In this document: piece after piece, positions 1 to 36,616 of the stretch
How the letters are laid out: each line of letters begins with the position of its first letter
Numbering within the stretch: position 1 is the first letter of the stretch
Source of the DNA: a virus
Reading direction: 5' to 3' (one strand)
Length of the DNA: 36,616 bases
IMG/VR virus record: IMGVR_UViG_3300046616_000409
Span: 1 to 36,616 of that record
Translations under genes and position numbers: made by a program
Notes under the pieces: generated by a model
Database searches by the model: none
What the model was told of the DNA's origin: nothing
Seen by the model: the letters and a program-made list of their open reading frames with translations, nothing else

Positions 1-127
1 TTGATTTCGGTCCAGGCATTGGCGAAGTACAGCTTCACCTGGTCCCAGTTCTGATAGATGAGGTAGCCGGCGCCGGCCAGTACAGCCACGACGGCGGCGA
101 TGGCCAGCGCTACAGGGTTGGCGGCCA
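1..127. repeat. Terminal redundancy, copy 1 (circular overlap)
   Basis: These 127 bases are identical to the last 127 bases of the window (36490-36616). They lie inside the tape-measure reading frame, and joining the ends restores one uninterrupted frame, so this is an assembly overlap of a circular molecule and not a biological long terminal repeat. The unique length is 36,489 bp. Confidence 0.95.
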
Positions 128-2363
128 GCCCCCACAGGGCGATGCTGACGGCACGAATAGCTGTAACCAGTCCACCGCTGAAGGTTACGGCCAGCACTCT
201 CAGCAAGCCCAGAAGTGTGGGGATTTTCAGCCCCACCATGGAGAGTGCGAAACGCACGGCGAGGAAAGGGCCAAGCACGCCGGCAATGCCGAGTGCGACG
301 ACGCCGAAGCCAGCAGACAGGGCTGCAATCCCGGCCGTGACTTTCAACAGGCTTGCAACGAGCGTGGGGTTTTGGGTGGCCCAGGTGTTCACCCGCTCAA
401 TGATGCGGTTAAAACCGTCGACCAGCTCGATGAGGGTTGGTCGCAGCGTTTCGCCCAGGGCGCTGCTGAGGTTGAACATTCGGTTTTGTGTCATCTGCCA
501 GCGGGCTGACAGGGCTTCACTGCGGATGTCGCCCTCGCGTTGCATCGATCCGCTGCCCTTGGTGCTGTTCACCAGCTCGAGCTGGCGGCGGTACTCGCCG
601 ATTTTGGCGGCGAGCTTTGCGGCGTCGTCGCCGTATTCCTTGCCGAACAGCTCAGTCATAACGCCAAGCTGTTTGGCCTTGGGCAACTTGCTCACCGCAG
701 CCAGCACCTTTTGAATGGTGCCAGTGGCGTCTTTGGCCATGCCTTCTTGCACGGCTTTCGCTTCCAGCCCAACCGCCGCCAGTCCTTTCTGAAACTTCTT
801 CGGCTGCTGCGTCGCAATTGCCAGTTCACGGATCATGGCGTTGGTGGCCGTTCCCGCGACTTCCGCCGAAGCACCCAGGGTCAGGAAGGTGGAGCCCAGC
901 GCTGCCGCGTCCTTGAACGACATGCCCACCGAGGCCGTGATACCGGCGGTGCGTTGCATCACTTCAATGATGTCGGACCCTTTGGACATGGCGTTATCGT
1001 CAAGGTAGTTGATGGCGTCACCGAGCTGACTGACGTTCTTGATTGGCAGTTTGTAGAGCTGGGCGATACGCGCCAGGCTTTCACCGACCTGGTCGGCGGG
1101 TAGTTCGAAAGCCGTGGCGGCCGTGCCCGCGACGCGGGCGAATTCGAGCAGGTTGTCCTTGCCCTGAATACCCATCCGCGCACCGCCCTCGACGAGCGCA
1201 GCAATGTCCGTGGTGGCCATGGGAATGCTTTCTCCCATCTTCTTGATGGCTGCCCCCATGTCGTAATAGGTCTGGGTGAGTTTGCCGTTGTCGTCTCGGG
1301 CACCCTCGACCTGCTTGGCGACACCGGCCATGGCGTCCTCGAAGCTCGAATAGTTCTTCACCATTGCCAGAATCGGTAGCCCAGCGGCCGCACCGGTGGC
1401 GACAGCACTGGCGCCCGCGCCTGCCGTAACGCCCACCATCTCTCGACTCCTGCCAAAGTTGGCGCGCAGCTTCGCTGCTCGGGCATGTTGCGCACTCATG
1501 GCCGCCATGCGCTTGCTTTGGGTATCGATGCTGGTGTTGGCGGCGTCGATTTGGCTCTTGAGTTTGAGCTCGTGTGCGCCAAGGGCGTTGGTGTTGATTC
1601 CAGCTTCTTTGAGCTGTGTGGCGAGGCTGGCCAGCTTGGCTTTCTGCTGTCCGTACTGTTCACCCAGTCGTTTGGATTCGCCTGTCTGCTGACGCAACAG
1701 GGCAAGTTGGGCCTTGTGCGGTTGCTCCAGCCGGCGCAGCTCTTCGCGCAGGCCGGCATGCCCTGTCCGGGCGGAACGTAGCTGCGCATTGCCGGCGGTG
1801 TAGCGTTCGGAAAGGTTTTTTTCCTTGGCGGCCAGTTGGTCGAGCTCGACCTTGCGGGCTCGCTGAGCCGTGGTCAGTTGTTCGTATTCGACGCGCTGCT
1901 TGTCGGTCAGGGTGTTGCCCTGGCTGGTCACCGCATTGAGGGCGGCAATCTGGGTTCGTGCTTTGCTGAACTCATCACGGACCAACCCAAGGGCATCACG
2001 TGAGCTGGTGAGTTCGCGCTTCAGTTCGCCCTGGGTGTCCTTGAGCGCATCGAACTTTTGCCGTGACTGTTCAACCAGCGCCTGGGTAGGGGCCAACTGC
2101 TGACGTACTTTGGCCGTGGCGCGACTGAGTTCACCGAGCTTGGCGTTGCTGGCCTCCAGCGTTGCCGATGTCTCGCGGTTGACGGCTTGCAGTTCGCGCC
2201 AGGCGCTGACGTCCTTCTGTTGGGTGTTGAGTTCCTTGAGACGGTCGCGGGCGTCCTTCAGCGCCCGGGCAGTTTCGAGGCTGCCCTGGCTGATTTGCCG
2301 TAGCGGCGCGGAGGCCTTGTCGATGGCATTGAGCAATACCTGAAGTCGTAGATCATTGGCCAT
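1..2363 (-). CDS. T: Tail tape measure protein, N-terminal part (P2 gpT type)
   Basis: This is the first 787 codons of the tape measure, the protein that sets tail length and is ejected with DNA. The start ATG (MANDLRLQVLLN) is preceded by TTAGGAGTAG, a good ribosome site, and overlaps the end of E'. Residues 1 to about 300 are charged and rich in heptad-like Leu/Glu/Arg/Lys, as expected for a coiled coil. A Gly/Ala-rich hydrophobic stretch follows, then a TP901/P2-type tape-measure core, and a cluster of hydrophobic segments towards the window edge (around residues 650-800). The frame runs off the left end and continues at 36489. Joined, the gene has 1,067 codons including the stop. It follows E/E' and precedes U, the P2 order. 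Confidence 0.93.
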   Translation of the reverse strand, partial: MANDLRLQVLLNAIDKASAPLRQISQGSLETARALKDARDRLKELNTQQKDVSAWRELQAVNRETSATLEASNAKLGELSRATAKVRQQLAPTQALVEQSRQKFDALKDTQGELKRELTSSRDALGLVRDEFSKARTQIAALNAVTSQGNTLTDKQRVEYEQLTTAQRARKVELDQLAAKEKNLSERYTAGNAQLRSARTGHAGLREELRRLEQPHKAQLALLRQQTGESKRLGEQYGQQKAKLASLATQLKEAGINTNALGAHELKLKSQIDAANTSIDTQSKRMAAMSAQHARAAKLRANFGRSREMVGVTAGAGASAVATGAAAGLPILAMVKNYSSFEDAMAGVAKQVEGARDDNGKLTQTYYDMGAAIKKMGESIPMATTDIAALVEGGARMGIQGKDNLLEFARVAGTAATAFELPADQVGESLARIAQLYKLPIKNVSQLGDAINYLDDNAMSKGSDIIEVMQRTAGITASVGMSFKDAAALGSTFLTLGASAEVAGTATNAMIRELAIATQQPKKFQKGLAAVGLEAKAVQEGMAKDATGTIQKVLAAVSKLPKAKQLGVMTELFGKEYGDDAAKLAAKIGEYRRQLELVNSTKGSGSMQREGDIRSEALSARWQMTQNRMFNLSSALGETLRPTLIELVDGFNRIIERVNTWATQNPTLVASLLKVTAGIAALSAGFGVVALGIAGVLGPFLAVRFALSMVGLKIPTLLGLLRVLAVTFSGGLVTAIRAVSIALWGLAANPVALAIAAVVAVLAGAGYLIYQNWDQVKLYFANAWTEI

Positions 2364-2472
2364 CGGCGCTACTCCTAACCCGCGCCCTCTCGCGCCAGTC
2401 CATCAGTTCCTGCAGGCCCAGCCGATCCATGTCGGCTGGTGCCCAGTGAAAGACCACGGCCAGATCGGCCAT
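2353..2472 (-). CDS. E': GpE' / GpE-family tail assembly chaperone frame
   Basis: This 39-codon frame begins MADLAVVFHW and ends WRERARVRSSADGQ, the characteristic GpE-family sequence. In P2 this frame is expressed mainly as an extension of gpE after a -1 ribosomal frameshift. Here the slippery heptamer at 2523-2529 lies near the end of E, and the shifted frame is open from there through this ATG to the stop at 2353. The extended E+E' protein acts as the chaperone on the tape measure in tail assembly and is absent from the virion. The stop overlaps the start of T. Whether the internal ATG is also used is unknown. Confidence 0.85.
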   Translation of the reverse strand: MADLAVVFHWAPADMDRLGLQELMDWRERARVRSSADGQ

Positions 2473-2480
2473 GGCGTCCT

Positions 2481-2828
2481 CTACGCAACGAGGGATGCAT
2501 CCGTCTTCGCCTGCTTCTGCAGCAAAAAACCGACGACCTTGCCGCCGATGGCTAGCAGGTCGGCTGGGTCCATGCCGGCAGCTTCTGGGGCGGTGATGCC
2601 AGGCGAGCTGATGCGCGGGATGACCTTGATCAGGCTGGCCACGTCGAGGTTCAGCAGCTCGGCCAGATGGATGCCACGCAGTTCACCCGCGCAAGGTTTG
2701 CGCAGCGTGACGGTGCTGATGAGTTGATTGCCGCGCTGGATGGGGGTGTCGAGCTCAACGGTGTTTTCGTTGTGCTTGCTCTCTTCAGGCGCGGTAACAG
2801 TAGATTTTTCGGTGTCAGGTGTAGGCAT
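2481..2828 (-). CDS. E: Tail assembly chaperone gpE
   Basis: This 115-residue protein has the P2 gpE layout: a disordered Thr/Glu-rich N-terminus, then a conserved stretch with TLRKPCAGELRGI and LPxIS/TA-type residues, ending GKVVGFLLQKQAK. The ATG follows a good GGAGAACACC ribosome site, the same context used by the tube gene upstream. The 3' end carries the T TTT TTG slippery site from which E' is made. It lies between the tube (FII) and tape measure (T) genes, as in P2. Partner of the tape measure during assembly by analogy with P2 and lambda gpG/gpGT. Confidence 0.9.
   Translation of the reverse strand: MPTPDTEKSTVTAPEESKHNENTVELDTPIQRGNQLISTVTLRKPCAGELRGIHLAELLNLDVASLIKVIPRISSPGITAPEAAGMDPADLLAIGGKVVGFLLQKQAKTDASLVA
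2523..2529 (-). promoter_or_regulatory. Programmed -1 frameshift slippery site (T TTT TTG)
   Basis: On the - strand the E frame reads GGT TTT TTG CTG, which contains the heptamer T TTT TTG in the correct phase for -1 slippage, the same heptamer used in P2 gene E. The -1 frame is open from here to 2353 and encodes the GpE' sequence. No obvious pseudoknot was resolved by eye. Confidence 0.88.
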
Positions 2829-2852
2829 GGTGTTCTCCAGGAGGTGGGGTGC

Positions 2853-2868
2853 GCCCTCGATCGAGGGC
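2853..2868. other. Perfect palindrome in FII-E spacer
   Basis: GCCCTCGATCGAGGGC is a 16-base perfect dyad in the 48-base gap between the tube and E genes. There is no T run after it on the - strand, so it is unlikely to be a full terminator. In RNA it could form only an intramolecular hairpin with a small loop; an mRNA-processing or stability element is possible. Confidence 0.5.
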
Positions 2869-2876
2869 CATTCGAA

Positions 2877-3392
2877 TTAGATGCCCAGGGCTTTGCGCTG
2901 GGCTTCGAGCATGTCGACGCCGTCGACCATCTCAACGAAATTGAGCAGGTCGATTTCGATGATGACTTCACCGTCGACGATCAGTTTGTAATAGCTGCAG
3001 GTGGTGGTCATGCCGTGCTCGGTGTCTTCACCCGGCTGGGCATCGCCCATTTCGATGGTCTCGTGACGGCCACGCACAACGATTTCCACGCTGCTCATTT
3101 CCTCGGTGTCGTCCTGCTGGAAAGCACCGGTAAAGCGCAACAGCACACCGGATGCCTTGACCATGCCGAACTGGCGCAGCGAGATCAGATCAAGGCCGCC
3201 GGTTTTCCATTCCAGCTGAATGCCGTCGTCGGAAAAGCCCAGGTCTGCCTTGACCGGGCCGTTCATACCGCCACCGCGATAGGCTTCCATCTTGCGGCCG
3301 AGGGAGGGCAAGGTGACGGACTTAGCGACGGCCAGGTAGCTGCTGCCGTCGTTGAAAAGGTTCATGTTCTTGAGTTTGCGAGGCAGGGCCAT
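2877..3392 (-). CDS. FII: Major tail tube protein (P2 gpFII)
   Basis: This 171-residue protein begins MALPRKLKNMNLFNDG, the typical start of P2 FII tube proteins, and is of family length. It polymerises into the inner tube of the contractile tail around the tape measure. The ATG has a CGGAGAACACCGCC ribosome site. It sits 57 bases downstream of the sheath gene and 48 bases upstream of E. Each spacer contains a GC-rich hairpin, which could help set different yields for these highly expressed structural genes. Confidence 0.95.
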   Translation of the reverse strand: MALPRKLKNMNLFNDGSSYLAVAKSVTLPSLGRKMEAYRGGGMNGPVKADLGFSDDGIQLEWKTGGLDLISLRQFGMVKASGVLLRFTGAFQQDDTEEMSSVEIVVRGRHETIEMGDAQPGEDTEHGMTTTCSYYKLIVDGEVIIEIDLLNFVEMVDGVDMLEAQRKALGI

Positions 3393-3425
3393 GGCGGTGT
3401 TCTCCGGTCGGCTGGCGCAGGGTTT

Positions 3426-3443
3426 CCTCCCCGTGAGGGGAGG
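3426..3443. other. GNRA-type hairpin in FI-FII spacer
   Basis: CCTCCCC-GTGA-GGGGAGG forms a 7-bp all-GC-rich stem with a four-base loop in the 57-base sheath-tube spacer. There is no following T run in the direction of transcription, so it is not an intrinsic terminator. It could be a stability or processing structure between two abundant structural cistrons. Confidence 0.5.
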
Positions 3444-3449
3444 CCCGGG

Positions 3450-4622
3450 TTAGCTGTTGAGGCGGCTGGCAAAGTCGACCAGGTAGCGGTCGGTGATGCG
3501 CTGACGCAGGGTGAGGTCTTCCAGCGGCGGCACCGGGGTGTAGTCGTAGTCGATGTACAACTTGCCGGCCTTGAGCGTGGTTTCGTCGTTGATGTCGTCG
3601 GGGAACCAGGCGCTGCCGCCGATCAGGTAACCGCCGGCGATCATTTCGCGGAACTTGTCGTTGATGCTTTCGAGCATGTCGCGCACCAGCGATGGGTGCA
3701 TGGGTTTGTCCATGGCCCACATTTGCGCGTTGGCCATGGTGTCGGCCAGCACCTGGGCGGTGCGGGTGTAGTTCTCGAAGGCAAACAACGGATCGTCGCT
3801 GCAGGTGCGACTGCCCCAGAAGCGATAGCCGCCCTCGTTAATCAGCGTGGTGACTTCGTTGCCGTTGAGGTAGTTGGCATCGGTGGCCGGGTTCTGCAGA
3901 TCCCAGAATACGTCGGCGCTGATACCGGTGACGCCGTTAACGGCGACGTTGGACAGGGTTTTGTGCCAGCCCACTTCCTGGTCGATCTTGGCGCGCAGAC
4001 CCAGCGCACGCGCCACGGCCGGAGCGGTGACGGTGGCGTTGGTGACGGTGTTCCAGTTCTGGAAGTCCGGCCAGATGACCATGACTTCGCGGGCACCGAA
4101 GTTCTCGCGATAGGCCGTTGCTTCTTCCTTGGTCTGGCAGTCCGACGCGCTGACATAAGCGAAGGCGCGCAGCTGCTGGGCGATAGCCACCAGCGCAGTG
4201 GCCACGGGCAGGGTGTCGAGACCTGGCACACCGAGAATGCGCGGGGTGACCTTCAAGCGCGACTTGGCCGCGAGCAGGGCTTTCATGCCGGTGTACTTGC
4301 CGGCGGCGGTGGTGGTGCCGATCAGGTTGCTGGTCGTCGCGGCGTCATCGGCGCCGGTGGCGACTCGGACCACGACGGTGACCGGTTTGGTCTGGTCGGC
4401 AATCGCCTGCAGGCTGGCAGCCAGCGTGCCCTCGATGCCCGCTTTGCCGATGGCGGCTTGAATGTTGGTGATCAGGACAGGGGTGTCCAGGGGGAACATC
4501 GTGGCATCGGCGTCTTCGGCAGTACAGACCAGGCCGATGACAGCGGTGGAAACGGTGCGAATGGGGCGCGTGCCCTCGTTGATTTCGAGGACTCGCACGC
4601 CGTGATGGTATTCGTCGGCCAT
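3450..4622 (-). CDS. FI: Tail sheath protein (P2 gpFI)
   Basis: This 390-residue protein starts MADEYHHGVRVLEINEGTRPI, the conserved opening of P2/phiCTX sheath proteins, and contains the family motif FVSASD-like FAYVSASDC and a C-terminal VDFASRLNS. The contractile sheath drives the tail tube through the envelope. The chosen ATG matches family N-termini; its ribosome site is weak. It is the first gene of the FI-FII-E-T-U-D late operon, and an Ogr-type dyad lies 86 bases upstream of the start codon. Its length is normal for the family. Confidence 0.95.
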   Translation of the reverse strand: MADEYHHGVRVLEINEGTRPIRTVSTAVIGLVCTAEDADATMFPLDTPVLITNIQAAIGKAGIEGTLAASLQAIADQTKPVTVVVRVATGADDAATTSNLIGTTTAAGKYTGMKALLAAKSRLKVTPRILGVPGLDTLPVATALVAIAQQLRAFAYVSASDCQTKEEATAYRENFGAREVMVIWPDFQNWNTVTNATVTAPAVARALGLRAKIDQEVGWHKTLSNVAVNGVTGISADVFWDLQNPATDANYLNGNEVTTLINEGGYRFWGSRTCSDDPLFAFENYTRTAQVLADTMANAQMWAMDKPMHPSLVRDMLESINDKFREMIAGGYLIGGSAWFPDDINDETTLKAGKLYIDYDYTPVPPLEDLTLRQRITDRYLVDFASRLNS

Positions 4623-4698
4623 GGTGTTTGCCTGCGCAGTGGTAGAAAGACACTGCACAGGCTGCCGCGCGCGCGCCGGCTGAGCGAGCGCTGGGACT

Positions 4699-4717
4699 TG
4701 TAGCGACTGGTGCTACA
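4699..4717. promoter_or_regulatory. Late-promoter activator site upstream of FI (PF)
   Basis: TGTAGCGACTGGTGCTACA followed by GG is a dyad of the form TGTAG-N9-CTACAGG. The same element recurs at 9181-9199 and 15572-15590, each at a place where P2 has an Ogr-dependent late promoter. In P2 the activator site is centred near -55 and has TGT/ACA ends. Here the centre is 86 bases before the FI start codon, leaving about 30 bases of leader. Direct binding is inferred. Confidence 0.75.
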
Positions 4718-4742
4718 GGTTTGCAGATGATTCTTCAGTAAA

Positions 4743-5147
4743 TCAAGAAGGTGCTACCGGGCGGTGATCAATCAGCGGGAACTCGCCATTTTCCGGCCAG
4801 TCGCGCAGCTGCCGGCGGTACACCTGCAAGGCAGTGTATTGCTCGGCCGTGAGCGTAGTGGCTGTGCCTTCCTCCAACTCGTCACGGTGCCGGGCTACAT
4901 CTCCATCCGTAGCAGCCAGTTTGGCGTCACGCCAGGCGCGCTCGGTGGCGGCCTGTTCTTCCAGCGAAGGCGGTGACGGGTCGGCCAAAAACGGATAACC
5001 GTCATCGCCCCAGGCAATCACCTGGCCAGCGCCCTGGCCCGCCAGCAGCGCCATATGCACGTCAGCGGTAATTTCCACCGCATCCCCCGGAACCGCCTCG
5101 TTAAATTCCGGGTCGTAAAATCCACCCGTAGATTTTGCAGCAAACAT
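4743..5147 (-). CDS. Tail fibre assembly protein
   Basis: This 134-residue protein ends YRRQLRDWPENGEFPLIDHRPVAPS, resembling the C-terminal signature of Caudoviricetes tail-fibre assembly chaperones (P2 gpG / Caudo_TAP type). The N-terminus (GGFYDPEFNEAVPGDAVEI) is common in Pseudomonas phages. It would help fold or trimerise the fibre encoded immediately upstream, 9 bases away. The position between H and FI matches P2 gene G, although sequence identity to gpG is not obvious. Confidence 0.8.
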   Translation of the reverse strand: MFAAKSTGGFYDPEFNEAVPGDAVEITADVHMALLAGQGAGQVIAWGDDGYPFLADPSPPSLEEQAATERAWRDAKLAATDGDVARHRDELEEGTATTLTAEQYTALQVYRRQLRDWPENGEFPLIDHRPVAPS

Positions 5148-5156
5148 AAAACCCCC

Positions 5157-6698
5157 TTAGTTACCGTTGGCTCGCCACGTACCCGCCAAACTCACAACGC
5201 TGGCTGATAGGTTCCAAAACCGTACTTGAGTAAGTGATATCGCTTGGTAGCCCACGCCCGGCGCCGCCGCAGCGGTTGCGCCAGGAGACGGGTTGACGGA
5301 AAAAAGGTTGGCTGGAAAAGCCATCGGGAAGGTAATCACTACGGAACTATTAGCCGCAATTGCGGGAAGAACGCCCCATTGCTCAACGTCCCCTGAAGGG
5401 CTTTTCTTCCATCCAGAAGGGGCCAGCAATGAGGCGAAGTCGGCGTTAACCCCGAGATCGGCCGTCGAGCAAATGATTTGCCAGCCGTTGCCAGCCGTTG
5501 CCAACAGTGTGAGCGACTGACCGGATTTCATTACGAATGTAGGCAGTGAGTTGTTGATAACAGCCCCAACGCCAGCCGCCAATGTAATGCCCGCAGATGA
5601 GCAAAAAATGGTTACTGCCGTTCCGGAACCTCCGGGGATGCCGAGACTATCTGGTGTTGGCAGCGTCAACGTAAGGCCCGGCACAGAAACCCACAGCGCT
5701 CGTCCAATATCAACAATTGTCAGGCTTCTTGATGCGCCTATGGCGGAAAACCCGGAATAGCTACCGAGCGCCTGCTTCAAAAACTCAGAGTTGATCGCCA
5801 ACTTGCTGACGTTGAACTGTGGAGGAGTGGGAACGGTGGGAGTCCCCAAAAATGCTGGTGAATTGATCGGCGCAAAGCCTTGCGTCACGTTCTGGAATGT
5901 CAGTGCTGTCGTGCCCACGACAATCAACCCATCGGTGACCAACTGCCAACGGGTGTCGGCCAGGGTCGCGCCCTGTTCAACCGACGTCAGCAGTGCCGAG
6001 GTGACCTCGGCATTGGTGTCGGCATCCGGTGCCCGCGTCCAAACTGCCGCTGCCGCCAGGTAAATGCCATTGTCCTTGGCCACGGCCTGGTTTTTCACCA
6101 GCACGCGGTCACCGGCCACCAAGGCCACACCGTCCACAGTCTGAAGTCCGGCCAACGCGATGTTGGCCGTGGTCGCGACCTTTACCGATTGCTTGTTGTC
6201 GAGCTTGTTCAGCTCTTCCAGGACTTTCGCGTCGACATAAGAACGGGTGGCCAGCACCACGCTGGGATCGATTTTCAGTTCCACGTTGCTGGAGTTGCTG
6301 ACGATCATGTTCATCCGCACGACCTGTGTGCGGCCAGAGCCTTGTGCCAGCAGTGGCTTGAACGAGGGAGCGCAGTTGGCGATGGCGACCAGGTCGCCGT
6401 CAGCGTCATACAGGCCGATTTCGCGAATCCACCAGCCGCCCACGTCTTCAGGGATGACCTGTTCGGCAACGATGATTGCGCTGTTGGTGGGGTCGACCTT
6501 GAGCTGATTGAGTGGGGCACGCCGACGCTCATGGATCAGTGCGGTCTGCGCGGCGGACGGAATGGGGTCGGTTCCATTGGCATCGCCGACGCCCATCTGG
6601 GTGATCTTCCAGGCGATGCCCAGGGCATCAGCGTTAGCCTGTTTGGCGGTGCCAATGTTGGTCAGGATGGCGAAAAACTGAGAGGTCTGGTCGATCAT
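5157..6698 (-). CDS. H: Tail fibre protein (P2 gpH position)
   Basis: This 513-residue protein is the host-recognition fibre. Residues 1 to about 160 (MIDQTSQFFAILTNIG to RSYVDAKV) match the conserved baseplate-attachment domain of P2-like fibres (DUF3751 type), with the family motif GGWWIREIGLYD. A middle repeat-like module contains VDGVALVAGDRVLVKNQ and DNGIYL, seen in many fibre shafts. The C-terminus (VEQWGVLPA, then a Ser/Val-rich beta region ending AGTWRANGN) looks like a receptor-binding tip. It is shorter than P2 gpH. The start overlaps the end of gene I by four bases. The tip is the part most likely to vary among relatives. Confidence 0.92.
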   Translation of the reverse strand: MIDQTSQFFAILTNIGTAKQANADALGIAWKITQMGVGDANGTDPIPSAAQTALIHERRRAPLNQLKVDPTNSAIIVAEQVIPEDVGGWWIREIGLYDADGDLVAIANCAPSFKPLLAQGSGRTQVVRMNMIVSNSSNVELKIDPSVVLATRSYVDAKVLEELNKLDNKQSVKVATTANIALAGLQTVDGVALVAGDRVLVKNQAVAKDNGIYLAAAAVWTRAPDADTNAEVTSALLTSVEQGATLADTRWQLVTDGLIVVGTTALTFQNVTQGFAPINSPAFLGTPTVPTPPQFNVSKLAINSEFLKQALGSYSGFSAIGASRSLTIVDIGRALWVSVPGLTLTLPTPDSLGIPGGSGTAVTIFCSSAGITLAAGVGAVINNSLPTFVMKSGQSLTLLATAGNGWQIICSTADLGVNADFASLLAPSGWKKSPSGDVEQWGVLPAIAANSSVVITFPMAFPANLFSVNPSPGATAAAAPGVGYQAISLTQVRFWNLSASVVSLAGTWRANGN

Positions 6699-7312
6699 GG
6701 GAATACATCCAGAGTGTCGATGGTGTGGTCGCGGCCGCCCCGGCCAATGACGCCGGTGACTTCGATGTCGCGTTGAGTGGGCGGGTACACGGTGATTTCG
6801 TCGCCCTCGTAGATCGCCGCGCCCATGTAGAGGCGCCCGGTGGTTTCGAGGCTGATGGCCAGGCCTGTCAGGTGCCGGCTTCGTGGTTTGGCGTCATCAA
6901 TGAGGAAGGTCAGCTCCTGGTACATCTCATCGGTGATACCGGTTTCCAGCACCCCGACCTTTATGGCGAAGGTCCCTGGCACCCCTTCGGGGGCGGTCTG
7001 CCACCACTCCATCACCTCGATCAGGTAACCCAATGGCTCGACGACGCGGCGCAGGGCGCCGATGGTGCCCTTGTGCGAGTGGATGTAAAACGACGCACGA
7101 ATGGCGGCACGCTTGGTGGCTTCCGTCCACTTGCTGTCCCAGCGATCCACGGAAAAGGCCCAGGCCAGATACGGCAGAAACTCCACCGGGCACAGCATGG
7201 GGTTCCACAGCAGGCGCAGCGGAATGGGCGTGCGCTGAATTTGCGCTAAAGCCTCAGCCGCCAAGTGTTCCAGCTGGCTGGCTTTGCGCGGCAACAACGA
7301 TCCGGCGCCCAT
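6695..7312 (-). CDS. I: Baseplate protein gpI
   Basis: This 205-residue protein has the P2 gpI/tail-protein-I signature: LEHLAAEALAQI near the N-terminus, LPYLAWAFSVDRWD, and HKGTIGALRRVVEPLGY, followed by an acidic middle and a C-terminal extension. It is a wedge-like component connecting the fibre to the baseplate. The start shares one base with the stop of J (TAATG) and its end overlaps H by four bases, so translation is probably coupled. Confidence 0.93.
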   Translation of the reverse strand: MGAGSLLPRKASQLEHLAAEALAQIQRTPIPLRLLWNPMLCPVEFLPYLAWAFSVDRWDSKWTEATKRAAIRASFYIHSHKGTIGALRRVVEPLGYLIEVMEWWQTAPEGVPGTFAIKVGVLETGITDEMYQELTFLIDDAKPRSRHLTGLAISLETTGRLYMGAAIYEGDEITVYPPTQRDIEVTGVIGRGGRDHTIDTLDVFP

Positions 7313-8223
7313 TATTCAACCCCCTGCGTGAGGGTAATCCCGGTGCAATACGGAGCCTGGTAAGGCGTGGCGGTGATATCGATCCAGCCGTCCAGCTCGA
7401 CCTTGCGCACCCCTTCGACGTGCAGCGCGGCGTGGATGCCTGACTCGGAAACTTCCATAGCCAGTCGGCGGCGTTGATTCACATAAGCCTGCAGGCGCTG
7501 GTTGGCGGCGGCCAAAATGGGCTCGGACTCGGGACCATTGGTTTTCAGGTACAAGCGGGCATTGACCTGGTACGGCAGAACGGCCGCGCTCTGCACCGTC
7601 AGGCGATCCGCCACCGGGCGGCGATCGTCGTCGCTGAGGTAGGCTTTGACGATGTTGAGCAAGGTCGCATCCGCGCTGCCATTGCCCAAGAGGGATTGCA
7701 CGGTGACCACCACAGTGGCGGGGCTTGGGCTTTCCGCCGTGGCATCGGCCACCCGTCCGTCAGCGGCACGGGCGTGAAAGATGTAGCTGTTGCGTGGGCC
7801 GGCGGTGCTGAGGCCTTCGAACGCCATCTGCGCACGTTCGCGCAAGCTGTCGTAGCTCTCCAGAATTTCGGGGCTCGGCGGTACGGCATTGGGGTTGCCG
7901 ACCTGCACTACCAGGCGCTGGACGTTGTAGTTGGCGGCCAGGTTCTCCAGATCGGCGCCTTGGGCGAGGGCAAGCATGTTGGCCACGGCACCTTCGTTGA
8001 CGCGCTGGCGCCAGATGGTTTCGCGGTAGGCATTTTCTTCGAGCAGCTTGGTCAGCGGCTCCGACTCCAATTCGAGGCGGGCGGCAATTTTCGCTTGATC
8101 TTCCACCGGCCAAAGGCTGACGGCATAGGCCTTGCGCTCGGCCAGGATCAGTTCGTAGTCAATCTGCTCAACGATTTGTGGTGCTGGGAGCTGACTGAGG
8201 TCGATTGGGACAAAGGTGTTCAT
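7312..8223 (-). CDS. J: Baseplate assembly protein gpJ
   Basis: This 303-residue protein matches the P2 gpJ/Baseplate_J family: the N-terminus has IDLSQLPAP and VEQIDYELI, the middle has NYNVQRLVVQVG and GPRNSYIFHARAAD, and the C-terminal half carries the YLSDDDRRPVADRLTVQSA motif. It forms the wedge of the contractile baseplate. Four-base ATGA overlap with W upstream and a one-base overlap with I downstream. Length is normal. Confidence 0.95.
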   Translation of the reverse strand: MNTFVPIDLSQLPAPQIVEQIDYELILAERKAYAVSLWPVEDQAKIAARLELESEPLTKLLEENAYRETIWRQRVNEGAVANMLALAQGADLENLAANYNVQRLVVQVGNPNAVPPSPEILESYDSLRERAQMAFEGLSTAGPRNSYIFHARAADGRVADATAESPSPATVVVTVQSLLGNGSADATLLNIVKAYLSDDDRRPVADRLTVQSAAVLPYQVNARLYLKTNGPESEPILAAANQRLQAYVNQRRRLAMEVSESGIHAALHVEGVRKVELDGWIDITATPYQAPYCTGITLTQGVE

Positions 8224-8564
8224 ACGCTAGCCCCCAGTTGCAGCGGAATACTCAGGTTGTGTTGCTGGTTGCTGTCGACTTCGGTGCCTTCCAGCTCCAA
8301 TACGACCTGTCCCTGCAGGCTGACGCCGCTGAACTGCACACGGCTGAGGCTGATCCGCGTTTCCCAGCGCAGCAAGGCCATGGCCGTGGCGGCATACACG
8401 CGCAGGCGCGTGGCATCGTTGAAGGGATGGTCGACCAGCTCGGGCAACAAACTGCCGTACTCGCGGCGCATCACGCGGGTGCCAATGCGCGTGGTCAGGA
8501 TGTCGGCAATGGACTGGATGATGCTGTCCTGGTCATTGATGGCGCCGCCGGTGTCTCTGTTCAT
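8220..8564 (-). CDS. W: Baseplate protein gpW (gp25-like)
   Basis: This 114-residue protein is the T4 gp25/P2 gpW-like lysozyme-fold baseplate component that nucleates sheath assembly. It shows the family core DQDSIIQSIADILTTRIGTRVMRREYGSLLPELVDHP near the N-terminus. It has ATGA overlaps with V and J, so the V-W-J-I-H genes form one translationally coupled set. Confidence 0.94.
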   Translation of the reverse strand: MNRDTGGAINDQDSIIQSIADILTTRIGTRVMRREYGSLLPELVDHPFNDATRLRVYAATAMALLRWETRISLSRVQFSGVSLQGQVVLELEGTEVDSNQQHNLSIPLQLGASV

Positions 8565-9133
8565 TGCGGTTTCCCCGTTTTACCGCCACCGGACATCACC
8601 TCGCCGTGCAGGTGTTTGACCAGGCTGATGCCGGCCGCGACGACATCTACCGAGACGGTGACCTTGCCGGTGACGTTCTGATTGCCGGTTTGGGTGTAGT
8701 CGCCCTCATGGGTGATCGGGCCGACGATGTGAATGCCACCGAGACTGATCAGCTCAGTGGTACCGGCCTCGGGCAGGACTGCGCGCAGGTGATGGGCAAC
8801 GCTGTCGTATTCGATGACGGCGCCGTCGCGGTAGGTGCGGCGATGCAGGCCGGCACGGTCACCATTGGCTGCGTGTTCGTCACTGAAAAGGCCGGTGAGG
8901 GCCACGCCATTGGCAAGCTGCCCGGATGGACTGAACAAAATGACCTGCTCGTTTTCGGTGGGTGGGTCCCAGTCCTTGTCTAGGCCAGCACGCAGGGCGA
9001 TCCATGGCAGCCAGGCGGTGAGCAGATCGCCGGTTTTTACGCGCAACCGCGGCGGCTGCATCTGAACTTCGGCAACAGTGCCGAAGCGGATGAGGTTTTC
9101 CAGCAGACGGGAGAGGGCGGCGAGATTAGTCAT
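8561..9133 (-). CDS. V: Baseplate spike protein gpV
   Basis: This 190-residue protein is the membrane-piercing spike at the tail tip. The N-terminal region (LSRLLENLIRFGTVAEV, ending in an OB-fold with GDLLTAWLPW) matches P2 gpV, and the C-terminus KHLHGEVMSGGGKTG carries the His-x-His motif that in P2-type spikes holds an iron ion at the trimer tip. It is the first gene of the V-W-J-I-H late unit. The ATG has no convincing Shine-Dalgarno sequence and lies 57 bases from the centre of the Ogr-type dyad, which suggests a leaderless or nearly leaderless message. Confidence 0.93.
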   Translation of the reverse strand: MTNLAALSRLLENLIRFGTVAEVQMQPPRLRVKTGDLLTAWLPWIALRAGLDKDWDPPTENEQVILFSPSGQLANGVALTGLFSDEHAANGDRAGLHRRTYRDGAVIEYDSVAHHLRAVLPEAGTTELISLGGIHIVGPITHEGDYTQTGNQNVTGKVTVSVDVVAAGISLVKHLHGEVMSGGGKTGKPQ

Positions 9134-9180
9134 GCCGCCGATGGTGGCGCCACGCGCACGCGAGCGCAGCCAGGAGAACT

Positions 9181-9199
9181 TGTAGCGCGGGTGGTTACA
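9181..9199. promoter_or_regulatory. Late-promoter activator site upstream of V (PV)
   Basis: TGTAGCGCGGGTGGTTACA followed by GG is the second copy of the TGTAG-N9-YTACAGG dyad. It overlaps the last codon(s) of S and lies upstream of V, the position of the P2 PV promoter. Its centre is 57 bases before the V start codon. Confidence 0.72.
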
Positions 9200-9650
9200 G
9201 GGTCAGGTGGGCCAGCAGGGTGTCGCGGATCAATTCAAGATCGGCATCGGTGAAGCCCAGCACTTCCCGCTGGTCGTAGCGCACATCCTTGGCGCCCCGT
9301 TCGGCGCGGTCCTTCAGACCGTATTGGTGGACGCGGGCGATGCGGGCAATTCGCCCGGTGAAACCTACGCTGACCAGGTTGCTGTCGCCCCGGGCTTTCA
9401 GGTAACTCGCGGTGCGCAGCTTGCGGAACATCTTCAGCTTGCGCTGGATGCGGCCTTGCTTGCCGCGCAGGTCGCGCTGCTTTCGTGGAGCGTACTGGCT
9501 GCCGTCCGGGTTGCGCTGTGCCGTGATGCGTTGCTGCTGGCTGCGGCGCAGTTGCTGCGCGATGGTCCGGGCCAAGGACGTGCGGGCTGCCGGCTCTATG
9601 CGGTGCAGCAGCAGGCCGGCCCAGTCCTCCAGGGCTTGCAGGTCACTCAT
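9195..9650 (-). CDS. S: Tail completion protein gpS
   Basis: This 151-residue protein begins MSDLQALEDWAGLLLHRIEPAARTSLAR and contains the family core TIAQQLRRSQQQRITAQRNPDGSQYAPRK, matching P2 gpS/phage virion morphogenesis family. It works in tail completion and head-tail joining. The ATG at 9650 overlaps the end of R by 8 bases. A longer open frame upstream is out of character with the family and ignored. The gene's 3' end carries the PV activator site. Confidence 0.93.
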   Translation of the reverse strand: MSDLQALEDWAGLLLHRIEPAARTSLARTIAQQLRRSQQQRITAQRNPDGSQYAPRKQRDLRGKQGRIQRKLKMFRKLRTASYLKARGDSNLVSVGFTGRIARIARVHQYGLKDRAERGAKDVRYDQREVLGFTDADLELIRDTLLAHLTL

Positions 9651-10179
9651 TGGCGGGGCGCTGCGGATGCGGGCTGGCCAACGCGACGGCATCGGTCGGT
9701 TGTGGCGCCTGCCATTCGGCGAGCAGAACGCCATCGGCAAACACCTGGATCGGGCCGTCGATCTGCTCGTAGGGCGTGTACTGCGGCTCGGCAGCATGTT
9801 TGACGGTGAAGGTGCCATCGTCCTGTTTCTTGACGATGACGCGCTCGGTCAACGGCAGGCTCAGGCTCATGTCGACCTTGCTGTGGTCGATGACATCGGC
9901 TTCGAACTTGATGCCCTCGGCGGACTTGTCCAGGTTGATCAGCAGCTCCGACTGGTTCACGCGCAACCAGCCCAGCAGCGGCAGCATCACGCTGTCGGGG
10001 TGACCGGCGAAGTCGGTCAGGATGATCTGCAGGTCATAGGCATATTCGAAGGACAGGCCGGCAGCCCCGGTGCAGCGGATCTTGCCGTTGTCGATGAAGA
10101 TCAACAGGCGGTCGGGGTTGTGCTTGAGTTCGGGTATGGCAGCCAGCAGATGGGCGCGGAGACTATCGGGCTTGTTCAT
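9643..10179 (-). CDS. R: Tail completion protein gpR
   Basis: This 178-residue protein starts MNKPDSLRAHLLAAIPELKHNPDRLLIFIDNGKI, the conserved opening of P2 gpR. The core EYAYDLQIILTDFAGHPD is also family-typical. It is a tail terminator needed for completing the tail. The start overlaps the end of the outer spanin gene by 17 bases and its end overlaps S. The C-terminal PQPTDAVALASPHPQRPANE is a variable tail. Confidence 0.93.
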   Translation of the reverse strand: MNKPDSLRAHLLAAIPELKHNPDRLLIFIDNGKIRCTGAAGLSFEYAYDLQIILTDFAGHPDSVMLPLLGWLRVNQSELLINLDKSAEGIKFEADVIDHSKVDMSLSLPLTERVIVKKQDDGTFTVKHAAEPQYTPYEQIDGPIQVFADGVLLAEWQAPQPTDAVALASPHPQRPANE

Positions 10180-10429
10180 GTTGCACCTGGTGTTGGTAAA
10201 CCATATCGACCTGAGCGGCACAGTCCGCCCAAGCGGCCTCAGCGCGATCCTGGTCGGTGAGCAATGCGCCGTTACTGTCCGGTCCGGTCGCTGGCAGGCG
10301 GCACGGCAATACGGCCGGACAACCACTGACGATAAGCGTCGGCGCCGGTGAGGGCGGGGCGCTCGCGCAACCGGCGAGCAGCATCAGGCAGAGGCTGGTC
10401 AGCCCAAGTCCGTAGTTCTGAGTTTTCAC
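10163..10429 (-). CDS. Outer-membrane spanin lipoprotein (Rz1-like)
   Basis: This 88-residue protein has a lysine-bearing N-terminus, a hydrophobic stretch and a lipobox LLAGC (Cys at residue 21), followed by a Pro/Ala-rich region, as in Rz1/LysC outer spanins. After cleavage and lipidation it would sit in the outer membrane and bind the Rz-like protein to fuse the membranes at lysis. Its first half is encoded within the end of the Rz-like gene in another frame, the usual embedded or overlapped arrangement. At 88 residues it is longer than lambda Rz1. Confidence 0.85.
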   Translation of the reverse strand: MKTQNYGLGLTSLCLMLLAGCASAPPSPAPTLIVSGCPAVLPCRLPATGPDSNGALLTDQDRAEAAWADCAAQVDMVYQHQVQHEQAR

Positions 10430-10715
10430 GTTTCAATGCCTCGATCGTTCGTTCACGGTTGGCCAGGCCCTGGCGCAGTTGATCCTGCTGCGTGCGCAGG
10501 CTGGCCTGCGTATCGCGCTCCTGTTGCAGCGTGTCGCGCAGAGTGTTCGCGGTAGCCAGATTTTGATCAGCCTCGCCCCTAGCAGCCTTGAGGTCTTTCT
10601 CTGCCAGCTCGGTGTTCTTGTCGGCGATCGCTATGCGCTGCTCCTGGCCCCAAATCAGCAACGCCAGAGCGCCGAGCAGGGCGAAGCCATACAGCGCCTG
10701 GCGCAGCGTGCTCAT
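10272..10715 (-). CDS. Inner-membrane spanin (Rz/LysB-like)
   Basis: This 147-residue protein has one N-terminal membrane segment (residues 8-24, YGFALLGALALLIWG) and a long periplasmic coiled coil of Glu/Lys/Arg/Gln (residues 28-100), the layout of the inner spanin. It is the last lysis component, bridging to the outer spanin encoded in the overlapping frame. The start overlaps the preceding small gene by four bases. Confidence 0.88.
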   Translation of the reverse strand: MSTLRQALYGFALLGALALLIWGQEQRIAIADKNTELAEKDLKAARGEADQNLATANTLRDTLQQERDTQASLRTQQDQLRQGLANRERTIEALKRENSELRTWADQPLPDAARRLRERPALTGADAYRQWLSGRIAVPPASDRTGQ

Positions 10716-10918
10716 GCGCGGTACCAGCCGAGCTTGTTCATATCGCCGACATCCAGCTGCTGCACCGGGCCGCGAATGATGATGACTTTGCGGCCTGGCA
10801 TTAGGACGTAAAGCGCATTGATCAGCAGTTCCATGTCGTGCTGATCGCTGTCCTCTGGCACCACCAGCAGATCGCCGTCCTGTACGTTCAAGCGTTTCAC
10901 TGCGTCGATATCGATCAT
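10712..10918 (-). CDS. Small protein in lysis cassette, unknown function
   Basis: This 68-residue acidic protein (MIDIDAVKRLNVQDGDLLVVPEDSD) is overlapped by four bases at both ends by the endolysin and the Rz-like gene, so it is a genuine member of the lysis operon. It has no membrane segment or signal peptide. The LNVQDGDLLVVP and PGRKVIIIRGP parts resemble small conserved proteins found beside endolysins in other Pseudomonas phages. No function can be assigned. Confidence 0.8.
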   Translation of the reverse strand: MIDIDAVKRLNVQDGDLLVVPEDSDQHDMELLINALYVLMPGRKVIIIRGPVQQLDVGDMNKLGWYRA

Positions 10919-11754
10919 GCGGCCTCCGGCACAGGGCAGCCGGCGGCGTGCCGTTTATAGGCGCGCTCCAGCTTGATGTCGTAGAGATTGCGTTGGAAAT
11001 CGGGGCCGTTGTAACCCTTGGCGAACACAGCCCATTTCTTTGTCTTGAGCGCCTTCAGCAGTGCCGGATCGGCCTCAAGGAAGCGCACGAAGGCTTCGAA
11101 CTGTTCGTTTTCGTCCTTGGCCATGCGGGCGGCGAAGTCCTGCACGCTGGAGTAGCCCAGGCGTACCGCGTGATAGCCCATGATCTGAAAGGCGCCCCAA
11201 CTGGCGGATTCCAGCGCGCAGGTGTCATCGATGAGCCGGGCGTGGGCCAAGCGCTGGTGTTCGGCGGTACCGCCGGCATATCCCCCGGCACGCGGGTTAA
11301 CCAGGTTGGGTTGACTGGTGGCCAAGTCATCGGCGTGAGCCTGCAGCGCAGCCGCGTCGTCTTCCGGGGAGCGCGGGCGGGCGAGTTGGCGGTACATGAT
11401 GTGCCGCTCGTAGAGAATCTTGGGCTTGCCGTTGTCGAGGAAACCCGCGCCCAGGCTCTCCACTTCATTCACTGCGAGGATGGCCGCCAGTTCGACGCCC
11501 AGGCGCACCGTCGCCGCCGTCAGCGTGGCATGGCGCAGCAACGCGGAGCAGTCAGTACCGGTCAGCGCAGCGAGGGTTTTGGAGCCGGCGATACCGTCAG
11601 CGACCAACCCCAACTTGGATTGATAGGCGCGCACCGCATTCTCGGTGGCATCACCAAACAAACCGTCCACGAACAGGGAGGCGCCGGCCAGATTGAGGCG
11701 CTGCTGCAGCACACGAACATCCTGGCTGCGATCGCCATGGCGAAGGGTCGTCAT
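10915..11754 (-). CDS. Endolysin: peptidoglycan-binding plus N-acetylmuramidase
   Basis: This 279-residue cell-wall hydrolase has an N-terminal peptidoglycan-binding domain (residues 4-64; GDRSQDVRVLQQRLN, DGLFGDATENAVRAYQ, VADGIAGSKTLAAL) and a C-terminal DUF3380-type muramidase domain (about 85-275). The probable catalytic glutamate is E97 in AVNEVES; SWGAFQIMGYHA and FAKGYNGPDF are also family-typical. There is no signal peptide, so export depends on the holin upstream, which it overlaps by four bases. Confidence 0.95.
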   Translation of the reverse strand: MTTLRHGDRSQDVRVLQQRLNLAGASLFVDGLFGDATENAVRAYQSKLGLVADGIAGSKTLAALTGTDCSALLRHATLTAATVRLGVELAAILAVNEVESLGAGFLDNGKPKILYERHIMYRQLARPRSPEDDAAALQAHADDLATSQPNLVNPRAGGYAGGTAEHQRLAHARLIDDTCALESASWGAFQIMGYHAVRLGYSSVQDFAARMAKDENEQFEAFVRFLEADPALLKALKTKKWAVFAKGYNGPDFQRNLYDIKLERAYKRHAAGCPVPEAA

Positions 11755-12074
11755 ACTTGGTCCACCTTGCGCTTGAAAAATTGATTGGCCAGCGCCCGGG
11801 TGCCTTCAACGCCGAGCAGCCCAATGACGCCGCCAAAGAACGGGCTGGTCGTGGCAGGAATTCCCAGCAAAGACAGGCCATGGCTGCCAGCCAAAGCGAG
11901 GGCGCCGCACAAGGGGGCCTCCAGCGCAACGCGACGCAGGGTGCCGCCGCCGTACATGATCCGCAGCGCCGCGATGACGAAGGCCAAACCGCCGGCATAA
12001 AGGGCGGGCCAGTTTTGTTCGAGCCAGGTGGCGAGCCAGGCCCAGGTATCCGGTTTGTCAGGCATGCGCTTCAT
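11751..12074 (-). CDS. Holin (phage holin, lambda/LysE-type family)
   Basis: This 107-residue protein has hydrophobic segments near residues 22-42 (NWPALYAGGLAFVIAALRIMYGG), 53-72 and 78-93, separated by basic residues, with a charged C-terminus (FFKRKVDQV). The pattern GGGTLRRVALEAPLCGALAL matches Pseudomonas lambda-family holins. It would permeabilise the inner membrane and release the endolysin. The start is either MKRMPDK (12074) or MPDK (12065); two starts separated by Lys-Arg could give holin and antiholin forms as in lambda S, but this is inference. Confidence 0.87.
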   Translation of the reverse strand: MKRMPDKPDTWAWLATWLEQNWPALYAGGLAFVIAALRIMYGGGTLRRVALEAPLCGALALAGSHGLSLLGIPATTSPFFGGVIGLLGVEGTRALANQFFKRKVDQV

Positions 12075-12134
12075 TCCGCTGTCCAGGGTTGAGGGTAGGA
12101 AGCTGGTGAATGCCCAGGGAGGTGAAGCGTTGAG

Positions 12135-12347
12135 TCAGTCCCATAGATTCACCATCTGTCGTTGTTCTGCTTGGGGGGCCACCTCTGGCAGCTGCACCGG
12201 GGTTCCGTGCGGCAGGATCGTGCCGAGGTCGGCCAGCCCGGGATTGGCGTCAAGCACGGCCTCGGTGACGCCTGCTGTACGGCCGTAGTGGCGCCAGCAA
12301 ATGGCATCGACGGTGTCGCCTTGATTGGCGATCACGGCGGGCATCAC
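12135..12347 (-). CDS. X: Tail protein X (LysM-like)
   Basis: This 70-residue protein is P2 gpX: a short LysM-like module with QGDTVDAICWRHYGRTAGVTEAVLDANPGLA, ending LPEVAPQAE. It is needed for tail assembly. The ATG overlaps the stop of L by four bases. A 60-base gap separates it from the holin. Confidence 0.93.
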   Translation of the reverse strand: MMPAVIANQGDTVDAICWRHYGRTAGVTEAVLDANPGLADLGTILPHGTPVQLPEVAPQAEQRQMVNLWD

Positions 12348-12808
12348 AGCAGCTCCACGGTGGTGTGGCTGACACCAAGGAGGCTGCGCAGCGCCTTGCG
12401 CGAATCGCGACGCAATTGGTCGGCGCTGCTATCTTCCTCGGTGACCTTTTTCTCTCCGGTATTGGTGGCATCAAAACTGCTGTAGCGCTCCACCAGCTCG
12501 GCCAGCGCACTGCAATAAATGACTCGACGGTAGAGGTGCAGAAGCTGGCTTTCGTCTTTGATTTGCTCGGCAGGCACGTCGGCCAAAGTGGCAAAGCCCA
12601 GGGCCTGCTGGGCAGCCCGGTAGCCTGCAAGCTCCCGGTTTGCCTCGATCATGGCGTTGACCGTCGCGACCTCCAGACGATCGTCAGTGACGGCATCAGT
12701 GATACGCATGGCGGCGCGCACCTTCTGGCCGTCAATCTCTGGCCAGAAGGTGCTGTTGCCGATCGGGAAGGCGGTCGTTGGAATACCGCCGGCGATGAAT
12801 CCGCTCAT
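12344..12808 (-). CDS. L: Head completion/stabilisation protein gpL
   Basis: This 154-residue protein matches P2 gpL: GNSTFWPEIDGQKVRAAMRITDAVTDDRLEVA near the N-terminus and a C-terminal SSADQLRRDSRKALRSLLGVSHTTVELL. It binds at the portal vertex after DNA packaging. It follows the small terminase gene after a 102-base gap containing only a GC-rich hairpin and is overlapped by X. Confidence 0.95.
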   Translation of the reverse strand: MSGFIAGGIPTTAFPIGNSTFWPEIDGQKVRAAMRITDAVTDDRLEVATVNAMIEANRELAGYRAAQQALGFATLADVPAEQIKDESQLLHLYRRVIYCSALAELVERYSSFDATNTGEKKVTEEDSSADQLRRDSRKALRSLLGVSHTTVELL

Positions 12809-12910
12809 GCTTGTCGCTCGAATAGGTCGGCGGTGGTCGGCGCTTCACAGACGGTAAGGAGTCAACCGCTGATCCGCCCCGAGCCGCCGGGGTTGCGTGG
12901 GAACGCTCGG

Positions 12911-13618
12911 TTAGCTGACAGGGCCAGCGTGTTTCTTCAGGAGCCGATCAACGCGCTCCAAATCCTTTTTGCCACCGCAGGAGGTGTGCAGCGCAATGGC
13001 GCGAGTGAGGTTTCCTCGCGCTGATCTGAGCGTCTCCAGCTGCTCGGCAGTCGGCGTTTCGTCCGCCACCTGTGCAGCCAACGCCCGACCAATGGCCAGA
13101 TGCAACTTGGCGCGGGCCTCGTCGGGCATATCCTGTTCACGGGTGATCTGCTCAGTTTCGAACAGCGTCTGCAGGTCGAACGTACCGCCGGCCTTTTGTG
13201 CCTTGAGGGCAGCTTCGGCTACCTCCTCGGCGACCAGACAGCCAGTGGTACGGGCGAAACGGTCGGGCATGATCAAGTTGTGCTTAAGCACGTAGCCGGC
13301 AATCTTCAGTGCGGTTGGGAATGCTCCTGCGTCAATCGCCCAAACCATAAGGGTTGTCAGGACTTCGTCCTGAGCACCGTTGCCACCGGCCAATACGCCC
13401 TCAACATAAGGCTCGTAGGCTGGCAGCAGTGCAGTCTTGAGCATCGCCTTGGCTTCGTTGCCCTGAATGTTCTTCAGGCGCATGCGGTCCTGGATCAACT
13501 GCGCCAGTTGCAGCTCATAAGAGGTGGCACCGGCCATACTGGTGATCGGCGAGGCCGCTGCGGCCTCCCGTTCTGCCAAGACACGGCGGTGGTGACGTTG
13601 AGCAAGGGAGAGCGCCAT
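12911..13618 (-). CDS. M: Terminase small subunit gpM
   Basis: This 235-residue protein matches P2 gpM, the DNA-recognition/endonuclease subunit that acts with gpP at cos. It begins MALSLAQRHHRRVLAEREAA and has the conserved DEVLTTLMVWAIDAGAFPTALKIAGYVLKHNL core. The start is three bases after the capsid stop codon, with GAGG at the end of N as ribosome site. The C-terminal part is basic, as expected for DNA or partner binding. Confidence 0.95.
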   Translation of the reverse strand: MALSLAQRHHRRVLAEREAAAASPITSMAGATSYELQLAQLIQDRMRLKNIQGNEAKAMLKTALLPAYEPYVEGVLAGGNGAQDEVLTTLMVWAIDAGAFPTALKIAGYVLKHNLIMPDRFARTTGCLVAEEVAEAALKAQKAGGTFDLQTLFETEQITREQDMPDEARAKLHLAIGRALAAQVADETPTAEQLETLRSARGNLTRAIALHTSCGGKKDLERVDRLLKKHAGPVS

Positions 13619-13621
13619 GGC

Positions 13622-14623
13622 TTATGCCTCTTCGATGTTCTCGACGATGGCACCCAGACCGAAGTCCTCGATGACATAGGCGTCGTTGGAGGACTGGTAG
13701 TCGGCGATACGGTCACGCTCCGGCTCGTCTTTGAGGTGGCGGCGGCGTGCGCTGATCTGCCAGTAGATCGACAGGTTCTTCAGCGTGGTGACCATGATCG
13801 CCTTGTCCAGGAAGAACGGTGCGTCTTCGATTGGCAGACCACCGAGGCGGGCCTTGGCGATGATCTGGGACGCCGCCAGTTCGTTCTCGTTGTCCGAGGC
13901 GCCTTCGATATTGGCCAGAAATTTGGAGTGCAGCAGGCTGCGATCGACTAGAACGACCAGGTCCGGACGCTTGCGGTGCCATGGATCCAGCAGCTGGATG
14001 GCGTCATAAACCAGGCCGTCGAGCGTTTTGTAGTCGCCACCGGCACCGATGGTGACCTTACCGGCGACCGCGCCTTCACTCATCACCCGCTCCGGGGCGT
14101 TGGAGCGGTACTTCTCCATCCAGCCGATGTTGACGTCCTGCAGCAGCGGGCTGGTGGTGCGGTTGGTTGTAGCGGCGGCGCTGGTACCGTTGAAGCCGAT
14201 CATGATGCGGTCCAGGGCCTGACGGTCAACGATGGCACCCGACAGGCGAGCCTGGAAGTCCGGGAATTTTGCCCAGGCGTCGAGCAGCGCGTAGGGAATA
14301 GCGGTGTCGAAGTCGGTTTTCTTGCAGCTGTAAGAATCCTTGGTCAGAGCACTTACATCACGCGGACTGCGAGCGTTCTGGTTGGTGTCGGTACGGCCGG
14401 CGATGGAGCTGCCGACACCCAGTACGATGGCCTCACCGTCTTTTTCATCTACGCCGATGATGTTGATTTTTTTCAGGAAGTCGCTGGCCTCCTGAATGGC
14501 GGTTTCCAGCTTTTGCTGAACGGATGGGGTAACGGTGAAGGACTCGGCGGCCGAGCCAACACCGTTGAGCTTGGCGACTTGGGTCAGGAGGCCGGTGTAG
14601 GCCTGGCGGGTTTCGTTGCGCAT
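13622..14623 (-). CDS. N: Major capsid protein gpN
   Basis: This 333-residue protein is the P2 HK97-fold capsid protein: MRNETRQAYTGLLTQVAKLNGV at the start, FDTAIPYALLDAWAKFPDFQ and LDRIMIGFNGTSAA in the middle, and IYWQISARRRHLKDEPERDRIADYQSSNDAYVIEDFG near the end. The P2 homologue is cut near its N-terminus by gpO. The ATG has a good CGGAGAATCAC ribosome site. Family length is about 350, so this is complete. Confidence 0.97.
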   Translation of the reverse strand: MRNETRQAYTGLLTQVAKLNGVGSAAESFTVTPSVQQKLETAIQEASDFLKKINIIGVDEKDGEAIVLGVGSSIAGRTDTNQNARSPRDVSALTKDSYSCKKTDFDTAIPYALLDAWAKFPDFQARLSGAIVDRQALDRIMIGFNGTSAAATTNRTTSPLLQDVNIGWMEKYRSNAPERVMSEGAVAGKVTIGAGGDYKTLDGLVYDAIQLLDPWHRKRPDLVVLVDRSLLHSKFLANIEGASDNENELAASQIIAKARLGGLPIEDAPFFLDKAIMVTTLKNLSIYWQISARRRHLKDEPERDRIADYQSSNDAYVIEDFGLGAIVENIEEA

Positions 14624-14648
14624 GTGATTCTCCGGATAGGGTCGGGGG

Positions 14649-15482
14649 TCAGAATTCAGTCAGGACTTGGTTGCCGCCACCGGTGACCTGAGGGCGCGAT
14701 TGCTGGCTATGATCGGAGGTGTTTCCGAGCGTGGCTGCGAGTTCCGAGAGCTTGGCTTCCAGCTCCTGGTGTTTGCCAGTCAGGGCCAGGAGATCGGACT
14801 GGGCTTTTTCGCTCGTGTCCAGGGTGCTGCCGACCGCCTCAGTCAACTGGCTGATCAGATCGCCCAATTCGGAGAACTGCGCCTGATCGGCCGCATCCTT
14901 GCCCTTGAGGCGAGTGAACAGGGTGCCGATCTTGTCCTTGAGTCCGGCGAATGCGGCGGGTTGGTCGCTGACCTCTTCGAACTCGATGGCCACCTCTTCG
15001 GCGGCGGTGAACAGGTTGTCCGCGTGGGTTTTTCGGCTGGCCAGGGTGCCGTGCTGGGCGCTGAACGAGAGCGCCTCGGTACCCAGGCTGGCCGGGGTGT
15101 CGGTAATGGCCAAACCCACCAGGTAGGCTTTGCCGGTGTCGGCAAATTTCGGCTGGACCTCGATTGAGGTGTAGACCTTTTGGCCCGCTTTATTCAGGGC
15201 CAGCAGGGCGTCGTTGGGTTCGAGCTGAGCGAACAAGGCGAGTTTTTTGGTGCCGTTGATTTCGACTTCTTCAGCCTTCAGGGCCAGGACGTCGCCATAG
15301 GAGCCAAACTCACCGCCCGGCCAGGCCCACTTGATGTGCTCGCAGTTGATCCGGGCGCCGTAAGTGTTGGGGCTGTATTGGGCGGCCATGTCTTCGATCC
15401 AGTTGCGATCGATCTGACGGCCGTCGGTGGTAGCGCCTTCGACGGCGATGCGAGTCCACTTGGAGCGAAATTTCTTTTTCAT
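14649..15482 (-). CDS. O: Capsid scaffold and maturation protease gpO
   Basis: This 277-residue protein is P2 gpO. The N-terminal serine protease domain starts MKKKFRSKWTRIAVEGATTDGR; D20, H49 (INCEHIKWAW) and S106 (QKVYTSIEV) align in position with the P2 catalytic triad (Asp19, His48, Ser107). The C-terminal part is a helical scaffold with long Glu/Ala/Leu coiled-coil segments. The ATG at 15482 is chosen because it gives the family N-terminus; longer frames add unrelated residues through the promoter. First gene of the leftward O-N-M-L-X-lysis-R-S unit. Confidence 0.95.
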   Translation of the reverse strand: MKKKFRSKWTRIAVEGATTDGRQIDRNWIEDMAAQYSPNTYGARINCEHIKWAWPGGEFGSYGDVLALKAEEVEINGTKKLALFAQLEPNDALLALNKAGQKVYTSIEVQPKFADTGKAYLVGLAITDTPASLGTEALSFSAQHGTLASRKTHADNLFTAAEEVAIEFEEVSDQPAAFAGLKDKIGTLFTRLKGKDAADQAQFSELGDLISQLTEAVGSTLDTSEKAQSDLLALTGKHQELEAKLSELAATLGNTSDHSQQSRPQVTGGGNQVLTEF

Positions 15483-15571
15483 GGGGATGGGCCTCAATGC
15501 GGTGGCTGCGTTGGCAGGTAGCGTTGAGGCCATGGTCGGCAGCGCGCGCACGGCGAGCAATGATGCTGGCC

Positions 15572-15590
15572 TGTAGCCGGCCGCCCTACA
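15572..15590. promoter_or_regulatory. Late-promoter activator site shared by O and P
   Basis: TGTAGCCGGCCGCCCTACA flanked by CC and GG (TGTAG-N9-CTACAGG) is the third and most symmetrical copy of the late dyad. It lies between divergent genes O and P, where P2 has its paired PO and PP promoters. The centre is 57 bases from the P start and 99 from the O start. One dyad may serve both directions. Confidence 0.75.
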
Positions 15591-15637
15591 GGTCGCGGAG
15601 TTAGGGGCTTCGCGCGCGGGACGGCAGCATCTGCGTC

Positions 15638-17395
15638 ATGAATGAAGCCGCCCACCCACCGATGGACCCCCGCCGCCAGGCCAAATTTTTGTACTGGACG
15701 GGTTGGCGCGTCACCGATATCGCCGACTTCCTGAGCGAGAAAGAAAAAACCATCCACTCTTGGAAGGCCCGCGACGACTGGGACCGGGCCGACAACGTCG
15801 AGCGTATTGGCGGCGCGTTGGAAGCCCGTCTGGTGCAACTGATCCTCAAAGAGGGCAAGAGCGGGGGCGACTTTAAGGAAATCGATCTGCTGCATCGGCA
15901 ACTGGAGCGGCAGGCGCGCATTCAGCGTTTCCAGGGCGGCGGTACCGAAACTGACCTCAATCCGAAGTTGGCCGCGCGCAACGCTGAACCCAAAAAACAA
16001 GCCAAGCGTAACGATTTCTCCGAGGACGACTTCGAGAAGTTGGAAGAGGCATTCCGAGACGGTTGCTTTGCGTACCAGCTCGATTGGTACCGGTCGATGA
16101 ACCAACGCACCCGAATGCTGCTCAAGAGCCGGCAGATCGGGGCGACCTATTACTTCGCCCGCGAGGCATTGATCGATGCGCTGAAGACCGGGCGGAACCA
16201 GATTTTCCTGTCCGCCAGCAAGGCTCAGGCCCACCAGTTCAAGAACTACATGCAAGCGTTCGTCAGCGATGTGCTGGGTCGGCAACTGACAGGTGATCCG
16301 ATCGTACTAGCCAATGGCGCCGAATTGCATTTTCTCGGTACCAACTACCGCACGGCCCAAGGCCGCTCGGGCAACTTCTACTTTGACGAATTCTTCTGGA
16401 CTCACAAGTTCGAGGAATTGAACAAAGTCGCCTCGGGCATGGCGCTGCACAAACACTGGCGCAAAACCTACTTTTCGACGCCGTCGAGCATGGCCCATGA
16501 GGCGTACAAGCTATGGACCGGAGAGCGTTTCAACAAAGGTAAGCCGACAGCCCAGCATCTCAAACTGGACGTCAGCCACGACGCATTAGCGCAGGGACGA
16601 CTGTGCGAGGACCGGATCTGGCGCCAGATCGTGACGATCATGGATGCCGAGCAGCGTGGCTGCGATCTGTTTGACCTGGATGAACTGCGCTTTGAATACA
16701 ACGCCGAGCAGTTCGCCAACCTGCTGATGTGCCAGTTCGTCGATGACGGCGCCTCGATCTTCCCTTTGAACATGTTGCAACCGTGCATGGTGGACAGCTG
16801 GGTGGAATGGGGGGAGGACTACAAACCATTCGCCGCGCGGCCCTTTGGCGATCGGCAGGTCTGGGTAGGCTATGACCCCGCCGAAACTGGTGACAGCGCC
16901 GGTCTGATCGTAGTGGCGCCGCCGCTGGTGCCGGGCGGCAAATTCCGCGTGCTCGAGCGTCACCAATTTCGGGGCATGGACTTCGCGGCGCAGGCCGAGG
17001 CCATTCGCCAGGTAACCAAACGCTACTGGGTGACGTACATCGGTGTCGACGTTACTGGCCTAGGTAGCGGCGTGGCCCAGCTGGTGCGCCAATTTTTCCC
17101 TGCCGTGACCACGTTCAGCTACTCACCTGAAGTCAAAACCCGCCTGGTACTCAAGGCTTATGACGTGATTAAAAACGGACGTCTGGAATTCGATGCCGGC
17201 TGGACGGATATGGCCTCCAGCTTGATGGCCATCCGCAAGACCATAACCGCGTCGGGGCGGCAGTTCACCTATACGGCCGGTCGTAACGACGAAACCGGCC
17301 ACGCCGACTTGGCATGGGCACTGTTCCATGCCCTGCACAACGAGCCGCTGGAAGGGCAGACAACTGCCAACACCGGCATCATGGAGATTTACTGA
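15638..17395 (+). CDS. P: Terminase large subunit / ATPase gpP
   Basis: This 585-residue packaging motor matches P2 gpP. It has an N-terminal helix-turn-helix-like segment (MDPRRQAKFLYWTGWRVTDIADFL and IHSWKARDDW), an ATPase with LLKSRQIGATYYF in place of a classical Walker A and GNFYFDEFFW as Walker B, and a C-terminal nuclease region starting VGYDPAETGDSAGLIVV. The ATG at 15638 lacks a clear ribosome site and lies 57 bases from the late dyad. The methionine at 15662 (MDPRRQ) is an alternative start. The stop overlaps the portal start by one base. Confidence 0.95.
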   Translation: MNEAAHPPMDPRRQAKFLYWTGWRVTDIADFLSEKEKTIHSWKARDDWDRADNVERIGGALEARLVQLILKEGKSGGDFKEIDLLHRQLERQARIQRFQGGGTETDLNPKLAARNAEPKKQAKRNDFSEDDFEKLEEAFRDGCFAYQLDWYRSMNQRTRMLLKSRQIGATYYFAREALIDALKTGRNQIFLSASKAQAHQFKNYMQAFVSDVLGRQLTGDPIVLANGAELHFLGTNYRTAQGRSGNFYFDEFFWTHKFEELNKVASGMALHKHWRKTYFSTPSSMAHEAYKLWTGERFNKGKPTAQHLKLDVSHDALAQGRLCEDRIWRQIVTIMDAEQRGCDLFDLDELRFEYNAEQFANLLMCQFVDDGASIFPLNMLQPCMVDSWVEWGEDYKPFAARPFGDRQVWVGYDPAETGDSAGLIVVAPPLVPGGKFRVLERHQFRGMDFAAQAEAIRQVTKRYWVTYIGVDVTGLGSGVAQLVRQFFPAVTTFSYSPEVKTRLVLKAYDVIKNGRLEFDAGWTDMASSLMAIRKTITASGRQFTYTAGRNDETGHADLAWALFHALHNEPLEGQTTANTGIMEIY

Positions 17396-18402
17396 TGACT
17401 ACTGATCTGGTTGAGGCGTTGCCGGCGCAGGCTCAAGCCCACGCTTTTACCTTCGGCGATCCGGTACCGGTGCTCGACGGCCGGGAGATCCTCGACTACC
17501 TGGAGTGCTGGTCAAACGGGCGCTGGTACGAGCCGCCGTTGTCGTTGGATGGCTTGGCCAAGGCTACGCGTTCCAGCGTGTACCTTCAGTCGGGCATCAA
17601 TTTTAAGCGCAACGCCCTGGCCCGGACGTTCATTCCACACAAACTGATGAGCCGACAGGCCTTCGAGCAGATCGCACTGGACTTCATCTGGTGCGGCAAT
17701 GGGTATCTGGAGAAACGCGACAACATGTTGCGCCAGGCGCTGGGGTTGGTACCGGCGATGGCCAAGTATGTAAGGCGAGGGATCGAGGAGGGGAGCTACT
17801 ACCAGGTGCGGGGCTGGCGTGATGAACATGAGTTCCGCAAGCACAGCATCTGCCATTTGCGAGAGGCCGATATCAATCAGGAGATCTACGGCCTGCCCGA
17901 ATGGCTGTCAGCGCTACAGAGCGCCTTGTTAAACGAGGCGGCCACGTTATTCCGGCGCAAGTACTACCAGAACGGCAGTCACGCCGGATTCATCCTCTAC
18001 ATGACCGACGCCGCGCAGAACGAGGATTTCGTCACCGACCTACGCGATGCGATGAAGAGTAGCAAAGGACCGGGCAACTTTCGAAACCTGTTCATGTACG
18101 CGCCGAATGGGAAGAAGGACGGCATTCAGCTGATCCCGATCAGTGAGGTCGCGGCCAAAGATGATTTTGGCTCGATCAAGAACATCAGCCGCGACGATCT
18201 GCTGGCGGGCATGCGCATTTATCCACAGCTGATGGGCATTGTTCCGCAGAACTCGGGGGGCTTTGGTTCGATGCGCGAAGCCGCCCAAGTTTGGGGGCTG
18301 AATGAACTGGAGCCACTGCAGGCGCGCCTGCTTCAAATTAATGAATGGCTGGGCGAGGAAGTTATTCGCTTCAAGCCTTTTGAGCTTGGAGAGGGGAAGT
18401 AA
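17395..18402 (+). CDS. Q: Portal protein gpQ
   Basis: This 335-residue protein is the P2 gpQ dodecameric portal through which DNA enters and leaves the head. Typical stretches are FTFGDPVPVLDGREILDYLECW, LDFIWCGNGYLEKRDN, RRKYYQNGSHAGFILYMTDA and MGIVPQNSGGFGSMREAAQVW. The ATG overlaps the terminase stop (TGATG), with GGAG 9 bases before it. Length is normal. Confidence 0.96.
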   Translation: MTTDLVEALPAQAQAHAFTFGDPVPVLDGREILDYLECWSNGRWYEPPLSLDGLAKATRSSVYLQSGINFKRNALARTFIPHKLMSRQAFEQIALDFIWCGNGYLEKRDNMLRQALGLVPAMAKYVRRGIEEGSYYQVRGWRDEHEFRKHSICHLREADINQEIYGLPEWLSALQSALLNEAATLFRRKYYQNGSHAGFILYMTDAAQNEDFVTDLRDAMKSSKGPGNFRNLFMYAPNGKKDGIQLIPISEVAAKDDFGSIKNISRDDLLAGMRIYPQLMGIVPQNSGGFGSMREAAQVWGLNELEPLQARLLQINEWLGEEVIRFKPFELGEGK

Positions 18403-18494
18403 ACCCCGCGCAGTGAATAAACGAGGCGACGAGCCGGTGCGTCAACACCAGCTCGACGTCGTACCACTCGAGCATTCCGAGTGATCCAACCCAA

Positions 18495-18527
18495 GGCCTC
18501 GCCCCACTGCGCAGGGGGGGCGAAGCC
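18495..18527 (+). other. Hairpin between portal and methylase genes
   Basis: GGCCTCGCCCC ... GGGGGGCGAAGCC can pair as an 11-bp stem with a few mismatches. No T run follows on the + strand. Together with a distant inverted pair (18403-18414 against about 18505-18517) it gives the 159-base Q-dam gap considerable structure. A partial terminator or attenuator is possible. Confidence 0.4.
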
Positions 18528-18561
18528 TAAGCGAATCCAATAGCAGAGACAAGGATCACTT

Positions 18562-19323
18562 ATGTCTACACCAATTTTCCCTTGGATGGGCGGAAAGCGC
18601 CGCATGGCCAAACACATCCTGCCTGAGTTCCCTGAGCACGAATGCTATGTCGAGCCGTTCTGCGGTGGCGCAGCATTGTTCTTCATGAAAGAGCAGAGCC
18701 ATGTGGAAGTAATCAACGACTTCGATGGTGAAGTGGTCAACCTGTACCGAGTGGTGGCGCATCACCTGGAGGAGCTGGTCCGGCAATTTCGCTGGTCGCT
18801 GGTCAGCCGCAAGATGTTTGAATGGACCAACATGCAGATCCCGGAAACGCTGACTGATATTCAGCGGGCCGCGCGGTTTTTCTACCTGCAGCAGCAGTGC
18901 TTTGGCGCCAAGCCCACTGGACGCACCTTCGGTACCGCGACCACCTCGCCGCCCAGGCTGAACCTATTGCGTATTGAGGAGAAGCTCAGCGAAGCGCACC
19001 TGCGGTTGGCTCGGACTACCATCGAGCACCTCGACTGGAAAGAATGCATCCGTCGGTACGATCGCCCGCACACGCTGTTTTACCTCGATCCGCCCTACTG
19101 GGAAACGGCAGGGTACGCACCTGGTGCATTCAATTTTGAGCAGTATCAGGCAATGGCTGAACTGGCGGCATCGATCAAGGGCCATATGGTCATCTCAATC
19201 AACGATCATCCGCAGATCCGAAGGGTGTTCTCTGGGCTTCGGCTGAAGGAAGTGCCGTTCCGGCATATGGTGGGGGGGCAGGGCGGCAAGCAGGCCAATG
19301 AGTTGATCTATTTCAACTGGTGA
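18562..19323 (+). CDS. DNA adenine methylase (Dam/DpnM-type)
   Basis: This 253-residue N6-adenine methyltransferase of the alpha group has FPWMGGKRRM (residues 6-15, AdoMet-binding motif X), VEPFCGGAALFF (motif I), VINDFD, and the catalytic DPPY at about residues 174-177 in FYLDPPYWETAGY. The ATG has AAGGA upstream. It follows the portal gene and is itself followed by a strong terminator, so it is probably a late gene. It probably modifies phage DNA (perhaps GATC) as protection from restriction. No cognate restriction enzyme is present. Confidence 0.93.
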   Translation: MSTPIFPWMGGKRRMAKHILPEFPEHECYVEPFCGGAALFFMKEQSHVEVINDFDGEVVNLYRVVAHHLEELVRQFRWSLVSRKMFEWTNMQIPETLTDIQRAARFFYLQQQCFGAKPTGRTFGTATTSPPRLNLLRIEEKLSEAHLRLARTTIEHLDWKECIRRYDRPHTLFYLDPPYWETAGYAPGAFNFEQYQAMAELAASIKGHMVISINDHPQIRRVFSGLRLKEVPFRHMVGGQGGKQANELIYFNW

Positions 19324-19362
19324 CAGGCGCGCCAAATAGGCGCTGAGATGAATGACTTTACT

Positions 19363-19386
19363 GCCGCCCTCGGGCGGCTTTTTTGT
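19363..19386 (+). terminator. Rho-independent terminator after the methylase gene
   Basis: GCCGCCCTCGGGCGGC followed by TTTTTT is a GC-rich hairpin with a T run 40 bases after the methylase stop. It ends the rightward P-Q-methylase transcript. It lies back to back with a leftward terminator at 19391-19422. Confidence 0.9.
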
Positions 19387-19390
19387 GGGC

Positions 19391-19422
19391 AAAAAAAACC
19401 GCCTCAGCCGAAGCTGAAGCGG
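19391..19422 (-). terminator. Rho-independent terminator, leftward
   Basis: On the - strand CCGCTTCAGC-TTCG-GCTGAGGCGG is a 10-bp stem with one wobble and a stable TTCG loop, followed by eight Ts. It begins 16 bases after the stop of the 33-codon frame at 19438-19539, which argues that transcription passes through that frame. Confidence 0.92.
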
Positions 19423-19437
19423 TCCATCCTGCCGACC

Positions 19438-19539
19438 TTATTGCAGGTCGTCGAAGCGATCCCGCAGCAGTTCAAAGACGTGCTGAACACGTACACAAAC
19501 CACCACGAAATCCCACGCATGTTTCAAAAATTTCAACAT
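19438..19539 (-). CDS. 33-residue micro-protein before terminator
   Basis: The frame reads MLKFLKHAWDFVVVCVRVQH and then 13 more residues (FELLRDRFDDLQ-type end), with GGAGGGCCAAGC placing a good ribosome site 6-8 bases before the ATG and a strong terminator 16 bases after the TAA. The peptide has a basic N-terminus, a central run of Val/Phe/Cys and an amphipathic acidic end. It could be a membrane-associated peptide or an unannotated regulator. I do not recognise it. The neat ribosome site-ORF-terminator unit is the main support. Confidence 0.5.
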   Translation of the reverse strand: MLKFLKHAWDFVVVCVRVQHVFELLRDRFDDLQ

Positions 19540-19605
19540 GCTTGGCCCTCCCGTCGTTGGGCCAGACCTCCAGCACACTTACCGGACTTGTGTGCCTTCG
19601 GGATC

Positions 19606-19625
19606 ACGTCAATGCTCCCTGTGAG
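19606..19625. repeat. 20-bp direct repeat, copy 1
   Basis: ACGTCAATGCTCCCTGTGAG occurs here and again, unchanged, at 20010-20029. On the - strand it reads with a TTGACG, a -35-like hexamer, upstream of the micro-ORF. The two copies flank the candidate cos region. Confidence 0.85.
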
Positions 19626-19639
19626 GCGGCTGAGCTGAT

Positions 19640-20067
19640 GGACGCCTTCTGAGTCATCCGCACGGATTACTAGCCCGTGTCAGTAAGGCCGCCGCACGGC
19701 ATTTGCTAACACCGTGCGAGTGCCTGCATGGTAACGAATTTATTTCCGACGTGGTGCGGCGTATCGGCTCATTGGCTGTGTATAAAAGAGCACTTTTTCG
19801 GCCAGAGCGAGGCACTACGGGGCTTTGGCGGGGGAAAGATTTTTTTCGAAAAATGGGCCTATTTGCTCGACTGCACAAAAAAACCATCAAAAAAGGACTT
19901 TTTTACCAAAAGGGCCGTACCAATCCCTACATCTTGTGTTTTGCGCGCGCCACAAAACCGTCAATCGTTAATTATTGCCACTGCAAGTGCCACCTTGTAC
20001 CCTGTGGATACGTCAATGCTCCCTGTGAGTACGAAGGCCCGGCCACTAACTGGGCTTTCGACGAAAA
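19640..20067. other. Noncoding region with candidate cos (packaging) site
   Basis: No convincing gene lies in this stretch. In P2-like phages cos lies beside Q, so this is the expected packaging site. GGCGGGGGAAAGA at 19827-19839 resembles the end of the P2 cohesive sequence as I remember it (GGCGAGGCGGGGAAAGCAC). It is followed by many A/T tracts of 5-7 bases from 19840 to 19910, which suggest bent DNA. A perfect hairpin CGCACGG/CCGTGCG lies at 19693-19718. The exact cut position cannot be set by eye. Confidence 0.55.
20010..20029. repeat. 20-bp direct repeat, copy 2
   Basis: This is identical to 19606-19625 and in the same orientation, 404 bases away. Downstream on the - strand lies the AT-rich, A-tract region near the candidate cos site. 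It could be a protein-binding or promoter element, or a trace of a duplication. Confidence 0.85.
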
Positions 20068-20095
20068 AGCCGCCCGACTAAGGCGGCTTTTTTTT
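20068..20095. terminator. Bidirectional terminator after leftward small-gene operon
   Basis: AGCCGCC-CGACTA-AGGCGGCT is flanked by AAAAA on the left and TTTTTTTT on the right, so it can work in both directions. It ends the leftward three-gene unit whose last stop is at 20120 and shields the cos region from rightward and leftward reads. Confidence 0.85.
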
Positions 20096-20119
20096 GCCTG
20101 TCATTTGCCCCGTGACCCG

Positions 20120-20368
20120 TCACGGCTCCACGCTAAACCCGCGCAAACCGATGCCATCAGCAAAACGCCCGACCGCGGTCAGGCTGGCCCACGTCCTGAC
20201 CTTCTCCCGCCGTGAGCGCACCGGTACCCATCGCGCACCGCTGCCACCCAAGCGGATCGACAGCCCCCACTCAGCTCCGCCGTCCACTCGGGCCACCAGA
20301 CACTCGCGCACCGCGTGCTGTTCGACCAGCGCGCGCAGCACCTCTTCCTGTATGCCTTCGCCAATCAC
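20120..20368 (-). CDS. Small protein, possible ParC-like partition-associated family
   Basis: This 82-residue protein (MIGEGIQEEVLRALVEQHAVRECLVARVDGG) is rich in Arg and Val. Its layout, a short helical start, a beta meander with WGLSIRLGG and WVPVRSRREKVRTWASLTAVGRFADGIGLRGFSV, loosely resembles small ParC/KfrB-like partition-associated proteins of Pseudomonas mobile elements. This resemblance is from memory and weak. It is the last of three genes joined by four-base ATGA overlaps. Confidence 0.75.
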   Translation of the reverse strand: MIGEGIQEEVLRALVEQHAVRECLVARVDGGAEWGLSIRLGGSGARWVPVRSRREKVRTWASLTAVGRFADGIGLRGFSVEP

Positions 20369-20628
20369 TGTTCCAGCACCAGTTGCCGCGCCGTCGCCGC
20401 GTGGTCAAAGACCAGGTACAGGCCCTCGGTGCTGGCCGGGTTCAGCGCCTTGACCGTTTCGATGCCGAGGCCAAAGCCTTCGGCGCGGTCCGCCGCGCGG
20501 GTGCAGTCGGCCGCCGTGCGCGCCAGGGCGATGTTGCTTAGGAGTTTCAGCGCCTGGGCGTGGATCGCGTGCGGCAGATTCAGCGCCGCCAGCGGATCGT
20601 CTCGTTCATGGCTGTCGCGGCCGGTCAT
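20365..20628 (-). CDS. Hypothetical protein, middle gene of small operon
   Basis: This 87-residue, mostly helical protein (DDPLAALNLPHAIHAQALKLLSNIALARTAADCTRAADRAEGFGLG) has four-base overlaps on both sides, good evidence of translation. It has no membrane segment or known motif. It is encoded between cos and attP, where P2 keeps tin and old, so an accessory function is possible. I do not recognise the family. Confidence 0.78.
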   Translation of the reverse strand: MTGRDSHERDDPLAALNLPHAIHAQALKLLSNIALARTAADCTRAADRAEGFGLGIETVKALNPASTEGLYLVFDHAATARQLVLEQ

Positions 20629-20909
20629 CCCAACATCAACCGGCTGAGCGTGGCGGCGGTCGTAAACACCGTGCGCAATTGATCGACCACTTCACCAAAG
20701 CGCGCCGCTTGCAGGCCCAGCAGGAAGCCATCCGCGCGCGCCTCGACCAAGGCCAGGGCGCCGAGGTCTTGGGCGCGGCCGGCGCCGGCCAATTCCCGAT
20801 ACAAATGGTTGCCGGCCTCGGTGATCGCCGGCGGCAGACCCAGCAGATCGACCGGGGTTTTCAGGGATTGCAGCGTGCTGGGATCAACGGGCAGGTGACT
20901 ACGGGCCAT
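20625..20909 (-). CDS. Hypothetical protein, first gene of small operon
   Basis: This 94-residue protein starts MARSHLPVDPSTLQSLKTPVDLLGLPPAI, with AAGGAATATCTC as ribosome site at 20909. It is helical, Ala/Leu-rich, ending ATLSRLMLG. A longer frame upstream would run through a terminator and is ignored. It probably shares a complex with the two downstream proteins since all three are translationally coupled. Function unknown. Confidence 0.78.
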   Translation of the reverse strand: MARSHLPVDPSTLQSLKTPVDLLGLPPAITEAGNHLYRELAGAGRAQDLGALALVEARADGFLLGLQAARFGEVVDQLRTVFTTAATLSRLMLG

Positions 20910-21006
20910 GAGATATTCCTTTTCGAGTAAGTGGCCAACACTGCGTAAAACCAGAAGGCCGGGGTCTGGTGTGCCAGTGTAGGGGGGTGCTGGTATCCGT
21001 GACCAT

Positions 21007-21043
21007 AAAAAAGGCCCCCACACCTGGGCTTGGTGTGGGGGCC
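21007..21043 (-). terminator. Rho-independent terminator, leftward
   Basis: On the - strand a perfect 12-bp stem GGCCCCCACACC/GGTGTGGGGGCC with a 7-base loop is followed by TTTTTT. It ends the transcript of the three small genes at 21839 to 21076 and separates them from the next operon. Confidence 0.93.
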
Positions 21044-21075
21044 TGTTGAACATAAACGGCGTTACTCGTAACGCC

Positions 21076-21282
21076 TCACTCGCCCTTTTCTTCGCTGGCC
21101 TCCGCGCCGCACCATTCGCAACTTTCGCCAAAATCGGAATCATAATCATTCGTGGTGACTATCTGCGAATTGCCTTTCTGTTTCCCGTCGGCCTCGACGC
21201 AATCGTCGCACAGGGTCACGGTGGGGTACTGATCAGCCGCGCGGTCTGCGGACATATCGCCGTATACGGTACAGGTTTTCAT
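21076..21282 (-). CDS. Small zinc-ribbon-like protein
   Basis: This 68-residue acidic protein (MKTCTVYGDMSADRAADQYPTVTLCDDCVEADG) has two Cys-x-x-Cys knuckles, CDDC and CEWC, about 29 residues apart, that could bind one zinc ion. Similar small proteins are common in Pseudomonas genomes without known function. AAGGAGCGTTACCG is the ribosome site. It is the last gene before the terminator. Confidence 0.8.
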   Translation of the reverse strand: MKTCTVYGDMSADRAADQYPTVTLCDDCVEADGKQKGNSQIVTTNDYDSDFGESCEWCGAEASEEKGE

Positions 21283-21361
21283 CGGTAACGCTCCTTGGGT
21301 GGTGGCCCATTGTAATCACAGCGGAACCGGTGGGGTTCATTTCGTTATGGAAAACGCGGCG

Positions 21362-21598
21362 TCACTCGTTCGCGGAGGCTTTCAATTCGGCCTTGCGCTG
21401 GTTGCGCTGCTGATCGACCGCATCGTTCAGGCGACCGTGCTCGTCCCAATCGATCAGCCCTTCAGCGAACAACGCCTCCACGTACCCCCGCGTCCATAGA
21501 TTCAGTAGATCAACAGCGGCATACGACTCGGCGCCGGCGATCTTGGCAATCTGCTCCTGGGCACGGTAGAGGGTGGCGGGATGGTTCGGCTCGGCCAT
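21362..21598 (-). CDS. Hypothetical small helical protein
   Basis: This 78-residue protein starts MAEPNHPATLYRAQEQIAKIAGAESYAAVDLLNLWTRGYVEALFAEG. The ATG has CAGGAACCCC upstream. It is soluble, charged at the C-terminus (DQQRNQRKAELKASANE) and mostly helical. The family is common in Pseudomonas prophages as far as I recall, but has no known role. Confidence 0.75.
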   Translation of the reverse strand: MAEPNHPATLYRAQEQIAKIAGAESYAAVDLLNLWTRGYVEALFAEGLIDWDEHGRLNDAVDQQRNQRKAELKASANE

Positions 21599-21620
21599 GT
21601 TCGGGGTTCCTGTCAGAGCA

Positions 21621-21839
21621 TTACGGCTGGACGGCGTGTGCACCCAGGCTCAGTGGCGCGGTACCGAACTCCGGCGCCGGCTCACCGGCCTTTTGCCAGC
21701 CCAGGTGGTAACGGATCCAGCTGTCGTTGCCTTCGCTCATCGGCTGCAACTGCAGCAACGTCCAGCCATGGGAAATCGCAGTATTCGCCTCGGATTCGCT
21801 GTTGGTCGACTTGAGGCGTTTGGTGTCTTCAATGGCCAT
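21621..21839 (-). CDS. Hypothetical small protein
   Basis: This 72-residue protein (MAIEDTKRLKSTNSESEANTAISHGWTLLQLQPMSEG) has an excellent ribosome site, AAGGAGCAACACCG. It probably starts the three-gene transcript ending at the 21007-21043 terminator. HGWTLLQLQ and SWIRYHLGWQK suggest a small alpha/beta fold. No function is recognised. Confidence 0.75.
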   Translation of the reverse strand: MAIEDTKRLKSTNSESEANTAISHGWTLLQLQPMSEGNDSWIRYHLGWQKAGEPAPEFGTAPLSLGAHAVQP

Positions 21840-21956
21840 CGGTGTTGCTCCTTATGGGTATGGGGTGCCGGCAGTCTAGCAACGCGGGTCGCGCTCGGGT
21901 TCCTTTTCTTGATATGTGCGAACTGTTGATAGCTAAGGTCGGAAAGTTCTTTCCAG

Positions 21957-22163
21957 TTAGGGGCCAAATTTTTCCGGTACCGCTGTTACCCATACGTCGT
22001 TCTTCACACTGAGGGCGTGTAGGGCGGTGATCAGCACCCGGTCCAGAGCACTGTTGGAGGCGGAAAGTGTTTTGACTTGGCGCGCGCCGTCGTCCCCCCG
22101 CCACGCCTGCGGGCTAAATGTGTCGTTTTTTCTGCGCACCTGCAGCCAGCTCAAACCCGCCAA
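21957..22163 (-). pseudogene. Possible remnant of a larger coding sequence
   Basis: This frame has protein-like sequence (LSWLQVRRKNDTFSP, then VKTLSASNSALDRVLITALHALSVKNDVWVTAVPEKFGP) but no ATG, no ribosome site and only a TTG candidate start. The open frame extends upstream to about 22280 without a start. It may be the broken 3' end of a gene lost near the attachment site, or noncoding. It is next to attP, a common place for decay. Confidence 0.25.
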
Positions 22164-22741
22164 GGCTGGGGGCTGTCTGCACGATTGTGGGGTGGAAAAA
22201 GCCTGCGGATCCCTGCACGAGTTGGGTAAATGCCAAGGCGTGTCATGGCGGTCTCTGGCGGCGATATTCAGAGGTCACTCGGGAAAGGGGTTAGTTTTTC
22301 AAAACGGGGTGCGAGGTGGGCTGCGGACCCCGTATTTGCTGGGGCTGCGGGCTAACTTTGAAGGGTTAGTTATGGTTAGGTTGAGGGTTAGTAAATTGTA
22401 AGTAGTTGATATATAAGGAAATTATTTTATGTATTTTTAACATCTATAAAGGTTAGGAAATAACCCAGTGCTAACCAAAACCTAACCTGCGGCACTCGTT
22501 GCAAAGCCGCGCAGTACAAGGCTTTCAGGGTAGTCAGTAAAAAACTAACCGTCCTAACCGTTTTCCGATGGGTCAACATGAAAAGCCGAAAGCGCCTAGG
22601 GGGTGGGCGCTGGCACAGGTCCGTCAGATGTTGTGCACTCATGCTGGTGCGCAAACACTTCCAGATTTCAGTAACTGTCACCAAAACTGTCACCAGTTCT
22701 ACGCAACGTCACCTCTATACCGCTGGAAGCCTTGAAAATAG
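22164..22741. other. Noncoding region between small genes and attP
   Basis: No supported gene was found. The right half holds the GTTAG/CTAAC repeat array around an AT-rich core. The far right (22660-22700) has the repeated words AACTGTCACC, twice in 15 bases. Open frames here are short, read through the tRNA fragment, or lack ribosome sites. Confidence 0.6.
22287..22559. repeat. GTTAG/CTAAC inverted repeat array around an AT-rich core
   Basis: GGTTAG-type words occur at about 22287, 22363, 22374, 22385 and 22451, and their complement CTAACC at 22470, 22481, 22544 and 22553; a single CTAAC is also at 22351. Three of the left copies are spaced by 10-12 bases, close to one helical turn, and the right pairs by 9-11. 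Between them lies a run rich in A/T (22390-22450). Direct words on the left and inverted words on the right suggest binding sites for one protein, either integrase arm sites or a replication initiator. Confidence 0.65.
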
Positions 22742-22787
22742 TGGAGCGGGTGAAGGGAATCGAACCCTCGTTATCAGCTTGGGAAGC
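22742..22787 (-). other. attP: attP core: 3' part of tRNA-Gly(CCC)
   Basis: The - strand reads from the anticodon loop to the CCA end of a tRNA-Gly: TTCCCAA loop, GCTGA stem side, T arm GAGGGTTCGATTCCCTT and acceptor end CACCCGCTCCA. The 5' half of the tRNA (acceptor 5' strand and D arm) is missing, so it is an attachment-site fragment and not a gene. On integration the phage would rebuild the 3' end of the host tRNA-Gly. The 46-base length is my estimate of the identity block from memory of Pseudomonas tRNA-Gly(CCC). Confidence 0.85.
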
Positions 22788-22805
22788 CGATAACGAATCT
22801 AGGAA

Positions 22806-22854
22806 CGTAACTAGGAGGCGAGAATTTTGGGATAGGGACGAATTCTCGTAACTA
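22806..22854. repeat. Inverted and direct repeats beside attP
   Basis: CGAGAATT (22819-22826) and AATTCTCG (22841-22848) form a perfect 8-bp inverted pair with 14 bases between. CGTAACTA is repeated directly at about 22806 and 22847. They lie 20-65 bases from the attP core and may be integrase or accessory-factor sites on the second arm, or a weak terminator for the cargo genes. Confidence 0.45.
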
Positions 22855-22886
22855 TAGTTGGTGGGTTTATGAGAATCAAAATAATA

Positions 22887-23762
22887 TTAAAAGGGTACTG
22901 TAGTAAGGCGAGGAAATTCAGGGGCGGTGATTGGTATAGAAAGAATACTGTTGTCTGGAGTTTTTACTTTTACATCACTGTTGGAAACTGCAATAAGTTG
23001 TCCAATGTTTTTTCCTGAAATGTATAGCTCCTCTCCGAGAGTAAAGTCTTCTTCGTTGAAGTTATACGCTCCGCGCGGAGTTCTTGTAATTGTTTTGTAT
23101 CCGCGTCTCGCTGGATTCGGTGATACGATGATTTGCGAGGATTCAATATTTGAAATGCGTACGGAAATATCTTTTAAAGATTCAAGGATAACACTGGTTT
23201 CGTTGGATAACTCGACCTTGTGTGGAAGAGGAGCCGCCTGCACGCCTAATAATTGAATCATAGAGTTAATGTCATGCGTGTTTTCAGCTGTTTCTGAAAT
23301 GGATAGCTCTATACGCTCACGTTCCTTTTGTACTTCGTCAATTCGGAGAGCGTGGTTGTATTCAGTGTAGCGAAGCCCTTGTATATCAAAGATTTTTGGT
23401 GTTTTAATATCTTTTATCAGCACTGTTGGTAGGTTGAAGGCTTGGCGAACTCCAAGTTCATAAAGAACATTAGGGTTTCTGCCGCTCAAGTCGCATATAA
23501 CCATGTCGCTATCGAGAATTTTTCTCAATATGTCGATGATGATATAGTTGCTAGCAGCTACGATATCTGCTCGATGGGGTTCAAATCCAGCGTTAATGCA
23601 AGCCGGTTTAATAAGGTATTCATAAACTCTCGAAAAATGACCAGTGTCATATCCTTCCATGTCAGCAATCGGCATGATCACAAAGCAAGTTTTATTTTGC
23701 GTTTCTGCAGTTTCTGCTGTTTTATTGTTGGTGGTTGTGGCGGTTTTAGTTTTTTGCGTCAC
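22887..23762 (-). CDS. TIR-like / nucleoside deoxyribosyltransferase-like protein
   Basis: This 291-residue protein starts at GTG with an AAGGAG ribosome site. After a Thr/Lys-rich leader (residues 1-24) comes a Rossmann-like domain: CFVIMPIADME (26-36), FSRVYEYLIKPACINAGFEPHRADIV, DMVICDLSGRNPNVLYELGVRQAF (86-109). The motif DLSGxNPNVxYELG is typical of a TIR/deoxyribosyltransferase-like family in bacterial defence and signalling genes; E102 corresponds to the catalytic Glu of deoxyribosyltransferases. The C-terminal half (180-291) looks like a beta-rich sensor or effector-binding region. NADase or nucleotide hydrolysis is inference. Base composition is AT-richer than the rest of the phage. 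Confidence 0.8.
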   Translation of the reverse strand: MTQKTKTATTTNNKTAETAETQNKTCFVIMPIADMEGYDTGHFSRVYEYLIKPACINAGFEPHRADIVAASNYIIIDILRKILDSDMVICDLSGRNPNVLYELGVRQAFNLPTVLIKDIKTPKIFDIQGLRYTEYNHALRIDEVQKERERIELSISETAENTHDINSMIQLLGVQAAPLPHKVELSNETSVILESLKDISVRISNIESSQIIVSPNPARRGYKTITRTPRGAYNFNEEDFTLGEELYISGKNIGQLIAVSNSDVKVKTPDNSILSIPITAPEFPRLTTVPF

Positions 23763-23827
23763 TTTAAAGCTCCTTCTTTTTGTGTCTTGGGGGTAAATAT
23801 TTTTATTATTGTAGGTGGGTTGTGTTG

Positions 23828-24355
23828 TTAGTTTGGAGCAATTATGTAGCTTATTAGCTCGTCTAAAAGCTGGATTCTAGGTCGCGCAGCTTCAATGAGA
23901 TCTTTGTTGAAGTGCCGCTCGTAAAATCTCACGTCCATCGCATCGCCTGCATAATTTCGGGAAAGCAAACGCTTGCACTCATCTGTAGATATGTTTTGCC
24001 TAAGTCGTGTGTTTCCTAAACTAAGAAGAGTTCCCTCAATGGCCGGTACGGATTGAAATAAACGAACGCTGTTCTTTCTGAAATACTTTCCGCTCTCTAG
24101 ACAAATGGGCAGATCAGAGTCAAATAAGGCAGCTAGTCGATCATAGCTTTTTCCTCTGGCACCAGTTATCAATGCGTCCATGATGCCCAAAGGGCCAGCC
24201 CCGTGAGCATTTTTAATTTTAATGCTCACATTGCAGTCTCGGCCAACGTAACACTGTTTCAAATGAGTCATGAAAGCGAGGTCAGTCTCACCCTCTACTG
24301 CAAACAATACAGTCCTATTTGTTTTTTTAAGAATTTTTGGCATCTTGTTGCTCAC
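23828..24355 (-). CDS. TOPRIM-like nuclease component (RloB/AbiLii/AriB-type)
   Basis: This 175-residue protein has a TOPRIM-like pattern: an acidic motif VLFAVEGETD (E21, E23), ALFDSDLPI (D79, D81) and SVPAIEGTLLSL (E107), similar in arrangement to RloB-, AbiLii- and AriB-type partners. It overlaps the upstream ATPase gene by four bases, so the two are co-translated and probably form a complex in which the ATPase senses infection and this subunit cuts nucleic acid. Family assignment is by motif only. The closest named pair cannot be decided by eye. Confidence 0.75.
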   Translation of the reverse strand: MSNKMPKILKKTNRTVLFAVEGETDLAFMTHLKQCYVGRDCNVSIKIKNAHGAGPLGIMDALITGARGKSYDRLAALFDSDLPICLESGKYFRKNSVRLFQSVPAIEGTLLSLGNTRLRQNISTDECKRLLSRNYAGDAMDVRFYERHFNKDLIEAARPRIQLLDELISYIIAPN

Positions 24356-25551
24356 ATTCGAGGTACAGCGCCATAGGCGCCAGACATGTATTTTGCGTAA
24401 AAATTATCGTCACTTCTTACACCCTCCATATCTGATAGTTTCCAGGCTTCACTAGAGCCCTCATTCTTTTCTACCAGGAGGATTTGGTTTTTATGAAGAA
24501 GGTTCAATACTTCAATCGAATGTGTTGTAAATATAATCTGGGCGTTAAAGGGGTTGGTCCGCTTGCTGAAGAAAAGATTTAATATCGGTTCTATCATTAG
24601 AGGATGTAAGTCACCTTCCAGTTCATCGTAAATCACCACTCCGCCGGTTTGCAGTAGGGGCAAGATTTTGCTTAGAAGGTGATAGACTGCCTGCGTGCCA
24701 CTAGATTCTAAAAGAAGGGGGATTCTAGCTTCTCGTTCACCTCTTTTGTAAATTACCCAAGGAATAACGCCCTGAGTAGTTGTGCCATCCTCTTCAGAAC
24801 GCTCGTATTCTTCAAATTCAATGTTGTTGATGCCAAAATCTTGCTCTCGAAGAAATCTTAACATTTCCTCCTTTCTAGCATGATTTTCCAAATAATATGC
24901 AGAAGCATCGGAAACGTCTGGGGAACCGTAATATGCGTTCCTACCAAAGCCGGTTACGTTTGTGACTCTTCTACGCAATGCATCACATATACTGGTTGCT
25001 ACTTTGCTTTTGTATTGGGCGGCAAGCGAAATCAATGATACTTGCTCGTCAGTTTCTGCAAGTGGCATGTGTGCGCTGCCAAAGCTTTTTCGGGTTACCT
25101 CATATTTTTCTAGTTCGACATCCCATTTCCTGAGAAAAACTTTACTCCATAGTCTGCTTGTCTTTTTTTCCAGCGATTCGGCATAAACTCGCGTGCCGCC
25201 TTTGAGGAGAATGTAACGATAGCGTATGCCATCAACATCAAACACTAGCCTAAATGTTACTGGCTCCCGTTCATTGAAAATGTGTGGCCGAAGAAAGTGT
25301 CTTTGGTCATTTTTTTTGGCGAAGAATGAGTCGGTCATGAACCATAATAAATATGCTAATGGTTTGATGAGATTCGTCTTACCCGAACCATTTGCTCCTA
25401 CGACTGCAAGAACTTTGCTAACCCTGTCGTCGGACGAGTCGGATTCGAAAACCCTGTCATTAAGGCTCGCTCGCTTGTCTGTTACAAATGAGACCTCAGT
25501 CCTAGCTTCAAAGGAGAAACAATTCTCGAAGGTGAAGCTGTAAATCGTCAT
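24352..25551 (-). CDS. AAA (AAA_15/AAA_21, OLD/SMC-like) ATPase of defence locus
   Basis: This 399-residue ATPase has an N-terminal SMC/Rad50-like strand set (MTIYSFTFENCFSFEARTEVSF), Walker A VVGANGSGKTN (residues 50-60), Walker B VVIYDELEGDLHP (around 305-315) and the TTHS switch motif in IIFTTHSIEVL. It is the architecture of PARIS AriA, AbiLi and RloA. An alternative GTG start at 25572 adds seven residues; the ATG at 25551 gives the family-like start MTIYSF. With the overlapping TOPRIM gene it makes a two-gene defence pair. The low GC marks it as a recent acquisition. Confidence 0.85.
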   Translation of the reverse strand: MTIYSFTFENCFSFEARTEVSFVTDKRASLNDRVFESDSSDDRVSKVLAVVGANGSGKTNLIKPLAYLLWFMTDSFFAKKNDQRHFLRPHIFNEREPVTFRLVFDVDGIRYRYILLKGGTRVYAESLEKKTSRLWSKVFLRKWDVELEKYEVTRKSFGSAHMPLAETDEQVSLISLAAQYKSKVATSICDALRRRVTNVTGFGRNAYYGSPDVSDASAYYLENHARKEEMLRFLREQDFGINNIEFEEYERSEEDGTTTQGVIPWVIYKRGEREARIPLLLESSGTQAVYHLLSKILPLLQTGGVVIYDELEGDLHPLMIEPILNLFFSKRTNPFNAQIIFTTHSIEVLNLLHKNQILLVEKNEGSSEAWKLSDMEGVRSDDNFYAKYMSGAYGAVPRM

Positions 25552-25850
25552 GGCTACTCGCTCGATTGGCACATAATTTTGTCGAGTATGCGCGAGTGTG
25601 CAGGTAAGTCAACGGCATAGGTGTGATTCTGACGATAGGGCTTCTTTTGCAAGGAACCCTGGAAAAGCGGGCGCGTGCTTTCCATAGAGAAAGGTGGGAG
25701 TTAGCAACGAATCGGTTCTGAAGAACGATCTGGAGAGAACGCTAGCGGCCTAACGTCCGAGGTGGCGTCTATCAGCAATCAGATAGACACCAGCTATTTT
25801 CATTCGGTCCACCATCTTTCAAGAGTGAGTGCCTCTGTCTGAGATCACAG
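25552..25850. other. Gap before the ATPase gene with one hairpin
   Basis: No gene was found in this stretch. It should contain the promoter of the leftward cargo operon. A perfect hairpin GTCTATC-AGCAATCA-GATAGAC lies at 25767-25788 and extends imperfectly into GGTG/CACC; it has no T run directly after it, though TATTTTC is near on the + strand. Confidence 0.5.
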
Positions 25851-26060
25851 TCACTTCGGCGTTAGCATTACTGCAAGCGTCATCTTTATGAATTCCTCGT
25901 TACGGTCGATAGCGACCAGCGCGCTGCGGACATTGCCGGCTACCTCAGCCGCACCGCGTTGCTCGATCCAGATAGTGAGTTCCATGATGGCGGCTTCCAG
26001 GGCGAGCTGATTTTCATTGATTTTGTACAGTAGGGTAGGGAGCAGGTCTGAATGTTCCAT
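25851..26060 (-). CDS. Small hypothetical protein
   Basis: This 69-residue helical protein starts MEHSDLLPTLLYKINENQLALEAAIMELTIWIEQRGAAEVAGNVR. The ATG has a strong CACGGAGGAATCTCG ribosome site, so the longer frame to 26153 is not used. It lies between the cargo block and integrase and has GC closer to the phage core. Similar proteins occur in Pseudomonas prophages near integrase, as I recall; the function is unknown. Confidence 0.78.
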   Translation of the reverse strand: MEHSDLLPTLLYKINENQLALEAAIMELTIWIEQRGAAEVAGNVRSALVAIDRNEEFIKMTLAVMLTPK

Positions 26061-26504
26061 CGAGATTCCTCCGTGAGAAGGAAAGCGTAGCAGTTTGAAA
26101 ACAGAGTGATTTTCAAAGGGCGCCAATGCACCAAGAGTTTTTGACAGCATCAAAAGTGTTCTTGATTAGAGCTGAATCCGACTACTTAAAATTTGCTGCA
26201 GCGGTCTGAGCTCGGTTTCGGAGTCGAGTATGGCAATTAGTATTGGTACGAAAGTGGTACGGGGATACGCAAGAGGATCTGTACGCCTGTATTTACAAGG
26301 CTTGTACGGTTAGTGTGTCCAATCCATCATAGGTGCAACGGAGAACCGCCGAGACAGCGTAGAGCTTGAGTTTACTGGGGATGTAGCTGATTTCTGTACC
26401 ATTTTACTCTACGTGTTTTATGCCGGTTTTCGGGGGTAAATGGGCGTTTTCAAGAGGTCATTGGTACAATGTACCAACCCCTTTCACAATTGTACCAGTT
26501 GACC
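26061..26504 (+). promoter_or_regulatory. Integrase upstream region rich in GTAC motifs
   Basis: No gene is supported in these 444 bases. GTAC occurs eight times between 26246 and 26495, often as TGGTACG, TTGTACG or CTGTACC. A perfect inverted pair TTGGTAC-AAT-GTACCAA lies at 26461-26477, 28 bases before the integrase ATG, and a further half site at 26490-26496. This pattern suggests an operator region controlling integrase, and perhaps binding of the PrtN-like or repressor protein. Confidence 0.55.
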
Positions 26505-27629
26505 ATGGCCACGATCAGAGCACGGAAACGCACCGACGGCAGCATCAGTTACACGGCACAGATACGCCTGTTTCGCGATGGAGCGCAAGTTTACCAAGAG
26601 AGCCAGACCTTCGCCCGAAAACAGGCCGCCCAGGCTTGGGTTCGAAAACGTGAGACCGAACTGGACCAGCCAGGCGCCATTGAGCGGGCCAACCGCCAAG
26701 GCACCACGGTCAAGGAAATGATCGACCGTTACCTGGTCGAAATGGAAAGAGTCCGCCCATTGGGCAAAACCAAACTGGCAACGCTCAAGGCTATCAGCGA
26801 GTCGTACCTGGGCAAACTCAACGACCAGGACATCAACAGTCAGCAGTTGGTGGAGTATGCCCTGTGGCGCATGGGCAAAGAGGGCGGAAGCGTTCAGCCT
26901 CAGACAGCCGGTAACGATCTCGCCCATCTCGGTGCAGTGCTTTCGATTGCTCGGCCTGCATGGGGGTATGAGGTTAATCCTCACGCAATGGTGGACGCCC
27001 GAAAGGTGCTGAAGAAGCTCGGCTACAACATGAAAAGTCGGGAGCGCGACCGCCGGCCTACCCTGGATGAGTTGGACAAACTCCTGACGCACTTTCGTGG
27101 GATTCAAACCCGCCGACCAACGTCGATCAACATGCTCAAGATGACAGCGTTTGCATTGTTTTCAACTCGTCGACAGGAGGAGATTACACGCATTCAGTGG
27201 GCGGATCTGGATGAGGAAGGCCAACGTGTGTTGGTGCGTGACATGAAAAATCCCGGCCAGAAAATCGGCAACGATGTCTGGTGTCATTTGCCGCCAGAGG
27301 CCTGGGCGATTCTTCAAACCATGCCGAAGTCGCTACCCGAGATTTTTCCCTACAGCGCTGAGTCCGTGTCCACCTCCTGGACCAGGGCGTGCAAGATCTT
27401 GGGCATTGAAGACCTACACTTCCATGACTTGCGCCATGACGGTGTCAGTCGGCTGTTTGAGATGGACTGGGATATTCCGCGAGTCGCCAGCGTCTCGGGA
27501 CACAGGGATTGGAATTCGATGCGCCGTTATACCCATCTGCGCGGTCGCGGTGACATCTATGCGAATTGGAAGTGGTTGGAAAAAGTTCTACAGGCGCCCG
27601 TGAAATTGGGCGCCAGGACATTGAAGTAG
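26505..27629 (+). CDS. int: Tyrosine-recombinase integrase
   Basis: This 374-residue recombinase joins attP to the host tRNA-Gly. The N-terminal arm-binding part (MATIRARKRTDGSISYTAQIRL) precedes a core-binding region (about 66-165) and the catalytic domain: Arg around residue 222-223 in FALFSTRRQEEI, H307-D-L-R310-H311, H333 in SGHRDW and the nucleophile Y342 in RRYTHL. The start has no good ribosome site; an in-frame ATG at 26469 lies inside the operator palindrome. It runs away from attP, with 3.7 kb of cargo between. Its stop lies one base from the end of the convergent PrtN-like gene. Confidence 0.95.
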   Translation: MATIRARKRTDGSISYTAQIRLFRDGAQVYQESQTFARKQAAQAWVRKRETELDQPGAIERANRQGTTVKEMIDRYLVEMERVRPLGKTKLATLKAISESYLGKLNDQDINSQQLVEYALWRMGKEGGSVQPQTAGNDLAHLGAVLSIARPAWGYEVNPHAMVDARKVLKKLGYNMKSRERDRRPTLDELDKLLTHFRGIQTRRPTSINMLKMTAFALFSTRRQEEITRIQWADLDEEGQRVLVRDMKNPGQKIGNDVWCHLPPEAWAILQTMPKSLPEIFPYSAESVSTSWTRACKILGIEDLHFHDLRHDGVSRLFEMDWDIPRVASVSGHRDWNSMRRYTHLRGRGDIYANWKWLEKVLQAPVKLGARTLK

Positions 27630-27630
27630 T

Positions 27631-27906
27631 TCAGCTACCTCGCGGTGTGCTGTTCAGCTGATTGCTCTCTTTAATGGCTGCTGCGCGTTGAGCATCGAGA
27701 TATTCAGCGAGGTCCGTGATGTGGATTCCTTTTGCGCTCTTTTGGCTTGGTTCCAATCGAGTAATTGGAATTTTTATCTGCCCCGCCAGCACCTTACGTT
27801 GAAACATATCGGTGGTGAGGTGCGTGAAATAGTCGCTGCAAACTCGCGCCAATGGAATGATGGCTTGGCCGTCGTATTGGGCAAGAAGCACGAAGAGAGT
27901 TTTCAT
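27631..27906 (-). CDS. PrtN-family transcriptional activator-like protein
   Basis: This 91-residue protein matches pyocin activator PrtN over most of its length: MKTLFVLLAQYDGQAIIPLARVCSDYFTHLTTDMFQRKVLAGQIKIPI and QKSAKGIHITDLAEYLDAQRAAA. PrtN activates pyocin genes in P. aeruginosa. In prophages such proteins sit next to integrase, and here it is the last gene of the leftward early operon, with its ATG overlapping the previous stop. It might activate phage genes or serve as a directionality factor for excision; both are inference. Confidence 0.88.
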   Translation of the reverse strand: MKTLFVLLAQYDGQAIIPLARVCSDYFTHLTTDMFQRKVLAGQIKIPITRLEPSQKSAKGIHITDLAEYLDAQRAAAIKESNQLNSTPRGS

Positions 27907-28049
27907 GGCTTTGTTCCCTCATGAATAGCTTCCATCTGTTCATTGCGTCCCAGGTATGCGACTGGGCAGGGGCGTGTAGTACTTTTGCCAACTGAAAACG
28001 TGTTCGTGATAGCCTCGGCGACGCCATCGTTGAGGGTTTGGACTTGCAT
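27903..28049 (-). CDS. Micro-protein in early operon (48 residues)
   Basis: The frame reads MQVQTLNDGVAEAITNTFSV then GKSTTRPCPVAYLGRNEQME and AIHEGTKP. It has an excellent AAAGGAGAGAACC ribosome site and its TGA overlaps the ATG of the PrtN-like gene, so translation is well supported. It is soluble and has no known motif. Its initiation region is duplicated upstream of the next micro-gene. Confidence 0.7.
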   Translation of the reverse strand: MQVQTLNDGVAEAITNTFSVGKSTTRPCPVAYLGRNEQMEAIHEGTKP

Positions 28050-28069
28050 GGTTCTCTCCTTTCAGTGGT
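28045..28069. repeat. 25-bp duplicated initiation region, copy 1
   Basis: A 25-base stretch holding the ribosome site AAAGGAGAGAACC, the ATG and the first two bases of codon 2 is identical to 28253-28277. It suggests one micro-gene arose by local duplication of the initiation region, or that the element is a shared regulatory target in the mRNA. Confidence 0.85.
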
Positions 28070-28119
28070 GGTCGGTGCCGTGGGGTTGCAGCCCCTCGGC
28101 ACCACTTCCTGTTCTTTCG

Positions 28120-28257
28120 TTAGTTGGCGAGCCAGATCAGTACGTCAGGTACCTGAATAGCCGTGACAGCGATCAGTGCGATGGTTGCGATCGTGCTGAT
28201 CAGGTTGCTCAACAACTCCCTGCTTCCCCGTTGGGCTGTTTCGTTGGTGCGCTGCAT
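28120..28257 (-). CDS. Small membrane protein (45 residues)
   Basis: The frame reads MQRTNETAQRGSRELLSNLI, then STIATIALIAVTAIQVPDVL and IWLAN. It has a charged, polar N-terminus and one hydrophobic segment (about residues 20-43), so it is probably a single-pass inner-membrane protein. Its ribosome site is identical to that of the 48-residue neighbour. It belongs to the leftward early operon. Superinfection exclusion or a similar membrane role is possible but not shown. Confidence 0.7.
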   Translation of the reverse strand: MQRTNETAQRGSRELLSNLISTIATIALIAVTAIQVPDVLIWLAN

Positions 28258-28277
28258 GGTTCTCTCCTTTCAGTGGT
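28253..28277. repeat. 25-bp duplicated initiation region, copy 2
   Basis: This is identical to 28045-28069 and covers the ribosome site and ATG of the 45-residue membrane protein. The coding sequences after the repeat are unrelated. Confidence 0.85.
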
Positions 28278-28295
28278 TGCCGGTTGCAGCCGGCG

Positions 28296-28598
28296 CTACA
28301 AGTAGCTGTCTGGCTTTCGCACCAGGTGCAGCTCCAAGCCTTCGAATTCGTTGTTGTCCTCAGTGCTCGATTGCCAATCCAGTGCCGCCTGGATCTGCAG
28401 TCGCGAACAATTCAGTACCAAAATCTCGCGCTGACCGTCTGTTGCCCGAACCTCCAAGATGTCAACGAGCCCCTCTGCGCCGTAGGCTTCGGCCTGTACG
28501 GTTTTCCGGTGATCGTTGCCCATTTGGTTCATCAACTCGGTGACGCGGTCCTGCAGGCATGCCGATGTGTCACTGCCCGCGAGTATCTGAATTTGCAT
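28296..28598 (-). CDS. Hypothetical early protein
   Basis: This 100-residue soluble protein starts MQIQILAGSDTSACLQDRVTELMNQMGNDHRKTVQAEAYGAEGLVDI and has the look of a small alpha/beta protein (ILVLNCSRLQIQAALDW). It lies 26 bases after the replication gene stop in the same operon. No family is recognised. Confidence 0.75.
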   Translation of the reverse strand: MQIQILAGSDTSACLQDRVTELMNQMGNDHRKTVQAEAYGAEGLVDILEVRATDGQREILVLNCSRLQIQAALDWQSSTEDNNEFEGLELHLVRKPDSYL

Positions 28599-28624
28599 TC
28601 ATATGTCCTGTCGGTGATTGGCGG

Positions 28625-31423
28625 TCACGCCTGAAAAATCCAGCACTTCACAATGGGTTGTTTGGTGACGGTGGCGTTGGAGTGCTTGGCCTGATGGGCG
28701 CGTACCGCGCTGTCGGTTGCCTTGTTCGTGTCGATCAACTTCCGAGAGCGGGAGTCTTTCAGGCGCTCCCTCAACTCACTGATGTCCGCGACCTTCTGGC
28801 GGTGTTCGGCCGCGCATTTGACGAAGTCGTTGAGGTTGATGGCGATGGTGTGGTCTTTCTTGCTGTGGTTGACCACCGGTCCATCTGCGTCCAGGCCTTC
28901 GAGGTACTCGTAGACTTCCCAGAACTCAGCCACTACCGGGTGATCCGAACTGATCGAGGATTGGCGCTCGATGGCCATGCGGATGATTTGGGTCCGGGTG
29001 TGGCTGATTTGCGGTTCGCTGAGGGGCAACACCAGGCGCAGGCAATCGAGCAGGGCGAGCAGTTGGGCGTGGTTCTTGTTGATCCGCTCGACGCGGATGT
29101 AGCCGCGCAGCTTGTTGCCGCAATGGCCGCATTGACCCTGTTCATCTTTGAATGGCGTTTCGCAGGCGAAGCAATGGCTGTGGAGGGTGCGCAGCTTGGC
29201 TTCGTAGCCAGGCATGCGATTGGCAAACAGCTCCATCACTTCCGATTCTTTGCGTACCGCTTGCAGTAGGAAGTTGCTGAGTTTCGCACCCTCCAGAGAA
29301 TTGAGCAGGTCCGCCGCCGCACGGCTTTCGGCTGTGACGGTAGGCCGTACAAAGTGCAGTTTCACAATCCGGGTCATGATCGCCTCCGATGCAACCACCG
29401 GCGCGTTCTGGCTGATGGCAATCGTGGCGCGGAAGGGCGGCTCGTAGGTCTCGTTGCCGGCGGTTTTGACACCCTTGGTCGCCAGCGTGCCGCCGCCGTA
29501 GTAGTCCTTCAGTTCGTCCCATTCGAACGTTTTGGCGTGGGCCTTATCGTCGCCGCTGCGATCCGACTCCAGGAGTACGACGGGCATGCCGGAGATTTGG
29601 CCCATCAAGCGGCTGCGGCCGGCTTTGGTGGATTTTGATGGGTCGAAGCCTTCGTACCCTTCGCGGCCCAGCAATTTCCACAGCAGGGTGAGCAGGGTGG
29701 TTTTGCCGGCACCGGCTTCGCCCGTGGCTTCGAGGAATGGGAACGACTGGTACCGAGCGCGAATCTGTTCGGCGAACAGCGAGCCGAACCAGAAGGTCAG
29801 AGCAACAGTGCCCTGGGCGCCAAAGCACTGCCAGAGCAAATTCAACCACTGTGGGTCGTAGTCTTTGGCGTCTTTCTGCAGGGCGATCTTTACGCCTTTC
29901 TGCAGGCTCTTGAGCTTCAGTTTGCCCATCTCGAAGAACTCCTCTTCGTTGATGGTGATGAGCTGGCCTTCCCGGATGGCGATGTCGTTGAACACGTAGC
30001 AGCCGTACTCCCTGCTGTAGCCAACGTAGTCGATGGTTTGAACGGTCTTGATACCGAAAAGCTGGTCTTTCATGATTTTGTCCAACTGTTGTCCACTCCC
30101 GGTGAACACGGCTCCGGCACCCATGCCGAGAAGTCTTTTCTTGAATTCGCTGGCCGCTGCGACCTGGCCGCCGGTGAAGGTGTTTTTCACCGAGCCACCG
30201 TCGTGGGGGAAGTCGACGCGGAAGAAGTACCAGGACTCATCGGTGATCTCGTTGCGCTGGAAATACAGGGCCTTGGGGTAGCAGTTGGCGATCTCGACCA
30301 CGCAGCCGGACATGCGCAGTGCCTTGGCACGGCGCGCTTTGTCGTTCAGCTGTTGGTCTTCGTGGTTATCGCTGGCATCCAGTGCCTGCATGGCGCTGTT
30401 GAACTTCGAGATGTCCAACTTCCACCAGTACAGGCGGGAGTCAAAACCGAAGTGGAACTCTTCGCGCTCGCGCCACTGGTACATGAGCAAGGCTTTCTCC
30501 ACGGCGCTTTCTGCAATCAGCAGGGCACCGTGATGCTTGGTATCGTCCAGCTCTTTATCGATCCGCTGGGTGCGGGCTTCGACGTCGTCCATGAACGCCC
30601 AACGCTGGTGAAGATCGTTCCAATCAACCTTGCGAGAGTCAGGCTGTGGGATCTGCGCCGCGTCGCAGGTGAAGCCAAGATCACGAGCTTGGCGGACCCA
30701 CATCCGGGTGTATTTGTGCGCACCTGGTTCGTTGTCCAGTGCCCAGATCAGTTTTGGCGTCTTGCCGCTGCGAGCGGTGATCAGGGCTTTCAGCGATTCC
30801 TCTGGGTAGGCGTTCGAGGACAGCGCGGCGACGGCGGGGATGCCGTTCTGTACCAGGGCGATGGCATCGAAGATGCCTTCGACGATCCACAGTTCGTCTA
30901 CCTGCAGCAGGTCGACGCAGGGTGGCACCCACCAGTAGCCCTTGTAGCTTTCGCCAGGCTTGAAACGCGCTTTCTTCTTGCCAAAGCGGTTCGGCTTGTC
31001 GATGAGTCGCTCCCAATAGCCGCCTTTTTCAAGTGGAAAGCGAACGGTGGCCGAGCCAATGTTCAGATCCCGATCAAAGTAGTGCTCCTGGGTGTACCAG
31101 CCTTCAATCTGGCCGACGTCGAAGCCTCGGGCGAAGGTCAGGTAAGCCTTGGCACTCGCAGCAGGTTGATCATCGGTGGCAGGAGCACGCTTGCTCCAGT
31201 CGTCGAACAGGTCGCTGTACAGTTCCTTGACCGGTTCCATGTAGCGGCATTTCTGCTCGCGACCGCAGCGGATGAACCATGGCTCGTCATACCGGGAAAA
31301 CAGCCGCCGCTGGTTGCATTGGGGGCAGGTTCCCTTGCGCATGTATTGGGTGCCGGCCATGTGCTGCAGACCAAAGTCGGCCTCGAGCCGCTGCAGTACA
31401 TCAGCGCGCAGTTGATGGTCCAT
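28625..31423 (-). CDS. Replication protein: zinc-ribbon primase, TOPRIM and helicase domains
   Basis: This 932-residue protein has an N-terminal CHC2-like zinc ribbon (C33, C36, C53, C59), a TOPRIM primase core (VDELWIVEGIFDAIALVQNG, E182; LIWALDNEPG, D230), and a DUF927/SF3-like helicase with Walker A TGEAGAGKTT (568-577) and Walker B MPVVLLESD (613-621). A second zinc ribbon is at C751, C754, C765, C768. It would prime and unwind phage DNA. The ATG at 31423 is chosen because the preceding gene ends at 31429 and longer frames lack family sequence. P2 has gpA, a rolling-circle nickase, at this place; none is found here. Confidence 0.88.
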   Translation of the reverse strand: MDHQLRADVLQRLEADFGLQHMAGTQYMRKGTCPQCNQRRLFSRYDEPWFIRCGREQKCRYMEPVKELYSDLFDDWSKRAPATDDQPAASAKAYLTFARGFDVGQIEGWYTQEHYFDRDLNIGSATVRFPLEKGGYWERLIDKPNRFGKKKARFKPGESYKGYWWVPPCVDLLQVDELWIVEGIFDAIALVQNGIPAVAALSSNAYPEESLKALITARSGKTPKLIWALDNEPGAHKYTRMWVRQARDLGFTCDAAQIPQPDSRKVDWNDLHQRWAFMDDVEARTQRIDKELDDTKHHGALLIAESAVEKALLMYQWREREEFHFGFDSRLYWWKLDISKFNSAMQALDASDNHEDQQLNDKARRAKALRMSGCVVEIANCYPKALYFQRNEITDESWYFFRVDFPHDGGSVKNTFTGGQVAAASEFKKRLLGMGAGAVFTGSGQQLDKIMKDQLFGIKTVQTIDYVGYSREYGCYVFNDIAIREGQLITINEEEFFEMGKLKLKSLQKGVKIALQKDAKDYDPQWLNLLWQCFGAQGTVALTFWFGSLFAEQIRARYQSFPFLEATGEAGAGKTTLLTLLWKLLGREGYEGFDPSKSTKAGRSRLMGQISGMPVVLLESDRSGDDKAHAKTFEWDELKDYYGGGTLATKGVKTAGNETYEPPFRATIAISQNAPVVASEAIMTRIVKLHFVRPTVTAESRAAADLLNSLEGAKLSNFLLQAVRKESEVMELFANRMPGYEAKLRTLHSHCFACETPFKDEQGQCGHCGNKLRGYIRVERINKNHAQLLALLDCLRLVLPLSEPQISHTRTQIIRMAIERQSSISSDHPVVAEFWEVYEYLEGLDADGPVVNHSKKDHTIAINLNDFVKCAAEHRQKVADISELRERLKDSRSRKLIDTNKATDSAVRAHQAKHSNATVTKQPIVKCWIFQA

Positions 31424-31428
31424 GGTCT

Positions 31429-31674
31429 TCACTGCGCACGCTCCACAGCGTTGGTGTCGAGCTGCTTTTTCAACTCGCAGCGCGTGCGGCAGATCCCGGC
31501 GAGGTAAGGCAGGTCCTGGAGAACTTTGGGGCCGCGTTGGCCGGCTGGCACGTTCCGGTAGCGGTCGGAGTACCAAAGATCAGCCATGGTGACTTCGTAC
31601 TGACTGGTGAGCCATTGCAGGTATTTCTTTGCCTGCTGCTCTTCCAGTTCCAGTTGGATGGTGATTTTGCTCAT
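31429..31674 (-). CDS. Hypothetical early protein
   Basis: This 81-residue protein (MSKITIQLELEEQQAKKYLQWLTSQYEVTMADLWYSDRYRN) is mostly helical and basic near the C-terminus. A TTG 12 bases upstream is an alternative start. It ends five bases before the replication gene start, so the two are probably co-translated. No function is recognised. Confidence 0.72.
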   Translation of the reverse strand: MSKITIQLELEEQQAKKYLQWLTSQYEVTMADLWYSDRYRNVPAGQRGPKVLQDLPYLAGICRTRCELKKQLDTNAVERAQ

Positions 31675-31742
31675 GTCAGCCGCCAATAAGTTGCAGTTTC
31701 CCCTTACCCACGCGAAGCGGGCATACGGAGGGGAGGATTTAG

Positions 31743-32117
31743 TTAGTTCGAGGTGTCGCGGGAGGACAGCAAGCGCGCTGGTAAGAAGCGCGCCGGCACG
31801 GGGTAGCGTTTCTGTGTTTGGGTATCCAGAAGCCAGACCAGGTAACGAAATGCACTGCTTGCTGGATAAATGCCCAGCCGAGTTACGCGTTTCGTGGTCA
31901 TGCCTTCGAACTCGGCAACTGCCAGTTCGGCAATACGCTGCACCAGGTGCTCGGGTACCTCGAGTGACTGGGCGAGGTAGCGTTTGCAGTTTTCGAGTAG
32001 CTGATGGTCGCCCGACAAATGCTGTCCACTTTGGCGGTACAGGTAGGCCAGCGCCGCTTGCTGCATGGCGGCGCGATAGTCACTGGTGGGATTGATCGTC
32101 AAGGTGATGGCGTTCAT
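31743..32117 (-). CDS. Hypothetical early protein
   Basis: This 124-residue protein (MNAITLTINPTSDYRAAMQQAALAYLYRQSGQHLSGDHQLLENCKRYL) overlaps the Ogr-like gene by four bases. It is helical, with LEVPEHLVQRIAELAVAEFEG in the middle and SAFRYLVWLLD towards the end. Its place between Ogr and the replication protein suggests an early role. Similar proteins are common in Pseudomonas P2-like prophages as I recall, but with no known function. Confidence 0.78.
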   Translation of the reverse strand: MNAITLTINPTSDYRAAMQQAALAYLYRQSGQHLSGDHQLLENCKRYLAQSLEVPEHLVQRIAELAVAEFEGMTTKRVTRLGIYPASSAFRYLVWLLDTQTQKRYPVPARFLPARLLSSRDTSN

Positions 32118-32407
32118 GCGAGTGTGGCCTCCATTTCAAGTTGATCCAGCAAGTCGGGTTGATCATTGGCTGACTTCATTGCGGCGCGGCGCAGGGCTAC
32201 ATCCGCGATGGGAAGGCGAACGGCGGGGTTAGCCATGCCGCTCGGACTCATCTCATGGGTCATTTCAAACTCGGCACGTACGGACCAACCACAGGCCTCG
32301 TTGGCACATTGCAGATAGGCCACGCGCAGGAAAATGTGGGTGCCTTCGCTGGTGCGGATACGCATGCGGCCCATGCAATGGGGGCAGACAAGTTTGTAGG
32401 TGCTCAC
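32114..32407 (-). CDS. ogr: Ogr/Delta-like zinc-finger late-gene activator
   Basis: This 97-residue protein has the Ogr/Delta zinc pattern: MSTYKLVCPHCMGRMRIRTSEGTHIFLRVAYLQCANEACGWSV with C8, C11, C34 and C39 in the CxxC-N22-CxxxxC spacing. In P2, Ogr contacts RNA polymerase alpha and activates the four late promoters. Here three dyads at FI, V and O/P are the likely targets. In P2 ogr follows gene D. In this phage it sits in the early operon between the CII-like gene and an unknown gene, each overlapping by four bases, so it is made as an early product. Confidence 0.9.
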   Translation of the reverse strand: MSTYKLVCPHCMGRMRIRTSEGTHIFLRVAYLQCANEACGWSVRAEFEMTHEMSPSGMANPAVRLPIADVALRRAAMKSANDQPDLLDQLEMEATLA

Positions 32408-32877
32408 TGATCGGCCTCCTTGCTGTGCAGTTGGATCGTGGCCAGCACCTCGCCATGGCGAGCACTCAGGTATTTGCTGTGGGCAGCAAGAATTGCAGCC
32501 GCCTCACCTTTCTCGATGACACCATCGGCCAAGGCTTTATCGATGATCTGATCGACCACCCCACGCTTGGCTGCCGTGCTGACTGAACGGCTGTACAACT
32601 CGATGTTGTCCAGGGTGTCGGGATCGGCAATAGGTACGAACATGCCGCTGTATAGGGAGGCCACATACTCAGGAAAGAAGCTGGTACCCGCGTCTCGTTC
32701 GAGCATATGAATCTGGTCATCGCTCAAGGGCCGGCTGCCGGCGTTTTCGTAGACGTGGTTGTCGAATTTCTTGAGTTCGTAGCCGAGGCGCGCTGCTGCG
32801 CATTCGCGACCGCCTGGGTAAGCGCAAACAACGGCACTTACCACTTGGCGTCTGGTTTCTAGTACTGGGCGTTTCAT
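32404..32877 (-). CDS. CII-like phage regulatory protein (Phage_CP76 family)
   Basis: This 157-residue protein has the layout of P2-group CII/CP76 regulators: an N-terminal DNA-binding half (RRQVVSAVVCAYPGGRECAAARLGYELKKFDNHVYENAGSRPLSDDQIHMLE) and a C-terminal helical half. In phage 186 CII activates the promoter that establishes lysogeny. Here it lies directly after the gp16-like gene and overlaps ogr by four bases. Target sites are not identified. Confidence 0.85.
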   Translation of the reverse strand: MKRPVLETRRQVVSAVVCAYPGGRECAAARLGYELKKFDNHVYENAGSRPLSDDQIHMLERDAGTSFFPEYVASLYSGMFVPIADPDTLDNIELYSRSVSTAAKRGVVDQIIDKALADGVIEKGEAAAILAAHSKYLSARHGEVLATIQLHSKEADQ

Positions 32878-32906
32878 TTTCTGGTTTCCTCCTGGAGCCA
32901 GAGGCC

Positions 32907-33119
32907 CTAGTTTGTAATCACGCCGTCTTTGATCCCGAGGAGCACGGCTGCTCGATGTGCTTCACCTCGGAGGCACTTTTTCTGCCCATTCAAAACGGCA
33001 TAGACAGTGCTTGGGTTGAGGTTGTGTCGCTTGGCGAAATCAGCGGTGGACAGTCCCTGCTCAACCAAGCGCTCTCTGGCAAGTCGTAGTGCTTGCTCGG
33101 TGATACCTGTCTTCGGCAT
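32907..33119 (-). CDS. Cro/Cox-like DNA-binding protein (BcepMu gp16 family)
   Basis: This 70-residue helix-turn-helix protein has GLSTADFAKRHNLNPSTVYAVLNGQKKCLRGEAHRAAVLLGIK, close to BcepMu gp16-family proteins. It is the first gene of the leftward early operon and is divergent from the repressor gene, with 86 bases between the starts. It therefore plays the Cro/Cox part in the genetic switch: repressing the repressor promoter and perhaps assisting excision. The function is inferred from place and fold. Confidence 0.88.
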   Translation of the reverse strand: MPKTGITEQALRLARERLVEQGLSTADFAKRHNLNPSTVYAVLNGQKKCLRGEAHRAAVLLGIKDGVITN

Positions 33120-33205
33120 AGTGCTAATTCGTGTGATTTAGTGTGGATTTCCGACGATATTGGTCCAAACAATTGGGACTGTCAAGGTTAGAGGGTACAA
33201 AATTG
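33120..33205. promoter_or_regulatory. Divergent switch region with candidate operators
   Basis: The region separates the gp16-like gene and the repressor gene. It contains an imperfect dyad GTCCAAACAATTGGGAC (33163-33179), a tandem near-repeat GTGTGATTTA / GTGTGGATTT (33131-33150), and ACAATTGGG twice, at about 33169 and 33209, the second overlapping the repressor start codon. These are natural candidates for the repressor and Cro-like operators. Confidence 0.6.
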
Positions 33206-33553
33206 ATGACAATTGGGGCTCGGCTGCGCGCGGAGCGCACACGGCTGGGCGTTAGCCAAACGGAATTGGCTGTTGCATGCGGTATCGCGAAGAACACCCA
33301 GCTGAACTATGAAAAGGACGAGAGAAGTCCTGATGCCCCTTATCTGCTCTCAGCGCAAAAGGCGGGGGTGGACGTTTATTACGTATTGTTTGGTGAGCAA
33401 CTGCCGGTCTCAGCAGATCAGCTTTCGTCCTTTGAGCTGGAGATGTTGTCGTATCTAAAAGAGTTGTCGGACTACGACAAAGAATCACTTCGTCGTATGG
33501 CGTATGCGATGGCAACGGTTGCTAAAAACCCAACACCAGAGCCGCGTATTTGA
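33206..33553 (+). CDS. Lysogeny repressor (HTH_3, short CI-like)
   Basis: This 115-residue protein has an N-terminal Cro/CI-type helix-turn-helix (ARLRAERTRLGVSQTELAVACGIAKNTQLNYEKDERSP, residues 5-42) and a short C-terminal helical part (SSFELEMLSYLKELSDYDKESLRRMAYAMATVAK) that probably mediates dimer formation. There is no S24 autoprotease domain, so RecA cannot induce cleavage. It faces the gp16-like gene across the operator region. The ATG at 33206 has only a distant GAGGG; TTG at 33203 is in frame too. Confidence 0.9.
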   Translation: MTIGARLRAERTRLGVSQTELAVACGIAKNTQLNYEKDERSPDAPYLLSAQKAGVDVYYVLFGEQLPVSADQLSSFELEMLSYLKELSDYDKESLRRMAYAMATVAKNPTPEPRI

Positions 33554-33602
33554 AGCTATAGCACTCGGTCATGTGTGCATGGCGACGTTCGATAAGTAAC
33601 GC

Positions 33603-33632
33603 AAAAAAGCTCAGCCCAGGCTGGGCTTTTTT
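33603..33632. terminator. Bidirectional terminator between repressor and SOS gene
   Basis: GCTCAGCCCAGGCTGGGC is a stable hairpin flanked by AAAAAA on the left and TTTTTT on the right. It ends repressor transcription from the left, and can also end the long leftward late transcript after gene D from the right. Confidence 0.88.
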
Positions 33633-33675
33633 GTTTCCAGTAGTCCAACCCATTGGCGAAATCGCTCCAAAAATG

Positions 33676-33695
33676 TACTGTATGCACATACAGTA
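33676..33695. promoter_or_regulatory. LexA (SOS) box
   Basis: TACTGTATGCACATACAGTA matches the LexA consensus CTGT-N8-ACAG perfectly and has the outer TA on both sides. It ends 17 bases before the ATG of the 57-codon + strand gene and overlaps the place where a -10 element (TACAGT) would lie. The gene is thus probably repressed by host LexA and switched on after DNA damage. Confidence 0.9.
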
Positions 33696-33712
33696 TTGGA
33701 GCTTGGCAACCG

Positions 33713-33886
33713 ATGGAACCGATCCGCATCCCCGCCCACCCGAAGATCACCGCATTTTCGGTAATTGAGCCCGTCACAAAGCTGGAGCTCGAGCTGCTCG
33801 TCGGATATCGACGGCTGTCCTTGGATGATCAGCGGCGGATTCTTTTGGTGCTGCAGGCAATGGTGTCGGTAAAACCAAGCGCGTGA
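33713..33886 (+). CDS. SOS-controlled small protein, likely antirepressor (Tum-like role)
   Basis: This 57-residue protein starts MEPIRIPAHPKITAFSVIEP. Its C-terminal half VTKLELELLVGYRRLSLDDQ followed by RRILLVLQAMVSV aligns without gaps to the repressor's C-terminal helices (FELEMLSYLKELSDYDKESL...): E-L-E-x-L, L-S, a shared D, A-M and V. It has no helix-turn-helix. A LexA box lies immediately upstream. GGAG is 11 bases before the ATG. Because the repressor has no protease domain, an SOS-made protein that pairs with its C-terminal helices would explain induction. This mimics the role of Tum in phage 186, but no sequence relation to Tum is seen. Confidence 0.75.
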   Translation: MEPIRIPAHPKITAFSVIEPVTKLELELLVGYRRLSLDDQRRILLVLQAMVSVKPSA

Positions 33887-33949
33887 GTGGAAAAAGGCGG
33901 GCGGTAGGTCATCGTTTGTTGACCTGTTTCCTGACTCGTAGCACCTCGC

Positions 33950-35209
33950 TCAGGCAGAAAGCTTTTTCATTTCTCTATCCACTGCCCGTTTCGCCGTTTT
34001 CTCACTGGCGTACAACCATCGCAGCCGTTTGGGCTTTGACTGATCGCCAGCGGTCACGGTCTTTTCCTTTCCAGTTTTCTTGTCTCGGTAGTAGGCAATG
34101 ATCCCGGTGTACTCGCCTTTGTTTTCCTCGGCCAAGTCTTCCACCGTGTCCTCTGGCAGTTTGCTTTCCAGATCAAGACTCATGGTGTAGCCGTTGTCGG
34201 CGCTGAGGCTGTGCTGCACGTTGCCGCCATACCAGATGATTTCATCAATCTCGGCCTTCACGCCCTGGAGCGTGTAGGTCAGTTCCGGGATCAGATCTGG
34301 CCGGCCCCGGGCCAGGGTGTAACTCAGGGTGGCGCTGCCGCGTTGCAGGCGATTGAACTCGGCCCGGGCAGCCCGCAGGGCGGACTGCCGGTCGCTGTAG
34401 GTATGGCGCAGGTCCTTGAGGTTTTCACCGCCGCCGGCAATGGCTTCCTGTTTTTTGGCACTGTTCACGTCGTAGTAATAAGCCCGGACACCGTCGTAGC
34501 TGTCGCGATCGGCTTGCAGGTACCGGTGCTGGTCGCCATCGGCGCGGGTCAGGGTGATATGGGGCAGTGCCAGGCCGCTGGCCGTCTTGCCACCGCCGGC
34601 CGGCATGCACAGCAGGCAGCCCGCTTTGACTGTGGCCACGGCATCGAACTCTTCGCCCAGTCGACTGATCAGGTTGGCATCCGATTCATTGGCCTGGTCG
34701 AGCTGCAGGATGGGCAGACCGCCCAGGGCTTCGGCAATCGTTGCCTTGAGGCCATTGCCACTGGCGATGGCACCCAGCACTTTACCCAGGGTGGTGTTGC
34801 TCCAGCTGCGCTCGCGTTTGGTCTTGAGCCCCTTGCGCAGGTCCGCCGATCGCGCGCGAATGCTGAGCACGTCGGGGGCGCCGCTGTGCTCGGTTTCATC
34901 GACGGTGTAAGTGCCTTTGTCGACCAGGCCGGTATCACTCCAGCCCAGCCACAGCCGCAAGATCGCGCCCTTGGGTGGAATGGCCAGCAAGCCATCGTGG
35001 TCGCTGAGCGTAATGCTGAGCTGGTCAGCCTCGATGCCGCGATTGTCGGTCAGCTCCAGGCTCATCAGTCGCGGACTGATCAACTGCGCGAGGTCGTTAC
35101 CGTCGACGGTCAGGCGGAACGCCGGTACCGGATAGGTGGCATCGCGACGACTCTGTTCCAGCGTGCTGTTCACGTAGCCCGTCACCCGGGCAATCGCGGT
35201 ATCGATCAC
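33950..35209 (-). CDS. D: Tail protein D (baseplate hub)
   Basis: This 419-residue protein is P2 gpD (phage late control D family), the hub that caps the tail tube at the baseplate and binds the spike. Typical stretches are RLMSLELTDNRGIEADQLSITLSDHDG, KGTYTVDETEHSGAPDVLSIRARSADLRKGLKTKRERSW, and LSRLGEEFDAVATVKAGCLL. The GTG start at 35209 follows AGGGGGCTGCT and overlaps the stop of U (GTGA). Longer upstream frames run through U in another phase and are not used. It is the last gene of the FI operon. Confidence 0.95.
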   Translation of the reverse strand: MIDTAIARVTGYVNSTLEQSRRDATYPVPAFRLTVDGNDLAQLISPRLMSLELTDNRGIEADQLSITLSDHDGLLAIPPKGAILRLWLGWSDTGLVDKGTYTVDETEHSGAPDVLSIRARSADLRKGLKTKRERSWSNTTLGKVLGAIASGNGLKATIAEALGGLPILQLDQANESDANLISRLGEEFDAVATVKAGCLLCMPAGGGKTASGLALPHITLTRADGDQHRYLQADRDSYDGVRAYYYDVNSAKKQEAIAGGGENLKDLRHTYSDRQSALRAARAEFNRLQRGSATLSYTLARGRPDLIPELTYTLQGVKAEIDEIIWYGGNVQHSLSADNGYTMSLDLESKLPEDTVEDLAEENKGEYTGIIAYYRDKKTGKEKTVTAGDQSKPKRLRWLYASEKTAKRAVDREMKKLSA

Positions 35210-35646
35210 AGCAGCCCCCTCAGAATGTTCAAGCCGGTGCCGGTACTCGCACCGAGCAGATCTAAACGACCATCGTCGACGCGTTTCAGGCTCAGGTTGA
35301 ATTCGATCCGTCGCGCGGCGCCGTTGGGAAAGAAGATGGTCCTGGTTTCCGTCAGGTTGTCGATGACCCAGAGCCCGCACAACCGACCAGTGCCTTCGAC
35401 CATGGGCCAGGCCTTGCCGGTGTCAGCCATCTGGCGCAGTGCATCCAGGCTCAAGACGGTGCCGGCCAACTCTGGAAGGATGATGCCGGGGAGGGTGATG
35501 GCATCCTCCCCCCGGCCTAGAAACTGACGGGCTGGATTGGTGCCGATGCGGCTGCTGCCAGGGTGGCGCCATTCCGTCTGGCGCTGCATCTCCTGATAGG
35601 CCGCCGTGTGCAGGCTGAAAACGAACATGCCAAGGGCGAGCATCAT
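35206..35646 (-). CDS. U: Tail protein U
   Basis: This 146-residue protein matches P2 gpU: MMLALGMFVFSLHTAAYQEMQRQTEWRHPGSSRIGTNPARQFLGRGEDAITLPGIILPE, with LWVIDNLTETRTIFFPNGAARRIEFNLSLKR near the end. It is a baseplate or tail component of known family but unsettled exact role. It lies five bases after the tape-measure stop and overlaps D by four bases. Confidence 0.95.
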   Translation of the reverse strand: MMLALGMFVFSLHTAAYQEMQRQTEWRHPGSSRIGTNPARQFLGRGEDAITLPGIILPELAGTVLSLDALRQMADTGKAWPMVEGTGRLCGLWVIDNLTETRTIFFPNGAARRIEFNLSLKRVDDGRLDLLGASTGTGLNILRGLL

Positions 35647-35651
35647 GCGGG

Positions 35652-36616
35652 TTACTCCTGGTCGGACAATTGGCTGCGCTTACGGGCGGACTTTTCCCGA
35701 TCGATGCGGGTCAGCTCGGCACGCACGGCACGGGCAACAGCCTGGGCATCCATGCCCGGGGTGGGGTGAATGTTGATTTCGTAGTGGTCGTGACTGTCGT
35801 AGGTCACGGCAGCCTGTGGCGCGACGGGGGCTCGGTTGTCGATCTCTACCGCTGGAGTTGCCGCCGTGCCCATGGCCATGACAGGGGCCGCGATGCTGCC
35901 CAATGCCATGGCGCCAGCGGCTGTGAACTGTTTGCCGAGGTTGGCTAATGTCGCCAAAACGCCTGTATCAGCCCCGGAGGGACCAGTCGAGGGCACGGTC
36001 GATTGCGCCGCCTTGAGCGGCTGAGCCACACCGGCAGCCTCGGCCAGGGTGCGTTGCACCCCCATCGAGGATGGACCGGCGATCGCATTCATCACGAACG
36101 ATCCTGCGCCGGTGAGTTGCTTACTGATTTGCGCGACGGCATCGAGCGGCCCTTGCTCACCGGATTGCAGCCCCTGCGTCAGACCGGCCATGGTGAAGCC
36201 GCCCAGTTCGGCAAAGACCCGCGATGGGCTGTGGATGCCGAGTTTTTCTTTGAACCAGTCAATAGTCGAACCACCGATCGAGGTGATGGTGTCCTTGATC
36301 TGTCCGGCGCCGGCCATTAACCCGTTGACCAGGCCGTTGACGATCATGTTGCCGAACTCGGTGAAGCGCGTCGGCAGATCTACGCCCAGGTAGCTCAGCA
36401 CGCCAGCAAAGGCCTGGTAGATCAGCCCAATCGGACTGAAGTTGGCCAGGGTGGTGAGAATGCCGCCGATGCCGCCACTGAAGCCGGCCTTGATTTCGGT
36501 CCAGGCATTGGCGAAGTACAGCTTCACCTGGTCCCAGTTCTGATAGATGAGGTAGCCGGCGCCGGCCAGTACAGCCACGACGGCGGCGATGGCCAGCGCT
36601 ACAGGGTTGGCGGCCA
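35652..36616 (-). CDS. T: Tail tape measure protein, C-terminal part
   Basis: This is the rest of the tape measure, continuing from base 1 across the circular junction at 36489/1. From the edge it reads hydrophobic AIAAVVAVLAGAGYLIYQNWDQVK, then a conserved tail region with FKEKLGIHSPSRVFAELGGFTMAGLTQGLQ, and a variable Ala/Gly/Pro stretch before ending RIDREKSARKRSQLSDQE. The LGIHSPSRVFAELG motif is typical of P2-like tape measures. The 127 bases at 36490-36616 duplicate the first bases of the window, so only 35652-36489 is unique. Confidence 0.93.
   Translation of the reverse strand, partial: AANPVALAIAAVVAVLAGAGYLIYQNWDQVKLYFANAWTEIKAGFSGGIGGILTTLANFSPIGLIYQAFAGVLSYLGVDLPTRFTEFGNMIVNGLVNGLMAGAGQIKDTITSIGGSTIDWFKEKLGIHSPSRVFAELGGFTMAGLTQGLQSGEQGPLDAVAQISKQLTGAGSFVMNAIAGPSSMGVQRTLAEAAGVAQPLKAAQSTVPSTGPSGADTGVLATLANLGKQFTAAGAMALGSIAAPVMAMGTAATPAVEIDNRAPVAPQAAVTYDSHDHYEINIHPTPGMDAQAVARAVRAELTRIDREKSARKRSQLSDQE
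36490..36616. repeat. Terminal redundancy, copy 2 (circular overlap)
   Basis: These 127 bases are identical to bases 1-127. A perfect overlap of this exact length is typical of a de Bruijn-graph assembly of a circular molecule. P2-like phages are cos-packaged and have no such terminal repeat, and the repeat does not lie near cos. Confidence 0.95.

What the first reader, a model, noticed from the sequence alone, without database searches (positions are those of the whole stretch)
33603..33886. SOS-controlled micro-protein that looks like the repressor's own dimerisation tail
A near-perfect LexA box (TACTGTATGCACATACAGTA) is followed by a 57-codon gene whose C-terminal 31 residues align without gaps to the C-terminus of the adjacent repressor (about 10 identities by eye, including E-L-E-x-L, L-S and A-M). 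The repressor lacks a protease domain and could not be induced by RecA directly. A truncated mimic that forms inactive mixed dimers would be a neat, possibly undescribed induction switch. It differs from Tum of phage 186 in size and sequence.
Basis: partly seen in the sequence, partly recalled or inferred. Interest (0 to 1): 0.78.

Follow-up and report, generated by a model that had tools for sequence, protein, structure and literature searches.

The report
SOS-triggered mimic of phage repressor tail
A Pseudomonas virus carries, next to the gene for the repressor that keeps it dormant, a tiny gene with a DNA-damage (LexA) switch in front; its protein looks like the repressor's own pairing end and probably jams the repressor to wake the virus when the host's DNA is damaged, but no experiment has tested this.

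Summary
A perfect palindromic LexA box (33676-33695) overlaps the -10 of a promoter for a 57-codon gene (33713-33886). Residues 19-53 align without gaps, 10/35 identical, to the tail of the adjacent HTH-only repressor (33206-33553). The same box, promoter and gene recur beside the repressor in 15 other phage or prophage records, and the protein is under purifying selection. Micro and repressor-tail profiles match far above column-shuffled controls (hhalign 35.8 against 11.1 +/- 2.4). In AlphaFold models the helices of micro and tail fall at matching positions, and the repressor model's second-best PDB match is SinR from the SinR/SinI complex.

Most likely it is a LexA-controlled antirepressor that works like Bacillus SinI, by occupying the repressor's helical-hairpin tail. 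Heterodimerisation was not shown: the tethered models were inconclusive (pTM 0.31-0.33).

The LexA box is confined to this clade. In two further lineages the DNA-binding domain has been exchanged while tail and microprotein stayed alike. Related PHROG families have unknown function, and I found no paper describing the system. New variant of known kinds.

The parts
33206..33553 (+). Immunity repressor candidate, 115 aa, HTH domain plus helical-hairpin tail (tail codons about 33416-33526)
   Evidence: HTH_31/HTH_3 in Pfam; RstR-like and DicA-like in NCBIfam, below cut-off; AF2 helices 75-85 and 89-106; Foldseek rank 2 = SinR of the SinR/SinI complex
33613..33633 (+). Intrinsic terminator between repressor and microprotein gene
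   Evidence: AGCCCAGGCTGGGCT then T-run; conserved in relatives
33653..33681 (+). Promoter: -35 TTGGCG (33653-33658), 17-bp spacer, -10-like TACTGT (33676-33681) inside the LexA box
   Evidence: Sequence; spacing 17 in all 14 members compared, CCATTGGC invariant. The generic promoter scan did not call it
33676..33695 (+). LexA (SOS) box TACTGTATGCACATACAGTA
   Evidence: in about 934 kb of fetched loci the strict pattern occurs only in front of this gene family
33713..33886 (+). Microprotein gene, 57 codons; variable arm (residues 1-18) and repressor-tail-like hairpin (residues 19-53, 33767-33871)
   Evidence: 14-member family alignment; hairpin pN 0.17 against pS 0.60; tail similarity; helices 23-33 and 37-51 in AF2
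33160..33179 (.). Candidate repressor operator: imperfect inverted repeat TTGGTCCAAACAATTGGGAC in the divergent control region
   Evidence: Alignment of the control region; relatives with a different HTH (L016, L053) carry a different repeat (GGTTCA..TGAACC). Function inferred
32910..33119 (-). Divergent early regulator, BcepMu gp16/Cox-like HTH protein
   Evidence: PHROG 925, E 1.3e-23; same place in phages Dobby and Sirocco
33950..35380 (-). Tail hub gene D (ORF bounds), convergent with the microprotein gene; fixes the P2-like context
   Evidence: Pfam Phage_GPD, E 7e-10; GpU upstream

Best explanation
The 57-aa protein is a LexA-controlled antirepressor. In the lysogen LexA sits on the promoter and the gene is silent. 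On DNA damage RecA inactivates LexA, and the microprotein is made from its own insulated transcript. Its helical hairpin, a stand-alone copy of the repressor's tail, pairs with that tail in place of a second repressor subunit, so the repressor loses the dimer or higher oligomer it needs on its operator, and early genes (the Cox-like regulator and replication genes) are derepressed. Shown by sequence: box, promoter, terminator, coding selection, tail similarity, gene neighbourhood. Inferred: LexA binding, tail-tail pairing, loss of operator binding, induction.
For: Box overlaps -10 with invariant spacing in all members compared. Repressor-micro neighbourhood kept in 16 records, even where a 188-aa exported gene is inserted between them. 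Tail and micro profiles match, E about 2e-6, 10 sd above the shuffled control; among all ORFs of the first loci the micro HMM finds only microproteins and Xre-repressor tails. Helices fall at the same register in micro and tail. Repressor model matches full-length SinR of the SinR/SinI complex. No S24/M78 peptidase in the record, so direct RecA-driven self-cleavage is not available. Exchange of the DNA-binding domain with tail and micro kept: Dobby/Sirocco DBD 43%, tail 98%, micro 100%; L096/L100 DBD 44%, tail 64%, micro 92%. SinI/SinR (PMC3163267) and the LexA-controlled Gifsy antirepressors (PMC3121763) show that each half of the logic exists.
Against: No interaction data; tethered AF2 models gave pTM 0.31-0.33 and no confident interface. 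Own-tail preference over 23 divergent pairs is borderline (p 0.05). Related microproteins in other lineages have no LexA box and, in the three cases scanned, no recognisable terminator or promoter of their own, which sits awkwardly with a pure inactivator if they are made together with the repressor. That this phage is SOS-inducible has not been shown.
Confidence: 0.62

Rival explanations
1. Modulator, not killer: the microprotein pairs with the repressor tail but changes its oligomeric state or strength (tuning, or a hold on induction) instead of abolishing repression.
For: Relatives in other lineages lack a LexA box and may be made with the repressor, which would suit a tuner.
Against: In this clade expression is tied to SOS with a terminator shielding it from repressor transcription; a protein needed during lysogeny would not be put under LexA.
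Confidence: 0.16
2. It targets other Xre-type repressors, of the host or of co-resident prophages, through the shared hairpin motif, for instance to synchronise or sabotage them.
For: The hairpin signature is common to many Xre-repressor tails; Gifsy antirepressors act on non-cognate repressors (PMC3121763).
Against: In this clade it is always next to its own repressor, and tail and micro travel together when the DNA-binding domain changes.
Confidence: 0.1
3. SOS-induced small protein of unrelated function whose helical hairpin resembles the repressor tail only because both are generic amphipathic hairpins.
For: For the window pair alone 11 of 2000 shuffles score as high, and L012 is no better than shuffled. 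Similar hairpin ORFs exist with no related repressor gene found nearby (L091-L093).
Against: Family-level match 10 sd above column shuffles; repeated neighbourhood with Xre repressors in more than 20 divergent loci.
Confidence: 0.1

Closest known systems
SinI antirepressor of SinR, Bacillus subtilis (PMC3163267)
   Same: Small protein resembling the repressor's C-terminal two-helix oligomerisation unit, with an HTH + hairpin repressor as target; SinI binds that unit and blocks DNA binding. Our repressor model's second-best PDB match is SinR of the complex.
   Different: SinI is a host biofilm regulator under Spo0A, not phage-borne, not SOS-controlled; no match of the micro to the SinI family in Pfam.
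Gifsy antirepressors GftA/GfoA/GfhA and AntC of N15: LexA-controlled small antirepressors (PMC3121763)
   Same: LexA box after a terminator, small protein, repressor without self-cleavage (Gifsy); GftR also has a hairpin-like tail by eye.
   Different: Gifsy locus lies outside the immunity region behind dinI. The ORF in gftA position shows no similarity to its repressor beyond shuffles (365/500 score as high). AntC not compared here.
Tum of phage 186 (also P2-like)
   Same: LexA-controlled antirepressor in a P2-like phage (PMC3121763 discussion).
   Different: 146 aa with a DinI-like half (PMC3121763); here 57 aa and repressor-tail-like.
Small-protein antirepressors of vibriophages (Qtip, smORF modules; PMC10432266, PMC11323111)
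   Same: Phage small proteins that inactivate the repressor without proteolysis.
   Different: Driven by quorum sensing or a dedicated transcription factor, not LexA; no tail mimicry mentioned in the passages read.
phrog_23693 and phrog_9368 (58-59 aa phage proteins, unknown function)
   Same: Same hairpin; the L065 microprotein belongs to phrog_23693 (E 1e-16).
   Different: Window protein itself has no hit; 7 of 14 family members reach phrog_23693 only weakly (best E 0.004). No function recorded.

Membership tests
LexA-controlled phage antirepressors (functional class: Tum, GftA, AntC) | LexA box at the promoter of the gene | tested here: met
   Perfect palindrome overlapping -10 in all members compared; LexA binding itself not tested
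LexA-controlled phage antirepressors (functional class: Tum, GftA, AntC) | Cognate repressor without a self-cleavage domain | tested here: met
   HTH only; no S24 or M78 match in the record
LexA-controlled phage antirepressors (functional class: Tum, GftA, AntC) | Protein binds and inactivates the repressor | not testable with these tools
   Needs experiment; tethered AF2 models inconclusive
Tum family (phage 186) | About 146 aa, DinI-like half | tested here: not met
   57 aa; no Pfam family matched
SinI (sequence family) | Sequence match to the SinI family | tested here: not met
   No Pfam hit for the window protein and no SinI hit in 14 members, E up to 10
SinI-like mechanism (tail mimic) | Protein consists of a stand-alone copy of the repressor's C-terminal hairpin | tested here: met
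   Profile match and same helix register
SinI-like mechanism (tail mimic) | Target repressor oligomerises through that hairpin | tested here: inconclusive
   Foldseek match to full-length SinR of the complex; oligomerisation not tested
P2-like phage (Peduoviridae, near Citexvirus) | P2-type terminase, portal, GpU, GpD, Ogr and matching control-region order | tested here: met
   gene order as in Dobby and Sirocco

The most novel reading that the evidence does not exclude
Pseudomonas P2-like phages carry an interchangeable switch module: the repressor's hairpin tail plus a tail-only antagonist form a matched pair onto which different DNA-binding domains (immunity specificities) and different triggers (LexA in this clade, unknown signals elsewhere) have been fitted.
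Probability: 0.4. Interest if true: 0.78.

Novelty: new variant of a known kind. Interest (0 to 1): 0.64.

Why it matters
Many temperate phages have short HTH repressors that cannot be cleaved with RecA's help, and how DNA damage induces them is often unknown. If true, this gives a simple answer for one large group: an SOS-made copy of the repressor's own pairing end. It would bring SinI-type antagonism into phages, suggest a function for PHROG families now marked unknown, and explain how a phage can change immunity type (new DNA-binding domain) without losing its induction switch. It is directly testable with a reporter and one gene deletion.

Tried and rejected
(1) Tethered heterodimer: the repressor and microprotein frames coincide, so I folded them as one chain by reading the three intervening stops as residues. 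Two AF2 runs gave pTM 0.33 and 0.31 and no confident interface. Building the second alignment was awkward because MAFFT repeatedly placed microprotein rows on the repressor tail. (2) VIA-align on the second model returned almost only HTH-domain matches with Z up to 3.4: uninformative. (3) Matching of microproteins to their own rather than other repressors' tails over 23 lineages: p 0.05 only. (4) Repressor operator at the microprotein promoter (invariant CCATTGGC): not supported, since relatives with a different HTH and operator repeat keep the same promoter. (5) Tail mimicry in Gifsy-2: the ORF between dinI and STM1020, where the paper places gftA, shows none. I asked for far more of the Gifsy-2 record than needed; it includes virulence genes, one an injected effector, which I should have excluded. 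(6) tblastn of the microprotein in named phages: no match; first genome-contig scan with three sequences found nothing. (7) Similarity of the L109-type microprotein to sigma-70 region 4: below cut-offs, judged chance resemblance. (8) PM105_21 of the B3-like phage PM105, next to a related repressor, is not obviously tail-like.

Full report
What is there. The window is a 36.6-kb IMG/VR virus record of a P2-like phage: P2-type terminase, portal, GpU, GpD and Ogr, with the same control-region order as Pseudomonas phages Dobby and Sirocco, genus Citexvirus. The control region reads: Cox/BcepMu-gp16-like HTH gene (32910-33119, minus), divergent repressor (33206-33553, plus, 115 aa, HTH only), an intrinsic terminator (33613-33633), a promoter with -35 TTGGCG and a -10-like TACTGT lying inside a perfect LexA palindrome (33676-33695), and a 57-codon gene (33713-33886) convergent with gene D. 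The full box is unique in the window; 0.12 sites are expected at 3 mismatches.

Relatives. Scans of viral contigs and genomes found 15 further records with the same set (pairs listed): 13 IMG/VR contigs and two Pseudomonas genomes (P. arsenicoxydans E3 and Pseudomonas sp. Root562). Box, 17-bp spacing and terminator are conserved. In seven of them (L008, L010-L015) the box lies about 1.05 kb beyond the repressor start instead of about 0.46 kb, and the microprotein gene stays although another gene has been inserted between repressor and box; in L010 it codes for a 188-aa exported-looking protein. In about 934 kb of fetched sequence the strict box pattern occurs only in front of this gene, and among 399 Pseudomonas genomes the promoter-plus-box pattern occurs in two, both with the pair. 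The gene is under purifying selection: mean pN 0.17 against pS 0.60 in the hairpin, with a looser N-terminal arm (0.31 against 0.49).

Tail similarity. For the window pair the best ungapped alignment is 10/35 identities at offset 52, reached by 11 of 2000 shuffles; the same offset is optimal in eight other lineages, with L012 alone not better than shuffled. Profile against profile the match is clear (E about 2e-6; 35.8 against 11.1 +/- 2.4 for 150 column-shuffled profiles). In the ORFs of the first loci, the micro HMM finds microproteins, then tails of Xre repressors, and nothing else at E up to 0.1. In two AF2 models the repressor tail forms helices 75-85 and 89-106/107 and the microprotein 23-33 and 37-51/52, which is the tail register minus 52. 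Foldseek places the repressor model second-best on SinR from the SinR/SinI complex, over 109 columns (E 2e-4). Interface confidence is low (pTM 0.31-0.33), so the models say nothing firm about pairing.

A wider family. Downstream of most of the 30 best related Pseudomonas repressors lies a tail-only ORF of about 38-64 aa, in several unrelated-looking sequence groups (MENLTQ.., MNEID.., MLDR.., MMENSG..). In several loci it demonstrably lies between repressor and gene D, the same place as here (L018, L054, L087-L089); in named phages the same slot holds hypothetical proteins (Dobby gp34; UFJF_PfPro XLE45425). One group is phrog_23693, unknown function. None of these has a LexA box that I could find, and in the three scanned no own promoter or terminator is recognisable. 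So tail mimicry is the broad theme and SOS control is this clade's version.

Tail and microprotein travel together. Dobby and Sirocco repressors are 43% identical in the DNA-binding part but 98% in the tail, with identical microproteins; L096 and L100 show 44%, 64% and 92%. In the LexA clade two HTH types with different putative operators share one tail and one microprotein type. This fits a microprotein that works on the tail. Linkage alone can also produce this, since tail and microprotein gene are neighbours, and the preference of microproteins for their own tail across 23 lineages is borderline (p 0.05).

Mechanism and standing. The best reading is a LexA-controlled antirepressor acting like SinI. 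LexA-controlled antirepressors (Tum, GftA, AntC; PMC3121763) and tail-mimic antagonists (SinI; PMC3163267) are both known kinds; I found no description of the two combined, or of tail mimics in these phages, in the papers searched, though most subscription papers and preprints were not covered. Hence new variant of a known kind. No interaction, LexA binding or induction has been shown.

Noticed in passing
L091 5100-5408 (-), L092 5546-5782 (+), L093 5183-5419 (+), L086: A Pseudomonas small-ORF family (M(A/S)KERSI..FLW.FR..LS..ER.LV..YR.LS..DR..L..LLN.M.SVSRF) carries the same hairpin signature; in L091-L093 no related Xre repressor or related phage gene was found within about 5 kb. Function unknown.
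   Followed up: partly
L010 5381-5947; related gene in L054; same-sized gap in L008, L011-L015: A 188-aa protein with an apparent signal peptide is inserted between repressor and LexA box; no Pfam match. Probably a lysogenic-conversion gene expressed from the prophage.
   Followed up: partly
L087/L104, upstream of the MENLTQ microprotein: A GTTGGTGCCGTCGGCACCAG hairpin lies shortly before the start codon, in a lineage without a LexA box; possibly a different control element.
   Followed up: no
window 33160-33179 and aligned region in relatives: Likely repressor operator: repeats with GTCC..GGGAC in one HTH type and GGTTCA..TGAACC in the other, changing together with the HTH.
   Followed up: partly
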